Made by a program: the position numbers and the translations under genes. A stretch of 64,000 nt of DNA from a bacterium (GTDB lineage Bacteria; Desulfobacterota; Deferrisomatia; Deferrisomatales; Deferrisomataceae), in contig JALUTY010000078.1 in the NCBI GenBank assembly GCA_027021615.1, positions 1 to 64,000 on the forward strand, in the 5' to 3' direction. Under the pieces are notes generated by a model. That model had not been told where the DNA came from, searched no databases, and worked only from the letters and a program-made list of their open reading frames with translations. Positions 1 through 64,000 of the stretch are shown one piece after another. Position 1 is the stretch's first letter. Every line of letters starts with the position of its first letter.

Positions 1-1
1 G

Positions 2-916
2 GTGAACGTGCTCACGGGGCCCCACGGGTTCCGGGCGGCCCGGGTGATGACCGCCCTGGTGAACCGGGGGCGTGTGAAGCTCCGGGTGGAGGGGGGGCGG
101 CGCCTGGAGGTGCGGCTCGGGGAGGCTCCGGTGATCGACGGCGTGCCCGTGGGCAAGATGCGGGTGGGGTGCGGCAGCGCCACCCTGGGGCTGTTCGCGC
201 CCATCCTGCGGGAGGCGGCCGACGAGGTGATCGTGCTCGACAGCCACCTCACCGGCGTGCTGACCGAGCACCCGGCCGGGCGCCACCTGGGCCTGAGCCC
301 CTCCGGGGTGCGGATCCGGTTCCGGCGCAGCACCCCGGGCCGGTACTTCGGGGACCACGGGCAGGGCTGGGGCGGAACCTCGGTGACGGACCCCCGGGAC
401 GTGTTCGCCCCGGACGGCCTCAGGGACGTGGCGCCCGGGTCCACGATCCTGGTGACCGAGACCACCGGGCAGAACGCGGTGCTGTTCCGCGTCACGCCCG
501 AGCAGGGGCTCGAGGTGATCCGGCCGACCCCGGCGGCCGAGCGGGCCGTCCGGGCCATCTCCGAGACCTGCGAGCCGAGCCGGGTGTCGGTGATCTACTG
601 CGGGGGCACCGGGGGGAGCGCCCGGGCCGGTGTGACCCGCCACCCGATCCGCCTCACCCGGGCGGTGCACGAGGGCCGGGCCCGGCTCACCGTGGGTGGG
701 GCGCCCACGTTCCTGCTGCCCGGGGGCGGGATCAACTTCATGGTGGACGCCGGCCGGGTGCTCTCGGGCGCCTTCACCTGGGTGCCCACCCCGGCCCTGG
801 TTGTGCCGGTGGAGTACACCATGCGGCTCTCGGACTTCGAGGCCATCGGGGGCCACACCGGGGCCATGGAGCCCCTGGACGCGGTGCTGAGGCGGGCGCC
901 GCAGAGGGATGGCTAG
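2..916 (+). CDS. C-terminal part of a conserved protein of unknown function (5' end outside window)
   Basis: The reading frame is open from the window edge for 304 codons and ends in TAG, so this is probably the C-terminal part of a longer protein. The first visible start-like codon is a GTG at base 2, which cannot be distinguished from an internal valine. The protein has no signal peptide or membrane segment. It is Gly-rich with motifs such as GCGSATLG, YCGGTGGSARAG and LPGGGINFMVDAGR, which look like nucleotide- or cofactor-binding loops. It overlaps the next gene by 8 bp, so the two are translationally coupled. Proteins of this kind beside UPF0280 genes are sometimes annotated as 6-hydroxynicotinate reductase; I recall this only loosely and do not assert it. 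Confidence 0.6.
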   Translation: MNVLTGPHGFRAARVMTALVNRGRVKLRVEGGRRLEVRLGEAPVIDGVPVGKMRVGCGSATLGLFAPILREAADEVIVLDSHLTGVLTEHPAGRHLGLSPSGVRIRFRRSTPGRYFGDHGQGWGGTSVTDPRDVFAPDGLRDVAPGSTILVTETTGQNAVLFRVTPEQGLEVIRPTPAAERAVRAISETCEPSRVSVIYCGGTGGSARAGVTRHPIRLTRAVHEGRARLTVGGAPTFLLPGGGINFMVDAGRVLSGAFTWVPTPALVVPVEYTMRLSDFEAIGGHTGAMEPLDAVLRRAPQRDG

Positions 917-1802
917 GAGCCCCTCGGCCCTGGAGCGCCTGGACGACGGCCGGCTCCGGGTGGAGAAGGGGCCCATGAGCCTGGTGATCGCCGCCCGGTG
1001 GGCGGGCCGGCCCCGGGCCGGGGAGCTGGTGCTCGCCGGGAGGTACGCCCTCCAGATCCTGGACGAGCTGGCGGCCCACCGGGCGCTGCTCGGCGTGGAC
1101 GCCCGGCGGATCCGCAACCCCGTGGCGCTTCCGCCGGTGGTCCGGGCCATGTGGGAGGCTGCCGCCCGGTTCCCGGACCGGTTCGTGACCCCCCTGGTGG
1201 CCGTGGCGGGCACGGTGGCGGACTTCGTGGCCGACTTCCTGGTGCGGCGGGGGGCGACCTGGGCCGTGGTGAGCAACGGCGGCGACGTGGCCCTGCGGCT
1301 GGCCCCGGGGGAGCGGGCCTCCGTGGGGGTGGTCGAGCGGGTCTCGGCCCCGGCGCCCGCGGCCCGGTTCGAGGTGGGGTCGGGCGACGGCGTGGGCGGG
1401 GTGGCCACCAGCGGCCTGGGGGGCCGGAGCCTCACCCTGGGGGTGGCCGACGCGGTGGTGGTGGCCGCCTCCTCGGCGTCCGTGGCGGATGCCTGCGCCA
1501 CCCTGGTGGCCAACCAGGTGAACGTGGACTCACCGGCCGTGTGCAAGGCCCCGGCCGAGGAGGTGGACCCGGCCACGGACCTCAAGGGGCTCGAGGTCAC
1601 CGTGGGGGTGGGCCGGCTGGAGTCCCACGAGGTGGCCGCGGCCCTGGACCGGGGCGAGGCCGAGGCCCGGCAGATGCTGGAGGCCGGCCACATCCGGGGG
1701 GCGATCCTGTCGCTGCGGGGGGAGCGGCGGTTCGTGGGATGGCCGGGGGAGGAGGGGGTGGAGGGGTTCGGGCGTTGGGACGTTGGGAGGTTGGGACGTT
1801 AG
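909..1802 (+). CDS. UPF0280 family protein (ApbE-like)
   Basis: This 297-aa protein resembles the UPF0280 family, which is structurally related to ApbE flavin transferases but has no settled reaction. Family-like features are the ALLG-DARRIRNP region near residue 60, VAGTVADFVADFL near residue 97, VSNGGDVALRL near residue 120 and a Gly/Ser-rich C-terminal half. The ATG lies inside the upstream gene with an 8-bp overlap. The last ten or so residues (FGRWDVGRLGR) are encoded by an intergenic-type 8-bp repeat array, so the natural stop may once have been upstream and the tail is probably not functional. Confidence 0.75.
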   Translation: MARSPSALERLDDGRLRVEKGPMSLVIAARWAGRPRAGELVLAGRYALQILDELAAHRALLGVDARRIRNPVALPPVVRAMWEAAARFPDRFVTPLVAVAGTVADFVADFLVRRGATWAVVSNGGDVALRLAPGERASVGVVERVSAPAPAARFEVGSGDGVGGVATSGLGGRSLTLGVADAVVVAASSASVADACATLVANQVNVDSPAVCKAPAEEVDPATDLKGLEVTVGVGRLESHEVAAALDRGEAEARQMLEAGHIRGAILSLRGERRFVGWPGEEGVEGFGRWDVGRLGR

Positions 1803-1916
1803 GACGTTGGGAGGCTGGGGTCCTGTTTCCTGCTTGAAGCGCTGGAAGATGAAAGGGGTTTCTTGCCTCCCAGCGTCCCAGCTTCCTAACGTCCTAACGT
1901 CCTAACGTCCCAGCGG
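1773..1916. repeat. inverted pair of degenerate 8-bp tandem arrays
   Basis: The first arm (1773-1820) has about six units of CGTTGGGA/CGTTAGGA/GGTTGGGA. The second arm (1866-1916) has the reverse-complement type (CCTAACGT, CCCAGCGT), again about six units. A spacer of about 45 bp containing GCTTGAAGCGCTGGAAGAT separates them. The second arm ends in AGCGGAAGTTTCTG just before the ribosome binding site of the 1941 gene. The two arms could form a long hairpin. The same octamer class recurs before many genes in this window. Confidence 0.8.
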
Positions 1917-1940
1917 AAGTTTCTGAGAAGGGAGGTCGCC

Positions 1941-2519
1941 ATGGAGATCCGGAAGATCGTGACCATCGTGGAGGAGATCCGCCGGGAGGCCGGCCGGGAG
2001 GTGACGCCGCCGGCGCGCCGGGCCGCGGCCCTTGCCGTGATCCGGAACCCGTTCGCAGGGCGCTACGTGGAGGACCTGACCGAGCTCATGGACACCGGGG
2101 CCGAGCTGGGAACCCTGCTCGGGGAGAGGGCCGTGGCCGCCCTGGGCATCGCGCCGGAGCGGGCGGAGAGCTACGGCAAGGGGGCCATCGTGGGGTTCGA
2201 GGGCGAGCTGGAGCACGCCGCCGCCATCCTGCACCCCAAGCTCGGCAAGCCCTTCCGCGAGACCGTGGGCGGGGGCAAGGCCATCATCCCGTCGGCCAAG
2301 AAGATGGGCTTCCCGGGCACCGAGCTGGACGTGCCCCTCCACTACAAAGACGCGGCCTTCGTCCGGAGCCACTTCGACGCCATGCCCGTTCGGGTGTACG
2401 ACGCGCCCCGGCCGGACGAGATCGTGGTGGCCCTGGTGGTGACCGACTCGGGCCGCCCGCTGCCCCGGGTGGGCGGGCTCACCAAGGACGAGGCCAAGAA
2501 GGAAGACGGACTGAGGTGA
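1941..2519 (+). CDS. amino acid synthesis family protein (PF06684-like)
   Basis: This soluble 192-aa protein looks like the small 'amino acid synthesis' family. Recognisable features are the N-terminal MEIRKIVTIVEEIRREAG, the RNPFAGRYVEDLTELMD segment near residues 35-52, YGKGAIVGFEGELEHAAA near residues 73-90, GGGKAIIPSAKKMG near residue 112, and a C-terminal RPDEIVVALVVTDSGRPLPR segment. The family's chemistry is poorly defined. The ATG is preceded by GGGAGG. It stands 4 bp before the aldehyde dehydrogenase gene, so the two are almost certainly co-transcribed and may act on one substrate. Confidence 0.75.
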   Translation: MEIRKIVTIVEEIRREAGREVTPPARRAAALAVIRNPFAGRYVEDLTELMDTGAELGTLLGERAVAALGIAPERAESYGKGAIVGFEGELEHAAAILHPKLGKPFRETVGGGKAIIPSAKKMGFPGTELDVPLHYKDAAFVRSHFDAMPVRVYDAPRPDEIVVALVVTDSGRPLPRVGGLTKDEAKKEDGLR

Positions 2520-2523
2520 CCCG

Positions 2524-4008
2524 ATGACGCTGCTGCCCGAGGTGAAGAAGCACTACGGAAGGCTCAGACTCCTGATCGGGGGGGAGTGGGTGGAGTCCCG
2601 CTCCCCGAAGATCCAGCAGACCACGAACCCCGCCACGGGGGAGGTGATCGCGGAGTTCCCCGAGGCCACCCCGGAGGAGGCCCGGGCGGCCGTGGAGGCC
2701 GCGGCCCGGGCCTTCGAGGGCTGGAAGGACGTGTGCCTGCGGGACCGGGCCCGGCTCCTGTTCGACCTGCGGGCCAAGCTGGAGGAGCGCTTCGGCGAGC
2801 TCACCCGGATCCTGGTCCAGGACCACGGCCGCACCATCGGCGAGGCCGAGGGGTCGGTGCGCCGGGTGATCGAGAACGTGGAGTCCGCGTGCTCGGCCGC
2901 CTACGGGCTGGTCAAGATGAACGAGCACCTGGACCAGCTCGCCACCGGGATCGACCAGTGGCTGGTGTGGGAGCCCCTGGGCCCGTTCCTGATCGTGACC
3001 CCCGGGAACATCCCCATGCACGCGTGGTCGTCGTTCGTGCCTTACGCCCTGGCCGCCGGGTGCACGGTGGTGGTCAGCCCGAGCCGCCAGGACCCCGTGG
3101 CGGCCGACGCCATCACCCGGGCGGCCGCCGAGGTGGGGTTCCCCCCCGGGGTGATCAACCTCATCCACGGCGGCCGGCACATCAACACCCACATCCTGGA
3201 GCAGCCCGAGATCCAGGGGGTGGGGTTCATCGGGTCCACCGCGGCCGGGTGGGACCTGTTCCGGCTGTGCGGGCGGCTCGGCAAGCGCTCGTCCCTGAAC
3301 GGGAACGGCAAGAACCACGTGGTCGTGATGCCCGACGCCGACTACGACCAGGTGGCCCAGTGGCTCCTGCGCTCGTGCTTCGGCATGGGGGGGCAGCGGT
3401 GCCTCGGCTCGGACAACGTGGTGGTGATCGGGGACCGGTACGACGAGCTCAAGGAGAAGTTCGTGGCGGCGGCCTCGTCGCTGAGGCTGGGGTACGGTCT
3501 CGACACTTCCACGGACCTCGGTCCCATGTGCACCCGCCAGGGCAGGGAGAAGGTGCTCCAATGGATCGAGAGGGCCCTGGGCGAGGGGGCCGCCATGGTG
3601 CTCGACGGCCGGAGCCCCTCGGTGCCCGGGTACGAGGGGGGCTACTTCCTGGGGCCCACGATCCTGGAGAACGGCCACCCCGACATGGCCACGGCAAGGG
3701 AGGAGGCCTTCGGCCCGGTGGCCGTGCTGATGCGGGCCCGGGACCTGGACGAGGCCCTGGAGTGGATCAACACCAGGACCAACTACGGCCACTCGGCGTG
3801 CCTGTTCACCGAGAGCGGCCGCACCGCCCGGCGCTTCACCCGGGAGGCCCAGGTGGGCAACATCGGGATCAACGTGGCCATCCCCCAGCCCTACGCTTTC
3901 TTTCCCCTCGGCTCCAAGAAGGAGTCGTTCCTGGGAATGGCCAAGTCCCGCATGGCCTCCATGCGGCTGTTCCTGGACGAGAAGACCGTCACCGCCCGGT
4001 GGACGTGA
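2524..4008 (+). CDS. aldehyde dehydrogenase, methylmalonate/malonate-semialdehyde dehydrogenase-like
   Basis: This 494-aa NAD(P)-dependent aldehyde dehydrogenase most resembles the CoA-acylating (methyl)malonate-semialdehyde group. The catalytic Cys is about residue 293 in GGQRCLGSDNVVVIGD. FIGSTAAGWDLF near residue 238 fits the nucleotide loop. The region where other ALDHs carry the general-base Glu reads SLNGNGKNHVVVMPDAD, as expected for the CoA-acylating branch. PYAFFPLGSKKESFLG near the C-terminus is also typical of that branch. The length is normal. The substrate cannot be told from sequence; pairing with the PF06684-like gene suggests a catabolic semialdehyde. Confidence 0.85.
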   Translation: MTLLPEVKKHYGRLRLLIGGEWVESRSPKIQQTTNPATGEVIAEFPEATPEEARAAVEAAARAFEGWKDVCLRDRARLLFDLRAKLEERFGELTRILVQDHGRTIGEAEGSVRRVIENVESACSAAYGLVKMNEHLDQLATGIDQWLVWEPLGPFLIVTPGNIPMHAWSSFVPYALAAGCTVVVSPSRQDPVAADAITRAAAEVGFPPGVINLIHGGRHINTHILEQPEIQGVGFIGSTAAGWDLFRLCGRLGKRSSLNGNGKNHVVVMPDADYDQVAQWLLRSCFGMGGQRCLGSDNVVVIGDRYDELKEKFVAAASSLRLGYGLDTSTDLGPMCTRQGREKVLQWIERALGEGAAMVLDGRSPSVPGYEGGYFLGPTILENGHPDMATAREEAFGPVAVLMRARDLDEALEWINTRTNYGHSACLFTESGRTARRFTREAQVGNIGINVAIPQPYAFFPLGSKKESFLGMAKSRMASMRLFLDEKTVTARWT

Positions 4009-4009
4009 G

Positions 4010-4029
4010 AACTCCCGCGCGCGGGTGTT
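4010..4029. terminator. possible bidirectional hairpin between convergent genes
   Basis: AACTCCCGCG followed directly by CGCGGGTGTT forms a 10-bp near-perfect palindrome with one mismatch between the convergent aldehyde dehydrogenase and ssb genes. There is no T-tract on either side, so a terminator role rests on position only. Confidence 0.3.
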
Positions 4030-4041
4030 CCAGACGGGCCA

Positions 4042-4497
4042 TCAGAACGGCACGTCGTCGTTGGGGTCGAAGCCGGGGTCGTCCGGGCCGGGGAAGCCCT
4101 CGGGGCCGGAGAAGGCGTCGGCCGGGGCCGGGCTCCGGCGGGCGGCGGGGGCCCCGTCCTGCTGCCGGGTGCGGGAGAGGAACTGGACGTCCTGGGCCAC
4201 GATCTCGGTCTGGTACCGGGTGTTGCCCTCCCGGTCCTCCCACTTGCGGGTCTGGAGCCGGCCCTCGATGTACACCTGGGTGCCCTTCTGCAGGTACTGG
4301 TTGCACAGCTCGGCCAGCCGGCTCCAGGCCACGATGTTGTGCCACTCGGTCTTGTCCTGCCACTCGCCCTGGATCTTGGCCCGCTCGGTGGTAGCCAGGG
4401 AGAAGTTGCACACCGCCGTGCCGTTCTGGGTGTACCGCAGTTCCGGGTCCTTGCCCACGTTCCCGATCAGGATCACCTTGTTCACGCCCCGAGCCAT
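4042..4497 (-). CDS. ssb: single-stranded DNA-binding protein
   Basis: This 151-aa protein starts [19 protein letters not shown], the usual N-terminal OB-fold signature. It continues through [18 protein letters not shown] and [17 protein letters not shown], and ends in the acidic tail DDDVPF that recruits replication and repair partners. The OB fold spans about residues 1-110, followed by a flexible Pro/Gly-rich linker. It coats ssDNA as a tetramer. A clear GGAGG stands before the ATG. Its length is normal for bacterial SSB. Confidence 0.97.
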
Positions 4498-4558
4498 CGC
4501 ATCTCCTCCGTCTCGTTCTCACGCAAAGGACTGGGCCGGCATTCTACTGGGAGGGGGG

Positions 4559-5395
4559 TTACCAGGTCCAGGTGGCCGTCAGGCCGGCGCCGCCCGGCCC
4601 CAGCACGAGGTCCCAGCGGGGGAGGACGCCCGTCTCCCAGCGGGAGAAGAACCGCTCGTCCTCCCGGCGGTTCCATTTGTGGGCCGCGTTCATGGAGCTG
4701 GAGATCGTGCCCCCGTACCAGCCGAGCTCCAGGGCTCCCAGGATCCCCGCCAGCGCCCACTGGTCGGTCCGGGTCGCCTGCCACGTGCCCCACAGGAACG
4801 CGCCGTTGAGCACCAGGGCGATCCCGGCGTCCCGGGGGCGGCCGGTGTAGAGATGGCCCGCCCCCGGCAGCAGGGCCGACAGGAGCCCTGCCGTGGCCGG
4901 GCTCTTTCGGGGTAGGGCCTGGTACTCGTCGACCACCTGCTTCAGGGGGGCCTCCCCGGGCCTACCGGCCCGCAGCAGGGCCAGGGTGGCCAGGACCCGG
5001 TCCGGATCGCCCGGCTCCCCTTCCGAGGCCACCCGCGCGGCCTGCCCGTACCGGCCGGCCCGGTACAGGGCCCCGGCCCACAGGCGCCGGGCGCGGCGGG
5101 TGGGCCGCATCTGGTGGAGCCGCTGGAACGCCTGGGCCGCCTCGTCCCAGCGCCCCGCCAGGGCGTAGGCCCGGCCCAGCCCCTCCCAGGCGGCCGGGGC
5201 CTGCTCGCCCCGGGGAAAGTGGTGGAGGAACCGCAGGTACTCGGTGGCGGCCCGGAAGGTGTCGCCCGCCCGCAGGAGCTCCTCGGCGAACGACAGGATG
5301 CCCGAGGGAGTGCCCGGCAGCGGGGGGGAGGGGATCGCCGGGGTTGCGGCGAGGAGAAGCCCCAGAAGAAAGGTGGCGGCGGCCCTACGGCGCAA
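4559..5395 (-). CDS. secreted/membrane-associated TPR-type protein of unknown function
   Basis: This 278-aa protein begins at a TTG codon preceded by GGAGGGG. It has an N-terminal signal peptide (residues 1-22, hydrophobic ATFLLGLLLAATPAIPSP). Helical repeats of TPR type cover about residues 30-150 (for example EYLRFLHHFPRGEQAPAAW, then WDEAAQAFQRLHQM). The C-terminal part (about 175-240) has hydrophobic segments around LLSALLPGAGHLYTGR, a motif seen in small inner-membrane proteins. It overlaps the upstream YidD-like gene by 11 bp, so the two are coupled and probably share an envelope-related role. No precise function is assigned. Confidence 0.75.
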   Translation of the reverse strand: MRRRAAATFLLGLLLAATPAIPSPPLPGTPSGILSFAEELLRAGDTFRAATEYLRFLHHFPRGEQAPAAWEGLGRAYALAGRWDEAAQAFQRLHQMRPTRRARRLWAGALYRAGRYGQAARVASEGEPGDPDRVLATLALLRAGRPGEAPLKQVVDEYQALPRKSPATAGLLSALLPGAGHLYTGRPRDAGIALVLNGAFLWGTWQATRTDQWALAGILGALELGWYGGTISSSMNAAHKWNRREDERFFSRWETGVLPRWDLVLGPGGAGLTATWTW

Positions 5396-5801
5396 GGCTT
5401 CCCCTCCAGAAGGCCAGGTCCTGGTCCACCGGGTCGTAGACCCTCCACTTTCCCCCCACCCAGATCCGGGGGGCGAATCCGGCCTCGTCCGCCTCGGCCA
5501 CGAGCCGGCCGAAGGTGAGCAGCAGCCCCATCCACGGCCCTTGACTGCGGACGGCCTCGGCCGCGTAGGCCGAGCAGGTGGGGTAGCTGGTACACCGGTC
5601 GCCGTCCACGCGGCTCACCGTGGAGCGGTAGAGGTGCAGCGCCCATCCCAGGGTCACGGCCGCGGGGTTGGTGGGGAGCGAGCGGTGCCGTGGGGGCTGC
5701 CGCATCCACCCCCGGGGGGCCCACGGACCGGCCGCCGCAGGGGCCGCGCCGAGGGCAGCGGCCAGCGCGAAGGCGGCCCCAAGCCTCAGGCCGGGTCCCA
5801 T
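5385..5801 (-). CDS. YidD-like membrane protein insertion efficiency factor with signal peptide
   Basis: This 138-aa protein contains the YidD/haemolytic-domain core: CTSYPTCSAYAAEAV followed by QGPWMGLLLTFGRLV at about residues 70-102. Canonical YidD is about 70-85 aa and cytoplasmic-face associated. This version instead has an N-terminal hydrophobic leader (ALAAALGAAPAAAG) and a C-terminal extension ending IWVGGKWRVYDPVDQDLAF, so it may act at the envelope differently from classical YidD. The ATG has GAGGGAG upstream. It lies 19 bp after cysE in transcription order and overlaps the TPR gene. Confidence 0.75.
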   Translation of the reverse strand: MGPGLRLGAAFALAAALGAAPAAAGPWAPRGWMRQPPRHRSLPTNPAAVTLGWALHLYRSTVSRVDGDRCTSYPTCSAYAAEAVRSQGPWMGLLLTFGRLVAEADEAGFAPRIWVGGKWRVYDPVDQDLAFWRGSLAP

Positions 5802-5820
5802 GGATCCGCTCCCTCGCGCC

Positions 5821-6819
5821 TCAGCCGGCCCCGCCGTTGGGCGGTGCAGGGCGGTACACCAGCTCCGGCGCCTTCATGGTGACCTTGGTGCCCGGGGGCA
5901 CGCTCTCGGTGAGCCACACGTTGCCGCCGATCACGCACCCCCGGCCGATCACGGTGTCGCCGCCCAGGATCGTGGCCCCGGAGTAGATGATCACGTCGTC
6001 CTCGATGGTGGGGTGCCGCTTCCGGCCCCGGACCAGGTCCCCGCGCTCGTCCCGGGGGAACGACAGAGCCCCGAGGGTGACCCCCTGATAGAGGGTGACC
6101 CGGTCGCCGATCTCGGTGGTCTCTCCGATCACCACGCCGGTGCCGTGGTCGATGAAGAACTCCCGGCCGATCCGGGCCCCGGGGTGGATGTCGATGCCCG
6201 TCTCGCCGTGGGCCAGCTCGGTCATCATGCGAGGCAGCAGGGGCACCCCCAGGTCCCACAGCTCGTGGGCCAGTCGGTATACCGCGATGGCATAGAGGCC
6301 GGGGTAGCAGAACACGATCTCGTCGTAGCTTTTGGCAGCGGGGTCGCCCCGGTAGGCTGCCACCACGTCCCCCGACACGAGATCCCGGACCTTCGGCAGG
6401 CGGTAGAGGAAATCGATCGCCTGCTTCTGCCCGGTGTCCAGGCAGTGGGTGCACAGGCTCTCGGTGCGCCGGCACTCGTGGCGGATCGAGCGGGCGATCT
6501 GGAGGCTCAGCCGGTCGAACAGCTCGGCCGCCCCCTCGCCCACCCGGTAGGGCAGGCTGTTCCAGTCGAGCTCCTGGTGCCCGAAGAACCCCGGGAACAC
6601 CAACCGGATGGCCAGCCGAACCAGGGCGGTTACCTCCTCCTTTGAGGGGATCAGGGCCGTGTCCACGTGGGCGATGTGGGGCACGGTGCGGCAGCTCTCC
6701 ACCAGCCGCTCCACGGCTTCGGGAAGCTGGCGCCGGTGCTCCTTCTGGTGCTCCTGCTCCGTGTGGCAGGCTTCCTCTTCCGCGTCGGGGTGGGCGCAGG
6801 TGAGGGTGTCGCTGTCCAT
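5821..6819 (-). CDS. cysE: serine O-acetyltransferase
   Basis: This 332-aa protein transfers acetyl from acetyl-CoA to L-serine for cysteine biosynthesis. The left-handed beta-helix of hexapeptide repeats is evident around residues 200-310, with the signature [38 protein letters not shown] and the later [18 protein letters not shown]. The roughly 190-residue N-terminal helical region is longer than in E. coli CysE and matches the long EpsC/SAT subgroup. AGGAG precedes the ATG. It is 13 bp downstream of the UbiD-type gene, so it is in the same transcript, although there is no obvious pathway link. Confidence 0.92.
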
Positions 6820-6832
6820 GGTTGTCTCCTTC

Positions 6833-8671
6833 TTACACCAGGCCGCGGACCCGAAGGATCTCCTCGGCCCGGGCCACGAGTTCGGGGGGGTGCTTCACCT
6901 CGGCGGGCCACTGCCGGTCGTACCCCTCCTGGGGCTCCTTGGAGGTGGCGTCCACCGCTACCTTAGCGTCCCGCACCACGAGGTCCCGCACGGGGTCGAT
7001 GCTCGCCAGGGCCCGCCACGCCAGCCGAGCGAGGGGCTCGGTGGGGCTGCCCTCCACCGCCACCGCCACGTCCACGCCGGGATGCTCGATCGCGGCGGAG
7101 GCCAGCTCCTTGCCCTCACCCGGCCGGCCCTTGTCCAGGACCAACAGGGCAAGGGTAACTCGGGTGTCGGAAAACGGAATGCGGCAAGACACCAGCCCGG
7201 GAAACCGATGCTGCAGCCGTTCCAGGATCTCGGTCTCCCCCGGGGCGGGCGCCGTGGACGGAGGCGGCTCGCCGTGACCCGGTTCGCCGGGAAGGGACCG
7301 GGTGGCGTCCACTCCCAGCTTCCCTCCCCAGAGGGGGCGGATCCCGGAGTGGTCCAGGGCGTCCAGCACTCCCTCGGTGACCACCAGGCCCTCGGGCAGC
7401 CGCAGCCGGTCCAGCACGGCCCGGGTCGCGGCCCGCGGGTCGGTCACGTCCACGTCGGTGTCGAGGGCCACCAACACCTTCGTGAAGCTCATCTGGCCGG
7501 TGCCCCACAGACCCTGGAACAGCCGGCGGGCTTGCATGGGGAAGTGCTTCTCGATCCGGAACAGGGCGAGGTTGTGGAACACCCCCTCGACCGGGAGGTG
7601 CATGTCGAGCACCTCGGGCCACTGGGTGGAGAGCAGGGGGGCGAACACCCTCTCGGTGGCCCAGCCCATCCAGGCGTCCTCCATGGGGGGCACCCCCACC
7701 ACGGTGGCGAAGTAGACGGGATCCCGGCGGTGAGTCACGGCGGTCACGTGGAACACGGGGTAGGGCTCGGCCGGGGAGTAGTACCCCGTGTGGTCCCCGA
7801 AGGGGCCTTCGATCCGGGTCTCGGCAGGATCCACGTAGCCCTCCAGCACGATCTCGGCCGTGGCCGGCACCTCCAGGTCTACGGTGAGACACGGCACCAT
7901 CTCCACCGGCCGCTTCCGGATGAAGCCGGCCAGGAGGATCTCGTCCACCCCGGGCGGCAGGGGGGCCGTGGCGCAGTAGGTCACCACCGGATCGGTGCCG
8001 ATGGCCACGGCCACCGGCATGGGCCGGCCCTGCTCGCGGTGGGCGTGGTAGAGCCGGCTCGCGTCCTTGTGGATGTGCCAGTGCATGCCGGTGGTGTTGC
8101 GGTCGAACACCTGGAGGCGGTACATGCCCACGTTCTGCCGACCGGTCTTGGGGTCTCGGGTGAACACGCACGGAAACGTCACGAACGGCCCCCCGTCGTC
8201 GGGCCAGCAGGTCAGAACGGGCAGGCGGGTGAGGTCCACAGACTGTCCCCGATGGACCACCTCCTGGCACGGGGCGGAGCCCTTCCGGATCCGCTTGGGC
8301 CGTAGGCCCCTCAGCTCCGGCAGCCGCGCCGCGAGTCGCAGCGCCTCGCCCAGGCTGCGGGGGGGCGCGACCGACAGCCACCTTCGGATCCGGTCGGCCA
8401 CCTCATCCACGTCGTCCACGCCCAGGGCCAGGGCCATCCTTCGGCGACTTCCGAACGCGTTGACCAGGACCGGCATGTCGTACCCCTGCGGCCGCTCGAA
8501 CCACAGGGCCTTGCCGCCGCCCGGCGTCTTCATCATCCGGTCGGCCACCGCCGGGATCTCCAGGTGGGGGGAGAGGGGGTCGGGGATCCTCACGAGCTCG
8601 TCGGCCGCCTCCAGGGCGGCCGCGAACCCGCGCAGGTCGGAGAACGCGCTCATCGGAGTGTGAAGCTCCAT
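6833..8671 (-). CDS. UbiD-family decarboxylase, probably menaquinone-pathway (MqnL-like)
   Basis: This 612-aa UbiD-type decarboxylase uses prenylated FMN to decarboxylate aromatic or unsaturated acids. Motifs include [18 protein letters not shown] near residue 178, the acidic active-site segment [14 protein letters not shown] near residues 288-301 and [14 protein letters not shown] near residue 330. The long form (over 600 aa) fits the menaquinone-biosynthesis branch better than UbiD itself. mqnA lies divergently 0.8 kb away, which supports a futalosine-pathway role. Because the organism degrades aromatics, an aryl-carboxylate substrate is also possible. The start at 8671 is chosen over an internal Met six codons in because GGGGG lies just upstream. 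Confidence 0.85.
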
Positions 8672-8689
8672 CAGACCCCCGAGGGGCCG

Positions 8690-8872
8690 TCTAGAGACCA
8701 GAAACTAGAGACTAGAAACTGGATGTTAGAGCCGCGCCCGGCGCTCCAGCAGGCCCCATGCCCCCCGAGACCGTAAGGTGGCCCAAAGAGGCGTGGACAT
8801 GCTTGGAACGCTGGGAGATCATGGATGTTTTTTAGGCTTCCTAGCCTCCCAGCCTCCTAGCGTCCTAGCCGA
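8690..8872. repeat. heptamer array, repeat tail and octamer array in a divergent intergenic region
   Basis: From 8690 to 8724 there are four 7-bp units of AGAGACC/AGAAACT type. From 8735 to 8785 is a fragment of the mosaic hairpin repeats (GCGCTCCAGCAGGCCCCATG then CCGAGACCGTAAGGTGG), close to 46510-46560. From 8800 to 8840 is GCTTGGAACGCTGGGAGATC. From 8843 to 8872 are 8-bp units of CTAGCCTC/CTAGCGTC type. The region separates the divergent ubiD-like and Nudix genes. No clear sigma-70 promoter was picked out. Confidence 0.75.
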
Positions 8873-8955
8873 AGTTGCTGGCAGGGCCTTTGCTTGACGG
8901 TTTTCGGGGCGCGTGGGTAGGCTTGCGCTCCCAGCACCCCGAGGACGGACAGCCG

Positions 8956-9504
8956 ATGAACTCTAACAAAGCGCCGAAGAAGGTGTCCACCCGGCGAACC
9001 GTGCACCGGGGCCGGGTGGTGGATCTTGGGATCGAGCGGGTGCGCCTGCCCGACGACCGGACCCTGCTCCTGGAGGTGGTTCGCCACCCCGGCGGGGCCG
9101 CGGTGGTGGCGTTGGACGACCGCGGCCGGGTCTGCCTGCTGCGCCAGTTCCGGCACGCGGCCGGGGGGTGGCTGTGGGAGCTGCCGGCCGGCAAGCTCGA
9201 TCCCGGGGAGGAGCCGATCCGCACGGCCGAGAGGGAGCTGGCCGAGGAGGCGGGCCTGCGGGCCGGAAGGTGGGAGGGCCTGGGGTCGGTGTTGCCCACG
9301 CCCGGGTTCTGCGACGAGGAGGTGCATCTGTTCCTGGCCCGCGATCTCGACCCGGTGCCCACCGCCCACGGCCCCCACGAGTGGATCGAGGTGCACTGGT
9401 GGGGGTTCGCCGAGGCGGTGGACCGGGCGGCTCGGGGGGAGCTCAAGGACGCCAAGACCGTGGTCGCGCTGCTGCGGGCGGCAGCCCGAGGGGGGGTGCC
9501 GTGA
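8956..9504 (+). CDS. Nudix hydrolase, ADP-ribose pyrophosphatase-like
   Basis: This 182-aa protein carries a complete Nudix box, GKLDPGEEPIRTAERELAEE followed by AGL, at about residues 78-100. The N-terminal beta-strands (RVVDLGIERVRLPDDRTLLLEVV) and the GAAVVALDDRGRVCLLRQFR segment are typical of ADP-ribose pyrophosphatases, which hydrolyse ADP-ribose to AMP and ribose-5-phosphate. The frame is open further upstream, but the ATG at 8956 matches the family's usual N-terminus and has GAGGAC upstream. Its stop overlaps the GTG of mqnA (GTGA), so the two are coupled. Confidence 0.88.
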   Translation: MNSNKAPKKVSTRRTVHRGRVVDLGIERVRLPDDRTLLLEVVRHPGGAAVVALDDRGRVCLLRQFRHAAGGWLWELPAGKLDPGEEPIRTAERELAEEAGLRAGRWEGLGSVLPTPGFCDEEVHLFLARDLDPVPTAHGPHEWIEVHWWGFAEAVDRAARGELKDAKTVVALLRAAARGGVP

Positions 9505-10319
9505 GCCGGCCCCTGCGGGTTGGGAGGATCGGGTTCGCCAACTGCACGCCCCTGTATCTGGCCCTGGAGGATCTGGGGCTCTCGGGCGTGGAGTTCGTGG
9601 AGGGGGTGCCCACCGAACTCAACCGCCTCCTCCGGGAGGGGGAGGTGGACCTGGCCCCGTCCTCGTCGGCCGAGTACCTGGCCCGGCCCGAACTCTACGG
9701 ATTCCTGCCGGACCTCTCCATCTCGTCCATCGGCACGGTGGCCTCGGTGCTCCTGTTCAGCCGGGTGCCCCTGGATGCCCTGGGGGATCGGCGGGTCGGG
9801 CTCTCCCCGGCGTCTGCCACGTCGGTCTGGCTGCTGCGGGTGCTGCTGGAGGGGCGCCTGGGGCTCTCCCCCCGATACTGCGAGCCCTCGGAGGACTGCG
9901 AGGCCGTGCTCTGGATCGGGGACCGGGCCCTCCGGGAGGCCCGGTCCGGAGGGTGGCCCCACCTCTACGATCTGGGCGAGCTGTGGTACCGTGCCACCGG
10001 CACCCCGTTCGTGTTCGCCCTGTGGATCTGCCGGCGCGACGCGTTCGCCCGGTGCCCCCGCGAGGTGCGCCGGGTGTACCGGGCCCTGATCGAGGCCCGC
10101 CAGCGGGCCTACCGGAGCTTTCCCTCCCTGGCCCGACAGGCCCCCGAGGCCGCGTGGATGGGCGAGGGCGCCCTCCTCTCCTACTGGCAGACCATCTCCT
10201 ACGACCTCACCGCCTGGCACCGCGAGGGACTGCGGCGGTTCGCCGAAGCGGCCGTCGGCTTGGGGCTTCTGCCCCGCGTGCCGGACCTCACCCCCCTGCC
10301 GGTGGAAACGCCGGTCTGA
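9501..10319 (+). CDS. mqnA: chorismate dehydratase MqnA (futalosine menaquinone pathway)
   Basis: This 272-aa periplasmic-binding-protein-fold enzyme converts chorismate to 3-[(1-carboxyvinyl)oxy]benzoate, the first dedicated step of futalosine-dependent menaquinone synthesis. Family features are RVGRIGFANCTPLYLAL at the N-terminus, GVPTELNRLLREGEVDLAPS near residue 35, SSAEYLARPELYGFLPDLSI, and DLGELWYRATGTPFVFALW near residues 155-173. The GTG at 9501 overlaps the TGA of the Nudix gene; the longer open frame upstream is only read-through. Quinone made here would serve the nuo and respiratory genes later in the window. Confidence 0.92.
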   Translation: MSRPLRVGRIGFANCTPLYLALEDLGLSGVEFVEGVPTELNRLLREGEVDLAPSSSAEYLARPELYGFLPDLSISSIGTVASVLLFSRVPLDALGDRRVGLSPASATSVWLLRVLLEGRLGLSPRYCEPSEDCEAVLWIGDRALREARSGGWPHLYDLGELWYRATGTPFVFALWICRRDAFARCPREVRRVYRALIEARQRAYRSFPSLARQAPEAAWMGEGALLSYWQTISYDLTAWHREGLRRFAEAAVGLGLLPRVPDLTPLPVETPV

Positions 10320-10602
10320 TACCAAGTTGCGTTCAAAGCCATCAGACCCCTGAACCGGCGGGGCAAGGGGCCTGGTGGAGCGCCGGGCGTGGCTCCGACA
10401 GTCGCTGCCCCCGGCACTCAGCCGATACCCGCTCTGCCGGTGACCCGAAATGTATTGCCAACGTTCGCTTTCCTACCGTTCATGGGACACTCGGGCTGAG
10501 TGTCGGGGGCAGCGTGAGTCGGATGCTGCACTCACGCACGGCCGGAACCAGGCCCCTTGCCCCGGCCCCCGGATGGATCTTGGTTGGAACGCAACTTGGT
10601 AT
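10319..10602. repeat. palindromic repeat A, copy 1 (284 bp)
   Basis: The element is bounded by a perfect 16-bp inverted repeat, ATACCAAGTTGCGTTC at the left and GAACGCAACTTGGTAT at the right. A second inverted pair lies inside (GGGGCAAGGGGCCTGG against CCAGGCCCCTTGCCCC), and a third near the centre (GCTGCCCCCGGCACTCAGCC against GGCTGAGTGTCGGGGGCAGC), so it can fold on itself almost completely. The other copy (57483-57766) is in opposite orientation, exactly the same length, and differs at about 13 positions by eye. The left end overlaps the mqnA stop codon. No open reading frame of note. Confidence 0.9.
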
Positions 10603-10699
10603 CACGCGCCGCAGCGGCCCCTGCGAGGCCGTTCAGCGAAGGAGGGGCCCCCAGCCCCACCCCCTCGGGAATGCACGAACTTGCGAACCATGACACTAG
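10603..10699. repeat. truncated copy of palindromic repeat B
   Basis: Starting at the base after the repeat A terminus, the sequence matches the right half of repeat B (CACGCGCCGCAGCGG, CCCCTGCGAGGCCGTTCAGC, GGAGGGGCCCCCAGCCCCAC) and ends in CTAG like the full copies. The left half is missing and an internal 15-bp piece is absent. This fits repeat A having inserted into or replaced part of a B copy. Confidence 0.85.
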
Positions 10700-10701
10700 A
10701 C

Positions 10702-10731
10702 AAAAAAGAAGCCCCCGGGGGAACGGGGGCT
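10702..10731 (-). terminator. Rho-independent terminator (minus strand)
   Basis: On the minus strand AGCCCCCG, a short loop and CGGGGGCT form a hairpin followed by TTCTTTTTTG. It would stop minus-strand transcripts that pass the bamA terminator. The stretch from 10732 to 10935 contains an inverted pair around CGAACGG/CCGTTCG and a short palindrome, ATTCCCACTGCGTGGGAAT, but no gene. Confidence 0.7.
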
Positions 10732-10935
10732 GGGGGAAGAGGCCTCGCGATAGGAGGCTCGGCGAACGGTCCGTGTGGGGTGTGGGGCCGTTCGTTGCCT
10801 GCTGAGAAAGCAATCGCCGTGCCATCTTTCAACCTATTGGAATCAGGATGTTTGGCTTTTGGGGGCGCGGAGGGCTGTGGCATTTGGCGCATTCCCACTG
10901 CGTGGGAATCCGCGCCCCCCGGAGGAGCGTCCCCC

Positions 10936-10965
10936 AAAAAAGACCGGGGCCTTCGGGCCCCGGTC
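10936..10965 (-). terminator. Rho-independent terminator of the benzoyl-CoA gene cluster
   Basis: GACCGGGGCC and GGCCCCGGTC form a perfect 10-bp stem with a four-base loop. On the minus strand it is followed by six T residues. It lies 35 bp after the bamA stop codon, marking the 3' end of the cluster. Confidence 0.9.
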
Positions 10966-10999
10966 ATCCCCGTTGGGAGGGGAGGAAGAGGCAAGGGGA

Positions 11000-12133
11000 T
11001 CAGCCCTTGGGCTTGGGAAGCACCTGCTCGAAGGCGTCCTCGTCCATGAGCGCCCCCTGGGCCACCAGCTGACGGTACTTGAGGAAGTCGATCACGTCCT
11101 CGCCGGTCATCTTCCGGGTGCTGAACGCGGTGAAGCCCAGGAAGGCCTCGCACATCATGTTGGCCGCGAGCCAGTGGCGGTTCGCGAGCTTGGCCTGGTC
11201 CCAGAAGAACTTCTTCTTGGCCCGGATCATGTCGATGGACATCTGGAGGCAGCCCGGGAACAGGTTGGCGAACCGCCAGATGATCTGATTCACCTCCTTG
11301 TCCAGGAGCTCGAAGTCCACGGTGCACGACTTGACGAGTTCCTTGGCCTTCTTGGCCTCGTCGCCGGTCTTGAACTCGCCGTACACGATCTCGCCGTCGC
11401 GCACGTACTCCTCGGTGACCACCTGGGGGTTGCGGATGAACTTGCCGTCAGCCGTCTTGAGCACCGGCACCACCTTGGAGATCAGGCCCTTGGCCTTCAT
11501 CTTGTAGGCCGACCACAGCTCGCACGAGATGCAGTTCCACATGGCGTCCTCCATGGTCAGGAACCACGGGAGGAAGTCGGTGGAGCCGCCCACGGGCGCC
11601 GAGCCGTGCTTGGGGCCGGCCTGGCCGTACACCGCCAGGTCCGAGCTGATCGCCAGGTCGCACGCCATGCCGATCTCCTGGCCTCCGGCCACCCGCATGC
11701 CGTTGACCCGGCAGATCACGGGCTTCTTGCAGTCGAGGATCGAGTCGACCATCAGGTTGAACAGGTCCATGTACTCGCCGTACTCGTTGGGCCGGCGGGA
11801 GTAGTACTGGGAGTACTCCACGGTGTTCCCGCCGGTGCAGAAGGCCTTGTCGCCCGCGCCGGTGAACACCACGGCCACCACCGACCGGTCGCCCGAGGCG
11901 GCCTTGAACCCGGCGATCACGCCCTTGACCATCTCGGTGGTGTACGAGTTGTACTGCTTGGGGTTGTTCAGCGTGATCCAGGCCACGTACAGGTCGGGCA
12001 CCACATTGCCGTCGGGGTCGACCAGGGGCTTCTTCTCGTACACGGTGCACGGCGGCTCCGTGCCCCAGTACTCGCCCTTGAACAGGCCGTGGTCCTTCAT
12101 CTCGTTGTCGCGGGGCAGCCAATCGAGGCTCAT
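11000..12133 (-). CDS. bamA: 6-oxocyclohex-1-ene-1-carbonyl-CoA hydrolase (BamA)
   Basis: This 377-aa crotonase-fold enzyme hydrolytically opens the ring of 6-oxocyclohex-1-ene-1-carbonyl-CoA to 3-hydroxypimelyl-CoA. It is the standard marker of anaerobic aromatic degradation. Diagnostic features are the N-terminal PRDNEMKDHGLFKGEYWGTE, the oxyanion-hole region GAGDKAFCTGGNTVEYSQYY near residue 91, and VNGMRVAGGQEIGMACDLAI near residues 142-161. The length is that of the family. It is the last gene of the cluster, follows bamQ by 143 bp, and has AAAGGAGG before the ATG with an array of GACCGTA-type heptamers immediately upstream. Confidence 0.97.
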   Translation of the reverse strand: MSLDWLPRDNEMKDHGLFKGEYWGTEPPCTVYEKKPLVDPDGNVVPDLYVAWITLNNPKQYNSYTTEMVKGVIAGFKAASGDRSVVAVVFTGAGDKAFCTGGNTVEYSQYYSRRPNEYGEYMDLFNLMVDSILDCKKPVICRVNGMRVAGGQEIGMACDLAISSDLAVYGQAGPKHGSAPVGGSTDFLPWFLTMEDAMWNCISCELWSAYKMKAKGLISKVVPVLKTADGKFIRNPQVVTEEYVRDGEIVYGEFKTGDEAKKAKELVKSCTVDFELLDKEVNQIIWRFANLFPGCLQMSIDMIRAKKKFFWDQAKLANRHWLAANMMCEAFLGFTAFSTRKMTGEDVIDFLKYRQLVAQGALMDEDAFEQVLPKPKG

Positions 12134-12154
12134 ACTTCCCTCCTTTGGTTAGGA

Positions 12155-12290
12155 TCGGTCGTCGGTCTACGGTCTACGGTCCGGGGCCTTCGGCCTGCTG
12201 GGCAGCTAGGCGGCCAGGCGGCTCCCATGCTCGCGGAAAAGGTTTTTTCTAGTCTCCAGTCTCCAGTTTCTAGTCTCTAGAAGTCCGGCT
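12155..12290. repeat. repeat leader module between bamQ and bamA
   Basis: In the sense of bamA (minus strand) the order is: about four 7-bp units of AGAAACT/GGAGACT type (overlapping the bamQ stop), 8-bp units of GCCGCCTA/GCTGCCCA type, a hairpin AGGCCGAAGGCC, then about four 7-bp units of GACCGTA type, then the bamA ribosome binding site. Confidence 0.75.
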
Positions 12291-13368
12291 CCAGGATCAC
12301 GCGCTTCTCCAGCTTGCGGTGGTGGGCCGCCTCGAACACCTCCTGGATCTGGCTCATGGGCCGGGTCTCGATGAACGGCTCCACCTGCACCTTGCCCTCC
12401 TGCACCAGCTTCAGCACCTCGGGGTAGTGCTTGGGCAGGCAGCCCCAGGTGCCCACGATCTCGGCGTCGAAGGCCATGAGCCGCGAGAGCATGTACTCCA
12501 CCTTGGCCGGGGTGTACCCCACCACCACCATCCGGCCCACGAACGACAAGAGCGCGAGCCCCAGCTCCTGGCCCGGCTTGGTGCCGGACACCTCGAAGAT
12601 CTTCCAGCCCCAGTTGTGGGGCAGGCCGTTCTGCTTGGCGATGGCTTTGAGCTCGCCGGCCACCTCCTTGGGGCTCTTGTTGAGGGGGTTGATCGTGGCG
12701 TCGGCCCCGTACTGCCGGGCCCGCTCCAGCTTGGCGTCGTCGATGTCCAGGCCCACCACGAACGAGGCGCCGAACGCCTTGGCCATCTGGGTCATGTAGA
12801 TCCCGACCCCGCCGGCGCACCCGATCACGATCACCCGGTCGCCGGGTTTGAGGTCGCCGCGCACCGCCGCCTGGTAGGGGGTGGTGACCGCGTCGGCGAT
12901 GACCGCGTAGTGGGACAGGGGCTTGTCCCGGTTCTCGATCACGCACAGGTCCCGGTACGGCACCACGATGTGGCTGGCGTATCCGCCGTAGGTGCCCAGG
13001 CTGTTGCCGGGCATCTTCTGGGCCAGGCAACGGTTGCCCCGGCCGGCCTTGCAGATGTCGCACTCCCCGCAGGGCATCACGGCCGGGATCAGCACCTCCT
13101 TACCCACCCAGTCGGACGGGCCGGCCACCACGGTGCCGCTGATCTCGTGGCCCAGCACCAGGGGGGGCGGGTTCACCGTGGGAACGCCCTGGTAGAAGTA
13201 GGAGAGGTCGGTGTGGCACACGCCGCAGCCCGCCACCTCCACCAGCACCTCGCCCTCGCCGAGCTCGGGCACGTCCAGCTCCACCCGCTCCAGCACCCCG
13301 GGGGTGCCCGCCTTGGGGTCGCCGGCCTTGGTCATCTGCCACGCTTGGATCTTTTCGGGAACGCTCAT
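12277..13368 (-). CDS. bamQ: 6-hydroxycyclohex-1-ene-1-carbonyl-CoA dehydrogenase (BamQ/Had)
   Basis: This 363-aa zinc-dependent medium-chain alcohol dehydrogenase oxidises the 6-hydroxy group of 6-hydroxycyclohex-1-ene-1-carbonyl-CoA with NAD+. GCGVCHTDLSYFYQG and VLGHEISG carry the catalytic-zinc ligands (about residues 45-80). The Cys-rich loop CGECDICKAGRGNRC near residue 96 is the structural zinc site. The Rossmann dinucleotide motif GCAGGVGIYMTQMAKAFGAS lies near residue 180. It sits between the cysteine hydrolase and bamA on the same strand. The length is typical. Confidence 0.94.
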   Translation of the reverse strand: MSVPEKIQAWQMTKAGDPKAGTPGVLERVELDVPELGEGEVLVEVAGCGVCHTDLSYFYQGVPTVNPPPLVLGHEISGTVVAGPSDWVGKEVLIPAVMPCGECDICKAGRGNRCLAQKMPGNSLGTYGGYASHIVVPYRDLCVIENRDKPLSHYAVIADAVTTPYQAAVRGDLKPGDRVIVIGCAGGVGIYMTQMAKAFGASFVVGLDIDDAKLERARQYGADATINPLNKSPKEVAGELKAIAKQNGLPHNWGWKIFEVSGTKPGQELGLALLSFVGRMVVVGYTPAKVEYMLSRLMAFDAEIVGTWGCLPKHYPEVLKLVQEGKVQVEPFIETRPMSQIQEVFEAAHHRKLEKRVILEPDF

Positions 13369-13422
13369 GGCTCGTCTCCTCCTTACGGGAAAAGGGTGGG
13401 CCCCGAAATCCGTCTGTCGGGT

Positions 13423-14004
13423 TCAGTGCCCCGGCCACGCTCCGGCGGCCAGGGCCTCCACGAAGGTGTCCACGGTCTCCACCCGGAACAGGGGCCACAG
13501 GGGGCTGTTCCGGTAGAGCGAGAGGCAGGCCTCATGGACCTCGCGTTTGTGGGCGGCCGAGGCGTCCTCCAGGATCACGGCCCGGAAGTCGTGGGCCAGG
13601 GCGTCCAGGGCCGTGGTCAGCACGCAGTAGGGGGTGGTGATGCCGGCCACCACCACCGTGTCCATCCCCAGGAGCCGCAGGGTTTGGTCCAGGTCGGTCT
13701 TGTAGAACGCGCTGAACCGGCGCTTGGGCAGCCGGATGTCCGACGGCCGGGGGGCCAGCTCCGGGATCACCTCGGCCCCCGGCGTGCCTCGCAGGGCGTG
13801 GGGCTGCATCCGCCCCCCGAACAGGAAGTCCCCGGGCAGGAACGAGTCGTTGGCAAACACCACGGGCGCTCCCGCTCGTCTGCACGCCTCCGCCGCCCGC
13901 CGCACCGCCGGCACGATCGCCATGCCCTCGGCCGCGACGGCCGTGTGCCGGTGGGTCTTGAGGTTGTCCACCAGCATGTCCACCACCACCAGCGCCGGCT
14001 TCAC
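13423..14004 (-). CDS. isochorismatase-family cysteine hydrolase
   Basis: This 193-aa protein belongs to the isochorismatase/nicotinamidase superfamily. ALVVVDMLVDN near the start supplies the catalytic Asp, KRRFSAFYKTDLDQTL the Lys region, and VVVAGITTPYCVLTTALDA the nucleophilic Cys (about residue 132). The substrate is unknown. The start is a GTG whose last bases overlap the amidohydrolase stop (GTGA), so the two hydrolases are translationally coupled. Neither belongs to the known benzoyl-CoA pathway; together they suggest hydrolysis and decarboxylation of an extra aromatic or amide substrate (inference). Confidence 0.85.
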   Translation of the reverse strand: MKPALVVVDMLVDNLKTHRHTAVAAEGMAIVPAVRRAAEACRRAGAPVVFANDSFLPGDFLFGGRMQPHALRGTPGAEVIPELAPRPSDIRLPKRRFSAFYKTDLDQTLRLLGMDTVVVAGITTPYCVLTTALDALAHDFRAVILEDASAAHKREVHEACLSLYRNSPLWPLFRVETVDTFVEALAAGAWPGH

Positions 14005-14822
14005 GGACCGGCCTCCAGGCCGAGGATCCGGGCCGCATTCTCCCCCAGGATCGCCCGCTTGGCCGGCTCGGACAGGGGAAGCCGCCGGATCGCCTCCACG
14101 TTCGCCCGAATCCCGGGGTTGCCCGGCCAGTCGGAGCCAAACACCACCTTGTGGTGGATCCGCTCCAGGTCGGGAAAGTACTCCAGCAGCTTCTTGGGAG
14201 GCAGCCCCGAGACCTCCAGGTACAGGTTCGGGTGCAGCCCCGCCAGGAACGCCGCGCGGTCGTACCAGAACCCCCGGCCGCCGTGGACCATCAGCAGCGT
14301 CAGGTCGGGGAAGTCCACGGCCACCTCGTCCAGAAACAGGGGGTCTCCGAACTTCAGCTTGGCCCCCCGGAACACGCTGGACCCGGTGTGCACCATGACC
14401 GGCCAGCCCAGCTCCTGGCACGCCGCGTACAGCGGGTAGAGCTCCCGGGCGTTGGGGTAGAAGTGCTGGTACGTCGGGTAGAGCTTCAGCCCTCGGAACC
14501 CCTGGTCCGCCAGCCGGCGCACCTCCTGGTCGGGCCGGGGGGTGACCCAGGGGTTCAGGTTCGCGAACAGGATCAGGCGGCGACACCCTCCGAACCGCTC
14601 CCGCACGTACTCGTTCGTGGTGACGCCGGTGACCCGGGGGCTGATCTCGGGCAGCCCCACCGCGTAGTCCACCCCCTCCCGCTCCAGGTACGCGTCGAAC
14701 GCCTGGGGTCGCAGAAGGGCGTCCCAGTCCCCCCGGCCGTCCCAGAAGCTGTCGCAGAACTCGGCCGCGATCGGCTCCAGGTGCTCCCGGGCGGCCAGGT
14801 GGACGTGGAAGTCGATGATCAT
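14001..14822 (-). CDS. amidohydrolase family (PF04909-type) metal-dependent hydrolase or decarboxylase
   Basis: This 273-aa TIM-barrel protein starts MIIDFHVHLAAREHLEPI with the metal-binding HxH motif. It continues with LYPTYQHFYPN near residue 116, MVHTGSSVFRG near residue 142 with another metal His, MVHGGRGFWYDRAAFLAGL near residue 178, and VFGSDWPGNPG near residue 227 with the metal Asp. This is the amidohydrolase-2 group, which includes ACMSD- and gamma-resorcylate-decarboxylase-like enzymes acting on aromatic acids. The actual substrate is not known. It is coupled to the downstream cysteine hydrolase and lies inside the benzoyl-CoA cluster. Confidence 0.85.
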   Translation of the reverse strand: MIIDFHVHLAAREHLEPIAAEFCDSFWDGRGDWDALLRPQAFDAYLEREGVDYAVGLPEISPRVTGVTTNEYVRERFGGCRRLILFANLNPWVTPRPDQEVRRLADQGFRGLKLYPTYQHFYPNARELYPLYAACQELGWPVMVHTGSSVFRGAKLKFGDPLFLDEVAVDFPDLTLLMVHGGRGFWYDRAAFLAGLHPNLYLEVSGLPPKKLLEYFPDLERIHHKVVFGSDWPGNPGIRANVEAIRRLPLSEPAKRAILGENAARILGLEAGP

Positions 14823-14837
14823 GGGTTTTCCCGTTCA

Positions 14838-14875
14838 CCGCTGGAAGGCTCGGAGGCTGGGAGGCTAGAAGGCTA
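14838..14875. repeat. 8-bp tandem array upstream of the amidohydrolase gene
   Basis: In the gene's sense (minus strand) four to five units of CTTCTAGC/CTCCCAGC type end in CCAGCGG shortly before the start codon. This is the same octamer class and orientation as at the other leaders. The remaining bases to the bamR stop (14876-14989) show no gene. Confidence 0.75.
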
Positions 14876-14989
14876 ACAACCTCCTTCTCCTAACGTTTCG
14901 AGCATGCCTACGCACAGTCCGGGGGGCAGGGGTTTGCGAATCAAGGGCCAGAAGACAGATGAAACCCATGCCCTGCCGCCGGCAATCGG

Positions 14990-15766
14990 TCAGCGGTGCT
15001 TCCACTCGGGCCGGCGTTTCTCCAGGAACGCTTGGAGCCCCTCTTTCGCGTCCTCGGTGGTCATCAGGTCGTGGAGGTACACCTGCTCCACCCGGGACAG
15101 CGCGTCGGCGAACGGCAGGCCCTTTGCGGTGCGGATGGCCTTTTTGGTGGCCCGGAGCACTGGGCCGGAAAGGGTGGTGAACACCCGCAGGAACTTGCCG
15201 AACTCCTCGTCGAACGCGTCCAGCGGAACCACCTTGTTCACGAGGCCCAGGCGCAGGGCCTCGTCCGCCCGGATCGTCTCGCCGCCCACGATCAGCTCGA
15301 AGGCCCGCTTGTCCGGGATCAGCCGGGGCAGCACCACCGCGGCCAGGGGCGGGAACACGCCCACCTTCACCTCGGGCTGGCCGATCTTCATGTTGTCGGC
15401 CGCCACGATCATGTCGCAGAAGATCGCCAGCTCGCATCCGCCGCCCAGGGCCGCGCCCTTGACCGCGGCGAGGGTGGGGATCTCCAGGGCGTCCAGGTGG
15501 TGGAAGATCTCGTGGAACACCTCCACCATCCTCTCCACCTTGTCGGGGGTGTGGTCGGCCACGTCCACCCCGGCGGAGAACGCCTTGTCGCCCTCGGCGG
15601 TGACCACCAGGGCCCGCACCTCCAGCTCCCGGGCCTTCACCGTGGCCAGGGCGTCGTTGAGCTCCTCCATGGTGGGGATGTCCAGCACGTTGTAGGGAGG
15701 CCGGTTGATCGAGATCCACGCGGCACCCTCGGCATCCCAGGTCTTGATGAACTTGTAGTCGGACAT
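14990..15766 (-). CDS. bamR: cyclohexa-1,5-diene-1-carbonyl-CoA hydratase (BamR/Dch)
   Basis: This 258-aa crotonase-family enzyme adds water to cyclohexa-1,5-diene-1-carbonyl-CoA, the product of benzoyl-CoA reductase. Family features are the AEGDKAFSAGVDVADHTP oxyanion loop near residues 65-82, AAVKGAALGGGCELAIFCDM near residues 100-119, and GQPEVKVGVFPPLAAVVLPR near residues 128-147. The start at 15766 is chosen because GGGAGGAAGG lies just upstream; the longer open frame runs through heptamer repeats and the neighbouring gene. Its position between the bamB-F genes and bamQ/bamA matches the pathway order. Confidence 0.92.
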   Translation of the reverse strand: MSDYKFIKTWDAEGAAWISINRPPYNVLDIPTMEELNDALATVKARELEVRALVVTAEGDKAFSAGVDVADHTPDKVERMVEVFHEIFHHLDALEIPTLAAVKGAALGGGCELAIFCDMIVAADNMKIGQPEVKVGVFPPLAAVVLPRLIPDKRAFELIVGGETIRADEALRLGLVNKVVPLDAFDEEFGKFLRVFTTLSGPVLRATKKAIRTAKGLPFADALSRVEQVYLHDLMTTEDAKEGLQAFLEKRRPEWKHR

Positions 15767-15786
15767 TTCCTTCCTCCCTTCGGTAT

Positions 15787-15840
15787 GCATCGGTCTACGG
15801 TCTACGGTCGACGGTCTGCGGTCTCCTGGTCCGGCGTTCG
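15787..15840. repeat. 7-bp tandem array (CGGTCTA type)
   Basis: Units read CGGTCTA, CGGTCTA, CGGTCGA, CGGTCTG, CGGTCTC and then decay. In bamR sense they read GACCGTA and lie 20 bp before its ribosome binding site. The array also encodes the stop and C-terminal residues of the four-helix-bundle gene. Confidence 0.85.
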
Positions 15841-16218
15841 GTCTTTGGTTTTCGCGGTCTTCAGGTATCGCATCAGGCCGGAGATCAGTCGGGTGGTCTC
15901 TCCAGTCACTCTGCAGAGTTCTTCGAACTCCGAATCGGCCAACAAGCCGACATCGTGGGCGAGATACAAGAGGGATCGCACCTCTGCGGCCGAACCTCGG
16001 GCGACGCCCAAAAAATGCAGGAACTCTTTGTCCGAGCGCCGTTCGAACCCCTCGGCGATGTTCGACATCGTGGAGATGGCAGCACGGCGGATCTGGCTCA
16101 CCAGGTTGTGGTCCCGGGCGAAAACGCCTGTTCCGCTGACCCGATACACGTGGCGACTGAGCTCCCGAGCCTTCTGCCACGCCTCGACATCTTCGAACCG
16201 CTGTATCCTCGCCCCCAT
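15802..16218 (-). CDS. four helix bundle protein (23S rRNA intervening-sequence-protein family)
   Basis: This 138-aa, mostly helical protein resembles the PF05635 four-helix-bundle family. FEDVEAWQKARELSRHVY opens it, RDHNLVSQIRRAAISTMSNI and AEGFERRSDKEFLHFLGVAR form the characteristic middle, and AAEVRSLLYLAHDVGLL follows. Members occur in 23S rRNA intervening sequences, as accessory proteins of diversity-generating retroelements and as orphans; their biochemical role is unsettled. Here the gene sits inside a catabolic cluster and is bracketed by heptamer arrays in opposite orientations. Its last 15 or so residues (DRTPDQETADRRP) are repeat-encoded. Confidence 0.88.
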   Translation of the reverse strand: MGARIQRFEDVEAWQKARELSRHVYRVSGTGVFARDHNLVSQIRRAAISTMSNIAEGFERRSDKEFLHFLGVARGSAAEVRSLLYLAHDVGLLADSEFEELCRVTGETTRLISGLMRYLKTAKTKDRTPDQETADRRP

Positions 16219-16240
16219 GTGTGCTCCCCCGCCCGAAACG

Positions 16241-16280
16241 GGCGACCGACGACCGGCGACCGATGACCGGAGACCGACGC
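16241..16280. repeat. 7-bp tandem array, inverted relative to 15787-15840
   Basis: Units read CGACCGA, CGACCGG, CGACCGA, TGACCGG, AGACCGA on the plus strand, the reverse complement of the array on the other side of the four-helix-bundle gene. The array lies between that gene and the SDR stop codon. Confidence 0.85.
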
Positions 16281-16283
16281 CCC

Positions 16284-17030
16284 CTAGATGTACTGCCCTC
16301 CGTCCACCTTGATCACCTCGCCGGTGATGTGGCGGCCGCACTCCGAGGCCAGGAAGGCCACGAGCCAGGCCACGTCCTCGGGCTTGCCGGCCCGCTTCAC
16401 CGCCGACTCGTTGATGGCCGCCTCGCGGAACTCGGCCGGCATGCTCTCGCCCATCTCGGTCAGGATGAACCCGGGGGCGATGGAGTTGCAGGTGATGCCG
16501 TACTTCCCCAGGTCCTTGGCCGCGGCCTTGGTGAGCCCGATCACGCCGGCCTTGGCGGCCGAGTAGTTGGTCTGGCCGAACTTGCCCCGCAGGCCGTTGA
16601 TCGAGGTGATCGAGAGGAACCGGCCCCACTTCTGCTCCCGGAAGATCGGGGCCGCGGCCCGCAGATAGTTCCAGGTGCCCTTCAGGTCCACGTCGATCAC
16701 CCGGTCGAACTGCTCCTCGCTCATCTTCCACAGGACGCCGTCCCAGTTCATGCCGGCGTTGGTGACCAGGATGTGGAGCCCGCCCAGCTCGGCCACCACC
16801 TTGTCCACCATGGCCTGGGCGTCCGAGAAGCTCGCCACGTCGGCCTGCACGGCCAGGCCCCTACGGCCCAGGGCCTCCACCTCCTTGACCATCTTCTCCG
16901 CCTCTTCGGCGCTCTTGCGGTAGTTCAGGGCCACGTCCGCCCCCTGGCGTGCCAGGGTGCGCACGATCTCCGCGCCGATCCCCCGGGTGCCGCCCGTGAC
17001 GATGGCCACCTTTCCGGTCAGGTCGATCAT
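16284..17030 (-). CDS. short-chain dehydrogenase/reductase, FabG/PhaB-like 3-oxoacyl reductase
   Basis: This 248-aa SDR interconverts 3-oxoacyl and 3-hydroxyacyl thioesters. It has the TGGTRGIG cofactor loop at residues 12-19, VTNAGMNWDG near residue 88, catalytic Ser in LSITSING near residue 140, YSAAK (Tyr-Lys pair) near residue 155, and the C-terminal VIKVDGGQYI. The start at 17030 has AAAGGAGG upstream; the longer open frame is repeat-derived. With the adjacent thiolase it can provide the 3-hydroxyacyl-CoA oxidation and thiolysis steps after ring opening (inference), although acetoacetyl-CoA reduction for storage polymer is also possible. Confidence 0.88.
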   Translation of the reverse strand: MIDLTGKVAIVTGGTRGIGAEIVRTLARQGADVALNYRKSAEEAEKMVKEVEALGRRGLAVQADVASFSDAQAMVDKVVAELGGLHILVTNAGMNWDGVLWKMSEEQFDRVIDVDLKGTWNYLRAAAPIFREQKWGRFLSITSINGLRGKFGQTNYSAAKAGVIGLTKAAAKDLGKYGITCNSIAPGFILTEMGESMPAEFREAAINESAVKRAGKPEDVAWLVAFLASECGRHITGEVIKVDGGQYI

Positions 17031-17051
17031 GGTTTCCTCCTTTGGAAAACT

Positions 17052-17171
17052 TCGGTCGACGGTCGACGGTTTTCGGTCTTTGGTCTGCAGTCTTCGGTCC
17101 ACGGTTGCCCTGCCCGGACCCTCCGGCGACGGAGAGTCCTCCCCCCCACGACCGAGGACCGTGGACCGCCG
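17052..17171. repeat. inverted pair of heptamer arrays with a short spacer
   Basis: From 17052 to 17112 about eight units of CGGTCGA/CGGTTTT/CGGTCTT type lie directly upstream of the SDR ribosome binding site. From 17148 to 17171 three units in the opposite orientation (CGACCGA, GGACCGT, GGACCGC) abut the thiolase stop. The spacer of about 35 bp has no gene. The layout equals that around the four-helix-bundle gene, but without a gene inside. Confidence 0.8.
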
Positions 17172-18365
17172 TTACGACTCCCGGCGGATGATCATGGCCA
17201 TGGTGGACCCGCCGCCGCCGCAGATCGAGGCGATGCCCAGCTCCTTGTCCAGGCGCTTGAGCGCATGGTACAGGGTCACGATGATCCGGGCGCCCGAGCA
17301 GCCGGTGGGGTGCCCCAGGGCGATGGCGCCGCCGTGGACGTTGAGCTTGGACCGGTCCCAGCCCAGCATCCGCTCGTTGGCGATGATCTGGGCGGCGAAC
17401 GCTTCGTTCACCTCGATCAGGTCCATGTCGTCCAGGGTCATGCCGGCGCGCTCGAGCGCCCGGGGGATCGCCACGCCCGGCCCCTCGCCCATGTACCGGC
17501 CGTCCACCGCGGTCTGGGTGTACTCGACCACCGAGAACAGGGGCTTCAGGCCCTTTTCCTCGGCCTTCTCCCGGGTCATGGCCACCAGGAACGCGGCGCC
17601 GTCGGTCAGGCCGCACGAGTTGCCGGCGGTCACCGAGCCGTCCTTCTTGAACGCGGGGGGCAGCTTGGCCATCTGCTCGACGCTGACCTCGTAGCGGATG
17701 GACTCGTCCTTGTCGAACACGATCTCCGGGGTCTTGCGGGTGCCGGGCACCGTGACCGGGGTGATCTCCTCGTCGAACCACCCGTTCTTCTGTGCCTCGG
17801 CCGCCTTGCGGTGGCTGTCGGCCGCGAACTCGTCGAGCTCCCTGCGGCTGAGGCCGTACTTCTCCACCAGGTTCTCGGCCGTGAGCCCCATGGACAGGTC
17901 CGCGATCGGATCGTGGGAGTCGCTCCAGCCGTCCTCGATGGTCACCGGCCCCATGCGGAAGCCCTTCCACCGGTACCCCTTGATCAGGTGCGGGATCGTG
18001 GACATGCTCTCCATGCCGCCGCACAGCACCACGTCGGCCTGGCCCACCTGGATCAGCTGGGTGGCCAGGCTGATAGCCTTCATGCCGGCCGGGCAGGCCT
18101 TGTTGATGGTGACCCCGGGCACGTTCTGGCCCACCCCGCCCTTCAGGGCGGCGGTGCGGGCCGGGTTGACATGGTTGCCCGCCTGGCGGCATGAGCCGAT
18201 GATCGCGTCGTCCACCTCGTCGCCCGACACGTTGGCGCGCCGGAGGGCCTCGCGGATGGGAAACGAGGCCATGTCGTACACCTTCATGTCCTTCAGGGTG
18301 CCTCCGAACCGGCCCATGGGCGTGCGGACGGCGCTCACGAAAACCACGTCGCTGAGTTGGCGCAT
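17172..18365 (-). CDS. thiolase (acetyl-CoA C-acyltransferase)
   Basis: This 397-aa thiolase has the N-terminal VVFVSAVRTPMGRFGG, the nucleophilic Cys in INKACPAGMKA near residue 89 (the usual Ala-Ser-Gly is Pro-Ala-Gly here), VNEAFAAQIIANE near residue 320, and the C-terminal active-site blocks NVHGGAIALGHPTGCSGARI and CGGGGSTMAMII. The start at 18365 follows GAGGGAGAGAG; an alternative start eight codons earlier would place this ribosome site inside the coding region. It probably cleaves 3-oxoacyl-CoA in the beta-oxidation that follows BamA, together with the downstream SDR. Confidence 0.92.
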   Translation of the reverse strand: MRQLSDVVFVSAVRTPMGRFGGTLKDMKVYDMASFPIREALRRANVSGDEVDDAIIGSCRQAGNHVNPARTAALKGGVGQNVPGVTINKACPAGMKAISLATQLIQVGQADVVLCGGMESMSTIPHLIKGYRWKGFRMGPVTIEDGWSDSHDPIADLSMGLTAENLVEKYGLSRRELDEFAADSHRKAAEAQKNGWFDEEITPVTVPGTRKTPEIVFDKDESIRYEVSVEQMAKLPPAFKKDGSVTAGNSCGLTDGAAFLVAMTREKAEEKGLKPLFSVVEYTQTAVDGRYMGEGPGVAIPRALERAGMTLDDMDLIEVNEAFAAQIIANERMLGWDRSKLNVHGGAIALGHPTGCSGARIIVTLYHALKRLDKELGIASICGGGGSTMAMIIRRES

Positions 18366-18417
18366 TGCTCTCTCTCCCTCGTTGGGCACCCGAGGGTGCC
18401 GGTTATCGGACGGCGGT

Positions 18418-18482
18418 TTGGGCCTTGGGCCCGCTGGGCGGCTAGGCGGCTCGGCAGCTCGGCGGTCGGGCGGCTCCCGGGC
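18418..18482. repeat. octamer array plus hairpin leader upstream of the thiolase
   Basis: In thiolase sense there are about six GC-rich 8-bp units (GCCGCCTA, GCCGCCCA, GCTGCCGA type) ending CCAGCGG, then the hairpin GGGCCCAAGGCCCAAA. The remaining 50 bp to the start also hold a small CACCCTCGGGTG stem. Confidence 0.75.
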
Positions 18483-18510
18483 CGAGGCCCCCCCAAGACT
18501 TCTCTAGTTT

Positions 18511-18747
18511 CTAATGTTCCGTTTCGCAAAAACGTATGCGGATTGCTTCGGTGGGGCTGGGGGCTCCGACGAAGCGCGACGGCCGAGCAGCCCGGGCCGC
18601 CCGGCGCCAGGGGAGCGGCCGCGGCGCGTGCTCTCACGCGCCGCAGCGGACCGCGCCGAGGCGGCCCCTGCGAGGCCGTTCAGCGAAGGAGGGGCCCCCA
18701 GCCCCACCCCCTGGGAAAACCACGAGATTTCGGAAACGCTACACTAC
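18511..18747. repeat. palindromic repeat B, copy 1
   Basis: The imperfect terminal inverted repeat is CTAATGTTCCGTTTCGCAAA at the left and a match to its reverse complement in CGGAAACGCTACACTAC at the right. An inner inverted pair (GGTGGGGCTGGGGGC against GCCCCCAGCCCCACC) and a central CGGCGCGTG/CACGCGCCG hairpin make it fold on itself. It is nearly identical to 33985-34220. Confidence 0.9.
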
Positions 18748-18763
18748 TCTCTGCCCCGGGTTA

Positions 18764-19597
18764 TCACGCAGAGGCCCTCTGCTTCACGATGGGCACGGGC
18801 TCGTCGGGCACCGTGTCCGGAGGAGGCGCGCCGACCACCTTCTGCACCGCTCCGAACCGGGGCGGGCACGCCTCCAGGCAGGTGCCGCACTTGATGCACG
18901 CGTCCTGGTCCACCACGTGCACCAGCCCCTTGCCGCCGGCGATCGCATCCACCGGGCAGCGCTTGGCGCACATCATGCAAGCCCGGCACTTGTCCGGATC
19001 GATGTAGTAGGTGGGCGCCTGGGCCAGGAGCTCCGCCACCTCCTCCGGTGTGAAGGGGTTCTCCTTGGCCTCCTCCGGGGTGCCCTTGTGCGCCAGCTTC
19101 TCCCGGGCCGCCAGCTTCAGGTACGGCACCATCCGAGCCACCTCGGTCAGCTTGGCCCGCACCTCCCCCGGGTCGAGGCCCTCGCCCTCGGCCAGGGGAC
19201 CCAGCTCGCGGATCTCGCGGCTGAACTCGTTCATCAGCTCGGCGAACCGGGTGCCCTCGCCCGAGGAGAGCTCCTCCATCCGCACCCGCGCCGGGTTCAG
19301 CCCCACGTGCTCCAGCAGGCGCCGGGTGAGGTGCACCATGTTCAGGGCGTAGAAGTTGCCGTGGGTGATGTAGTGGCACTCCCCCAGGTAGCACCCGCCG
19401 ATGAACACGCCGTCGGTGCCGTTGAGGAACGCCCGGAAGAGGAACGACATGTCCACCCTTCCGGAGCACATCACCCGGATCAGCTTGATGTCCGTCGAGT
19501 ATTGGAGACGGGAAACTCCCGCCAGGTCCGCAGACCCGTACGCTCACCAGTTGCACACGAAGCCGAGCAGCTTGGGCTTGAACCGCATCGCGCTCAT
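18764..19597 (-). CDS. bamF: BamF: MvhD-like selenoprotein with ferredoxin domain (in-frame UGA at codon 18)
   Basis: This 277-aa protein includes Sec18. It starts MSAMRFKPKLLGFVCNW, then UGA (19546-19544), then AYGSADLAGVSRLQYSTDI. The conserved MvhD/FrhD-type motif is CNWCxYxxADLAG, so UGA stands exactly where a [2Fe-2S]-ligand Cys is expected. A GGAGG precedes the ATG at 19597, and a stem-loop lies 20 nt after the UGA. The MvhD domain covers residues 1-130, and two CxxCxxCxxxC motifs (KCRACMMCAKRC, ACIKCGTCLEAC) follow near residues 195 and 230. It is thought to pass electrons between BamE and partners. Ordinary gene callers would start at 19474 and lose the N-terminus. A selenocysteine BamF is reported for Geobacter. 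Confidence 0.9.
19507..19523 (-). promoter_or_regulatory. SECIS-like stem-loop of bamF
   Basis: In the mRNA, GGCGGGA, loop GUU and UCCCGUC form a 7-bp stem (one G-U pair) that starts 20 nt downstream of the UGA. This is the distance and size expected of a bacterial SECIS bound by SelB. The loop carries the G-U dinucleotide that bacterial SECIS loops share. Confidence 0.65.
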
Positions 19598-19611
19598 GGA
19601 ACTCCTCCGTT

Positions 19612-19647
19612 TTGGGCCTTCGGCCCGCTGGAAGGCTGGAAGGCTAG
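19612..19647. repeat. octamer and GGGCC-GAA-GGCCC hairpin leader of bamF
   Basis: In bamF sense the order is CTAGCCTTCCAGCCTTCCAG, then CGGGCCGAAGGCCCAAAA, then the GGAGG ribosome site. The same string occurs before the 29844 and 34758 genes. Confidence 0.8.
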
Positions 19648-19879
19648 TGTTCCGTTCCACGAAAAAGTATATCCATTCCGGCGGTGGGGCTGGGGGCTCC
19701 GACGAAGCGCGACGGCCGAGCAGACCGGGCCGCCCGGCGCCAGGGGAGCGGCCGCGGCGCGTGCTCTCACGCGCCGCAGCGGACCGCGCCGAGGCGGCCC
19801 CTGCGAGGCCGTTCAGCGAAGGAGGGGCCCCCAGCCCCACCCCCTCGGGAATGCACGAACTTGCGAACCATGACGCTAG
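19644..19879. repeat. palindromic repeat B, copy 2 (236 bp)
   Basis: The core is the same as at 18511 and 33985, from GGTGGGGCTGGGGGCTCCGA to GGCCCCCAGCCCCACCCC. The ends are diverged but still terminate in CTAG on both sides. Its right end (CGGGAATGCACGAACTTGCG, AACCATGACGCTAG) matches the truncated copy at 10603-10699. It is followed by a few octamer units to about 19905. Confidence 0.9.
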
Positions 19880-19938
19880 AAAGCTGGAAGGCCAGGAGGC
19901 CAGAGACCTCTTTGATCTCCGAGCCCTGCGCCAGCACC

Positions 19939-22900
19939 TCACGCCACCTCGGGCAGCTCCTCGTCGCCCCCGGCCTGTCCCTCGGCCGTGCCGGTCAGGG
20001 CGTCCACCTGCGCCTCCAGGGCCTCGTTCCGGTAGTGCTTCAGGTAAATCGCGCCGGTGGGGCACACCGCGTTGCACAGGCCGTCGCCCTTGCACAGCAC
20101 CGGGTTCACCACGGCCTTCTTCCCCTGGCGCGTGGTCCTCAGGTCGATCGCACCGTACTCGCACACCTCGGCGCAGGCTCCGCACCCGATGCACCGCTTC
20201 TCCTCCACGTCGCACACCGAGCCCGAGGCCACCACCGTGTCGTTCGCCAGCAGCACCACCGCCCGGCCTGCCGCGCCGTAGGCCTGGTTGATCGCCTCCG
20301 GAATGTGCTTGGGGTAGTGGGCCATGCCGCACAGGTACACGCCCTCCGCCCCGAAGTCCACGGGCCGGAGCTTCACGTGGGCCTCCTGGAAGAACTTGTC
20401 CGGGCTCAGGTTCGCCTTGAACAGCTTTGCGATGTGGCCGCGGTCCTCGGCAGGCACCACCGCCGCGGCGAGCGCGAGCAGGTCCGCGTCGATCGCCAGA
20501 TCGGTCTCCAGCACCGGGTCCCACACCACCACCCGGATCCGCTCCCGGCCGCCTTCCCCGATCCGCTCCACCCGCGGGGCCCGCTCCGGCTCGTACCGGA
20601 TGAACCGCACGCCCTTCTGGGACGCCTCGCGGTACCGGTCCTCCCGGAACCCGTAGGTGCGCATGTCCCGGAACAGGATGTACACGTCCCGGTCGGGGTT
20701 CTCCTCCTTGAGCTTCAAGGCGTTCTTCACCGAGTGGCTGCAGCAGACGCGCGAGCAGTAGTTGCGCTCCTCGTTGCGGCACCCCACGCACTGGATCATC
20801 ACCACGGTCTCGGCCTGCCGCACCCGGTCCTCGCCCCGGGCGATCGCCTCCTCCAGCTCCAGGTTCGTCAGGACCCGGTCGGTCTCGCCGTAGAGGTACT
20901 CGGTGGGCCGGTACTCCTCGGCCCCGATCGCCACCACGGCTGCTCCGTGGGCGATCTCCTCGGTCCGGCCGTCGGCGGTCTCGACCCGGGTCACGAAGTT
21001 GCCCACGTAGCCCGTGGCCTCCACGATCCGGGCGCCGGTATGCACCTGGATCAGGGGGTGGCGGTACACCTTCCGGATCAGGTCCTGGACGAACGCCTGC
21101 ACGTCCAAGCCGTCGAGGGTGTGGTGGAGGCGCCGGGCCACGCCGCCTAGCTCGTGGGTCTTCTCCACCAGGTGCACCCGGTAGCCCTGCTGGGCGATGC
21201 TGAGCGCCGTGGTCATGCCCGACACCCCGCCCCCCACCACCAGGGCGGTCTTGTTCACCGGAAGCTCGAACTCCTCTAAGGGCTCCAGGCGCGCCGCCCG
21301 GGCCACCGCCATCCGGATGATCTCCCGGGCCTTCCGGGTGGCCTCCTCCTTCTCGCGGGAGTGCACCCACGAGCAGTGCTCCCGGATGTTGGCCATCTCG
21401 AAGTAGTACTGGTTGATCCCGGCCTCCCGCAGGGTGTCGCGGAACAGGGGCTCGTGGGTTCGGGGGGTGCAGGCCGCCACCACCACGCGGTTGAGCTTGT
21501 GCTCCTGGATCGACTGGGCCAGGCGCTGGGCCGCGTCGGTCGAGCAGATGAAGATGCTCTCCTCGGCGTGCACCACGTTCGGAAGGGTCTTGGCGAACTC
21601 CACCGAGCCGGGGATGTCCACCACCCGGCCGATGTTCGCCCCGCAGTGGCACACGTACACGCCCACCCGCGGCTCCTCGCCGGAGACGTCCCGCTCCAGC
21701 GGGTAGACCCTCTCCTTCACGAGCTTGTCCCGGCGCTTGGCCAGGAGCTCGCCGCACTGGCTCCCCGCGCCGCTCGCGCTCACCACCGCCTCGGGGATGT
21801 CCAGGGGGCCCTGGAACGCGCCACTCACGAACACCCCGGGCCGGGCGGTCCTCATCGGGTTGGCCGGGGAGATCCGGCAGAACCCGTGCTCGTTGAGGTC
21901 GATCCCGAAGGTCTCGGCCAGCCGCTCGGCGTCCTGGGGCGCGCTCAGGCCGATCGAGAGCACCACCAGGTCGAACTCCTCCTCCCGAACCCCCTCCGGG
22001 GTGGTGTAGCGCACCACCACGTTGTGGGTCTCGGGGTCCTCGCGCACGATCGTGGCGTAGCTGCGGATGAACCGCACCCCGGGCAGGGCGGCCGCCCGCT
22101 GGTAGAACCGCTCGAAGTCCTTGCCGTAGGACCGGATGTCGTTGTGGAACACCGTGCACTCGGCGTCGGCGTCGTGGTCCTTGGTGAGGATGACCTGCTT
22201 CTGGGTGTAGGTGCAGCACACCGCCGAGCAGTAGCTGTTGGCCCCCTCGGTGACCTGCCGCGAGCCCACGCAGTGGAGCCACGCGATCTTGTGTGGGTGG
22301 CGGCCGTCCGAGGGCCGCAGGATCTCACCCTCGTTCGGGCCGGTGGCGCACATGATCCGCTCAAAGTCCAGGCTGGTCACCACGTTGGGGTACTCCCCGT
22401 ACCGGTACTCCGGCTTACGCCTCGGGTCGTACGGGCTGAACCCGGGTGCGAGGATCACCGCGCCCACCTTGATCGTCACCTTCTCGGGCCTCTGGTTGAA
22501 GTCGATCGCCCGGGCCTTGCACACCTCCACGCAGATGCGGCACTTCTTCTCTTTGAGGTACAGGCAGCTCTGGTCGATGTACGGCACCAGCGGGATCGCC
22601 TGGCCGAAGTAGATGTGCACCGCCTTGCTCAGGGAGATGCCCTGGTTGAACTCGTCCGGGTACTCCACCGGGCAGTACTCGGCGCACACCCCGCAGCCGG
22701 TGCACCGGTCCTCGCGCACGTACCGGGGCTTCTTCACCAGGGTCACGGTGAAGTCCCCTGCCTCGCCCTCCACCTCGGCCACCTCGGCGTAGGTGATGAT
22801 CTCGATGTTCGGGTGCCGGTGGCACTCCACAAACTTGGGCGACTCGATGCACATGGAGCAGTCGTTGGTGGGGAAGGTCTTGTCGAGCTGCGCCATGCGC

Positions 22901-23073
22901 CCGCCGATGGACGGGGCCTTGTCCACCAGGTACACCTTGAACCCGGCCGTGGCCAGGTCCAGGGCGCCTTGGATCCCGCTGATGCCGCCCCCCACGATCA
23001 TCACGTCGCCGAACTCCCGGTTCCCCAGGAGCCTTTGGATCTGCTGAACGCGCTCCAGTGCTTCGTTGCTCAC
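19939..23073 (-). CDS. bamE: BamE: fused double HdrA-like electron-bifurcation subunit
   Basis: This 1044-aa flavin/iron-sulfur protein is built of two HdrA-like halves. The first has GGGISGIQGALDLATAG (FAD site) near residue 28, NDCSMCIESPKFVEC, and ferredoxin motifs CTGCGVCAEYC near 123 and CRICVEVC near 177. The second has GGGVSGMTTALSIAQQG near residue 610, then C-terminal motifs CIGCGACAEVC near 950 and CKGDGLCNAVC near 985. CVGSRQ/CVGCRN and CSAVCCTYT/CSRVCCSHS are HdrA-type cluster ligands in each half. It begins at GTG with GAGGG upstream. It probably takes part in flavin-based coupling that drives BamBC. Its length is about that of two fused HdrA. Confidence 0.9.
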   Translation of the reverse strand: MSNEALERVQQIQRLLGNREFGDVMIVGGGISGIQGALDLATAGFKVYLVDKAPSIGGRMAQLDKTFPTNDCSMCIESPKFVECHRHPNIEIITYAEVAEVEGEAGDFTVTLVKKPRYVREDRCTGCGVCAEYCPVEYPDEFNQGISLSKAVHIYFGQAIPLVPYIDQSCLYLKEKKCRICVEVCKARAIDFNQRPEKVTIKVGAVILAPGFSPYDPRRKPEYRYGEYPNVVTSLDFERIMCATGPNEGEILRPSDGRHPHKIAWLHCVGSRQVTEGANSYCSAVCCTYTQKQVILTKDHDADAECTVFHNDIRSYGKDFERFYQRAAALPGVRFIRSYATIVREDPETHNVVVRYTTPEGVREEEFDLVVLSIGLSAPQDAERLAETFGIDLNEHGFCRISPANPMRTARPGVFVSGAFQGPLDIPEAVVSASGAGSQCGELLAKRRDKLVKERVYPLERDVSGEEPRVGVYVCHCGANIGRVVDIPGSVEFAKTLPNVVHAEESIFICSTDAAQRLAQSIQEHKLNRVVVAACTPRTHEPLFRDTLREAGINQYYFEMANIREHCSWVHSREKEEATRKAREIIRMAVARAARLEPLEEFELPVNKTALVVGGGVSGMTTALSIAQQGYRVHLVEKTHELGGVARRLHHTLDGLDVQAFVQDLIRKVYRHPLIQVHTGARIVEATGYVGNFVTRVETADGRTEEIAHGAAVVAIGAEEYRPTEYLYGETDRVLTNLELEEAIARGEDRVRQAETVVMIQCVGCRNEERNYCSRVCCSHSVKNALKLKEENPDRDVYILFRDMRTYGFREDRYREASQKGVRFIRYEPERAPRVERIGEGGRERIRVVVWDPVLETDLAIDADLLALAAAVVPAEDRGHIAKLFKANLSPDKFFQEAHVKLRPVDFGAEGVYLCGMAHYPKHIPEAINQAYGAAGRAVVLLANDTVVASGSVCDVEEKRCIGCGACAEVCEYGAIDLRTTRQGKKAVVNPVLCKGDGLCNAVCPTGAIYLKHYRNEALEAQVDALTGTAEGQAGGDEELPEVA

Positions 23074-23082
23074 GATGTCCCT

Positions 23083-23140
23083 CGTAAGGCCCGCTTCGCG
23101 GGCCGCTGGAAAGCTGGAATGCCAGGAGGCGGAAAAGCGA
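23083..23140. repeat. octamer plus hairpin leader upstream of bamE
   Basis: In bamE sense, CTGGCATTCCAGCTTTCCAG is followed by the stem GGCCCGC-GAA-GCGGGCC and then the ribosome site. It is a variant of the GGGCC-GAA-GGCCC module. Confidence 0.75.
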
Positions 23141-23143
23141 GGC

Positions 23144-24295
23144 TCACAGCGCCTCGGCCAGCACCTCGGTCAGGTCCTTGACCTCCAGGGACTGCTCGTC
23201 GTCGAGCCCCAGCCGGCTGTCCTCGAAGTTGGCGATGCAGTAGGGGCACGCCGTCACCAGCACCCGGGCCCCGGCGTCCAGCGCCTGGCGCACCCGCAGC
23301 TCGGAGAACCGCTCCGCCTTGGGCGTGTCCATCCAGATCCGGCCGCCCCCGCCCCCGCAGCACAGGCTGTCGATGCCCGTGTCCGGCATCTCCACGAGCT
23401 CCAGGCCCGGCACCCGCCGAAGGAGCTCCCGGGGCGGATCGAAGAGGCCGTTGTGCCGGCCCAGATAGCAGGGGTCGTGGTAGGTCACCCGTCCGGCGTA
23501 CCCGCCCCCGAGCTCCAGCCGCCCGTCCCTCACCAGCTCGAGGAGATACTCGCTGACGTGCACCACCTCGAAGTGCACCATGAACTCCGGGTACTCGTTC
23601 CGGAACGTGTGGTAGCAGTGGGGTGAGTTCACCAGCACCCGCTTCACCCCTCGGTCGATGAACGCCTTGATGTTCTGCCGGGCCAGCCTCTTGAACAGCT
23701 CCTCGTCCCCGGCCTTGCGGATGCTCTCTCCGCAGCAGGTCTCGGCCTCGCCCAGGATGCCGAACCGGACTCCGGCCTTCTGCAGCATCTTGGCCGTGGC
23801 CGCCGCCACTTTGCGCAGGCGGCGGTCGTAGGCGAAGTAGCACCCCGTGAAGTACAGGAGCTCCATGCCCTCTTCGTACGCAGGCACCCCCAGGCCCTCG
23901 GCCCAGGCGGCCCGGTCCTCCCGGGGCTCCCCGAACGGGTTGCCCTGGGTGCTCAGGTTCCCGCTCACCGCCCGCACGGGCCGCACGTTCTCCGGGAACA
24001 CGCCGTACTCCGTGGCAAGCCGCCGCAAGGCCATGCCGGAGTCGATCTGCCTGACGTCCCGGGGGCACCGCTGGGGGCACCGGCCGCAGGCGGTGCACCG
24101 CCAGATCTCCTCGTTCTCGATCTCGGTCATGCCGAACGCGGCCTGGCGCACGATCTTTCGCATGCTGAACCGCCGAACCCGGTTCCAGGGGCACACCACG
24201 TCGCACATGCCGCACTGGAAGCAGTTCTGGAACGCCTCGCCCCCGGTCGTGCGGATCAGCTCACGGATCTCTCGGTAGTCGGCTACGTTTTCCAT
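23144..24295 (-). CDS. bamD: BamD: HdrD/CCG-domain iron-sulfur protein
   Basis: This 383-aa heterodisulfide-reductase-like subunit has N-terminal ferredoxin motifs CFQCGMCDVVCPW near residue 25 and CTACGRCPQRCPRD near residue 67. Two CCG domains follow: CYFAY, CCGES and NSPHCYHTF around residues 150-230, and DPCYLGR, CCGGGGG and TACPYC around residues 270-360. Such domains bind non-cubane 4Fe-4S clusters. In the Bam complex it links BamC to the HdrA-like BamE. The ATG at 24295 sits directly behind heptamer repeats with no clear Shine-Dalgarno. A longer frame upstream is repeat-derived. Confidence 0.9.
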   Translation of the reverse strand: MENVADYREIRELIRTTGGEAFQNCFQCGMCDVVCPWNRVRRFSMRKIVRQAAFGMTEIENEEIWRCTACGRCPQRCPRDVRQIDSGMALRRLATEYGVFPENVRPVRAVSGNLSTQGNPFGEPREDRAAWAEGLGVPAYEEGMELLYFTGCYFAYDRRLRKVAAATAKMLQKAGVRFGILGEAETCCGESIRKAGDEELFKRLARQNIKAFIDRGVKRVLVNSPHCYHTFRNEYPEFMVHFEVVHVSEYLLELVRDGRLELGGGYAGRVTYHDPCYLGRHNGLFDPPRELLRRVPGLELVEMPDTGIDSLCCGGGGGRIWMDTPKAERFSELRVRQALDAGARVLVTACPYCIANFEDSRLGLDDEQSLEVKDLTEVLAEAL

Positions 24296-24299
24296 TGTA

Positions 24300-24385
24300 A
24301 CGTCGGTCGTCGGTCGTCGGTGGTCGGTCAATGGTCGGGGCCTTCGGCCCACTGGGCAGCTAGGCGGCCGGGCGGCTCTCGGATT
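24300..24385. repeat. octamer, hairpin and heptamer leader of bamD
   Basis: In bamD sense there are 8-bp units (GCCGCCCG, GCCGCCTA, GCTGCCCA), then GTGGGCCGAAGGCCCC, then about five 7-bp units of GACCGAC type reaching to within a few bases of the ATG. This is the same module order as before bamA. Confidence 0.8.
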
Positions 24386-24410
24386 GCTGCCGAGCCCATG
24401 GAGGGGCAAG

Positions 24411-24598
24411 GGGCCTGCCGGAGAGCCGGGCGCGGCCCCTTAGCTCGCCGCGCAGCGCCTCTAACGCTCGGACCGCGAAATGGTTCGGATTCCACCGAGT
24501 TGCCATGAAACCAGCTCTCCTGACCCGCGCCTGCGCGGCGAATCTCGATGTCCGGCTTCGCGCCCGGCCGGAGGCAGGTCCCTTGCCCCGTCCCCCAA
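24411..24598. repeat. mosaic hairpin repeat C, copy 1
   Basis: The ends are GGGGCAAGGGGCCTGCCGG and CCGGAGGCAGGTCCCTTGCC, inverted to each other. The core has GCTCGCCGCGCAGCGC, CGCTCGGACCGCGAAATGG and TTCGCGCCCGGCCGG. The reverse complement of the copy at 39134-39332 aligns along its whole length. It fills the gap between bamC and bamD, and no gene is seen. Confidence 0.8.
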
Positions 24599-24641
24599 TG
24601 AAACGTCCCTACCGTGTGGTCGGGTCAAAGGCGGCCCCACC

Positions 24642-25181
24642 TCATCCTTTGCCCGCGATCCGGGCGACTGCGTCCAGCACCTTGTCCAGCCCGTACTCGT
24701 CCGCCAGGGCCTCGAGCCCGATCTCCAGCTCGTCCGGCCCCTCCTCACCCGCGGCCACCTCTTCCTCCCGCACCTCATAGGTCAGCGCGTTCACCCGGCA
24801 CACCGCCACGCACACCGGCTCCTCCAGCTCCGGCGTGGACTCGCACATGTCGCACTTCAGGGGGAGCTTGGAGTCCGGCTCGTAGAAGTAGTCGCGCGAC
24901 GGACAGATGTTCCCGCAAAAGGCGCACTCGGGGTACTCTTTCCCCTGCAGCACGTAGGCGTGGCGGCCCGCGCACTCCGCCGGGGTGTAGGCTACCGAGC
25001 GGATGGGAAAGTAGATGTCGTTCAGCTCGTCGAACACCACGCGGATCCGAGAGCGCGCCGGGTTCGCGCTGCTGTAGCGCGGCTTCGCGTGGAACGCCGA
25101 GCACGCCAGCTCGCACGCCCGGCACCCGATGCACTTGTCCGGATCCACCTTGATCGTCTTGATGAGGCACTTCTCCGTCAT
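24642..25181 (-). CDS. bamC: BamC: ferredoxin-type electron-transfer subunit of class II benzoyl-CoA reductase
   Basis: This 179-aa protein carries three to four [4Fe-4S] sites: CIGCRACELACSAFH near residue 17, CAFCGNICPS near residue 86, CDMCESTPELEEPVCVAVC near residues 109-127. It pairs with BamB and brings electrons to the tungsten active site. The C-terminal 45 residues are acidic and helical. GGAG precedes the ATG. It lies 139 bp after bamB in transcription order, across an octamer array. Confidence 0.9.
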   Translation of the reverse strand: MTEKCLIKTIKVDPDKCIGCRACELACSAFHAKPRYSSANPARSRIRVVFDELNDIYFPIRSVAYTPAECAGRHAYVLQGKEYPECAFCGNICPSRDYFYEPDSKLPLKCDMCESTPELEEPVCVAVCRVNALTYEVREEEVAAGEEGPDELEIGLEALADEYGLDKVLDAVARIAGKG

Positions 25182-25197
25182 GGCTGACTCCGGGTGG

Positions 25198-25240
25198 GGC
25201 TGGAAGGCTAGAAAGCTAGAAGGCTGGAAGGCCCAACCCC
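25198..25240. repeat. 8-bp tandem array upstream of bamC
   Basis: In bamC sense CTTCCAGC, CTTCTAGC, TTTCTAGC, CTTCCAGC follow each other without a break, immediately before the CCCACCCGGAG ribosome region. It is the clearest short example of the octamer class. Confidence 0.85.
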
Positions 25241-25320
25241 TCTGGGCCGCCCTTTTGAGATGCCCTCTCGCTTCTTTCGCCCGTCCTCCCCTCCTCTGAC
25301 TCCTGAATTCCGACCCCTGA

Positions 25321-27264
25321 CTACGCCGAGACGTCCTGGAACACCGGCTCCCGGTCGTCCTCCGACAGGATCCCCCGCCGCACCAGGTCCTCGGCCACGT
25401 CGGCCAGCCCCAGCTTCTCCAGGGTTCCGATGGTCGGGATGCCGTCCTGGGTCCACCCCTTGAACGTGTAGTAGTCGCTCAGAACCTTCTGCTCCTTCTC
25501 CGGATCCCGGATCTGCCAGTGGTCCTCGGGGGGCTTCTCGTCCTTCCGCCGCAGCCCCCGGCGCACGTTGATCGCCCGGATCAGGTTGCGGTTGCGCCGG
25601 GCCAGGTTCCAGAGCTCCTGGGGCGTGAGCTCGATCCCGGCGGCCGCCGCGATGAACTTGGGCAGGTTGTAGATGTGGTACGGCGGCTGCCCCCCGAACT
25701 GGCCCCGGAACGACGAGAGGAACGCGCACATCCCGATCGCGTCGTCGATGTAGTGCATGGTCTCGTTCCAGTCGCAGATGTGTACGGCCGCCTCCAGCGG
25801 GGGATGGGTCCGGGGCTCCCACTCCAGGTACCACTTCTTGAACCGCTCCGGCGCCGCCTCCCACCGCTTCACGAACTCCTCCCGCTCCTTCTTGTCCGCG
25901 ATGGGCACCTGCGGGTACGAGCCCTCGATCTGGGTGATGTTCATCTTCTCGCCCGTCGCGTACATCAGGAAGTACGGGAAGTTGATCATCTTCAGCTTCA
26001 GGGGCACCTGCTCGAACTTCTTCATCGTGTTGTGGTCGTACTTTTCCGCGCCCCGCCCGATCTGCCGGGCCGCGTGGTACACCCCGTTCGCCAGGGCGTC
26101 GCCCACCCCCTCGCGCCGCACGATCTTCTCCAGCAGGTAGAAGAACCGGTCCCCGTTGTCCTCCGGGAAGCCCGGCAGGTCCTCGTCCGTCAGGATGCCC
26201 GCCTCGTACAGCTCCACCGCGAACGCCAGCACCTGGGGGGTGGAGAACCCGTCGAGCCCGTAGGCCTGGGTCTTCGCCAGGATCTGGTAGTTGAAATCGA
26301 TCTCCTTGTACGCCGCCATGGCGTACGTGAGCTTGCTGTAGCACTTCTGGAAGTAGGTCTCGTGGCCCGGCACCTTGATGGCCTGGTGGCAGTCCTTGGG
26401 GCAGTTGTAGCACCCGGTCCAGCGCAGCCGGACGCTCTCGCTGATCTTCTTCCAGCGCTCCTCCCGTTCCTTGTTCCAAAAGCCCTTGATCCGCTTGCGG
26501 GCGTTGCCCCACGCGAAGTTGTCCACGTGGAACTCTTCGTCGTCCTCGTGGGCCATGATGTCGCCCGTGAACGGGTTCTCGGAGATCGCCTTGAACATGT
26601 CGAGGGAGAGCCGAAAGATCTCCTCGGGCTTGGCCAGCTGCAGGTCCTGGGTGCCCCGCACGGCGATGGCCTTGAGCCGCTTGTCGCCCATCACCGCGCC
26701 CACGCCCCGCGAGGCGCTGGCGCTCGAGTGCTCGATGGTGGCCATGTACACCCGGTTCTCCCCGGCCAGGCCGATGGCCGCCACCTGGGCCTCGGGCACG
26801 CCCAGCTCCTCGCGGATCAGACGGGCCGTCTCCTGGGCGCCCTTGCCCCGCAGGTGGGTGGCGTCCCGCAGCTCCACCTTGTCGTTGTGGATCCACAGGT
26901 ACACCAGGTCCGGAGCCTTGCCCCGGAACACGATCTGGTCGTAGCCGGCGTGCTTGAGCTCGGGGCCGAAGAACGCGCCGAAGATCGAGTGGGCGTAGAG
27001 ACCCGTCTGGGGGGAGATGGTGTTCACCACGGTGCGGTTGGCTCCCGGTACCGGCGTACCCACCAGCAGCCCGGCGGTAAAGATGAGCAGGTTCTCCGGA
27101 TCGAAGGCCTGCACCTCGGGCCCGACCCGGTCCCACAGGATCTTGGCGGCCGTGCCTTGACCGCCGAGAAACATCTCAGTCCAAGAGGGCTCGGTGGGCA
27201 CCTTCTGGATGCTTCCCCGGGTCAGATCCACCTCCAGACGAAAGCCTGTTTCCGCGTACCGCAT
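25321..27264 (-). CDS. bamB: BamB: tungsten-containing benzoyl-CoA reductase catalytic subunit (AOR family)
   Basis: This 647-aa protein of the aldehyde:ferredoxin oxidoreductase family is the active-site subunit of ATP-independent benzoyl-CoA reductase; it reduces benzoyl-CoA to the 1,5-diene at a W-bispyranopterin. It shows the N-terminal LEVDLTRGSIQKVPTE, GANRTVVNTISPQTG near residue 73, FGAFFGPELKHAGYDQIVF near residue 97, the RWTGCYNCPKDCHQA cluster-binding motif near residue 285, and GLDGFSTPQVLAFAVELYE near residue 335. The length matches BamB. GAGGGAG precedes the ATG. It is the first gene of the cluster and lies about 150 bp behind a sigma-54 promoter. Confidence 0.95.
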   Translation of the reverse strand: MRYAETGFRLEVDLTRGSIQKVPTEPSWTEMFLGGQGTAAKILWDRVGPEVQAFDPENLLIFTAGLLVGTPVPGANRTVVNTISPQTGLYAHSIFGAFFGPELKHAGYDQIVFRGKAPDLVYLWIHNDKVELRDATHLRGKGAQETARLIREELGVPEAQVAAIGLAGENRVYMATIEHSSASASRGVGAVMGDKRLKAIAVRGTQDLQLAKPEEIFRLSLDMFKAISENPFTGDIMAHEDDEEFHVDNFAWGNARKRIKGFWNKEREERWKKISESVRLRWTGCYNCPKDCHQAIKVPGHETYFQKCYSKLTYAMAAYKEIDFNYQILAKTQAYGLDGFSTPQVLAFAVELYEAGILTDEDLPGFPEDNGDRFFYLLEKIVRREGVGDALANGVYHAARQIGRGAEKYDHNTMKKFEQVPLKLKMINFPYFLMYATGEKMNITQIEGSYPQVPIADKKEREEFVKRWEAAPERFKKWYLEWEPRTHPPLEAAVHICDWNETMHYIDDAIGMCAFLSSFRGQFGGQPPYHIYNLPKFIAAAAGIELTPQELWNLARRNRNLIRAINVRRGLRRKDEKPPEDHWQIRDPEKEQKVLSDYYTFKGWTQDGIPTIGTLEKLGLADVAEDLVRRGILSEDDREPVFQDVSA

Positions 27265-27415
27265 GGCACTCCCTCTACGAACGTTACGCTCTTGGGTGGG
27301 TCCCGCCGGTGGGGACGAGCGCTCGACAGGAGGGTGATGTTCTCACCGGAGCCGGAATCGTCAAGCCGGAAAGGGCGTCCCGACCGCCCCTCTCGTCTGC
27401 GTCCTGCTCTAGAAC

Positions 27416-27431
27416 TGCAATCCGTATGCCA
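27416..27431 (-). promoter_or_regulatory. sigma-54 promoter of bamB
   Basis: On the minus strand TGGCATACGGATTGCA matches the -24/-12 consensus with exact GG-N10-GC spacing. The transcript would start near 27405, giving a 5' untranslated region of about 140 nt. Aromatic catabolic genes of Geobacter are known to use sigma-54 with an enhancer-binding regulator; no such regulator is in the window. Confidence 0.75.
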
Positions 27432-27551
27432 ACCGAGCGGTCGGTGCCGGCACAGACGTTGCCGGAGCCGTGTCGACGACGAGTCGGCCCACCATGACGG
27501 GGATGGAGCCCCTTTCCACGATCCGTCTGCGCCCCTGGCGTGCCTGCCTGC

Positions 27552-27567
27552 CGCCCCATCTGGGGCG
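27552..27567. promoter_or_regulatory. palindrome, candidate enhancer site for the bamB promoter
   Basis: CGCCCCA-TC-TGGGGCG is a perfect 7-bp inverted repeat about 125 bp upstream of the sigma-54 site, a normal distance for an activator-binding sequence. It may equally be an unrelated hairpin. Confidence 0.35.
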
Positions 27568-27645
27568 CCGGGGTTGGCAGGCTGGTAAAAGTTAACCGTT
27601 TTTTGGGTAAACTCTGATCGAATCCGGCCTTGCGCCGCCGTGGAA

Positions 27646-27674
27646 CGGAAAAGGCGCCGCACGGGGCGGCGCCT
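27646..27674 (-). terminator. Rho-independent terminator downstream of the first GNAT gene
   Basis: AGGCGCCGC and GCGGCGCCT form a perfect 9-bp stem with a five-base loop. On the minus strand it is followed by TTTT, 46 bp after the GNAT stop. It insulates the bamB promoter from upstream transcription. Confidence 0.8.
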
Positions 27675-27719
27675 CGGGGGATCTGGTGGGGAAGTGGGCA
27701 GACGGGGCGGAGCGTGCGA

Positions 27720-28172
27720 TCACAGCTCCCGTTCCAGGTTGATCGTACGCGACGGCGCAAACTGGTTCGTGCTGAAGAAACGGATCATCTGGTAGTCGTC
27801 CCAGTTGACCAGCGTGTTGATCTTCTGTACCCCGAGCTGTCGGAGGTGGTCGAGCAGCTCGTTAATAAGCGTCTGGCCCACCCCCAGCTTCTGATAGTCG
27901 GGATCCACGCCGATCGTGTCGAGGGTGGCCCCCTCCTGGGAGATCCCGTACTGTCCGATGTACAGCTCTGCCATGACGAACCCGATGAGTTTTCCGTCCC
28001 TTGTCTCGGCGGCAAACGAGACGGGCAGATAGTCGGGGGTTCCGAAGAGCTTTTCGAACTTGGTCTCGTAGTACTGGCGCCGGGAGCTCCCGAGCACCTT
28101 CTGGTCGATTGCGACCACCGCGTCCAGGTCGTCTGCGCGCAGGAACCGGGTCGTAAAGGAAACGTCGTTCAT
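27720..28172 (-). CDS. GNAT-family N-acetyltransferase (paralogue 1)
   Basis: This 150-aa single-domain GNAT protein has FLRADDLDAVVAIDQKVLGS at the start and the acetyl-CoA-binding motif DPDYQKLGVGQTLINELLDHL near residues 88-108. LVNWDDYQMIRFFSTNQF lies near the end. It is clearly paralogous to the gene at 29392-29844 (shared DLDAVVAID, GVDPxxQxxGVG and LVxWxDxxxxxFF patterns). The acceptor substrate is unknown. A protein-lysine or CoA-ligase-regulating role is plausible because such acetyltransferases control acyl-CoA synthetases, but this is inference. It is followed by a terminator. Confidence 0.85.
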   Translation of the reverse strand: MNDVSFTTRFLRADDLDAVVAIDQKVLGSSRRQYYETKFEKLFGTPDYLPVSFAAETRDGKLIGFVMAELYIGQYGISQEGATLDTIGVDPDYQKLGVGQTLINELLDHLRQLGVQKINTLVNWDDYQMIRFFSTNQFAPSRTINLEREL

Positions 28173-28235
28173 GGCTCCTCCTGTTCTCCCGTTGGGTTGC
28201 AAGCGGTTGGGGGTACGAGGCAATTGCTTCGGCAT

Positions 28236-28395
28236 CGACGAGTTACTAATTCCAACGAAAGTATTGCCAGGCCCGTGCCCCCTTCCCCTTGGGGAGTGCG
28301 GGGTGGAGGTCTGGTGGAGTGCCGGATGCAGCGACTGTGGGAGCCACGCCCGGCGCTCCAGCAGGCCCCACGCCCCAGAGCGCATCTATTTAGCC
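28236..28395. repeat. mosaic hairpin repeat D, partial copy
   Basis: ACTAATTCCAACGAAAGTAT then TGCCAGGCCCGTGCCCCC and TTCCCCTTGGGGAGTGCGGG match the reverse complement of 34500-34575 almost exactly. The following GCAGCGACTGTGGGAGCCAC and GCCCGGCGCTCCAGCAGGCC instead match repeat A, so this copy is a chimera. The rest of the 360-bp gap to fdhD (28396-28532) is not recognised. Confidence 0.8.
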
Positions 28396-28532
28396 GCCGG
28401 AGTACCGGAGTAATAGTACCTCGGGGGCGGGGCAAGGGGGCTATCGCGCCTGCTTGTCCGCCGGGTTGTATAGTGTGCCGCGAAAAGGGGGTACCGCAAA
28501 GGCCTGCACCGTTGAGCCCGTCCGCCCGGTCC

Positions 28533-29357
28533 TCAATCATGTTCGGCGGCGCAGCAGCCGTCGGGGACCACGCGCTCGGCATGGGCGTACACCACGAACC
28601 CCTTGCCCTTGGCTCGGCCGATCAGGGTGACCCCCATGTCCCGGGCCCGGAGCACGGACTGGTGGGTGGGGACGCTGCGCGACACCACCACCGGAATCCC
28701 GGCCCGGCGGGCCTTGTGCAGGATCTCCGAGGAGGTCCGGCCCGAGCTCAGCAACACGCAGGTGCCGAGGTCGGTGCCCTCGGCCAACCCGTGGCCGATG
28801 GCCTTGTCCACCGCGTTGTGTCGGCCCACGTCGTCGAACCATGCCCCGGGAAGGGAGCCGCCCTTGCTGAGTGCAGCCGTGTGGATGCCCCGGGTCCGGC
28901 GGTACAGGGGGGAGGCGCCCTGCAATGCGGACGCGAGCCGGTCGATCTGGCGGCTGGTCACGGTCAGGGCCGTGGTCAGCGGCCTCCGGGCGGCCAGCTC
29001 GGCCACGTTGGCGAACATCACCCCCTTGCCGCACCCCGAGGTGTAGACCCGCCTGTTCAGGAGCTCCACGTCCGGGTCCCGGCTCAGCTCACACTCGGCC
29101 ACCCACCGCACCGGGTCCACCCGGCAGGCCCCCAGCTCCTCCTGCGAGCGGATCACGCCTGCCGAGAACAGGAACCCGAGGACGAGGTGGGGGAGGTCCG
29201 TGGGGGTGCACATGAGGGTCGCCACCTCGGTGCCGTTGGCCACGATGGTGACCGGCACCTCGGTGGGCACGTTCACCTCAACGGGTGAGACGCCGCCGGC
29301 CGAGTACCGGGTGGCCTCCATCTCGACCACCGGTCCCAGTTCGTCGGTCTTGTTCAT
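28533..29357 (-). CDS. fdhD: formate dehydrogenase accessory sulfurtransferase FdhD
   Basis: This 274-aa protein passes sulfur to the Mo/W-bispyranopterin cofactor of formate dehydrogenase. Recognisable blocks are PVTIVANGTEVATLMCTPTD near residue 35, LVLGFLFSAGVIRS near residue 58, the Cys loop VYTSGCGKGVMF near residue 106, GIHTAALSKGG near residue 158, and FDDVGRHNAVDKAIGHGL and LLSSGRTSSEIL after it. Only one Cys is visible in the loop where a CxxC pair is often drawn. It could serve the FdhA-like selenoprotein of the nuo operon. Its position between two GNAT genes and next to bamB also raises the question of a role in BamB maturation. Confidence 0.92.
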   Translation of the reverse strand: MNKTDELGPVVEMEATRYSAGGVSPVEVNVPTEVPVTIVANGTEVATLMCTPTDLPHLVLGFLFSAGVIRSQEELGACRVDPVRWVAECELSRDPDVELLNRRVYTSGCGKGVMFANVAELAARRPLTTALTVTSRQIDRLASALQGASPLYRRTRGIHTAALSKGGSLPGAWFDDVGRHNAVDKAIGHGLAEGTDLGTCVLLSSGRTSSEILHKARRAGIPVVVSRSVPTHQSVLRARDMGVTLIGRAKGKGFVVYAHAERVVPDGCCAAEHD

Positions 29358-29391
29358 GGCGGTACTCCTGGCTCTCGCCGATGACGTCGCG

Positions 29392-29844
29392 TCAGTACAG
29401 GACCGGCAGCTCGAGGCTCAGGCGCTGGCTGGGCACGAACCCCATGTGCCCGAAGAACTTCAGCAGCCCGAAGTCCTTCCAGTCTACCAGGGTGTAGATT
29501 CGTTCGACCCCGGCAGCCTTCATGTTCGTCCGGAACTGATCGAACAGTGCACCGCCGACCCCCCGGTCCTGAAGCTCAGGGTCCACCCCCAGGGTGTCCA
29601 CCACGGCCGAGCTCTCCGGAATCCCGAACTCACCCGAAAAGAGCGTGCCCATGAGGAACCCTACCACCCGGCCGTCCGCCTCGGCCACCAGCGAGGCGTT
29701 GATCTGCGTGTCGTTCAAGGTGGCCACCTTGAAGCGGTACCGGTAGTACTCCTCTCGGGGCGTCCCGGTGATCTTCTCGTCGATCGCGACCACCGCGTCC
29801 AGGTCCTCGGGCTTCATCACCCGTACGATCACGCTCAGGCTCAT
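29392..29844 (-). CDS. GNAT-family N-acetyltransferase (paralogue 2)
   Basis: This 150-aa GNAT protein has VMKPEDLDAVVAIDEKITGT near the start, the CoA-loop DPELQDRGVGGALFDQFRTN near residues 90-109, and YTLVDWKDFGLLKFFGHMGF towards the end. It is the same length as, and similar along its full length to, the 27720-28172 protein. It lies 34 bp upstream of fdhD in transcription order, so it is co-transcribed with it. The start is fixed by AGGTGG 5 bases upstream, directly behind the GGGCCGAAGGCCC module. Confidence 0.85.
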   Translation of the reverse strand: MSLSVIVRVMKPEDLDAVVAIDEKITGTPREEYYRYRFKVATLNDTQINASLVAEADGRVVGFLMGTLFSGEFGIPESSAVVDTLGVDPELQDRGVGGALFDQFRTNMKAAGVERIYTLVDWKDFGLLKFFGHMGFVPSQRLSLELPVLY

Positions 29845-29857
29845 CGCACCACCTTTT

Positions 29858-30135
29858 GGGCCTTCGGCCCGCGGGAAGACCGCTGGAAAGCTGGAAGGCT
29901 AGCCCGCATTATTCATGAAACCTTCTGCTGCAACCGCCGATTGCACGCCATCTCGGGGCGTGCTCGCGCCTCGGGGCTCGACGTACCGTCCAGTACGCCT
30001 GCGCCCCTCGTTGCTGCGCTTGCCCCGACCTGACGCACACTCGACGGTTTCGCGACGAACGCTCATGAATAATGCGGGCTAGGAGGCTAGAAGGGTCGTC
30101 GGTCTCCGGTCAGCGGTCGTCGGTCTGAGCCCTTG
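29858..30135. repeat. heptamer, octamer and hairpin leader interrupted by a MITE
   Basis: In the sense of the 29844 gene the order is: heptamers GACCGAC/GACCGCT/GACCGGA (about 30135-30095), octamers CTTCTAGC/CTCCTAGC (30094-30079), the 176-bp MITE, octamers CTTCCAGC/TTTCCAGC (29902-29880), then GCGGGCCGAAGGCCCAAAA and the ribosome site. Confidence 0.8.
29903..30078. mobile_element. 176-bp MITE-like element with CTAG target duplication
   Basis: There are perfect 16-bp terminal inverted repeats, CCCGCATTATTCATGA and TCATGAATAATGCGGG, each flanked by CTAG, which fits a 4-bp target duplication at a CTAG inside an octamer array. The interior is non-coding and has a partial palindrome around CGACGTACCGTCCAGTACG and CCTCGGGGCTCG/CGCCCCTCG. 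It carries no transposase, so it would need one in trans. The transposase family is not determined. Confidence 0.85.
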
Positions 30136-30151
30136 GCCCGCCGAGAGGCCG

Positions 30152-30424
30152 TCACTCCTCGAGCTCCCGGGTGAGCACCACCTGGTAGCGGTTTGGGTCC
30201 GGGTCTCCGTCGAAGCACGCCGTACACGCCGGCCCCTCCTTCCCGCTGCCGCACACGGCCGCGGCCGGCAGCAGGCGCACCTCGTACCCCAGGGAGCGGT
30301 AGGTCTCCACGATCTCGCTGAGTCGGGGCTCGCACGCCACGCTGCGCCGCACCCACCCCGCCCGCTCGAGCTCTGCGGGGTCGGGGTGGGGAGGCCGGCC
30401 TCCGGCGGGGTCTCGATCGGTCAT
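30152..30424 (-). CDS. small Cys-containing protein of unknown function
   Basis: This 90-aa acidic protein has no recognised domain. A helical segment ACEPRLSEIVETYRSLGYEV is followed by a Cys cluster, VCGSGKEGPACTACF near residues 58-73, that could bind zinc or an iron-sulfur cluster. The end is DPDPNRYQVVLTRELEE. It is encoded 26 bp after the ferredoxin gene of the BcrAD-like operon, so it probably serves the same enzyme system. An upstream Met in the ferredoxin region is not used; the ATG at 30424 leaves no overlap. Confidence 0.65.
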   Translation of the reverse strand: MTDRDPAGGRPPHPDPAELERAGWVRRSVACEPRLSEIVETYRSLGYEVRLLPAAAVCGSGKEGPACTACFDGDPDPNRYQVVLTRELEE

Positions 30425-30450
30425 GGGGGAATCCTCGCGGCCTACCGGAG

Positions 30451-30732
30451 CTACCAGCTGTGGGTCATCGCGCCCCACGGGCAGGCGCGCACGCAGGGCA
30501 GGGAGGGGCGGTCGCCGGCCGGCTTGCACCCCGCGCACTCGTACCTGAGCCGCTTGCGCCGCCGGTCGTCCACGGCCACCACGGTGTCACCGTAGGGATC
30601 CTCCTCCACCGTGAACACCCCCCTGGGACAGGCCGCCACGCAGGGCTTGCCGTCGCACCGGCCGCACCGGTCCGTGTCGATGGTGATGAAGAACTCCCCT
30701 TCCGCGTCCTGATACCCGTAGTGGGCGATCAC
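30451..30732 (-). CDS. ferredoxin-type 4Fe-4S protein of the BcrAD-like operon
   Basis: This 93-aa protein starts at GTG behind GGAGG. It carries CGRCDGKPCVAACPRG near residue 22 and CAGCKPAGDRPSLPCVRACPWG near residue 67, so it can hold two [4Fe-4S] clusters, with unusual insertions between the second and third Cys of each. It is a likely electron donor to the product of the adjacent ATPase genes, as ferredoxins are for class I benzoyl-CoA reductases. Confidence 0.85.
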   Translation of the reverse strand: MIAHYGYQDAEGEFFITIDTDRCGRCDGKPCVAACPRGVFTVEEDPYGDTVVAVDDRRRKRLRYECAGCKPAGDRPSLPCVRACPWGAMTHSW

Positions 30733-30761
30733 GTGTTTTCCTCCGGAAGGTGCCCGGGCGG

Positions 30762-31655
30762 CTACGCCGCCTGCGGCTTCCCTCGGGCCTTCAGGTAAAG
30801 GGCGTGGGCGAACAGGGCCGCTCCCAGGGCTCCGGCGATCTGGGTGTCGTAGGGGGTGGGCAGGGCTTTCACGCCGATGATCTCCTCGATCCGGCGCACC
30901 ACCCCGATGTTCTTGGAGATGCCGCCGGTGATGAAGAACTCCGGCTCCACCCCCACCCTCTGCAGCAACGCCGCCACCCGCTCCGCCATGGCACGGCAGT
31001 ACGCCGCGATGACCTTGTTCTTGCTCCACCCGTCCTTGAGCCGCGCCATTGCCTCGCTCTTGGCGAACACCACGCACACGTCCGAGACCGCAGCCGGCTC
31101 CTCGTCGATGTCGAACGAGCGGGGCCCGAGCTCCTCGATCGGCACCTCCAGCAGGTCGGCGATCACCTCCATGCCCCGACCGGTGCCGGCCGCGCACTTG
31201 TCGTTCATGAGAAAGTTGGTCACCTTGCCCCGCTCGTCCACCCGGATGGCCTTGCAGTCCTGGCCCCCCATGTCGAGGATGGTCCGCACCGACGGCCCGC
31301 CCATGTAGTTGGCTCCCCGGCCGTGGCACGCGATCTCGGTGATGGCCTTGTGGGCGAACGGCAGGTTGACCCGGCCGTAGCCCGTGCCGACCACGTAGTG
31401 GATGTCGTCGAACCGAAGGCCCGTGCGCTCGAACACCCCCTTCATGGCGTTCTCGGCCGACTCCACCGATCCGGCCGCCGTGCGCACCGTGCTGAAGGCG
31501 TAGAGCTCCCCGTCCAGGCACACCACGGCCTCGGAGCTCACGCTTCCCACGTCGATCCCCAGGGTGACGACCCGGGCGTCCTTCCAGTGCCGGTCCGGGT
31601 CGGCCCACGAGCCCTCTGCCCAGCGCCAGTACTCCTGCCGGGGAGCCATCATCAT
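30762..31655 (-). CDS. BcrA/BzdQ-like ATPase subunit of class I benzoyl-CoA reductase or related activase
   Basis: This 297-aa protein of the BadF/BadG/BcrA/BcrD ASKHA ATPase family has LGIDVGSVSSEAVVCLDGE near residue 32 (phosphate 1), VVGTGYGRVNLPFA near residue 88, ILDMGGQDCKAI near residue 124 (phosphate 2), NDKCAAGTGRGMEVIADLL near residue 143 with the Cys that ligates the bridging [4Fe-4S] cluster, a second CVVFAKSEA, and FFITGGISKN near residue 242. ATP hydrolysis lowers the potential of the electron passed to the reductase. Its ATG overlaps the previous gene (ATGA). No BcrB/BcrC-type subunit is nearby. Confidence 0.88.
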   Translation of the reverse strand: MMMAPRQEYWRWAEGSWADPDRHWKDARVVTLGIDVGSVSSEAVVCLDGELYAFSTVRTAAGSVESAENAMKGVFERTGLRFDDIHYVVGTGYGRVNLPFAHKAITEIACHGRGANYMGGPSVRTILDMGGQDCKAIRVDERGKVTNFLMNDKCAAGTGRGMEVIADLLEVPIEELGPRSFDIDEEPAAVSDVCVVFAKSEAMARLKDGWSKNKVIAAYCRAMAERVAALLQRVGVEPEFFITGGISKNIGVVRRIEEIIGVKALPTPYDTQIAGALGAALFAHALYLKARGKPQAA

Positions 31656-32449
31656 GGCCGTCCTCCCGGCGCGGCGCCCGCCCGGTCGGCCGCCACCAGA
31701 GCCGCCCCCAGCGCGTCCGCCAGCTCGGGTCGGTCGGGAATGAGGAGGGTCTCCACCTCAAGGTTCTCCTTCAGGCATTTCACGAACCCGGGGTTGTGGG
31801 CCATGCCGCCGAGCAGGACCACCTCGCCCTCCAGCTTCACCCGCCGCACCATGGCCGCCACCCTCGAGGCGATGGCGTCGTGCACGGCCCGGGCGATGTC
31901 CTTCGGATCGACCCCGGAGTGGATGAGGTTGACCACCTCGCTCTCGGCGAACACCGTGCACTGGGCGTTCATCGGGATGCGGGCCGTGCTCTGGGTGCTC
32001 CTCACCGCGAACTCCTCCAGGGTCATGCCCAGGGCCCGGGCCATCGACTCGGTGAAGCTCCCGGACCCGGCGGCGCACTTCTCGTTCACGGCCGAGTCCA
32101 GCACCCTGCCGGCGCCGTCGGTCTTGACCGCCCGGCTCTCCTCGGCCCCCACCTCCACTACCGTCCTGGCTCCGGGAAACAGGTGATTGGCCGCGCGCGC
32201 GCCCGCGGTGACGCCCGTCACGGTGGAGTGGGCGAATGCCACGGCGGTGCGGCCGGCGCCGGTGGCCGTGATGTGGGCCAGGTCCGCGGTGGCGCATCCC
32301 GCGGCTCGGACGGCCTGCTTCAGCAGCTCCGTGGCCCGGGCCAGCTGCTCGAACCCCCCGCTGCCCACGGCTTCTCCGGCGATCCGGCCGTCGCGCAGCA
32401 CGACCGCTTTGATGTTCTTGCTGCCCACGTCGATCCCGGCGGTGATCAT
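31652..32449 (-). CDS. BcrD/BzdP-like ATPase subunit of class I benzoyl-CoA reductase or related activase
   Basis: This 265-aa partner of the previous ATPase has MITAGIDVGSKNIKAVVLRD at the start, ITATGAGRTAVAFA near residue 68, VVEVGAEESRAVKTD near residue 98, NEKCAAGSGSFTESMARAL near residue 120 with the cluster-binding Cys, NAQCTVFAESEVVNLI near residue 152, and VVLLGGMAHNPG near residue 206. Two different ATPase genes side by side argue for a heteromeric BCR-type module rather than a homodimeric 2-hydroxyacyl-CoA dehydratase activator. It is the first gene of the operon and is preceded by a strong sigma-54 site. Confidence 0.88.
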   Translation of the reverse strand: MITAGIDVGSKNIKAVVLRDGRIAGEAVGSGGFEQLARATELLKQAVRAAGCATADLAHITATGAGRTAVAFAHSTVTGVTAGARAANHLFPGARTVVEVGAEESRAVKTDGAGRVLDSAVNEKCAAGSGSFTESMARALGMTLEEFAVRSTQSTARIPMNAQCTVFAESEVVNLIHSGVDPKDIARAVHDAIASRVAAMVRRVKLEGEVVLLGGMAHNPGFVKCLKENLEVETLLIPDRPELADALGAALVAADRAGAAPGGRP

Positions 32450-32522
32450 GGCGATCTCCGAGTGTGGGTACGATGGTCGGGGGTCCCCGGATGCCTCCGC
32501 GGTTCCCCGGATCCGACGGCAA

Positions 32523-32538
32523 CGCAAGGGGCGTGCCA
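32523..32538 (-). promoter_or_regulatory. sigma-54 promoter of the BcrDA-like operon
   Basis: On the minus strand TGGCACGCCCCTTGCG matches the consensus TGGCACG-N4-TTGC perfectly with GG-N10-GC spacing. Transcription would start near 32512, about 60 nt before the ATG. Confidence 0.85.
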
Positions 32539-32615
32539 ACCCCGGCAGGGGGGTGGGGGGGAGGGGCTGGGGGCCCGGGGGAACCGCAGGGCCTCCGTGG
32601 GGGTCCGGGGTGGGG

Positions 32616-32648
32616 CCGTTCGTCGATGAATGTCCACCGACGAAACGG
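32616..32648. promoter_or_regulatory. inverted repeat: candidate activator site or speD terminator
   Basis: CCGTTCGTCG and CGACGAAACGG are inverted around a 12-bp spacer about 80-110 bp upstream of the sigma-54 site and 45 bp downstream of the speD stop. Either role is possible. There is no T-tract. Confidence 0.35.
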
Positions 32649-32693
32649 TGAAAAATCAGCGGTTTCCGGCCCGATTGGAGGCCCCGTGCGGGA

Positions 32694-33467
32694 TCACCCG
32701 AAGATGTTCTTGCCGTAGAAGATCTCGGTGATCTCCCGCTCCAGCAGGGCCCGGATGTGGCGCCGCTCGTCCGGGGGCCGGTCCTCGGCCGCGTCCCCGA
32801 ACAGGAACCGGTCGAGCTCCAGGTCCCGGAGCATCATCTTCGTGTGGAAGAGGTTCTCCTGGTAGATGTTGATGTCCACCGTATGGTACTCGGCCAGGAT
32901 CTCCGGGTCGATGAACTCCTGGATCGAGCGGATGTCGTGATCCAGAAAGTGCTTCCGGCCGTCCACGTCCCGGGTGAACCCCCGCACCCGGTAGTCGATC
33001 ACCACCACCTCGGACTCGAAGCTGCGGATCAGGTGGTTCAGGGCCTTCAAAGGCGAGATCTGGCCGCAGGTGCTCACATCGATGTCCACCCGGAAGGTGG
33101 AGATGCCGCTGGACCCGTCGGACTCGGGGTAGGTGTGGGCCGCCAGGTGGCTCTTGTCCAGGTGGGCCACCTGGGCCTGTGACGCCGGGATCTGCACCGG
33201 CTCCTCCGCCACCAGCACGGTCACCGAGGCGCCCATGGGGTCGTAGTCCTGGCTGGCCAGGTTCAGGATGTTGGCGCCGAGGATGTCCGCCACCTCGGTG
33301 AGGATCCGGGTGAGGCGCTCGGAGTTGTACTCCTCGTCGATGTACTCCAGGTACTCGCGCCGGGCCTCCGGGCTTCGGGCGTAGGAGATGTCGTAAATGT
33401 TGAACGACAGGCTCTTGGTCAGGTTGTTGAAGCCTTGCAGTCTGATGGGACCCGCGGCTCGCTTCAC
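32694..33467 (-). CDS. speD: S-adenosylmethionine decarboxylase proenzyme
   Basis: This 257-aa enzyme supplies decarboxylated SAM for spermidine synthesis. It is of the E. coli-like long prokaryotic class: [16 protein letters not shown] near the start, [15 protein letters not shown] near residues 103-117 where the Ser after Lys becomes the pyruvoyl group after self-cleavage, [20 protein letters not shown] near residue 122, and [16 protein letters not shown] near residue 173. It starts at GTG with GGAGGG upstream. It is 18 bp downstream of the zincin gene. No spermidine synthase is in the window. Confidence 0.94.
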
Positions 33468-33485
33468 GGGCGTCCCTCCCGTGGG

Positions 33486-33860
33486 TCAGCCTCCTCTTTC
33501 GAGGCGGCGGAGTTGGGCCTCGGACAGGCCCAGGTAGTGGCCGATCTCGTGGACGAGGGTGTCGCGGACGACCTCCTCCACCGGCACGCCCCAGGCGGCG
33601 GCGTAGCGTTCGATGGGGCCCTGGAACAGGACGATCCGGTCCGGCAGTCGGGCCACGATGTCGTGGGTCCGCTCCGACAGGGGCCAGCCCTGGTACAGCC
33701 CCAGCAGCCCGTCCCGCTCACGGATCCCCATCTCCGCGAGGGTCTGGGGGTCGGGCCAGTCCTCCACCCAGATCGTCACGTTGTCGATGCGGTCCAGCAG
33801 GGCCCGGGGCAGGGCGGCCAGCTGATCTTCTGCGATCTGTTCGAATCGTCTGCGGTCCAT
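33486..33860 (-). CDS. metallopeptidase family protein (zincin, PF06262-like)
   Basis: This 124-aa protein carries the zinc-protease motif HEIGHYLGL near residue 104 after VVRDTLV. DRIVLFQGPIERYA lies near residue 75. These small zincins are widespread and of uncertain substrate. The ATG at 33860 is preferred over one 17 codons upstream because family members begin near FEQIAEDQLAALP. It is co-oriented with speD and ends 18 bp before it. Confidence 0.85.
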   Translation of the reverse strand: MDRRRFEQIAEDQLAALPRALLDRIDNVTIWVEDWPDPQTLAEMGIRERDGLLGLYQGWPLSERTHDIVARLPDRIVLFQGPIERYAAAWGVPVEEVVRDTLVHEIGHYLGLSEAQLRRLERGG

Positions 33861-33920
33861 GGCTCGTCCGGCGAAACGGCGAAGTTTATGGAGCCGGCTC
33901 GCTCGGGTCAAACGTTTTTT

Positions 33921-33960
33921 CCGCTAGGACGCTAGGAGGCTAGGACGCTAGGAGGCTTGA
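33921..33960. repeat. 8-bp tandem array
   Basis: CGCTAGGA, CGCTAGGA, GGCTAGGA, CGCTAGGA, GGCTTGAA runs on without interruption, then AACCTCC. It is a clear example of strict 8-bp periodicity. Confidence 0.85.
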
Positions 33961-33984
33961 AAACCTCCAGGATTCCATCACGTT

Positions 33985-34220
33985 CTAGCGTTCCGTTTCG
34001 CAAAAACGTATGCGGATTGCGGCGGTGGGGCTGGGGGCTCCGACGAAGCGCGACGGCCGAGCAGCTCGGGCCGCCCGGCGCCAGGGGAGCGGCCGCGGCG
34101 CGTGCTCTCACGCGCCGCAGCGGACCGCGCCGAGGCGGCCTCTGCGAGGCCGTTCAGCGAAGGAGGGGCCCCCAGCCCCACCCCCTGCCGTACTACGAGA
34201 TTTAGGAAACGCTACGCTAG
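33985..34220. repeat. palindromic repeat B, copy 3 (236 bp)
   Basis: The left end CTAGCGTTCCGTTTCGCAAA and the reverse complement of the right end, CTAGCGTAGCGTTTCCTAAA, match at 16 of 20 bases. The inner inverted blocks and the central CGGCGCGTG/CACGCGCCG hairpin are as in copy 1. It lies in the divergent gap between the zincin and the lipoprotein gene. Confidence 0.9.
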
Positions 34221-34315
34221 TCCCCCGCAGTCCCGCTTCCGTTCCCCACGAGCCTAGGCTACCATGTCGCCCCGGCCCGGCGACCGGAAACCGACGACCC
34301 AAATACTAAGACCTT

Positions 34316-34570
34316 CAAACGTATTGCCAGGGGACGGGGTGGGGGCCTGGCTCCGGCCGGGCGCGAGTGCGGCATCCGATCGCCGCGCCTTCTCATGCCG
34401 CCGCTTGCGCGTCGATCCGTGCCACGATAGCGGAACCCTTGGGATCCTGGGGCGATCCGGACGTTCGGAGGGCGCGGCGAGCTAAGGGGCCGCACCCGGC
34501 GCTCCACCAGGCCCCCACCCCGCACTCCCCAAGGGGAAGGAGGCACGGGCCTGGCAATACTTTCGTTGGA
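34316..34570. repeat. mosaic hairpin repeat D, copy 1
   Basis: The ends are inverted: AACGTATTGCCAGG and CCTGGCAATACTTTCGTTGG. Inside, GGCTCCGGCCGGGCGCGAGT, GCATCCGATCGCCGCGCC and CTAAGGGGCCGCACCCGGCG recur at 59278-59536. A heptamer fragment (CGACCGGAAACCGACGACC) precedes it at 34280-34300. Confidence 0.85.
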
Positions 34571-34579
34571 ATTAGTAGC

Positions 34580-34740
34580 TACGGCTTTGCGGCCAACGAC
34601 CAACGACTGGCGACCAACGACCGAGAACCGAAGTTACCCGAAACCGCTGGGAACCAGAGAAGGTTTTCGGCCTCCTGGCCTCCCAGCTTCCTAGCGTTCC
34701 AGCCTTCTGGCGTTCCAGCTTTCCAGCGGGCCGAAGGCCC
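34580..34740. repeat. full heptamer, octamer and hairpin leader of the lipoprotein gene
   Basis: Plus-strand order: five 7-bp units of CAACGAC/CGACCAA type (34585-34625), GCTGGGAACCAGAG, about seven 8-bp units of CTTCCTAG/CGTTCCAG type (34670-34725), then AGCGGGCCGAAGGCCCAAAA, then AAGGAGG. All three module types occur in one leader. Confidence 0.85.
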
Positions 34741-34757
34741 AAAAAGGAGGTTCCCCC

Positions 34758-35375
34758 ATGAGCCGAGTGCTGGTTCGAATCGTCGCGGTCCTGGGCCTTT
34801 TCTCTCTTTGGGCCTGCGCCCCCAAGGCGGTGATCCTCGATCCCGGGCCGGTGCCGATGGAGGCCCAGCCGGGGTGGAGCGACACCCCGGCCGCGTGGTC
34901 GTTCTGGGTCCGGCAGGTGCGGGACGCCCGGCCGCCGGAACGGGCCGGGCAGCGGGTGGGGGTGCTGTACACCCGGTTCGAAAAGACCCCCCAGGACGCC
35001 TTCCTGGAAGCCGATCCGGCGGCCTACGTGGCCCAGGAGCTGCGCCGATACCTGCTCCACCGGGGCTTGGAGGCCTCGTCCCAGGGCAAGGCCCGCATCT
35101 ACCTGGACCTGGAGCTGCGGGAGTTCTCCCTGGAGGAGATGCCGGGCACGGTGGTGGACGAGGTTCGGGTACGGGTGGCCTACGCCGTGTCGTTCGTGGA
35201 TCGGGGAGGCAACGTGCTCTCCAAGGTCAAGGTGGAGGCCGAGAACCAGGTGAAGTCCCCGGGCAACACGGCCCGCCGGGCGGAGGCCGCCTTTCGGGAG
35301 GCCCTGATGGACACCTTCCGGGCCCTGGCCCAGAGCGAGGAGTTCCGAAAGGTGGTGGCCCGGCTCGGGGGATGA
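34758..35375 (+). CDS. outer-membrane-type lipoprotein of unknown function
   Basis: This 205-aa protein begins with a lipoprotein signal: hydrophobic VRIVAVLGLFSLWAC with the lipobox LWAC and Cys at residue 20. The mature part has beta-rich segments such as QRVGVLYTRFEKTP, YLDLELREFSLEEMP and RVRVAYAVSFVDRGGN, followed by helix RRAEAAFREALMDTFRALAQ. This resembles YajG/LPS-assembly-type small lipoproteins in layout, but no family is asserted. AAGGAGG precedes the ATG. Its stop overlaps the next ATG. Confidence 0.8.
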   Translation: MSRVLVRIVAVLGLFSLWACAPKAVILDPGPVPMEAQPGWSDTPAAWSFWVRQVRDARPPERAGQRVGVLYTRFEKTPQDAFLEADPAAYVAQELRRYLLHRGLEASSQGKARIYLDLELREFSLEEMPGTVVDEVRVRVAYAVSFVDRGGNVLSKVKVEAENQVKSPGNTARRAEAAFREALMDTFRALAQSEEFRKVVARLGG

Positions 35376-36055
35376 GGACGCCGGTCGGGCTGCGCGTCCG
35401 GGCCTACGAACGGGCGGGCCGGGCCCTGCAGGGGTTCTTCTCGGCGTGGACCTCGGCGTTCTGCGCCCGGTGCGTCGAGGTGACCCGGCTGGCCCACCCC
35501 CGCCTTCCGGCCGCGGACGTCGAGGTGCTCGAGGGAGTGTTTGCGGGGTGCTGCCAGGCGGGGGTGGCCGACGGGTACTGGATCCCGGGCCTCGGCGACG
35601 AGGGCCGGTTTCCCCCGGAGGTGGTCGAGGCCCTGGAACGGGCCCGGCGGCATCTGTGCGCGCGCCGTCCCGTGCCCCCCCGGTTCCGGGTGCGCGAGCG
35701 CCGGACCGGCCGGGTGGCCACGGGGGTGGGGTGCGCATACCTCTCCCCGAACGGGTGTGTGCTGGGGCCCTGGAGGGCCCCCTTGTGCTTTGGGTTCCTG
35801 TGCTCGGGGCCGGCCCGGGCCCTGGCCGAGGCGTTGGGCCTGCCCGAGCCCGCGGGCGACACGGACGACTTCGCGGGAGCTCGGGGTGTGTTCGCCGCGG
35901 TGGTGTTCGGCGATCCGCAGGAGGCCGAGGGGGCCGTGTCCGGTCTGGAACGCCGATTGCAAGGTTGGCACGCGGCCCTGGAGCAACGGTTCGGCACCGG
36001 CGAGGGGCTGTACCGCTGGTGGCGAGAACGCGAGGGGTTCTTGACAGGCTTGTGA
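35372..36055 (+). CDS. Cys-rich protein of unknown function
   Basis: This 227-aa protein is coupled to the lipoprotein gene by an ATGA overlap. Cys residues are clustered: FCARCVEVTRL near residue 30, FAGCCQAG near residue 62, and GCAYLSPNGCVLGPWRAPLC with FGFLC after it near residues 117-141. The pattern suggests a metal or Fe-S site, as in YkgJ-type cysteine-cluster proteins, but it is not a confident match. There is no signal peptide or transmembrane segment. The C-terminal third is helical and ends LYRWWREREGFLTGL. Confidence 0.7.
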   Translation: MRTPVGLRVRAYERAGRALQGFFSAWTSAFCARCVEVTRLAHPRLPAADVEVLEGVFAGCCQAGVADGYWIPGLGDEGRFPPEVVEALERARRHLCARRPVPPRFRVRERRTGRVATGVGCAYLSPNGCVLGPWRAPLCFGFLCSGPARALAEALGLPEPAGDTDDFAGARGVFAAVVFGDPQEAEGAVSGLERRLQGWHAALEQRFGTGEGLYRWWREREGFLTGL

Positions 36056-36154
36056 TCGTTTTCATACGCTGCGGGCCGCCCGCCCTCTGGGGGAGGGGTC
36101 GGTCTCGTTCGATTTCGTTACTGTTTCGTTTGGTTTGCTGAAAAAGGTGGGCCG

Positions 36155-36736
36155 ATGGCAGCACTGGGACTGCTCTTCCTCAGCGCCGTGCTCGTGAACA
36201 ATTTCGTTTTGGCGCGGTTCCTGGGGATCTGCCCCTTCCTGGGGGTGTCCAAGCGCACCGAGACCGCGGTGGGCATGAGCCTGGCGGTCCTGTTCGTCAT
36301 GACCGTGGCCGGCGTGGTCACCTGGTTCCTCCAGACCCTGGTCCTGGAGCCCCTGGGCCTCGAGTACCTCCAGACCATCGCGTTCATCCTGGTCATCGCC
36401 GCCCTGGTGCAGCTGGTGGAGATGGTGGTCCAGTACGCGAGCCCGGCGCTCCACCAGGCCCTGGGCATCTTCCTTCCCCTGATCACCACCAACTGCGCCG
36501 TGCTGGGCCTGGCCGTGCTCAACGTGCAGAAGGGCCACGGGTTCCTGGAGACCGTGGTGTTCAGCGTGGGCGCGTCCCTGGGGTTCGGCCTGGCCCTGGT
36601 CCTCTTCTCCGGCATGCGCGAGCGGATCGCGGTGGCCGACGTGCCCAAGGCGTTCCAGGGCACGGCCGTGGCCCTGGTGACCGCGGGCCTCCTCTCCCTG
36701 GCGTTCCTGGGGTTCGCCGGCCTGGTGAAGCAGTGA
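36155..36736 (+). CDS. rnfA: Rnf complex membrane subunit RnfA
   Basis: This 193-aa, six-helix membrane protein begins [20 protein letters not shown] and contains [16 protein letters not shown] near residue 108 and [20 protein letters not shown] near residue 140, standard for RnfA/RsxA. With the other subunits it couples ferredoxin:NAD+ electron transfer to ion translocation. It is the first gene of rnfABCDGE. The 99-bp gap upstream holds a low-complexity TCGTT-rich stretch; no clear promoter was chosen. Confidence 0.96.
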
Positions 36737-36743
36737 GGGTGCC

Positions 36744-37745
36744 GTGATTCCCGCGGTCGGTGTGCTGGGGTTGCTGGGGCTGTTGGCCGCCCTGGGGCTG
36801 GCGGTGGCGAGCCTGCGGTTCCGGGTCGAGGTGGATCCCCGGGTGGAGCAGATCGAGGGCGTTCTGCCCGGGGTGAACTGCGGGGCCTGCGGGTACGCGG
36901 GGTGCTCGGCCCTGGCCCAGGCGTTGGTAGAGGGCGAGGCGGCGCCCACGGCCTGCATCCCGGGGGGGGGCGACGTGGCCCAGGCCGTGGCCGGGATCCT
37001 CGGGGTGGACGCGGGCGAGACGGTGCAGCGGGTGGCCGTGGTCCACTGCAAGGGCTCCCCGGACGTGGCTCCCGACCGGGGCCGGTACGCGGGCATCCCG
37101 GACTGCCGGGCGGCGACCCTGGTGGGCGGGGGGCCCAAGCGGTGCGCCTACGGCTGCATGGGACTGGGGAGCTGCGAGCGGGCCTGCCCCTTCGACGCGA
37201 TCCACGTGGGGCCCGACCGGCTGGCCCACGTGGATCGCGAGAAGTGCACCGGGTGCGGCGCCTGCGTCGAGGCGTGCCCGAAGCGGATCATCGATCTCGT
37301 TCCGGCCGACCGGCTCGTGTACATCCGGTGCACGAACCCCCACCGGGGCAAGGCGGTCAAGGCCGTGTGCTCTGTGGGGTGCATCGGGTGCCGCCGGTGC
37401 GAGAAGACCTGCCCCTTCGGGGCCATCTCCCTGGACCGGGACCTGGCCCGGATCGATCCGGAGAAGTGCACCTCGTGCGGGCTGTGCGCCACCGTGTGCC
37501 CCACCTCCACCATCGACGACCTGGTGGAGGTGCGCCACCGGGCCCGGATCGACGAGGACGCCTGCATCGGCTGCACCAAGTGCGCCAAGGTCTGCCCGGT
37601 GGACGCGATCGCGGGGGAGCGCAAGCAGCCCCACCGGGTGGACCCCGAGAAGTGCATCGCCTGCTCCCAGTGCACGGAGGCCTGCCCGGTGAACGCGATC
37701 CATGAGGGTGAGCCCCTGGTGCGGGGGCAGGGGGAGGCGGCGTGA
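36744..37745 (+). CDS. rnfB: Rnf complex ferredoxin-accepting subunit RnfB
   Basis: This 333-aa subunit starts at GTG, with one N-terminal membrane helix (VGVLGLLGLLAALGLAVASL), the NCGACGYAGCSAL cluster site near residue 45, and six further CxxCxxCxxxC-type motifs between about residues 132 and 323 (CMGLGSCERAC, CTGCGACVEAC, CIGCRRCEKTC, CTSCGLCATVC, CIGCTKCAKVC, CIACSQCTEAC). This multi-cluster form equals the clostridial/Acetobacterium type and is larger than gammaproteobacterial RnfB. It is the likely entry point for electrons from reduced ferredoxin. Confidence 0.95.
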   Translation: MIPAVGVLGLLGLLAALGLAVASLRFRVEVDPRVEQIEGVLPGVNCGACGYAGCSALAQALVEGEAAPTACIPGGGDVAQAVAGILGVDAGETVQRVAVVHCKGSPDVAPDRGRYAGIPDCRAATLVGGGPKRCAYGCMGLGSCERACPFDAIHVGPDRLAHVDREKCTGCGACVEACPKRIIDLVPADRLVYIRCTNPHRGKAVKAVCSVGCIGCRRCEKTCPFGAISLDRDLARIDPEKCTSCGLCATVCPTSTIDDLVEVRHRARIDEDACIGCTKCAKVCPVDAIAGERKQPHRVDPEKCIACSQCTEACPVNAIHEGEPLVRGQGEAA

Positions 37746-39073
37746 TGGCGGCCCGCACGTTCCCGCTGGGCGGCGTGCACCCGCCGGACCAGAAGCACCT
37801 CTCGGCGGCCAAGCCGGTGGAGCCGGCCCCGTTGCCGGACCTGCTGGTGGTGCCCCTGAGCCAGCACATCGGCGCGCCGGCCCGGCCGGTGGTGAAAAAA
37901 GGGGACCGGGTCCTGGCCGGTCAGGCGATCGGCGAGGCCGTGGGGTTCGTGTCGGTGCCGGTGCACGCGCCCACCTCGGGCAAGGTGCTCCGGGTGGAGC
38001 CGGCGCCCCATCCCCTGGGGCCTCCCCAGCCCGCGGTGGTCATCGAGCCCGACGGCGAGGACCGGTGGGCCGACGACCTGGAGCCCCCGACCGATCCCCA
38101 CGGGGCCGACCCCGACGAGATCCGGCAGCGGATCCAGGCCGCCGGCATCGTGGGCATGGGCGGGGCCACGTTCCCGACCCACGTGAAGCTCTCGCCTCCG
38201 CCCGAGGTCAAGATTGACACGGTGATCCTCAACGGGGTGGAGTGCGAGCCCTACCTCACGGCGGACCACCGGCTGATGCTGGAGGAGCCCGACCGGATCC
38301 TGGCGGGGCTGAGGGTCATCCTGTCGGTGTTCGGGCTGGACAAGGGCTACATCGGCATCGAGGAGAACAAGCCCGACGCCATCGAGCTGCTCGGCCGGAA
38401 GGCCCGGGAGCAGGGGTTCGCCGAGGTGGTGCCGCTGGCGGTCAAGTACCCCCAGGGCGCGGAGAAGCAGCTCATCAAGGCGATCACCGGCCGCGAGGTG
38501 CCCTCGGGCCAGCTGCCCATGGCCGTGGGCGCGGTGGTGCAGAACGTGGGCACCGCGGCCGCCATCTGGGACGCGGTGTCGGCCGGCCGCCCCCTGGTGG
38601 AGCGGATCACCACCGTGACCGGTGAGGGCGTGGCCGAGCCCCGGAACCTGAGGGTGCGCATCGGCACGCCGGTGCGGCACCTGATCGAGCTGGCCGGCGG
38701 CCTGCGCGGCGAGCCGGGCAAGCTGATCCTGGGGGGGCCGATGATGGGCATCGCCCACCACGACCCGGACGTGCCGGCGGTCAAGGGCACCTCGGGGGTG
38801 CTCCTGTTGCCCCGGGACCGGGTGCGCACCGCCCCGGAGGGGCCGTGCATCCGGTGCGGCCGGTGCGTGGACGCCTGCCCCATGGGGCTCGCGCCCACCA
38901 TCCTGCGCACCCTGATCGCCCACGAGATGGTGGCCGAGGCGGACGAGTGGAACGCCCTGGACTGCATCGAGTGCGGGTCGTGCTCGTTCGTGTGCCCGGC
39001 GGCGATCCCGCTCGTGCAGGCGATCCGGTACGCCAAGGGCCGCGTCATGGCCCGGCGCCGCAAGGGGGGGTGA
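37745..39073 (+). CDS. rnfC: Rnf complex NADH-binding subunit RnfC
   Basis: This 442-aa protein has GGVHPPDQKHLSAAKPVEP at the start, the Gly-rich FMN/NADH loop GIVGMGGATFPTHVKL near residue 136, LNGVECEPYLTADHRLMLEE near residue 160, and two cluster motifs, CIRCGRCVDACPMG near residue 368 and CIECGSCSFVCPA near residue 407. It is NuoF-like and oxidises or reduces NADH. ATG 37745 is preferred to the GTG one codon earlier. It overlaps the rnfB stop. Confidence 0.95.
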   Translation: MAARTFPLGGVHPPDQKHLSAAKPVEPAPLPDLLVVPLSQHIGAPARPVVKKGDRVLAGQAIGEAVGFVSVPVHAPTSGKVLRVEPAPHPLGPPQPAVVIEPDGEDRWADDLEPPTDPHGADPDEIRQRIQAAGIVGMGGATFPTHVKLSPPPEVKIDTVILNGVECEPYLTADHRLMLEEPDRILAGLRVILSVFGLDKGYIGIEENKPDAIELLGRKAREQGFAEVVPLAVKYPQGAEKQLIKAITGREVPSGQLPMAVGAVVQNVGTAAAIWDAVSAGRPLVERITTVTGEGVAEPRNLRVRIGTPVRHLIELAGGLRGEPGKLILGGPMMGIAHHDPDVPAVKGTSGVLLLPRDRVRTAPEGPCIRCGRCVDACPMGLAPTILRTLIAHEMVAEADEWNALDCIECGSCSFVCPAAIPLVQAIRYAKGRVMARRRKGG

Positions 39074-39133
39074 AGGGGGCGGCCTGTTTGGGAAACAGTG
39101 CTAACCCGACGACAAGGCCGGCTTGTTCCCTAT

Positions 39134-39332
39134 GGAGGGTGGGGCAAGGGACCTGCCTCCGGCCGGGCGCGAAGCCGGGCGTTGAGATTCGCCGCGCAGG
39201 CACGGGACCGAAGAGATGGTTTCATGGCAACTCGGTGGAATCCGAACCATTTCGCGGTCCGAGCGCCAAAGGCGCTGCGCGGCGAGCGAAGGGGCCGCGC
39301 CCGGCGCTCCAGCAGTTCCCTTGCCCCCCGGA
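39134..39332. repeat. mosaic hairpin repeat C, copy 2, inside the rnf operon
   Basis: GGGGCAAGGGACCTGCC at the left and CAGTTCCCTTGCCCCCC at the right are inverted. The core TTCGCCGCGCAGGCACGGGA, CATTTCGCGGTCCGAGCG and AAGGGGCCGCGCCCGGCGCT is the reverse complement of copy 1. Three heptamers of ACGATTC type follow at 39419-39442. The element splits rnfC from rnfD by 420 bp. No terminator with a T-tract was seen in it. Confidence 0.8.
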
Positions 39333-39493
39333 GCCTTGGCAACGGCCCAGGAGCCGCTCTAGTGAACGTGACATCCGGCCAGGGCGGGATGCGATGGGCT
39401 CGGGCAGAACGCTCTGAAACGATTCACGATTTACGATTCACGGACCTTGAGCACACAGCCGGGAACGCAACCTCTGCCATTGGATTTCTGAAC

Positions 39494-40504
39494 GTGAGAA
39501 AACCCAACGACCCCAAGTGGATCCTGTCCTCGTCGCCCCACGTGTTCCAGGGCGACACCACCGCCCGGATCATGTGGCAGGTGGTGGCGGCGCTGACACC
39601 GGCCGCGGTGTGGGGGGTGTACGCGTTCGGGTGGCGGGCCGCGTGGGTGATCGGTTGGTGCGTGGCCGGGGCCGCGGCCGCCGAGTCGGGGGCGCTGCGG
39701 CTGCGCGGCCGACCCAACGCCCTGGCCGACGGCTCCGCCGTGCTCACGGGGCTGCTGCTGGGCATGAACCTGCCGGCCACGAGCCCCTGGTGGATGGCCC
39801 TCCTGGGGGGGGGGGTGGCGACCGGGCTCGGCAAGCAGGTGTTCGGGGGGCTGGGCCAGAACCCGTTCAACCCGGCCCTGGTGGCCCGGGTGTTCCTGCT
39901 GATCTCGTTCCCGGTGTCCATGACCAACTGGGCCGTGCCGGGCGGCGCCCTGGCCGACGCCGTGACCGCTGCGACCCCCCTGGGCGCTGCCAAGACCGCC
40001 GTGGCCACCCACGGGGCCCTGGGCGACGCCCTGGCGGGGATCCCGTGGTGGAAGCTGTTCGTGGGGCTCCAGCCCGGGAGCCTCGGCGAGGTGTCGGAGC
40101 TGCTCCTCCTCGTGGGCGCGGCCTACCTGCTCTGGAAGCGGATCATCCCCTGGGACATCCCCGCGGCGTTCCTGGGAACCCTGGTGCTCGTCACCGGCGC
40201 GGCCTGGCTCGGGGCCCCGACCAAGGTGGTGCCCCCGTGGTTCCACCTGGTCACCGGCGGCGCGGTGCTCGGGGCGTGCTACATGGCCACCGACATGGTC
40301 ACGAGCCCCCTGACGGCCCGGGGACGGTGGGCGTTCGGGGTGGGGTGCGGGCTCCTGACCGCGGTGATCCGGCTGTGGGGGGGGTACCCCGAGGGGGTGA
40401 GCTTCGCGATCCTCCTCATGAACGCGACGGTGCCCCTGATCGACCGGTTCACGAAGCCCCGGAAGTTCGGTTGGGTGCCTGAGGCGAAAGGGGCGGCGTC
40501 ATGA
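39494..40504 (+). CDS. rnfD: Rnf complex membrane flavoprotein RnfD
   Basis: This subunit of about 336 aa has multiple membrane helices. SSSPHVFQGDTTARIMWQVV near residue 12 is the RnfD/NqrB start, and NALADGSAVLTGLLLGMNLP near residue 75 contains the Ser/Thr region that binds covalent FMN in the family. GLGQNPFNPALVARVFLLIS lies near residue 118 and ATDMVTSPLTARGRWAFGVG near residue 276. The GTG at 39494 is the most family-like start, but no strong ribosome site precedes it and the open frame continues into the repeat. It overlaps rnfG by 4 bp. Confidence 0.92.
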   Translation: MRKPNDPKWILSSSPHVFQGDTTARIMWQVVAALTPAAVWGVYAFGWRAAWVIGWCVAGAAAAESGALRLRGRPNALADGSAVLTGLLLGMNLPATSPWWMALLGGGVATGLGKQVFGGLGQNPFNPALVARVFLLISFPVSMTNWAVPGGALADAVTAATPLGAAKTAVATHGALGDALAGIPWWKLFVGLQPGSLGEVSELLLLVGAAYLLWKRIIPWDIPAAFLGTLVLVTGAAWLGAPTKVVPPWFHLVTGGAVLGACYMATDMVTSPLTARGRWAFGVGCGLLTAVIRLWGGYPEGVSFAILLMNATVPLIDRFTKPRKFGWVPEAKGAAS

Positions 40505-41073
40505 GGGACATGGCGCGGATGGTGCTGGTGCTCACCACGGTGTGCGTGGTGGCGGCCCTGGGCCTGGCCAAGGTGTACGACCTGACCGAGGAGCCGATTC
40601 GCCAGGCCTTGCGCGAGGAGCTGCTGCGGGGCGTGCGGGCCGTGCTGCCCCCCTTCGACAACGCCCCGGACCAGGACGCCCGGGTGGTGGACGGCCGCAC
40701 GTACTACGTGGGCCGCAAGGGCGGCCGGGCCGTGGCCGCCGCGTTCGAGGCGGCCTCGCCCGAGGGGTACGGGGGATGGATCCGGGCTCTGGTGGGGGTG
40801 GACCGGGAGGGCCGGGTCACCGGCGTGGTGATCCTCCAGCACGCCGAGACCCCCGGGCTGGGGGCCAAGGCCGCGGACCCGGGGTACCTGGCCCAGTTCC
40901 GGGGGAAAAGCCTCCAGAGCGCCAACTGGGCCGTGAAGAAGGACGGGGGAGACTTCGACCAGATCACCGGTGCCACGATCACGCCCCGGGCCCTGGTCAA
41001 GGCCATCCGCGAGGCCCTGGAGGCGTTCGAGGCCGCGAAGTCCCAGATCTTCACGCCCGGAGGGGAGGGATGA
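40501..41073 (+). CDS. rnfG: Rnf complex FMN-binding subunit RnfG
   Basis: This 190-aa protein has one N-terminal membrane anchor (MVLVLTTVCVVAALGLAKVY). The FMN-attachment motif DQITGATITPRALVKAI near residues 158-174 binds covalent FMN through the second Thr. HAETPGLGAKAADPGYLAQF near residue 115 is also characteristic. ATG overlaps the rnfD stop (ATGA), and its own stop overlaps rnfE. Confidence 0.95.
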   Translation: MRDMARMVLVLTTVCVVAALGLAKVYDLTEEPIRQALREELLRGVRAVLPPFDNAPDQDARVVDGRTYYVGRKGGRAVAAAFEAASPEGYGGWIRALVGVDREGRVTGVVILQHAETPGLGAKAADPGYLAQFRGKSLQSANWAVKKDGGDFDQITGATITPRALVKAIREALEAFEAAKSQIFTPGGEG

Positions 41074-41720
41074 AGATGGGCTCCCAGCGGGAACGTCCCA
41101 CGAGCGCACAGAAGCCCGGCTCCCTGTTCTTCGAGTTCTGGAAGGGCATCGCCAGCGAGAACCCCGTGTTTCGGCTGGTGCTGGGCATGTGCCCGACCCT
41201 GGCCGTGACCACCGAGGCCGTGAACGGCATCGGCATGGGGCTCGCCACCACGTTCGTGCTCCTGTGCTCGAACGCGGTGGTTAGCCTGATCCGGTCCGTC
41301 ATCCCGGCCAAGGTGCGGATCCCGGCCTACATCGTGGTGATCGCTTCGTTCGTGACGGTGGTGGACCTGGTGATGAACGCCTACGCTCACGACCTCCACA
41401 AGGCCCTTGGCGTGTTCATCCCCCTGATCGTGGTGAACTGCATCATCCTGGGCCGGGCCGAGGCGTTCGCCTCCAAGCACGGGGTGGCGGCGTCCATGGC
41501 CGACGGCCTGGGCATGGGCCTGGGGTTCACCCTGAGCCTCACCCTGCTCGGCAGCGTGCGCGAGGTTCTGGGCAACGGCACCTGGTTCGGGCTGCCGCTC
41601 CTGGGCTCCGGGTTCTCGCCCGTGATCGTGATGATCCTGCCGCCGGGCGCGTTTATCACGCTGGGTCTCCTGCTGGCCGGCATGAACCGGTGGGGGGCTC
41701 TCCGCATCCGGAAGACCTAG
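41070..41720 (+). CDS. rnfE: Rnf complex membrane subunit RnfE
   Basis: This 216-aa, six-helix membrane protein, paralogous to RnfA, begins its conserved part at FWKGIASENPVFRLVLGMCP. FIPLIVVNCIILGRAEAFAS near residue 110 is the RnfE hallmark. It is the last gene of the rnf operon. The 60 bp after it show only a weak CGCCG/CGGCG stem before the nuo promoter. Confidence 0.95.
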   Translation: MKMGSQRERPTSAQKPGSLFFEFWKGIASENPVFRLVLGMCPTLAVTTEAVNGIGMGLATTFVLLCSNAVVSLIRSVIPAKVRIPAYIVVIASFVTVVDLVMNAYAHDLHKALGVFIPLIVVNCIILGRAEAFASKHGVAASMADGLGMGLGFTLSLTLLGSVREVLGNGTWFGLPLLGSGFSPVIVMILPPGAFITLGLLLAGMNRWGALRIRKT

Positions 41721-41781
41721 CAAAATCGTCGGGGTTCTATACGGTTACGCCGCTTTGTTTCGAACCAACGGCGGTTTGTCC

Positions 41782-41811
41782 TTGACATCGCAAAAACCGG
41801 CCGAGTAGCAT
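41782..41811 (+). promoter_or_regulatory. sigma-70-type promoter of the nuo operon
   Basis: TTGACA at 41782-41787 and TAGCAT at 41806-41811 are separated by 18 bp, 74 bp upstream of the nuoA ATG. The AT-rich base content here is unlike the surroundings. Confidence 0.7.
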
Positions 41812-41884
41812 ACCGCGCGGCTTGTTCCAGGCGTTCACAAAGTGAGGCGAGCCCGGGAGCTTCCCGGGGCCCGGGGAGGATGGG

Positions 41885-42241
41885 ATGCTCGAAAACTACG
41901 TTCCGATCCTGATCCTGTTCCTGTTGGCGGCCGGCTTCGGGCTCGGCATGGTGCTGATGTCGGCCATGCTGGGGCCGCGGCGGCCCGACTCGGAGAAGCT
42001 GTCCACCTACGAGTGCGGCATGACCGTGGAGCCCGGGGCCCGCCGGCCGTTCGACGTCAAGTACTACCTGGTGGCCATGGTGTTCCTGGTGTTCGACGTC
42101 GAGGTGGTGTTCCTGTACCCCTGGGCCGTGAAGTTCAAGGCCCTGGGGCTCTTCGGGTTCGTCGAGATGCTCGTGTTCCTGTTCATCCTCCTGGTGGGGT
42201 ACGCGTACATCTGGAGGAAAGGAGTGCTGGAATGGGAGTAG
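41885..42241 (+). CDS. nuoA: NADH-quinone oxidoreductase-type subunit A
   Basis: This 118-aa, three-helix membrane protein contains [20 protein letters not shown] near residue 39 and [20 protein letters not shown] near residue 60, the standard NuoA blocks. It forms part of the joint between the peripheral and membrane arms. It is the first gene of the operon and overlaps nuoB by 10 bp. Confidence 0.96.
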
Positions 42242-42729
42242 AGACCAAGCTGCCCCCGGTTCTGGTGACGAACCTGGAGAAGCTGGTGGGTTGGGCCCGG
42301 AAGAACTCCATCTGGCCCGCCACCTTCGGGCTGGCCTGCTGCGCCCTGGAGATGATGGTGGCCTCCTCGGCCTCCTACGACATCGCTCGGTTCGGCGCCG
42401 AGGTGTTCCGGCCCTCTCCCCGCCAGTCGGATCTGATGATCGTGGCCGGCACGGTCACGAAGAAGATGGCCGCCATGGTCCAGAAGATCTACCGCCAGAT
42501 GCCCGAGCCCAAATGGGTCGTCGCCTACGGCACCTGCGCTTGCTCCGGCGGCATCTTCAACGTGTACAACACGGTTCAGGGGGTGGACCAGTTCCTGCCC
42601 GTGGACGTGTACGTGCCCGGGTGCCCGCCCCGGCCGGAACAGCTCCTGGCGGCTTTGATCAAGCTGCAGGACAAGATCGCCCGGGAGAAGTTCTCGGACC
42701 GCCCCGACACCGCCGCAGCCGCCGGCTAG
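42232..42729 (+). CDS. nuoB: complex I subunit B (cluster N2)
   Basis: This 165-aa protein has [10 protein letters not shown] near residue 36, GTCACSGG near residue 100 and VPGCPPRPE near residue 131, giving the four Cys ligands of cluster N2 that reduces quinone. The ATG is inside the nuoA end. The length is normal. Confidence 0.97.
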
Positions 42730-42759
42730 CGCGCCCAATCCCTATCGAGAGGGGCTGCC

Positions 42760-43239
42760 ATGAGCGACCTCAACGCCATCGTGGACATCCTGAAAGGTGA
42801 GTTCGGCGACGCCGTCCTCGGCCACCACGAGTTCCGGGGCCAGACGAGCGTGGTGGTGGCCAAGGACCGGATCGCGGACGTGGCCACGTTCTGCCGCGAC
42901 GACGGGCGGCTGGGGTTCAACATGCTCACCGACCTCACCGCCGTGGACCGCACCCCCCGCACCCCGCGGTTCGATGTGGTCTACAACCTCTACTCGTTCC
43001 CCCACAACCGCCGGCTGCGCCTGAAGGCCCCGGTGGAGGAGAACGACACCGTCCCCACGGTGGAGGGGGTCTGGAAGGCCGCCAACTGGTTGGAGCGCGA
43101 GGTGTACGACCTGTTCGGCATCGTGTTTGACGGCCACTCCGACCTGCGGCGTATCCTGCTCTGGGACGGGTACGTGGGGCATCCCCTCCGGAAGGACTAC
43201 CCGTTGGAGGGCATTCCCCAGAAGGTGGTCTACCGCTAG
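42760..43239 (+). CDS. nuoC: complex I subunit C
   Basis: This 159-aa, 30-kDa-type subunit has DLTAVDRTPRTPRFDVVYNL near residue 55, ANWLEREVYDLFGIVFDGH near residue 108 and LRRILLWDGYVGHPLRKDYP near residue 128. It supports the peripheral arm next to NuoD. It is separate from nuoD, unlike some fused versions. Confidence 0.96.
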   Translation: MSDLNAIVDILKGEFGDAVLGHHEFRGQTSVVVAKDRIADVATFCRDDGRLGFNMLTDLTAVDRTPRTPRFDVVYNLYSFPHNRRLRLKAPVEENDTVPTVEGVWKAANWLEREVYDLFGIVFDGHSDLRRILLWDGYVGHPLRKDYPLEGIPQKVVYR

Positions 43240-43285
43240 GGCCGACCGCCCGAACCCGAGGCGCCCGTCACCCCCGGAGGTCGAG

Positions 43286-44464
43286 ATGTCGGAAACCAAG
43301 AATATGATCGTGAACATGGGCCCCCAGCACCCGGCCACCCACGGCGTGCTCCGTGTGGTCCTGGAGCTGGACGGCGAGACCGTGGTCCGGGCGATCCCCC
43401 ACCTGGGGCATCTGCACCGGGGTCTGGAGAAGCTCGCCGAGACCAAGACCTATCACCAGGCGCTGACCCTGACGGACCGGATGGACTACACCGGGGCTCT
43501 GATCAACAACCTGGGGTACTGCCTGGCGGTGGAGAAGCTCCTGGGCATCGAGGATCAGATCCCGGAGCGGGCCACCGTGCTGCGGGTCTGCCTGGCCGAG
43601 CTCCAGAGGATCGCGGGTCACCTGCTGTGGCTCGGCACCCACGCCCTGGACATCGGCGCCATGACGGTTCTGTTCTACGCCTTCCGCGAACGTGAGACCA
43701 TCATCGACATGCTCGAGGACGTGACCGGCGCCCGGCTCACCCCCAGCTTCGTGCGGATCGGAGGCCTCGCCGCTGACGCCCCGCCGGTGTTCTTCGAGAA
43801 GGCCCGGGCCTTCGTCAAGGAGCTCCCCTCCCGGGTGGACGAGTACGAGCTGCTGCTCACCAAGAACAAGATCTGGCGCAACCGCACCGAGGGCATCGGG
43901 ATCATCAGCCAGGAAGAGTGCATCCAGTACTCCATCACCGGGCCGGTGCTCCGGGCCGCGGGCGTCAAGTGGGACCTGCGCAAGGTCCAACCCTACTGCG
44001 GGTACGAGACCTACGACTTCGAGGTCCCCACCGGCACGGTGGGCGACGTGTACGAGCGCTACCTGGTGCGGCTGGCCGAGATGCGCCAGTCGATCCGGAT
44101 CGTGGAGCAGGCCCTCGACCGGATGCCCGACGGACCGGTCATGGCCGACGTGCCCGAGATCACGCCCCCGCCCAAGGAGACCGTGTACGAGGACATCGGG
44201 TGCCTGATCCGCCACTTCAAGCTGATGAGCGGGGGGTTCAAGGCGCCCGAGGGCGACGTGTACATGAGCGTCGAGGCCACCAAGGGCGAGCTCGGGTACT
44301 ACCTGGTGTCGGACGGAAGCGAGAAACCCTACCGGTTCCGGGTCCGGCCGCCGTGTTTCATCAACCTCCAGGCCCTAGAGGAGATGATCAAGGGCCGGAT
44401 GGTGGCCGACGTGATCGCGGTGATCGGTTCCCTGGACATCGTGCTCGGCGAGATCGACCGCTGA
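43286..44464 (+). CDS. nuoD: complex I subunit D
   Basis: This 392-aa, 49-kDa-type subunit starts MSETKNMIVNMGPQHPATHG. The quinone-site His/Tyr region GPQHPATHGVLR is intact, RIAGHLLWLGTHALDIGAMT lies near residue 110, and the C-terminal GSLDIVLGEIDR is typical. GGAGG precedes the ATG. The 21-bp gap to the next gene leaves no room for nuoE. Confidence 0.97.
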   Translation: MSETKNMIVNMGPQHPATHGVLRVVLELDGETVVRAIPHLGHLHRGLEKLAETKTYHQALTLTDRMDYTGALINNLGYCLAVEKLLGIEDQIPERATVLRVCLAELQRIAGHLLWLGTHALDIGAMTVLFYAFRERETIIDMLEDVTGARLTPSFVRIGGLAADAPPVFFEKARAFVKELPSRVDEYELLLTKNKIWRNRTEGIGIISQEECIQYSITGPVLRAAGVKWDLRKVQPYCGYETYDFEVPTGTVGDVYERYLVRLAEMRQSIRIVEQALDRMPDGPVMADVPEITPPPKETVYEDIGCLIRHFKLMSGGFKAPEGDVYMSVEATKGELGYYLVSDGSEKPYRFRVRPPCFINLQALEEMIKGRMVADVIAVIGSLDIVLGEIDR

Positions 44465-44485
44465 GCCGGGCGAGGAGAGGGGTTC

Positions 44486-46471
44486 ATGGCTGATCGGATT
44501 TTCTCCAGTTGGGGCGGCCAGGTCCTCGACAGCCGCCAGGGCACGGCCAAGGGTGCCGACGATGTCCCGATTCCCCGGTCCCTTCCCTCGGGCACGCCGC
44601 TGCTGGGCCTGATGGGATGGGACGGCCTGGCCGTGTGGGACGGCCGGGCGAACCCCATCGACATGGCCCGGGCCTACGCCGAGGGGCTGGTGCGGTACTC
44701 CTGCGGCCAGTGCGTGCCCTGCCGGGTGGGGAGCAAGGTGATCTTCGACGCTCTGAGCCGGGTGTGCGAGGGCCGGGGCGAGCCCGGCGACGTGGCCACG
44801 GTGGAGCGGCTGGCCGAGCGGCTGCGCAACCAGGCCATGTGCGACCTGGGCCGCTCCTGCGGCAAGGCCTTCTCGGACCTCGTGACCCACTTTCGGGCCG
44901 AGCTGGACGAGGCGATCGGGAAGAAGGCCAAGGTGCCCCGGGGCGAGTACCGGCTCAAGGTCACCGCGCCGTGCAAAAGCGCCTGCCCGGCCCACCTGGA
45001 CATCCCCACCTACGTCGAGCTGATCAAGAAGGGCCGGTTCGAGGACAGCCTCGAGGTGATCCGCCAGGACAACTGCCTGCCGGGCACGGTGGGCCGGGTG
45101 TGCGTGCGGCCCTGCGAGTTCAACTGCCGCCGCCAGAACGTGGACGGGCCCGTCCAGATCAAGTACCTGAAGCGGTTCGTGGCCGACTACGAGCTCGACC
45201 GCAACCGCCCGCCCCGGCTGCCCAAGCCCACGCCCGACAAGGAGAAGGTGGCGATCGTGGGCGCCGGTCCGGCAGGGCTCTCCTGCGCCTACTACCTCGC
45301 CCAGCTCGGCTACGACGTGACCGTGTTCGAGGCCCTGCCCGAGCCGGGCGGCATGGCCGCGGTGGGCATCCCCGACTACCGGCTGCCCCGCTGGATCCTG
45401 CGGCGCGAGGCGGACCTGATCGCCGACCTGGGGGTCACCGTCCGGTACAACACCGAGGTGGGCCGCGACGTGACCTGGGACGACCTGGTCAAGGGCGGGT
45501 TCAAGGCCGTGTTCCTGGCGGTGGGGGCCCGGCTGGGCACGGGCCTGCGGGCGCCGGGCGAGGAGGACGCCAAGGAAGGGTTCATGCGGGGCGCCGACTT
45601 CCTGCGGGACGTGGCCCTGGGCAAGCCGGTGTTCGTGGGCAAGCGGCTGGTGGTGGTGGGCGGCGGCAACGTGGCCATCGACTGCGTGCGCACGGGCCTG
45701 CGGGTGGGCTACGAGAAGGTGACCCTGGTGTACCGCCGGACCGAGGCTGAGATGCCGGCCGACAAGGTGGAGATCGCCGACGCCAAGGCCGAGGGCATCG
45801 AGTTCCTGTTCCTCCACAACCCAACCCGGCTCGTACTGGACGAGAGTGGCAAGGTGAAGGGGGTGGAGCTGATCAAGATGGAGCTGGGCGAGCCCGACGA
45901 GTCGGGCCGGCGCCGGCCGGTGCCCATCGAGGGCAGCGAGTTCGTGCTGGAGACCGACGCCGTGATCCCCGCCATCGGCCAGGCCATCGACCTGGGGTTC
46001 CTGCCCGAGGACGCCCCGGTCAAGGCCGACCGGCGCAACCAGATCCAGGTGGAGGGCCTGAACAAGCTGGCCGCCGTGGTGGACGGGGTGGGGGTGTTCT
46101 CGGCCGGTGACTGCGTCACCGGCCCCCTGACCCTGATCGCGGGGCTGGCCGGCGGCAAGGAGGCCGCGTTCCAGATCGACCGGTTCCTCCGGGAGGAACG
46201 CACCGAGCCCCTGGAGGAGTGGGTCATGAACGAGTACGTGGCCCAGCTCAAGCCCTACGATCCGGCCGAGGACGTGGGCGTGCCCGCCACCACCGAGCCG
46301 GCCCATATCCACCACGTGCCGGTGGAGGAGCGGATTCAGGACTTCCGGGAGGCCGAGATCGGGTTCACCCACGAGGAGGCCATCGCCGACGCGAGCCGGT
46401 GCCTGCGGTGCTACCGGCTGCTCCTGGTGGCCCCGGAGCCGGAAGGGCGGGGGCTAGAGACTGGAAACTAG
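44486..46471 (+). CDS. NuoF C-terminal domain fused to a GltD-like NAD(P)H:flavin oxidoreductase (SfrB/FdhB type) in the nuoEF position
   Basis: This 661-aa protein has, at about residues 70-135, the NuoF C-terminal cluster motif SCGQCVPCRVGSKVIFDAL and a later CGKAFSDLVTHFRAEL. The FMN/NADH Rossmann and SLBB parts of NuoF are absent. Residues 150-240 form a GltD-type N-terminal Fe-S region (CKSACPAHLDIPTYVELI, CVRPCEFNCRRQNVDGPVQI). VAIVGAGPAGLSCAYYLAQL near residue 255 binds FAD and LVVVGGGNVAIDCVRTGLR near residue 390 binds NAD(P)H; VFSAGDCVTGPLTLIAGLAG closes the fold. It resembles Geobacter SfrB and Moorella FdhB, so electrons probably enter from NADPH. The last residues are repeat-encoded. 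Confidence 0.88.
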   Translation: MADRIFSSWGGQVLDSRQGTAKGADDVPIPRSLPSGTPLLGLMGWDGLAVWDGRANPIDMARAYAEGLVRYSCGQCVPCRVGSKVIFDALSRVCEGRGEPGDVATVERLAERLRNQAMCDLGRSCGKAFSDLVTHFRAELDEAIGKKAKVPRGEYRLKVTAPCKSACPAHLDIPTYVELIKKGRFEDSLEVIRQDNCLPGTVGRVCVRPCEFNCRRQNVDGPVQIKYLKRFVADYELDRNRPPRLPKPTPDKEKVAIVGAGPAGLSCAYYLAQLGYDVTVFEALPEPGGMAAVGIPDYRLPRWILRREADLIADLGVTVRYNTEVGRDVTWDDLVKGGFKAVFLAVGARLGTGLRAPGEEDAKEGFMRGADFLRDVALGKPVFVGKRLVVVGGGNVAIDCVRTGLRVGYEKVTLVYRRTEAEMPADKVEIADAKAEGIEFLFLHNPTRLVLDESGKVKGVELIKMELGEPDESGRRRPVPIEGSEFVLETDAVIPAIGQAIDLGFLPEDAPVKADRRNQIQVEGLNKLAAVVDGVGVFSAGDCVTGPLTLIAGLAGGKEAAFQIDRFLREERTEPLEEWVMNEYVAQLKPYDPAEDVGVPATTEPAHIHHVPVEERIQDFREAEIGFTHEEAIADASRCLRCYRLLLVAPEPEGRGLETGN

Positions 46472-46660
46472 AGACTAGAAGCTAGACATCTGGGGGCCTC
46501 GGCCCGTTAGGCCGCCGAGCGCTCCACCAGACCCCATGCCCCCGCGACCGTGAGGTGACGCCAAAGAGGCGCGATCATGCTTGAAGCGCTTGGAACGCAG
46601 TGAGGTTTTCAAGCGTCCTAGCGTCCCAGCCTCCCAGCGTCCTAGCGGAAGTTACTGGGA
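46455..46660. repeat. heptamers, hairpin tail and octamers between the flavoprotein and fdhA-like genes
   Basis: From 46455 to 46485 there are four 7-bp units (AGAGACT, GGAAACT, AGAGACT, AGAAGCT). From 46495 to 46560 are GGGCCTCGGCCC and GCGCTCCACCAGACCCCATG followed by CGACCGTGAGGTG. From 46575 to 46610 is GCTTGGAACGCAGTGAGG. From 46612 to 46645 are 8-bp units of GTCCTAGC/GTCCCAGC type, ending AGCGGAAGTTACTGGGAAG. The order copies that at 8690-8872. Confidence 0.8.
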
Positions 46661-46701
46661 AGCCGCCCCGCGGCCCAGCTGGTTTCGAAGAGGGGAAGCC
46701 C

Positions 46702-49374
46702 ATGATCAACGTGACGATCGACGGTGTCCGGGTCGAGGTCCCCAAGGGGGCCACGATCCTGGAGGCGGCGCAGGAGGCGGGGATCCGGATCCCGACCCTG
46801 TGCTACCTCAAGAAGCTCTCCCCCATCGGCTCGTGCCGGATGTGCGTGGTGGAGGTGGAGGGCTGCACCAAACCGGTGACCGCCTGCGACACCCCCGCGG
46901 GCGACGGCATGGTGGTGACCACCGACTCCGAGGAGCTGCGCGAGATGCGCCGCGACGTGCTGCGGCTCCTGCTGGTGCGCCACCCCCTGGACTGCCCCGT
47001 GTGCGACAAGGGCGGGGAGTGCGACCTGCAGGACCTGGTGTACGAGTTCGGGGTCACGGCCGAGTCGTATCGCACCGAGCCGTTCGAGCGGGACGTGCCC
47101 CGGTACGTGTCGCCGTTCATCCGGCAGTGGCCCGACCGGTGCGTGCTGTGCGGCCGGTGCGTCCGGGCCTGCAAGGAGGTCAAGGGCGTCGGCTGCATCC
47201 AGATCGTGGACAACGGGTTCTACTCGTACATCGGGCCGGTGCCCGGGGTGGAGTGCATCTCCTGCGGCGAGTGCCTGAGCGTGTGCCCGGTGGGGGCGCT
47301 CACCGACAGCGTGCATCCCACCAAGGCCCGGATCTGGCAGGCCGAGCGGGTGCCCACCACCTGCGGCTACTGCGGCGTGGGGTGCCAGCTCGAGCTGAAC
47401 GTGCTGAACGGCGAGGTCATCCGGGTCACCACCACCGACTTCGACAGGGCTCCCAACTTCGGGAGCCTGTGCGTGAAGGGCCGGTTCGGCTGGGAGTTCG
47501 TGAACCATCCCGACCGGCTGGAGAAGCCGCTGGTTCGCAAGGACGGCGAGCTCAAGGAGGCCACCTGGGACGAGGCCCTGGGCCTGGTGGCCAGGAAGCT
47601 CCAGGAGATCAAGGACGAGCACGGGGCCGACGCCGTCGGCGGGCTCTCGAGCGCCCGGTGCACCAACGAGGAGAACTACCTCTTCCAGAAGTTCATGCGC
47701 GCGGTGATCGGCACCAACAACGTCGATCACTGCGCACGTCTCTGACACAGCGCCACGGTGGCCGGTCTGGCCACAAGCTTCGGTTCCGGCGCCATGACCA
47801 ACTCCATCGCCTGTGTGGACAAGGCCCAGGCCTTCCTGGTCATCGGTTCCAACACCACCGAGAACCACCCGATCATCGGCGACCGGGTCAAGCGCGCCGT
47901 GACCCAGCGGGGCGCCGGGCTCGTGGTGATCGATCCCCGGCGGATCGAGCTGGCCGAGTACGCCAACGTGTTCCTCCAGGTGAAGCCGGGCCACAACATC
48001 CCGGTGATCCTGGGCATGATGCACGTGATCCTGAAGGAGGGTCTGCACGCCCCCGACTACATCGCCGAGCGGTGCGAGGGGTTCGAGGAGTTCGCGGCAT
48101 CCCTCGAGGCCCACTCCCCGGAGAAGGTCCAGCAGATCACCGGAGTGGACGCCGACCTGATCCGCAAGGCGGCCCGGGTCTACGCCGGGGCCAAGCCCGC
48201 CTCGATCCTCTACGCCATGGGCGTCACCCAGCACACCCAGGGCACCGACGCGGTCAAGTGCCTGGCCAACCTGGCCATGCTCACGGGCAACGTGGGCGTG
48301 GAGGGCGGCGGCGTGAACCCCCTGCGGGGCCAGAACAACGTGCAGGGTGCCTGCGACATGGGCGGTCTGCCCAACGTGGTCACGGGCTACCAGAAGGTGG
48401 GTGACGACGAGGCCATGGCCAAGTTCGACGAGGCCTGGGGCCGGAAGGTGCCCCGGGAGCCGGGCCTCACGGTGACCGAGATGGGTCACGCCGCGCTGGA
48501 GGGCAAGATTCGGGCACTGTACGTCATGGGCGAGAACCCCATGATCACCGACCCGGATCTGCATCACATCGAGAAGGCCCTGGAGACCCTGAACTTCTTG
48601 GTGGTCCAGGACATCTTCCTCACCGAGACCGCGGCCAAGGCCGACGTGGTCCTGCCGGCCTGCTCCTTTGCCGAGAAGGACGGCACCTTCACCAACACCG
48701 AGCGCAAGGTCCAGAGGGTGCGGGCCGCGCTGGCCCCTCGGGGCGAGTGCAAGCCGGACTGGCAGATCGTGCAGGAGCTCTCCACCAAGATGGGCTACCC
48801 CATGAGCTACGCCCATCCCCGGGAGATCTTCGAGGAGATCGCGTCCCTTACCCCCAGCTATGCTGGCATCGACTACGACCGGATCGAGCGCGAGGGCATC
48901 CCCTGGCCGTGCCCCGACAGGGACCACCCGGGTACCCCGGTGCTCCACGTGGAGAGGTTCGCCCGGGGCAAGGGCCTGTTCCAGGTGGTGGAGTACAAGG
49001 GCCCGGCCGAGGAGGCGGACGACGAGTACCCGCTCATCCTGACCACCGGCCGCGAGCACCCCCACTATCACTCCGGCTCCATGACCCGGCGGTGCGGACG
49101 CATCAACGACTGCTTCCCCGAGGGGTTCCTCGAGATGCACCCGGCCGATGCCGAGCGGCTGGGCCTGCACACCGGCGACGGGGTGCGGGTGGCCAGCCGG
49201 CGGGGCGAGATCACCACCAAGGTGAAGGTGGTGGACCGGCCGGCGCCGGGCACGGTGTTCCTGAGTTTCCACTACAGCGAGTCGCCGGTGAACGTGCTCA
49301 CGAACCCGGCCACCTGCCCGGTGGCCAAGATCCCCGAGTACAAGGTGACCGCGGTTCGGGTGGAGAAGGCCTAG
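46702..49374 (+). CDS. formate dehydrogenase alpha subunit-like selenoprotein in the nuoG position (in-frame UGA at codon 348)
   Basis: This protein has 890 residues including Sec348 (UGA at 47743-47745). Domains in order: [2Fe-2S] ferredoxin (residues 1-80, CYLKKLSPIGSCRMCVVEVE), NuoG-type His-Cys cluster (HPLDCPVCDKGGECDLQDLV near 93), two ferredoxin clusters (CVLCGRCVRAC, CISCGECLSVC), and from about 220 the molybdopterin oxidoreductase part with CGYCGVGCQLELNV and GSLCVKGRFG. VDHCARL-Sec-HSATVAGLATSFG matches the active site of FdhF-type formate dehydrogenases. Length and layout equal NAD(P)-linked FdhA. The flanking nuo genes imply that it docks on a complex I membrane arm. Read naively it would look like two genes. 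Confidence 0.93.
47758..47774 (+). promoter_or_regulatory. SECIS element of the formate dehydrogenase-like gene
   Basis: GUGGCC, loop GGUCU and GGCCAC form a perfect 6-bp stem 12 nt after the UGA. The loop sequence GGUCU is the one found in the E. coli fdhF SECIS, which SelB recognises. This strongly supports selenocysteine insertion. Confidence 0.9.
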
Positions 49375-49424
49375 GTTCGGCGGAGCGGCGGGCCCCAGGG
49401 CCCGGGTTCCGCAGGGAGACGATC

Positions 49425-50426
49425 ATGCTGGACTTCCTGATCGAGAGCATCCTCAAGGTGCTGGTGGTGTTCGGGGTGCTTCTGTTCGTGGTGGCCTACA
49501 CCACGTGGCTGGAGCGCCGGGTGCTGGGACGGATCCAGGTTCGCCACGGCCCCAACCGGGTCGGCCCCCAGGGGCTGCTGCAGCCCCTGGCCGACGGCCT
49601 CAAGGGGTTCTTCAAGGAGGACATCGTCCCGGTCAACGCCGACAAGATCGTGTACGTGCTGGCCCCGGTCCTCTCGATCGTGCCGGCCCTGATGATCGTG
49701 GCCGTGATCCCGTTCGGCGACTCGTTCCGGCTGTTCGGCCGGGAGATCACCATGCGGATCACCGACGTGAACGTGGCCCTGCTGTACATCCTGGGGCTGG
49801 CCGGCCTCGGGGAGTACGGGGTCATGCTGGGGGGGTGGGCCTCGAACAACCGGTACGGGCTCCTGGGGTCGCTGCGCACCGCGGCCCAGATGATCAGCTA
49901 CGAGCTGGCGCTGGGGCTCACGCTGATCAGTGTGATCATGGTGAGCGGCAGCCTGTCGTTAGTGGAAATCGTGAACACCCAGACCGTGTGGTGGAACGCC
50001 TTCAAGCAGCCCTTGGCGTTCTTCCTGTTCCTCATCTGCGGGCTGGCCGAGATCAACCGGACCCCGTTCGACATGCCCGAGGCCGAGGCCGAGCTGGCCT
50101 GCGGGTTCAACATTGAGTACTCCAGCATGAAGTTCGCCATGTTCTTCATGGCCGAGTACGCCCACCTGATCTCCCTGGCCATGATCATCACCTGCCTGTT
50201 CCTGGGCGGCTGGTACCTGCCGTTCGGCATCCCCACCCCGGGGCTGCTGAAGTTCCCGGTGTTCCTGGCCAAGGTGTTCGTGCTGGTGTTCTTCTTCATC
50301 TGGGAGCGGGGCACCTTTCCCCGGCTCCGGTACGACCAGATCATGCGCCTGGGGTGGAAGTGGCTGATGCCCCTGGCCCTGGCCAACATCTTCGTGACCG
50401 GTGTGGTGGTCACGGCGGTGGCCTAA
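49425..50426 (+). CDS. nuoH: complex I subunit H
   Basis: This 333-aa membrane subunit forms the quinone entry region. ERRVLGRIQVRHGPNRVGPQ near residue 28, QPLADGLKGFFKEDIVP near residue 49, and AEINRTPFDMPEAEAELACG near residue 208 are diagnostic. It follows the FdhA-like gene by 50 bp and resumes the standard nuo order. Confidence 0.97.
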   Translation: MLDFLIESILKVLVVFGVLLFVVAYTTWLERRVLGRIQVRHGPNRVGPQGLLQPLADGLKGFFKEDIVPVNADKIVYVLAPVLSIVPALMIVAVIPFGDSFRLFGREITMRITDVNVALLYILGLAGLGEYGVMLGGWASNNRYGLLGSLRTAAQMISYELALGLTLISVIMVSGSLSLVEIVNTQTVWWNAFKQPLAFFLFLICGLAEINRTPFDMPEAEAELACGFNIEYSSMKFAMFFMAEYAHLISLAMIITCLFLGGWYLPFGIPTPGLLKFPVFLAKVFVLVFFFIWERGTFPRLRYDQIMRLGWKWLMPLALANIFVTGVVVTAVA

Positions 50427-50448
50427 GCTCGGACAAGGAGTCAAGCCC

Positions 50449-50850
50449 ATGGCCGTCATCACCCCGCTCCTGAAGGGGCTCGCGTTCACCCTGAAGCGGT
50501 TCTTCTCGAAGCCGATCACCTACCAGTACCCCGAGCAGAAGCGCGAACCGTCCGAGCGCTGGCGGGGCCTGCACCGGCTCAAGACCGAAAACGGCCAGCT
50601 CAAGTGCGTGGCCTGCGGCCTGTGCGAGGCCGTGTGCCCGGCCAAGGTCATCACGGTCGAGGCCAAGGAGACCCCGGACGGACGGCGGTTCCCCAACCGG
50701 TTCGTGGTGGAGGTGACCCGGTGCATCTTCTGCGGGTACTGCCAGGAGGCGTGTCCCAAGGACGCGATCGAGCTGACCCCCAACTACGAGTTCTGCGGAT
50801 ACACCCGGGAGGAGTTCCACATGACCCGGGACGTTCTGGCCCGCAACTGA
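50449..50850 (+). CDS. nuoI: complex I subunit I
   Basis: This 133-aa, 8Fe ferredoxin-like subunit has CVACGLCEAVCPAKVIT near residue 53 and CIFCGYCQEACPKDAIE near residue 88, holding clusters N6a and N6b. The N-terminal FTLKRFFSKPITYQYPE region is an amphipathic membrane-contact segment. ACAAGGAG lies before the ATG. Confidence 0.97.
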   Translation: MAVITPLLKGLAFTLKRFFSKPITYQYPEQKREPSERWRGLHRLKTENGQLKCVACGLCEAVCPAKVITVEAKETPDGRRFPNRFVVEVTRCIFCGYCQEACPKDAIELTPNYEFCGYTREEFHMTRDVLARN

Positions 50851-50863
50851 CGGAGGGCGTCCG

Positions 50864-51370
50864 ATGACGCTAGCGATCTTCTTCGTGTTCGCCGCCTTTG
50901 CCGTGCTGGGGGGGGTCGGGGTGCTCCTGGCCCGCAACCCGATCCACAGCGCCCTGAGCCTGGTGGGCACCATGGTGAGCCTGGCCGGGATCTACCTGCT
51001 GCACCACGCCGAGTTCATCTTCGCGATCCAGCTCATGGTGTATGCCGGCGCGATCATGACCCTGATCGTGTTCGTGATCATGCTGCTCGACGTGCGCCAC
51101 GAGGAGACCGAGTCCGAGCGCCTGGGGTTCGGCAAGGTCATCGGCATGGTCCTGGCGGGCCTGATGGTGGTGGTGTTGCTGGTACCCTTGGGGGCGGGAC
51201 TCACCGGGAAGGCCGGCGGCATGACGGAAGAGGTGCTGGCACGGGTGGGCGGCGTGGAGTTCCTGTCGGAGAAGCTGTTCACGACCTATCTGCTTCCGTT
51301 CGAGATCGCCTCGGTGCTGTTGCTGGTGGGGCTGGTGGGGGCCGTGGCGCTGGCGAAGAAGCGGCTCTAG
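50864..51370 (+). CDS. nuoJ: complex I subunit J
   Basis: This 168-aa, five-helix membrane subunit has NPIHSALSLVGTMVSLAGIY near residue 26 and EFIFAIQLMVYAGAIMTLIV near residue 50, the latter being the conserved helix involved in energy coupling. The length is normal. Confidence 0.95.
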   Translation: MTLAIFFVFAAFAVLGGVGVLLARNPIHSALSLVGTMVSLAGIYLLHHAEFIFAIQLMVYAGAIMTLIVFVIMLLDVRHEETESERLGFGKVIGMVLAGLMVVVLLVPLGAGLTGKAGGMTEEVLARVGGVEFLSEKLFTTYLLPFEIASVLLLVGLVGAVALAKKRL

Positions 51371-51418
51371 TTCCGGACCGCGGGCCGGAACCGGCCCCGA
51401 AGCGGTGGAGGACGAGGG

Positions 51419-51721
51419 ATGATTCCGTTCGAGTATTCCATGGGGCTTTCGGCCGTGCTGTTCGGGCTCGGCGTGGTGGGGGTGCTGGTGCGGCGCAACG
51501 TGATCGTGCTGCTCATGTGCGTGGAGCTCATGCTCAACGCCGTGAACCTGGCCTTCGTCACGGTGGCCGACCACCTCAACAGCGTCGAGGGGCTGCTGTA
51601 CGTGTTCTTCGTGATGACCGTGGCCGCGGCCGAGGCCGCGGTGGGGCTGGCCATCGTGGTGTCCCTGTACCGGGCCCGCCGGGCCGTCCACGCCGACGAG
51701 ATCAGCCTGCTCAAGGGCTGA
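51419..51721 (+). CDS. nuoK: complex I subunit K
   Basis: This 100-aa, three-helix membrane subunit has RRNVIVLLMCVELMLNAVNL near residue 26 with the conserved Glu, and FFVMTVAAAEAAVGLAIVVS near residue 64 with the second conserved Glu of the proton path. ATG has GGAGGACG upstream. Confidence 0.96.
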   Translation: MIPFEYSMGLSAVLFGLGVVGVLVRRNVIVLLMCVELMLNAVNLAFVTVADHLNSVEGLLYVFFVMTVAAAEAAVGLAIVVSLYRARRAVHADEISLLKG

Positions 51722-51746
51722 ACCGGTTGCCTGAGGGAGGCTTCCC

Positions 51747-53750
<2,004 letters not shown>

Positions 53751-53772
53751 GAGGGGTGGAGGAGAGGTTGGG

Positions 53773-55347
<1,575 letters not shown>

Positions 55348-55374
55348 CCGCGCTGCCCGAGAAGAGGTGAGCCG

Positions 55375-56829
55375 ATGACGTTCTCCATGGCCGACATGCG
55401 ACTGCTGACGCCGCACCTGGTGATCACGGCGGCGGCCCTGCTGGTGCTGCTCGCCGAGGCGGTGAGCCCGGGCCGGCGCAAGGGGTACCTGCCGTACCTG
55501 GGCATCGCGGGGATCGTGGTGGCCGCGTTCACCACGCCGGGGCTGTTCGGGCCGGCGCGCAGCGGGTTCTCCGGCATGCTGGCGGGGGACGCGTTCGCCG
55601 CGTTCGTGTACTTCATCCTGTACGCGGTCGGCGCCCTGACCCTGCTGGTGAGCGACGGGTACCTGCGGGACGAGGGCCGGGATCACGCCGAGTACTACGC
55701 CTTGGTGCTGCTGGCCCTGGTGGGCATGATGCTGATGGCCGGGGCCACCCACCTGATGACGCTCTTCCTGGCCCTGGAGACCATGAGCATCGCCATCTAC
55801 GCCCTGGCCGGGTTCTTCCGGGACGAGCGCTCGGCCGAGGCCAGCTTCAAGTACTTCATCCTGGGGGCGTTCTCGAGCGGGTTCCTGCTGTACGGCATCG
55901 CGCTGCTGTACGGGGCCTGCGGCACCACCGAGATCCAGGGCATCCTGGACGCGTTCGCCTCGAACCGGGCCCTGGCCGGATCGGCCATGGCCCTGGCCGG
56001 GGTGGGGCTGGTGACCGTGGGGTTCGCGTTCAAGGTGGCGGCGGTGCCGTTCCACATGTGGACCCCCGACGCGTACCAGGGGGCGCCCACCTCGGTGACG
56101 GCGTTCATGGCCACCGGGGTGAAGGCGGCCGCGTTCGCCGCGGTGCTGCGGGTGTTCTTCGTGGCGTTCCAGACCCTGCACGTGGACTGGAGCGGGGTGC
56201 TGTGGGTGCTGGCGCTGCTGACCATGACCGTGGGCAACTTGACGGCCATCGCCCAGACCGACGTGAAGCGGATGCTCGCCTACTCGTCCATCGCCCACGC
56301 CGGGTACATCCTGGTGGGGGTGGTGGCCGGCACGCCCGAGGCCGGGGCCGGCATCCTGTACTACCTCCTGGCTTACGCTTTCATGAACATCGGCGCCTTC
56401 GCCTGCCTGATCATGGTGGGGCGCAAGGGCCACGAGAACACCGAGCTGGATGCGTTCGCCGGGCTGGGCTTCAAGTTTCCGGCCCTGGGGCTCGCGATGA
56501 GCCTGTTTATGTTCTCGATGGCGGGCATCCCGCCCACGGCCGGGTTCATCGGCAAGTTTCTGATCTTCAAGGCTGCCGTGCACCAGGGGTACTACTGGCT
56601 CACGATCTTCGGCGTGCTGAACTCGGCGGCCAGCGTGTACTACTACCTCCGGGTGATCGTGACGATGTACTTCAAGCCCGAGCCGGACGCGCCGGTGGTC
56701 GAGGCCTTGCGGGCCGGCCCGTCCATGGCGGTGGCCACGATCCTGGCCGGGCTGGGGGTGCTGTACTTCGGCATCGTGCCGGGCGGCCTGGTGGACCTGG
56801 CCGAGCAGGCCCTGCGCTACCTGGTATAG
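55375..56829 (+). CDS. nuoN: complex I subunit N (antiporter-like)
   Basis: This 484-aa subunit has LFLALETMSIAIYALAGFFR near residue 126 with the conserved Glu, FKVAAVPFHMWTPDAYQGAP near residue 220 with the conserved Lys, and DVKRMLAYSSIAHAGYILVG near residue 297. It is the last gene of the operon. The trp promoter follows within a few bases of its stop codon, and no terminator is seen between. Confidence 0.97.
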   Translation: MTFSMADMRLLTPHLVITAAALLVLLAEAVSPGRRKGYLPYLGIAGIVVAAFTTPGLFGPARSGFSGMLAGDAFAAFVYFILYAVGALTLLVSDGYLRDEGRDHAEYYALVLLALVGMMLMAGATHLMTLFLALETMSIAIYALAGFFRDERSAEASFKYFILGAFSSGFLLYGIALLYGACGTTEIQGILDAFASNRALAGSAMALAGVGLVTVGFAFKVAAVPFHMWTPDAYQGAPTSVTAFMATGVKAAAFAAVLRVFFVAFQTLHVDWSGVLWVLALLTMTVGNLTAIAQTDVKRMLAYSSIAHAGYILVGVVAGTPEAGAGILYYLLAYAFMNIGAFACLIMVGRKGHENTELDAFAGLGFKFPALGLAMSLFMFSMAGIPPTAGFIGKFLIFKAAVHQGYYWLTIFGVLNSAASVYYYLRVIVTMYFKPEPDAPVVEALRAGPSMAVATILAGLGVLYFGIVPGGLVDLAEQALRYLV

Positions 56830-56831
56830 CC

Positions 56832-56860
56832 TTGACGCAGGCCCGGCTCGCTGGTAGGGT
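56832..56860 (+). promoter_or_regulatory. sigma-70-type promoter of the trp leader
   Basis: TTGACG at 56832-56837 and TAGGGT at 56855-56860 are separated by 17 bp. The leader ribosome site GAGGAGAG follows at about 56871. Confidence 0.65.
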
Positions 56861-56885
56861 CAGCCAGAAGCGAGGAGAGAGAAGC

Positions 56886-56948
56886 ATGGCACAGGTGACG
56901 ACGATTCGAACGACCGGCTGGTGGTGGTGGCCCGTGAACCGGGGCTGA
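56886..56948 (+). CDS. trpL: trp operon leader peptide with four consecutive Trp codons
   Basis: This 20-residue peptide, MAQVTTIRTTGWWWWPVNRG, is preceded by a good ribosome site (GAGGAGAGAGAAGC). Codons 12-15 (56919-56930) are TGG four times. When charged tRNA-Trp is scarce the ribosome would stall here and let the downstream RNA avoid the terminator fold, the classic attenuation mechanism. It is too short for normal gene calling. Confidence 0.92.
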   Translation: MAQVTTIRTTGWWWWPVNRG

Positions 56949-56977
56949 CCGCCGCCGTTTCCCCCAGTGGGTAGAGC

Positions 56978-57013
56978 GCGCCGCGGGCAGCCCGAGCTGC
57001 CCGCGGCGCTTTC
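56978..57013 (+). terminator. trp attenuator hairpin
   Basis: A 13-bp stem (GCGCCGCGGGCAG region with CTGCCCGCGGCGC) with a six-base loop is followed by TTTCGT, 30 bp after the leader stop. The T-tract is short, so termination may be weak or need help. Confidence 0.75.
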
Positions 57014-57022
57014 GTATCGGAC

Positions 57023-57048
57023 GAGGGCCGCGGGAGACCGCGGCCCTC
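57023..57048. other. second strong hairpin behind the trp attenuator
   Basis: GAGGGCCGCGG, loop GAGA, CCGCGGCCCTC form a perfect 11-bp stem 10 bp after the attenuator. There is no T-tract. It may take part in alternative folding of the leader or be a repeat remnant. From 57049 to 57164 the sequence shows only the flank shared with 60480-60535 (TACAACG, GGAAGGG). Confidence 0.7.
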
Positions 57049-57164
57049 GGTCGTTGGGCCGAAGCCGAGACGGCAGCCTTCCAACCCGGTGGGGAGTCCC
57101 TTCAGGTCCCTGCGGGGCCCTACAACGACGGGAAGGGTAACTTGCGTGGGTCCGGGGCTCATTG

Positions 57165-57400
57165 CCGGCGGCGGGGCATGGGGCCTACTTCCGGCCGCGC
57201 GCGAAGCCGAGCATGAGATTCGCCGCGCAGGCACGGGGCACCGTCGGTGGTTGTATGACAGTTCGGTGGGGCACGAACGAATTCACGGTACGAGCGTTGG
57301 AGGCGCTGCGCGGCAAGCCAAGGAGCCGCACGCGGCTCTCCAGCAGACCCCATGCCCCCTGGACCGTGAGGTGGAGGCGACGAGGTATGGTGGTTCCTAG
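57165..57400. repeat. mosaic hairpin repeat C, copy 3, between trp leader and trpE
   Basis: GCCGGCGGCGGGGCATGGGG at the left and CCAGCAGACCCCATGCCCCC at the right are inverted. The core GAGATTCGCCGCGCAGGCAC and GGCGCTGCGCGGCAAGCC is as in the 39134 copy. The tail GGACCGTGAGGTGG (57361-57375) is the one seen at 8770 and 46545. Confidence 0.8.
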
Positions 57401-57404
57401 AACG

Positions 57405-57480
57405 TGCGGGAATCCGGGAGGCTTTCAAGCCTTCTAGCCTCCTGGCCTTCCAGCCTTCTGGCCTTCCCGCCGTCAAGCGG
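57405..57480. repeat. 8-bp tandem array before repeat A copy 2
   Basis: CTTTCAAGCCTTCTAGCCTC and CTGGCCTTCCAGCCTTCTGG continue for about six units of CTTCCAGC/CTTCTGGC type and end CGTCAAGCGG. The orientation is that of the downstream trpE. Confidence 0.8.
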
Positions 57481-57482
57481 TA

Positions 57483-57766
57483 ATACCAAGTTGTGTTCAA
57501 ACCAAGATCCATCCGGGGGCCGGGGCAAGGGGCCTGGTTTCGGCCGTGCGTGAGTGCAGTATCCGACTCACGCTGCCCCCGACACTCAGCCCGAGTGTCC
57601 CAAGAACGGTAGGAAAGCAACCGTTGGCAACGCATTCCGGGTCACCGGCAGAGCGGGTATCGGCTGAGTGCCGGGGGCAGCGACTGTCGGAGCCACGCCC
57701 GGCGCTCCACCAGGCCCCTTGCCCCGCCGGTTCAACGGTCTGATGGCTTTGAACGCAGCTTGGTAT
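57483..57766. repeat. palindromic repeat A, copy 2 (284 bp)
   Basis: The termini are ATACCAAGTTGTGTTC and GAACGCAGCTTGGTAT. The interior is the reverse complement of copy 1 with about 13 differences and no length change. The element ends 10 bp before the trpE ribosome site, so any trp transcript from the leader promoter must pass through its long foldback. Confidence 0.9.
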
Positions 57767-57787
57767 AACTCGCCGGAGAAACGATCC

Positions 57788-59263
<1,476 letters not shown>

Positions 59264-59277
59264 GGGTTACGAGACCC

Positions 59278-59536
59278 CTCAAGAGTATTGCCGTGGTGCG
59301 GGGTGGAGACTTGGCTCCGGCCGGGCGCGAGTGCAGCATCCGATCGCCGCGCCTTCTCATGCCGTTGTCTGCCCGTCGGTCCAAGCGGCAATAGCGGAAC
59401 CCCAGGAATCCGGTGGCGATCCAGACCTCCGGGGGGCGCGGCGAGCTAAGGGGCCGCACCCGGCGCTCCACCAGGCCTCCACCCCGCACGCCCCGGGGGG
59501 TGGGGGCACGAGTCTCCCAATGTTTCCGTTGGGATT
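59278..59536. repeat. mosaic hairpin repeat D, copy 2, between trpE and trpG
   Basis: It begins AAGAGTATTGCCGTGGTGCG and ends GAGTCTCCCAATGTTTCCGT. The internal blocks GGCTCCGGCCGGGCGCGAGT, ATCGCCGCGCCTTCTCATGC and AGCTAAGGGGCCGCACCCGG are shared with 34316-34570. It separates two genes that are usually adjacent. Confidence 0.85.
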
Positions 59537-59545
59537 CGTATCAAC

Positions 59546-59588
59546 CACCAACGACTGACGACTAACGACCAACCACCAACAACCGGAT
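59546..59588. repeat. 7-bp tandem array upstream of trpG
   Basis: AACCACC, AACGACT, GACGACT, AACGACC, AACCACC, AACAACC follow without gaps, ending just before the trpG start. It has the orientation and position of the heptamer leaders elsewhere. Confidence 0.85.
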
Positions 59589-59595
59589 TCCTCCC

Positions 59596-60165
<570 letters not shown>

Positions 60166-60169
60166 GATC

Positions 60170-60572
60170 GGCTGGGAGGCCGGAGGGCTGGGACGCTAGG
60201 ACGCTTGAAAACCTCCGTGATCTCCCAGCGTTCCAAACATGGGCACACCTCTTTAGCGTCACCTCAGGGTCTCGGGGGGGCATGGGGCCTGCTGGAGCGC
60301 CGGGCGCGGCTCCTTGGCTCGCCGCGCCCCCCGAACATCCGTAGCTTTGTCGAATTCCAGGGTCCTCCGCTGTCGTCGCCCGAACAAGCCGCTTCGGCGA
60401 CGGCATGCGAAGGCGCGGCGATCGGATGCTGCACTCGCGCCCGGCCGGAAGCAGGCCCCATGCCCCGCCGCCGGCAATGGGCCCGGACCAACGAAAGTTG
60501 CCCTTCCCGTTGTAGGGCCCCCAGGGGTCTGATGGAGCTTTCCAGCCTCCTAGCCTTCAAGCCTTCACAGGA
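60170..60572. repeat. octamers, hairpin tail and mosaic repeat between trpG and trpD
   Basis: From 60170 to 60205 are octamers (GGGAGGCC, GGACGCTA). From 60205 to 60270 is the reverse complement of the GCTTGGAACGCTGGGAGATC and CACCTCAGGGTCTCGG tail. From 60275 to 60530 is a mosaic hairpin repeat (GGGGGCATGGGGCCTGCTGG to GGAAGCAGGCCCCATGCCCC) with a unique middle around CTTTGTCGAATTCCAGGG. From 60540 to 60565 are further octamers (CTTCCAGC, CTCCTAGC type). No gene. Confidence 0.8.
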
Positions 60573-60580
60573 GAGATCTC

Positions 60581-61639
60581 ATGTTCAAGGAACTGATCCA
60601 CAAGCTCGTCGAGGGCCGCGACCTGACCGAGGGGGAGATGATCGAGGCCATGGAGGCCATCATGGGGGGCGAGGCCACCCACGCCCAGATGGCCGCGTTC
60701 CTGACCGCCCTGCGGATCAAGGGCGAGACCGTGGAGGAGATCACCGGTGCCGCCCGGGTGATGCGGGAGCACGCCACCCCCATCCGGGTGGAGCCCCGCA
60801 AGGAGGTGCTGACCCTCGACCGGGACGAGATCAACGTGGAGTACGAGTCCATCCTGGACACCTGCGGCACCGGCGGCGACGACACCAACACCTTCAACAT
60901 CTCCACCACCACGGCCCTGGTGGTGGCCGCGGCCGGGGTTCGGGTGGCCAAGCACGGCAACCGGGCCGTGTCGAGCCGGTGCGGCAGCGCCGACGTGCTG
61001 GAGGCCCTGGGCGTGAACCTGGACGTGACCCCCGAGGTGGTGGAGACCTGCATCCGGGAGATCGGCATCGGGTTCCTGTACGCGCCGCTCCTCCACTCGG
61101 CTATGCGTCACGTGGCCCCGGTGCGCCGGGAGATGGGGATCCGCACCGTGTTCAACGTGCTGGGCCCCCTCACGAACCCGGCCGGGGCCAGCCGCCAGGT
61201 GCTCGGGGTCTACCGGAGGGACCTCACCGGCAAGCTGGCCCGGGTGCTCCAGCGGCTGGGGAGCGAGCGGGCGTTCGTGGTCCACGGGTCGGACGGGCTC
61301 GACGAGATCACGATCACCGGGCCCACCCACGTGGCCGAACTCCGCAACGGCTCGGTGGAGGAGTTCGACCTGCACCCCGAGGAGCTGGGGCTTCGCACCG
61401 CGCCCCCCGAGGCGATCCACGGCGGCAACGCCGAGGAGAACGCCCGGATCGTCCGGTCGATCCTGGAGGGAGAGAAGGGGCCCCGCCGCGACGTGGTGCT
61501 GCTGAACGCGGGCGCGGCCCTGCTGGTGGCCGGGGCCACCAGGGACCTGATGTGGGGCATCCGCATGGCCCAGGACGCCATCGACTCGGGCCGGGCCCTC
61601 CAGAAGCTGGAGCAGCTCGTGGAGATCACGAACCGATGA
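60581..61639 (+). CDS. trpD: anthranilate phosphoribosyltransferase
   Basis: This 352-aa enzyme joins anthranilate to [24 protein letters not shown] is the N-terminal helical domain, [20 protein letters not shown] near residue 94 is the PRPP loop, [20 protein letters not shown] near residue 124 binds anthranilate, and [20 protein letters not shown] lies near residue 192. It overlaps trpC by 4 bp. Confidence 0.97.
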
Positions 61640-62421
61640 CGATCCTCGACCGCATCGTGGCGGCCCGCCGCCGGCGGGTGGACGAGGCCCAGGAGAAGGT
61701 GCCCTTGGAGTTCCTGTGGGACCGGTGCGGGCCCCGCCGGGAGGGCGACCCCCTGGAGCGGCTGGCATCCTGGCCCCCCGACCGCCGGGCCGTGATCGCC
61801 GAGGTGAAGCGCCGCAGCCCGTCCAAGGGCGACCTGCGGCCCGACCTGGACCCGGCCGGCCTGGCCCGGGCCTATGCCGAGGCCGGCGCGTTCGCCGTGT
61901 CGGTGCTGACCGAGCCCGACTTCTTCGGGGGCAGCCTCGAGGACCTGCGCGCCGTGCGGGAGGCCGTGGACCTTCCGGTGCTCCGGAAGGACTTCGTGAT
62001 CGACCCCTACCAGGTGTGGGAGGCCCGGGCCTGGGGCGCGGACCTGGTGCTCCTGATCGCGGCGGTGATGGGCCCGCGCCTGGGCGAGTTCGTGGAGCTG
62101 TGCCGGCTGGTGGGAGTGGAGCCCCTGGTGGAGGTCCACAACGGCGACGAGCTGGACGCGGCCCTGGCCGCGGGGGCACGGTTCGTGGGCATCAACAACC
62201 GGAACCTGGCCACCTTCGAGGTGAGCATCGGGGTGACCCGTCGGCTCCTGCCCCGGATCCCGGCCGACCGGGTGGTGGTGAGCGAGAGCGGGCTTCGCTC
62301 GGCCCGGGACCTGGACCTGCTGGAGGCCGACGGCGCGCGGGCGTTCCTGATCGGCGAGGCCCTGGTCACGGCCGACGATCCGGGCGCGGCCCTGCGCGCG
62401 CTCGTGGAGCGCGGCGTATGA
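61636..62421 (+). CDS. trpC: indole-3-glycerol-phosphate synthase
   Basis: This 261-aa TIM-barrel enzyme has [20 protein letters not shown] near residue 55, [20 protein letters not shown] near residue 92, [20 protein letters not shown] near residue 116, and [15 protein letters not shown] near residue 183. ATG is inside the trpD stop. It is separate from trpF, as is common outside enterics. Confidence 0.97.
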
Positions 62422-62499
62422 CGCCAGCACAGGGGGGAACCAGCGTGCCGCACGTCCCTCTCGTGGCGGGGAGCCGGGTTCCGAGGCATAGGGGGGGTG

Positions 62500-62545
62500 G
62501 GCCTTCCGGCCTTCTGGCCTTCCAGCCTTCTGGCGGAAGGCCCCA
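62500..62545. repeat. short 8-bp array between trpC and trpF
   Basis: CTTCCGGC, CTTCTGGC, CTTCCAGC, CTTCTGGC then GGAAGGCC lie just before trpF, in the same orientation as the other leaders. The rest of the 139-bp gap has no gene. Confidence 0.8.
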
Positions 62546-62560
62546 GGGGGGCCGTGGACC

Positions 62561-63202
62561 ATGAGGACCCGGGTCAAGGTGTGCGGCCTCACCCGGCGGG
62601 ACGACGCCCTGCTGGCGGCCGACCTGGGGGCCGACGCCCTGGGGTTCGTGTTCGCGCCGGGCACGAAGCGGCCGGCCGACCCCGAGGTGGTGGCCCGGGT
62701 GGTGGAGGAGCTGCCGCCGTTCGTGCCGGCCGTGGGGGTGTTCCGGAACCAGCCCGTGGACGAGGTGCGCCGGCTGGTTCGCGGCTGCGGGCTCCACCTG
62801 GCCCAGCTCCACGGCGACGAGGATCCCGCCTACATCCAAGCCCTGGGCCTGCCGGTGCTCAAGGCGGTGGGCATCGCCGGCCCGGCCGACCTGGACCGGC
62901 TGGGTCGGTACCCAGGACTCACGGCGTTCCTGCTCGACGCGCCGGGCGGCGGGACCGGCCGGACCATCGACTGGGGCCTGGCCCGGGAGGCCCAGCGCTA
63001 CGGCCGGATCGTTCTGGCCGGAGGGCTCACCCCGGAAAACGTGGCCGAGGCGATCCACAGCGCGCGGCCCTGGGCGGTGGACGCGGCTTCGGGCACCGAG
63101 GCACGGCCCGGCGTCAAGGACCCTGACCGGCTCCGGCGGTTCCTGGAGGCGGTCCGGGCGGCGGACGCCGGCTGCCCTACCCCCCCAGCATCCCCTTCTT
63201 GA
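62561..63202 (+). CDS. trpF: phosphoribosylanthranilate isomerase
   Basis: This 213-aa TIM-barrel enzyme has RTRVKVCGLTRRDDALLAAD at the start, with Cys 7 as the catalytic residue, ADALGFVFAPGTKRPADPEV near residue 29, HLAQLHGDEDPAYI near residue 86, and LAGGLTPENVAEAIHSARPW near residue 166. It is the last trp gene here; trpB and trpA are not in the window. Its 3' end overlaps the convergent gene by 26 bp. Confidence 0.96.
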   Translation: MRTRVKVCGLTRRDDALLAADLGADALGFVFAPGTKRPADPEVVARVVEELPPFVPAVGVFRNQPVDEVRRLVRGCGLHLAQLHGDEDPAYIQALGLPVLKAVGIAGPADLDRLGRYPGLTAFLLDAPGGGTGRTIDWGLAREAQRYGRIVLAGGLTPENVAEAIHSARPWAVDAASGTEARPGVKDPDRLRRFLEAVRAADAGCPTPPASPS

Positions 63203-63734
63203 GCCGCGAGTCGGCCGGCACCTCCCCGAGCCAGATGCCCCACAGGGCCTCCATGAAGTCCTTGCCCTCGATCACGCCCTTCACCTGGCCGGCGATGGCC
63301 ACCTCGGTGCCTTGGCCGGGCAGGTAGGTGAGGGTGACCACCTGGCCGTCCTCCACCTCGTCGGGGAACAGGGCCAGGAACCGGTCGATCCGGGCACGAA
63401 GCGCGTCGAGCCGCTCCTGGGCCGCTTTGAAGAACCCCTCCTCGAACGCGTCACGCAGCTTGTCGCCACCCACGTCGCGCAGGAAGTACATGGAGATCCG
63501 CTTGGGCTCGTCGGCCCGGATGGCCGCGGCCGCGTCCGAGGTGGCGGTGGTGAGGTGCAGGGCGCCCACGTACACCTTGAAGAAGAACTTCTTGCGGAGC
63601 CCGAGCCCTTGGAGCCGCAGGGTGTGGCCTTGCACGGTGATCGCGTCGGGCACCCGGACCCCAGCCAGCTCGGCCGCGAACGCTGGGGGAGCGAGGAGAG
63701 ACAGGGCCAGGGCCAGGGCCAGGAGCCGTTGCAT
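63177..63734 (-). CDS. chalcone isomerase-like periplasmic protein
   Basis: This 185-aa protein has a signal peptide (LLALALALSLLAPPAFAAEL) and a CHI-like fold pattern: LQGLGLRKKFFFKVYVGALH near residue 42, PKRISMYFLRDVGGDKLRDA near residue 78, GQGTEVAIAGQVKGVIEGKD near residue 140, and the C-terminal ALWGIWLGEVPADSRLKKGM. Bacterial members do not have a proven isomerase activity. AAAGGAGG precedes the ATG at 63734. Confidence 0.85.
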   Translation of the reverse strand: MQRLLALALALSLLAPPAFAAELAGVRVPDAITVQGHTLRLQGLGLRKKFFFKVYVGALHLTTATSDAAAAIRADEPKRISMYFLRDVGGDKLRDAFEEGFFKAAQERLDALRARIDRFLALFPDEVEDGQVVTLTYLPGQGTEVAIAGQVKGVIEGKDFMEALWGIWLGEVPADSRLKKGMLGG

Positions 63735-63818
63735 GGGAGACCTCCTTTCGACAAAGGCACGCATCTTGTATCGTACACTCGAACAGCACGGCCGGGCCGA
63801 ATTTTTTGCCGGCCGTTC

Positions 63819-63832
63819 GGTGAGTGTTCACC
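63819..63832. promoter_or_regulatory. short palindrome upstream of the enoyl-CoA hydratase gene
   Basis: GGTGA-GTGT-TCACC lies 50 bp before the start codon. A GCCGG/CCGGC-type inverted pair around AATTTTTT lies just before it. It could be a repressor operator for a fatty-acid or aromatic acyl-CoA gene; this rests on symmetry only. Confidence 0.3.
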
Positions 63833-63881
63833 ATATCGCGGTTTCTTTCAACCACGGAATCGAGGGAAAGGGAGGCTTGCC

Positions 63882-64000
63882 ATGGCGGAGCAGGAGAAGA
63901 AGGTGCTCGTGGAGGTCGCGAACGGCATCGCAACGTTGACCATCGACCGGCCCGAGGCCCTGAACGCCTTGAACGAGGCGGTGGTGGCCGACCTGGATGC
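63882..64000 (+). CDS. enoyl-CoA hydratase/isomerase family protein (3' end outside window)
   Basis: The first 39 codons are visible: VLVEVANGIATLTIDRPEAL and NALNEAVVADLD, the standard crotonase-fold N-terminus in which a short beta-hairpin precedes the NALN helix. GGAGG lies upstream of the ATG. Which acyl-CoA it acts on cannot be told from this fragment. It may extend the aromatic or fatty-acid beta-oxidation capacity. Confidence 0.85.
   Translation, partial: MAEQEKKVLVEVANGIATLTIDRPEALNALNEAVVADLD

Follow-up and report, generated by a model that had tools for sequence, protein, structure and literature searches.

Genes for four-helix-bundle proteins of the family PF05635 (hereafter IVPs) are usually bracketed by inverted arrays of short tandem repeats, and gene and arrays together point to an unrecognised family of small mobile elements. 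Apart from a link with rRNA intervening sequences, no function of PF05635 proteins is, to our knowledge, established. The bracketing rule gives them a DNA (or RNA) partner legible from sequence and predicts a binding unit for each protein, which makes a bench test direct.

A PF05635 gene between inverted heptamer arrays

The window (the whole stretch of DNA analysed, 64 kb) sits on contig 78 of the 4.25-Mb, 134-contig genome G000. The gene and its arrays lie as follows:

15802..16218, minus strand: IVP (four-helix-bundle) gene, 138 aa, ATG at 16218, stop at 15802-15804
15791..15825, plus strand: left heptamer array, five CGGTCNN units reading inward (TRF 15791-15824, period 7)
16241..16279, minus strand: right heptamer array, inverted, CGGTCNN on the minus strand (TRF)

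The protein is a family member by both PF05635 (E 1.8e-31, 108.9 bits; family cut-off 33.8) and TIGR02436 (E 5.3e-32, 110.3 bits; cut-off 24). A Pfam search of the gene between the arms returned PF05635 only, with no Y1 tyrosine transposase gene there. The left array consists of the units CGGTCTA, CGGTCTA, CGGTCGA, CGGTCTG, and CGGTCTC (15791-15825) and overlaps the 3' end of the gene, so that it encodes the protein tail ...ETADRRP. The right array reads CGACCGA/CGACCGG on the forward strand and was delimited by TRF as 16243-16279 at period 7 and 16241-16279 at period 14. CGGTCNN thus runs inward from both flanks, bearing out the sequence-only reading that the arrays on either side of the gene face opposite ways, and the arms pair as one 48-nt inverted repeat (15787-15834 with 16233-16280, 77% complementary). 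This cassette is flanked by protein genes and is not inside a 23S rRNA gene; one neighbour encodes a short-chain dehydrogenase (PF13561), and the other we take to be an enoyl-CoA hydratase-like gene.

Further arrays in the window contain no gene:

17053..17105, plus strand: left arm of a gene-less inverted pair, CGGTCNN
17145..17168, minus strand: right arm of the same pair, CGGTCNN inverted
12155..12196, plus strand: gene-less CGGTCNN array
30094..30125, plus strand: gene-less CGGTCNN array, GGTCGTCGGTCTCC...
24301..24328, plus strand: gene-less array of CGTCGGT, a rotation of CGGTCGT (TRF and self-match)
1746..1915, no strand assigned: gene-less inverted pair of the octamer CGTTGGGA
25198..25232, plus strand: array of the octamer GGCTAGAA

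The gap at 17052-17171 had been described as an empty version of the cassette with a 35-bp spacer; it is a gene-less inverted pair, but the spacer measures ~39-44 bp. The pair also occurs in the sister genomes G001 and G002 with other unit numbers, and the RNA fold of 17045-17175 has a z of -2.18, with 6 of 200 shuffles folding equally well. The arrays at 12155 and 30094 share the unit of the window IVP arms. The octamer of 1746-1915 resembles by eye the unit of another IVP of G000 (L004, C118:1583), and the place in G002 orthologous to 25198-25232 holds another octamer array. The window arrays are not chance: self-match segments scoring at least 11 numbered 14 at lag 7 and 17 at lag 8, against one at lag 4 and none at lags 5, 10, 11, and 13, while the high counts at lags 6, 9, and 12 (18, 16, and 11) fall on multiples of three, where codon periodicity is expected.

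Other IVP copies in the same genome

Searching G000 with PF05635 gave eight rows; one frameshifted gene accounts for two of them, one per half, so that seven places remain. L011 fell below the PF05635 cut-off and was left out of scoring. By eye and by score, five of the seven places are bracketed by arrays, which answers the earlier question whether other copies are array-flanked too, but their units differ. The repeat system of this one genome therefore has several units, several of them with an IVP. Besides the window gene, the bracketed places are:

C118:1583: IVP L004, bracketed by the octamer GGACGTTA
C118: frameshifted IVP L009, bracketed by the octamer GCTGGGAG
C101:2680-3491: tandem IVP pair L007/L008 with TCATCCT arrays, the upstream arm of L008 being weak

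L007 and L008 are near-identical; ATCCTTC arrays and inverted copies of them lie between the two genes and after the pair, a layout that looks like duplication by way of the arrays. At L006 (C118, in-frame TAG) arms were not detectable. L006 and L009 are decayed copies, and the C118 region around them is presumably one of polysaccharide biosynthesis, judging by gene names.

Bracketing across the phylum and beyond

PF05635 was present in 138 of 247 genomes sampled from the phylum, whereas a control set with E. coli among its members gave no match. The phylum sample comprised 70 loci, mostly one per genome (30 supplied automatically and 40 picked by place from the listed best matches), and 69 after removal of L079 (short flank); as the loci were chosen from best matches, the sample is biased to well-scoring IVPs. 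The inverted score was the best local alignment of the 245 bp upstream with the reverse complement of the 245 bp downstream. Its median was 23 for the 69 IVP loci, compared with 11 for shuffled pairings and 11 for 3,000 same-geometry positions; 59 of the 69 loci exceeded the 95th percentile of these control positions and 34 exceeded the 99th. The best self-match lag was 7 in 101 of 138 flanks and 8 in 17, and the best array period was 7, sometimes 8, and rarely 6 or 9.

PIN and GIY-YIG control genes were drawn from 68 of the IVP survey genomes, with one GIY-YIG locus dropped for a short flank. No PIN control passed the inverted threshold with 260-bp flanks (0/30) and five did so with 520 bp, where three of 30 were tandem on both sides and the IVP count stayed at 59/69. 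GIY-YIG controls passed in 11 of 29 cases (260 bp) and 13 of 29 (520 bp), with non-tandem repeats in the ten inspected. Tandem repeats in both flanks (score of at least 12) were found at 43/69 IVP, 0/30 PIN, and 0/29 GIY-YIG loci. Sampled stretches of 20-40 kb were array-free in nine of 17 IVP-bearing genomes, among them G048, whose IVP L080 is bracketed, and arrays were six times denser near IVPs than elsewhere in the same 40 stretches. The PIN controls and the array-free stretches rule out a base-rate explanation, in which arrays are everywhere and any gene is bracketed.

A GTDB scan listed at least 586 relatives, the best 80 of which were taken; 76 were usable after four (L206, L253, L256, and L259) had been dropped for short flanks. 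L300, on a 1.1-kb contig, was also left out of the counts. Among these best matches, 54 of 76 loci exceeded the 95th percentile of 2,054 control positions. Passing records came from Bacteroidota, Planctomycetota, Chloroflexi, Elusimicrobia, Omnitrophica, Opitutaceae, Akkermansia, Clostridia, Rickettsiales, Thiodictyon, WOR-3, Terriglobia, and others, together with one Methanophagales archaeon (score 18, threshold 17); loci from SAR324, Nitrospirales, and Balneolales failed the threshold. Matches were found in 22 plasmid records, and the eight examined were all cyanobacterial. In five (L333 to L336 and L340) the lag-7 score gives an arm on each side, and the two arms are inverted as judged by eye; L337 is flanked by long heptamer arrays that largely share one direction; and L338 and L339 show a single clear arm each. 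Ten stretches of viral contigs matched a pattern, and none of these encodes a relative of the window protein.

Array units track IVP lineage among related IVPs

Units differ between loci, whereas both arms of one locus share a unit; the unit types of distinct IVP lineages include CGGTCNN and GGCTNGGA. Among loci with both arms scored at least 9 and at non-homologous sites, unit similarity over bins of IVP identity from <30% to >=70% was 6.4, 7.0, 7.1, 8.1, 11.7, and 21.4 (nine pairs in the last bin), and period agreement climbed from 0.33 to 1.0. The 80 IVP pairs of at least 60% identity at non-homologous sites had a mean unit score of 12.8, which none of 2,000 permutations stratified by GC quintile reached (mean 7.6, maximum 9.0); GC similarity is thereby ruled out as the cause of the pairing. 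Over the whole family the rank correlation between unit and identity was weak (0.12; 500 null values reached up to 0.126), which makes the pairing a property of related IVPs and not of the family at large. By eye, the wider order contains an octamer clade (L009, L351, L353, L352, L345, and L360) and, around the window protein, a heptamer clade (L342, L343, and L344).

Gene-less arrays follow the same rule: 90 of them from 23 stretches had a score of 15.7 with IVP arms from the same stretch, compared with 7.0 when all arms were used, and 2,000 permutations reached at most 11.0. Arms read inward are G-rich, with G>C in 182 of 224 and G<C in 36; in 80 of 112 loci both arms have G>C, in 22 one does, and in ten neither. 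Four to five units is the commonest arm length. Using a simple ORF caller, we found the IVP gene in sense to both neighbours at 111 of 135 loci, antisense to both at three, and mixed at 21. Gene-less arrays showed a weak preference for co-directional spacers (40/52, compared with 122/194 array-free spacers, p 0.07; 42 of 60 stretches, GC <=56%) and are not confined to them, as 12 of the 52 lie in convergent or divergent spacers.

Presence, absence, and replacement in sister genomes

G001 and G002, which belong to the same genus and have flanks 97-98% identical to those of the window gene, lack the gene. Their site measures 80-82 bp, compared with about 500 bp in the window, and holds a gene-less inverted octamer pair of another unit (GGCTAGGC.../...CCTCCCAGCC). 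Conservation of the gene at this site without arrays, which had been named as the outcome against a link with the repeats, was thus not seen. G003, G005, and one of two G007 copies of the site likewise have no gene and, by eye, contain inverted pairs whose units differ again; neither gene nor inverted pair is present in the second G007 copy, and G008 to G010 have short spacers only. Because the empty allele is common to G001 and G002, gain of the cassette in the window's lineage is the simpler reading.

Two further sites show exchange between these genomes. At site A, G002 has a cassette with the unit GGTNGTT, whereas G000 and G001 lack it and have in common a spacer of 143-150 bp with an octamer array; G005 and G007 carry IVPs at seemingly the same site (homology by eye from the flanks), and that of G007 is from a different clade. 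At site B, G000 and G001 carry octamer-clade IVPs that are 59% identical to each other, and G002 has a heptamer-type IVP whose relatives (75-83%) lie downstream in G001 and G002. IVPs of 77-85% identity also occur at sites whose flanks show no detectable similarity. The two gains, at the site of the window gene and at site A, each exchanged an entire spacer instead of interrupting it, so that no target-site duplication is readable; none was found, and the inverted ends are the tandem arrays themselves.

Along the window, too, many array sites are unlike those of G002. Counts of overlapping three-core CGGTCNN matches are 303 for G000, 332 for G002, and 130 for G001. The best match to the window IVP in G001 and G002 is at most 39% identical, so CGGTC arrays can be common without a close IVP homologue; those of G002 could be relics of a lost gene, reflect a broader specificity, or be the work of another mover.

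Protein structure and candidate partners

The AlphaFold2 model of the window IVP (pLDDT 93.1) is a four-helix bundle whose nearest solved folds are 2gsc (chain D: Z 19.4, rmsd 1.3, 114 aligned) and 2rld (chain E: Z 17.1, rmsd 1.2, 105 aligned). Both entries contain five chains, which fits a pentamer. Avd, the accessory protein of diversity-generating retroelements, is a pentamer. The model resembles it in fold (VIA-align Z 13.6-13.9, 105-110 aligned, rmsd 1.7-2.0 with 4dwl/8ub entries), although this match is barely above that with unrelated bundles (Z up to 13.0) and sequence identity is 8-10%.

A further difference from the Avd systems concerns reverse transcriptase: neither G000 (97.8% complete) nor G002, a one-contig genome, gave an RVT_1 match, and across the 247 genomes the co-occurrence of IVP and RVT_1 was weak (64/138 vs 33/109, odds 2.0, p 0.013). 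Reverse transcriptase as a required partner is accordingly unsupported in G000 and G002, and the earlier hint at a retroelement found no support in G000.

A probable mobile cassette and its alternatives

The IVP gene and its inverted arrays probably form one small mobile cassette, in which the protein would be an agent recognising its own unit and the gene-less pairs would be derivatives. A cassette of ~0.5 kb would enter intergenic spacers, mostly in sense within a co-directional gene pair, and could replace their prior content. Each IVP lineage would have its own unit, normally 7 nt long (8 nt in one clade near the window and, in rare cases, 6 or 9 nt), made of a conserved core and a few variable letters. 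The IVP would act as a pentamer, as the solved homologues appear to be, with each subunit reading one array unit; arms of four to five units would, as a guess, suit one unit per subunit. The loaded inverted pair may then be copied or moved with host enzymes, and gene-less inverted pairs would be left behind or mobilised in trans, as REPINs are in relation to RAYTs. No enzyme for cutting or joining was identified in the analysis of the cassettes.

The sequence-only reading had left open whether the gene is cargo of the repeats or an agent for them. A link of either kind is supported by the absence of the gene from the sister sites, the generality of the bracketing, and units that track lineage. 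This last result favours an agent or dedicated partner over chance cargo. Some observations count against a mobile cassette: the site-B IVPs of G000 and G001 carry different octamers, L006 lacks detectable arms, the unit-identity correlation over the whole family is weak, neither a target-site duplication nor an enzyme was found, whole-spacer exchange is unlike a simple insertion, some control loci passed the inverted score (PIN 5/30 at 520 bp, GIY-YIG 11/29 at 260 bp), and array density did not differ significantly between 17 genomes with an IVP and 16 without (p 0.056). This density result and the abundance of CGGTC arrays without a close IVP keep our confidence in a mobile agent moderate.

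Array pairs might instead spread or slip alone or by another agent and serve as landing pads, which the IVP gene enters as passive cargo by recombination between same-unit arrays; the pairing of units with proteins would then reflect which arrays a gene can recombine with. The abundance of CGGTC arrays in both sisters, the turnover of arrays at IVP-free sites between closely related genomes, and the tandem L007/L008, whose intervening arrays look like array-mediated recombination, all fit this. We nevertheless consider it unlikely, since IVPs can be bracketed in genomes of which sampled stretches are array-free (9/17, as for L080 in G048), both sisters have an octamer pair with a different unit where the gene entered in G000, and the landing-pad reading does not explain why the IVP family should be the cargo when PIN genes are not (0/30 at 260 bp, 5/30 at 520 bp).

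An RNA-level element akin to the 23S rRNA intervening sequences is less probable still. Here the arms would pair in the transcript, and RNase III would cut the resulting stem and so release the IVP cistron from a polycistronic message, with RNA as the route of any spread. The strong sense orientation (111 vs 3) agrees with this, as does the RNA fold of the window cassette, which is better than 99 of 100 shuffles (z -2.56). The Coxiella intervening sequence, an S23 ORF within terminal inverted repeats, is cut by RNase III in vitro according to the accessible portion of its description (PMC4990558). Identity across arms is, however, not above that between units within an arm (0.665 vs 0.697; 86 loci, p 0.06), so selection for pairing beyond the unit is not apparent; this rejects stem pairing as the selected property and speaks for unit recognition. 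The RVT_1 results above and the 12 of 52 gene-less arrays in convergent or divergent spacers also argue against an RNA-level element.

That the IVP binds the arrays as auto-operator and global regulatory sites, with inverted pairs serving as operators or terminators and the gene not mobile as such, is very unlikely: gene-less arrays do have the same unit as the IVP of their stretch, and similar inverted pairs in Geobacter metallireducens are called predicted global regulator binding sites in the available part of PMC2700814, but orthologous sites show presence, absence, and replacement, closely related IVPs sit at unrelated sites, and several IVPs of one genome have different units, all of which speaks against it.

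The mobile-cassette reading may extend further. We propose, tentatively and as something quite possible, that IVPs are pentameric sequence-specific readers of tandem 7-mers, with one unit to each subunit, that with their inverted arrays they are widespread mobile elements of Bacteria and some Archaea, and that the scattered heptamers and octamers familiar for decades from cyanobacteria, Xanthomonas, Geobacter, and others are gene-less copies. This would offer a single origin for short tandem repeats that have separately been called regulator sites, quadruplexes, or fingerprints.

Relation to known systems

Arrays alone are known, and so are IVP genes alone, from rRNA intervening sequences and, by fold, as relatives of Avd. 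In RAYT-REPIN systems, a small gene is flanked by inverted copies of a repeat, and gene-less inverted pairs are dispersed in intergenic space; the RAYT is a Y1 tyrosine transposase and the REPIN repeat a palindrome. The likeness lies in the gene-less pair at 17053-17168, the CGGTCNN matches across G000, and the 90 unit-sharing gene-less arrays. The IVP differs in being a four-helix bundle, and the repeat in being a tandem array of 6-9 nt units. Cyanobacterial STRRs are also known short repeat arrays.

The 23S rRNA intervening sequence of Coxiella burnetii is 428 nt long, has terminal inverted repeats around an S23 ORF, and is described as a selfish element of unclear origin (PMC4990558, accessible portion). 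Its S23p is equated with the PF05635 family by name alone, the comparison here being made without its sequence. It resembles the window cassette, which has 48-nt inverted arms around an IVP gene, a gene that is in sense to both neighbours at 111 of 135 loci (from gene layout). The window cassette differs in that it lies between metabolic genes and not in rRNA, tandem arrays of a lineage-specific heptamer form its inverted ends, and gene-less copies of its repeat are spread over the genome.

Heptamers of Xanthomonas and Nostoc (GGGAATC and GGGGA(C/T)T) are G-rich, combine a core with variable positions, and occur preferentially in four units, with 70 and 75 convergently oriented inverted pairs in two Xanthomonas genomes (PMC4692102). 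In the accessible portion of that paper, G-quadruplexes are proposed, no general link to mobile elements is reported, and no mention of xcc05, S23, or a helix bundle was found. X. campestris has both GGGAATC pairs and the solved IVP homologue XCC0516 (2gsc). Geobacter metallireducens has tandem repeats of 7-8 nt that are paired on opposite strands at variable distances and differ in being read as putative IHF/HU-type regulator sites, with no IVP link in the available part of the text (PMC2700814). The TAACTGA repeats of Beggiatoaceae are likewise already known, as the accessible part of PMC4679880 indicates. Within the partly accessible literature searched, which covered neither preprints nor most subscription papers, PF05635, S23, or four-helix-bundle genes were not tied to tandem heptamer arrays.

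Other repeats and gene neighbourhoods

The flanks of ten GIY-YIG control genes (L152, L153, L159, L165, L172, L174, L176, L177, L178, and L181) contain inverted intergenic repeats of several families, such as GTCATTCCGGCGAAAGCCGGAATCCAG, CCGTTCACCCTGAGGCTCTCGAAG, and TGTCATTGCGA..., and small nuclease genes often lie between inverted copies. By analogy, the GIY-YIG genes could be agents of their flanking repeats, as RAYTs are of REPs.

Alignment of the window with positions 2850000-2949999 of G002 gave blocks mostly 95-98% identical, between which many intergenic spacers are exchanged whole with sharp borders, arrays and MITE-like elements alike. The MITE-like spacers, of ~170-400 bp, lie at 34305-34576, 39083-39493, 57182-57348, and 59272-59544, and also at 10330-10615; they have long GC-rich inverted ends (GGGGCAAGGGGCCTG.../...CAGGCCCCTTGCCCC and variants) and are absent or different at the orthologous places in G002.

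In the Pseudanabaena and Anabaena plasmids (L337 and L340), the IVP gene lies between cas6 and cas4 of CRISPR loci. The locus of the Anabaena plasmid has the type I-D gene cas1d, and the heptamer arrays of the two plasmids differ.
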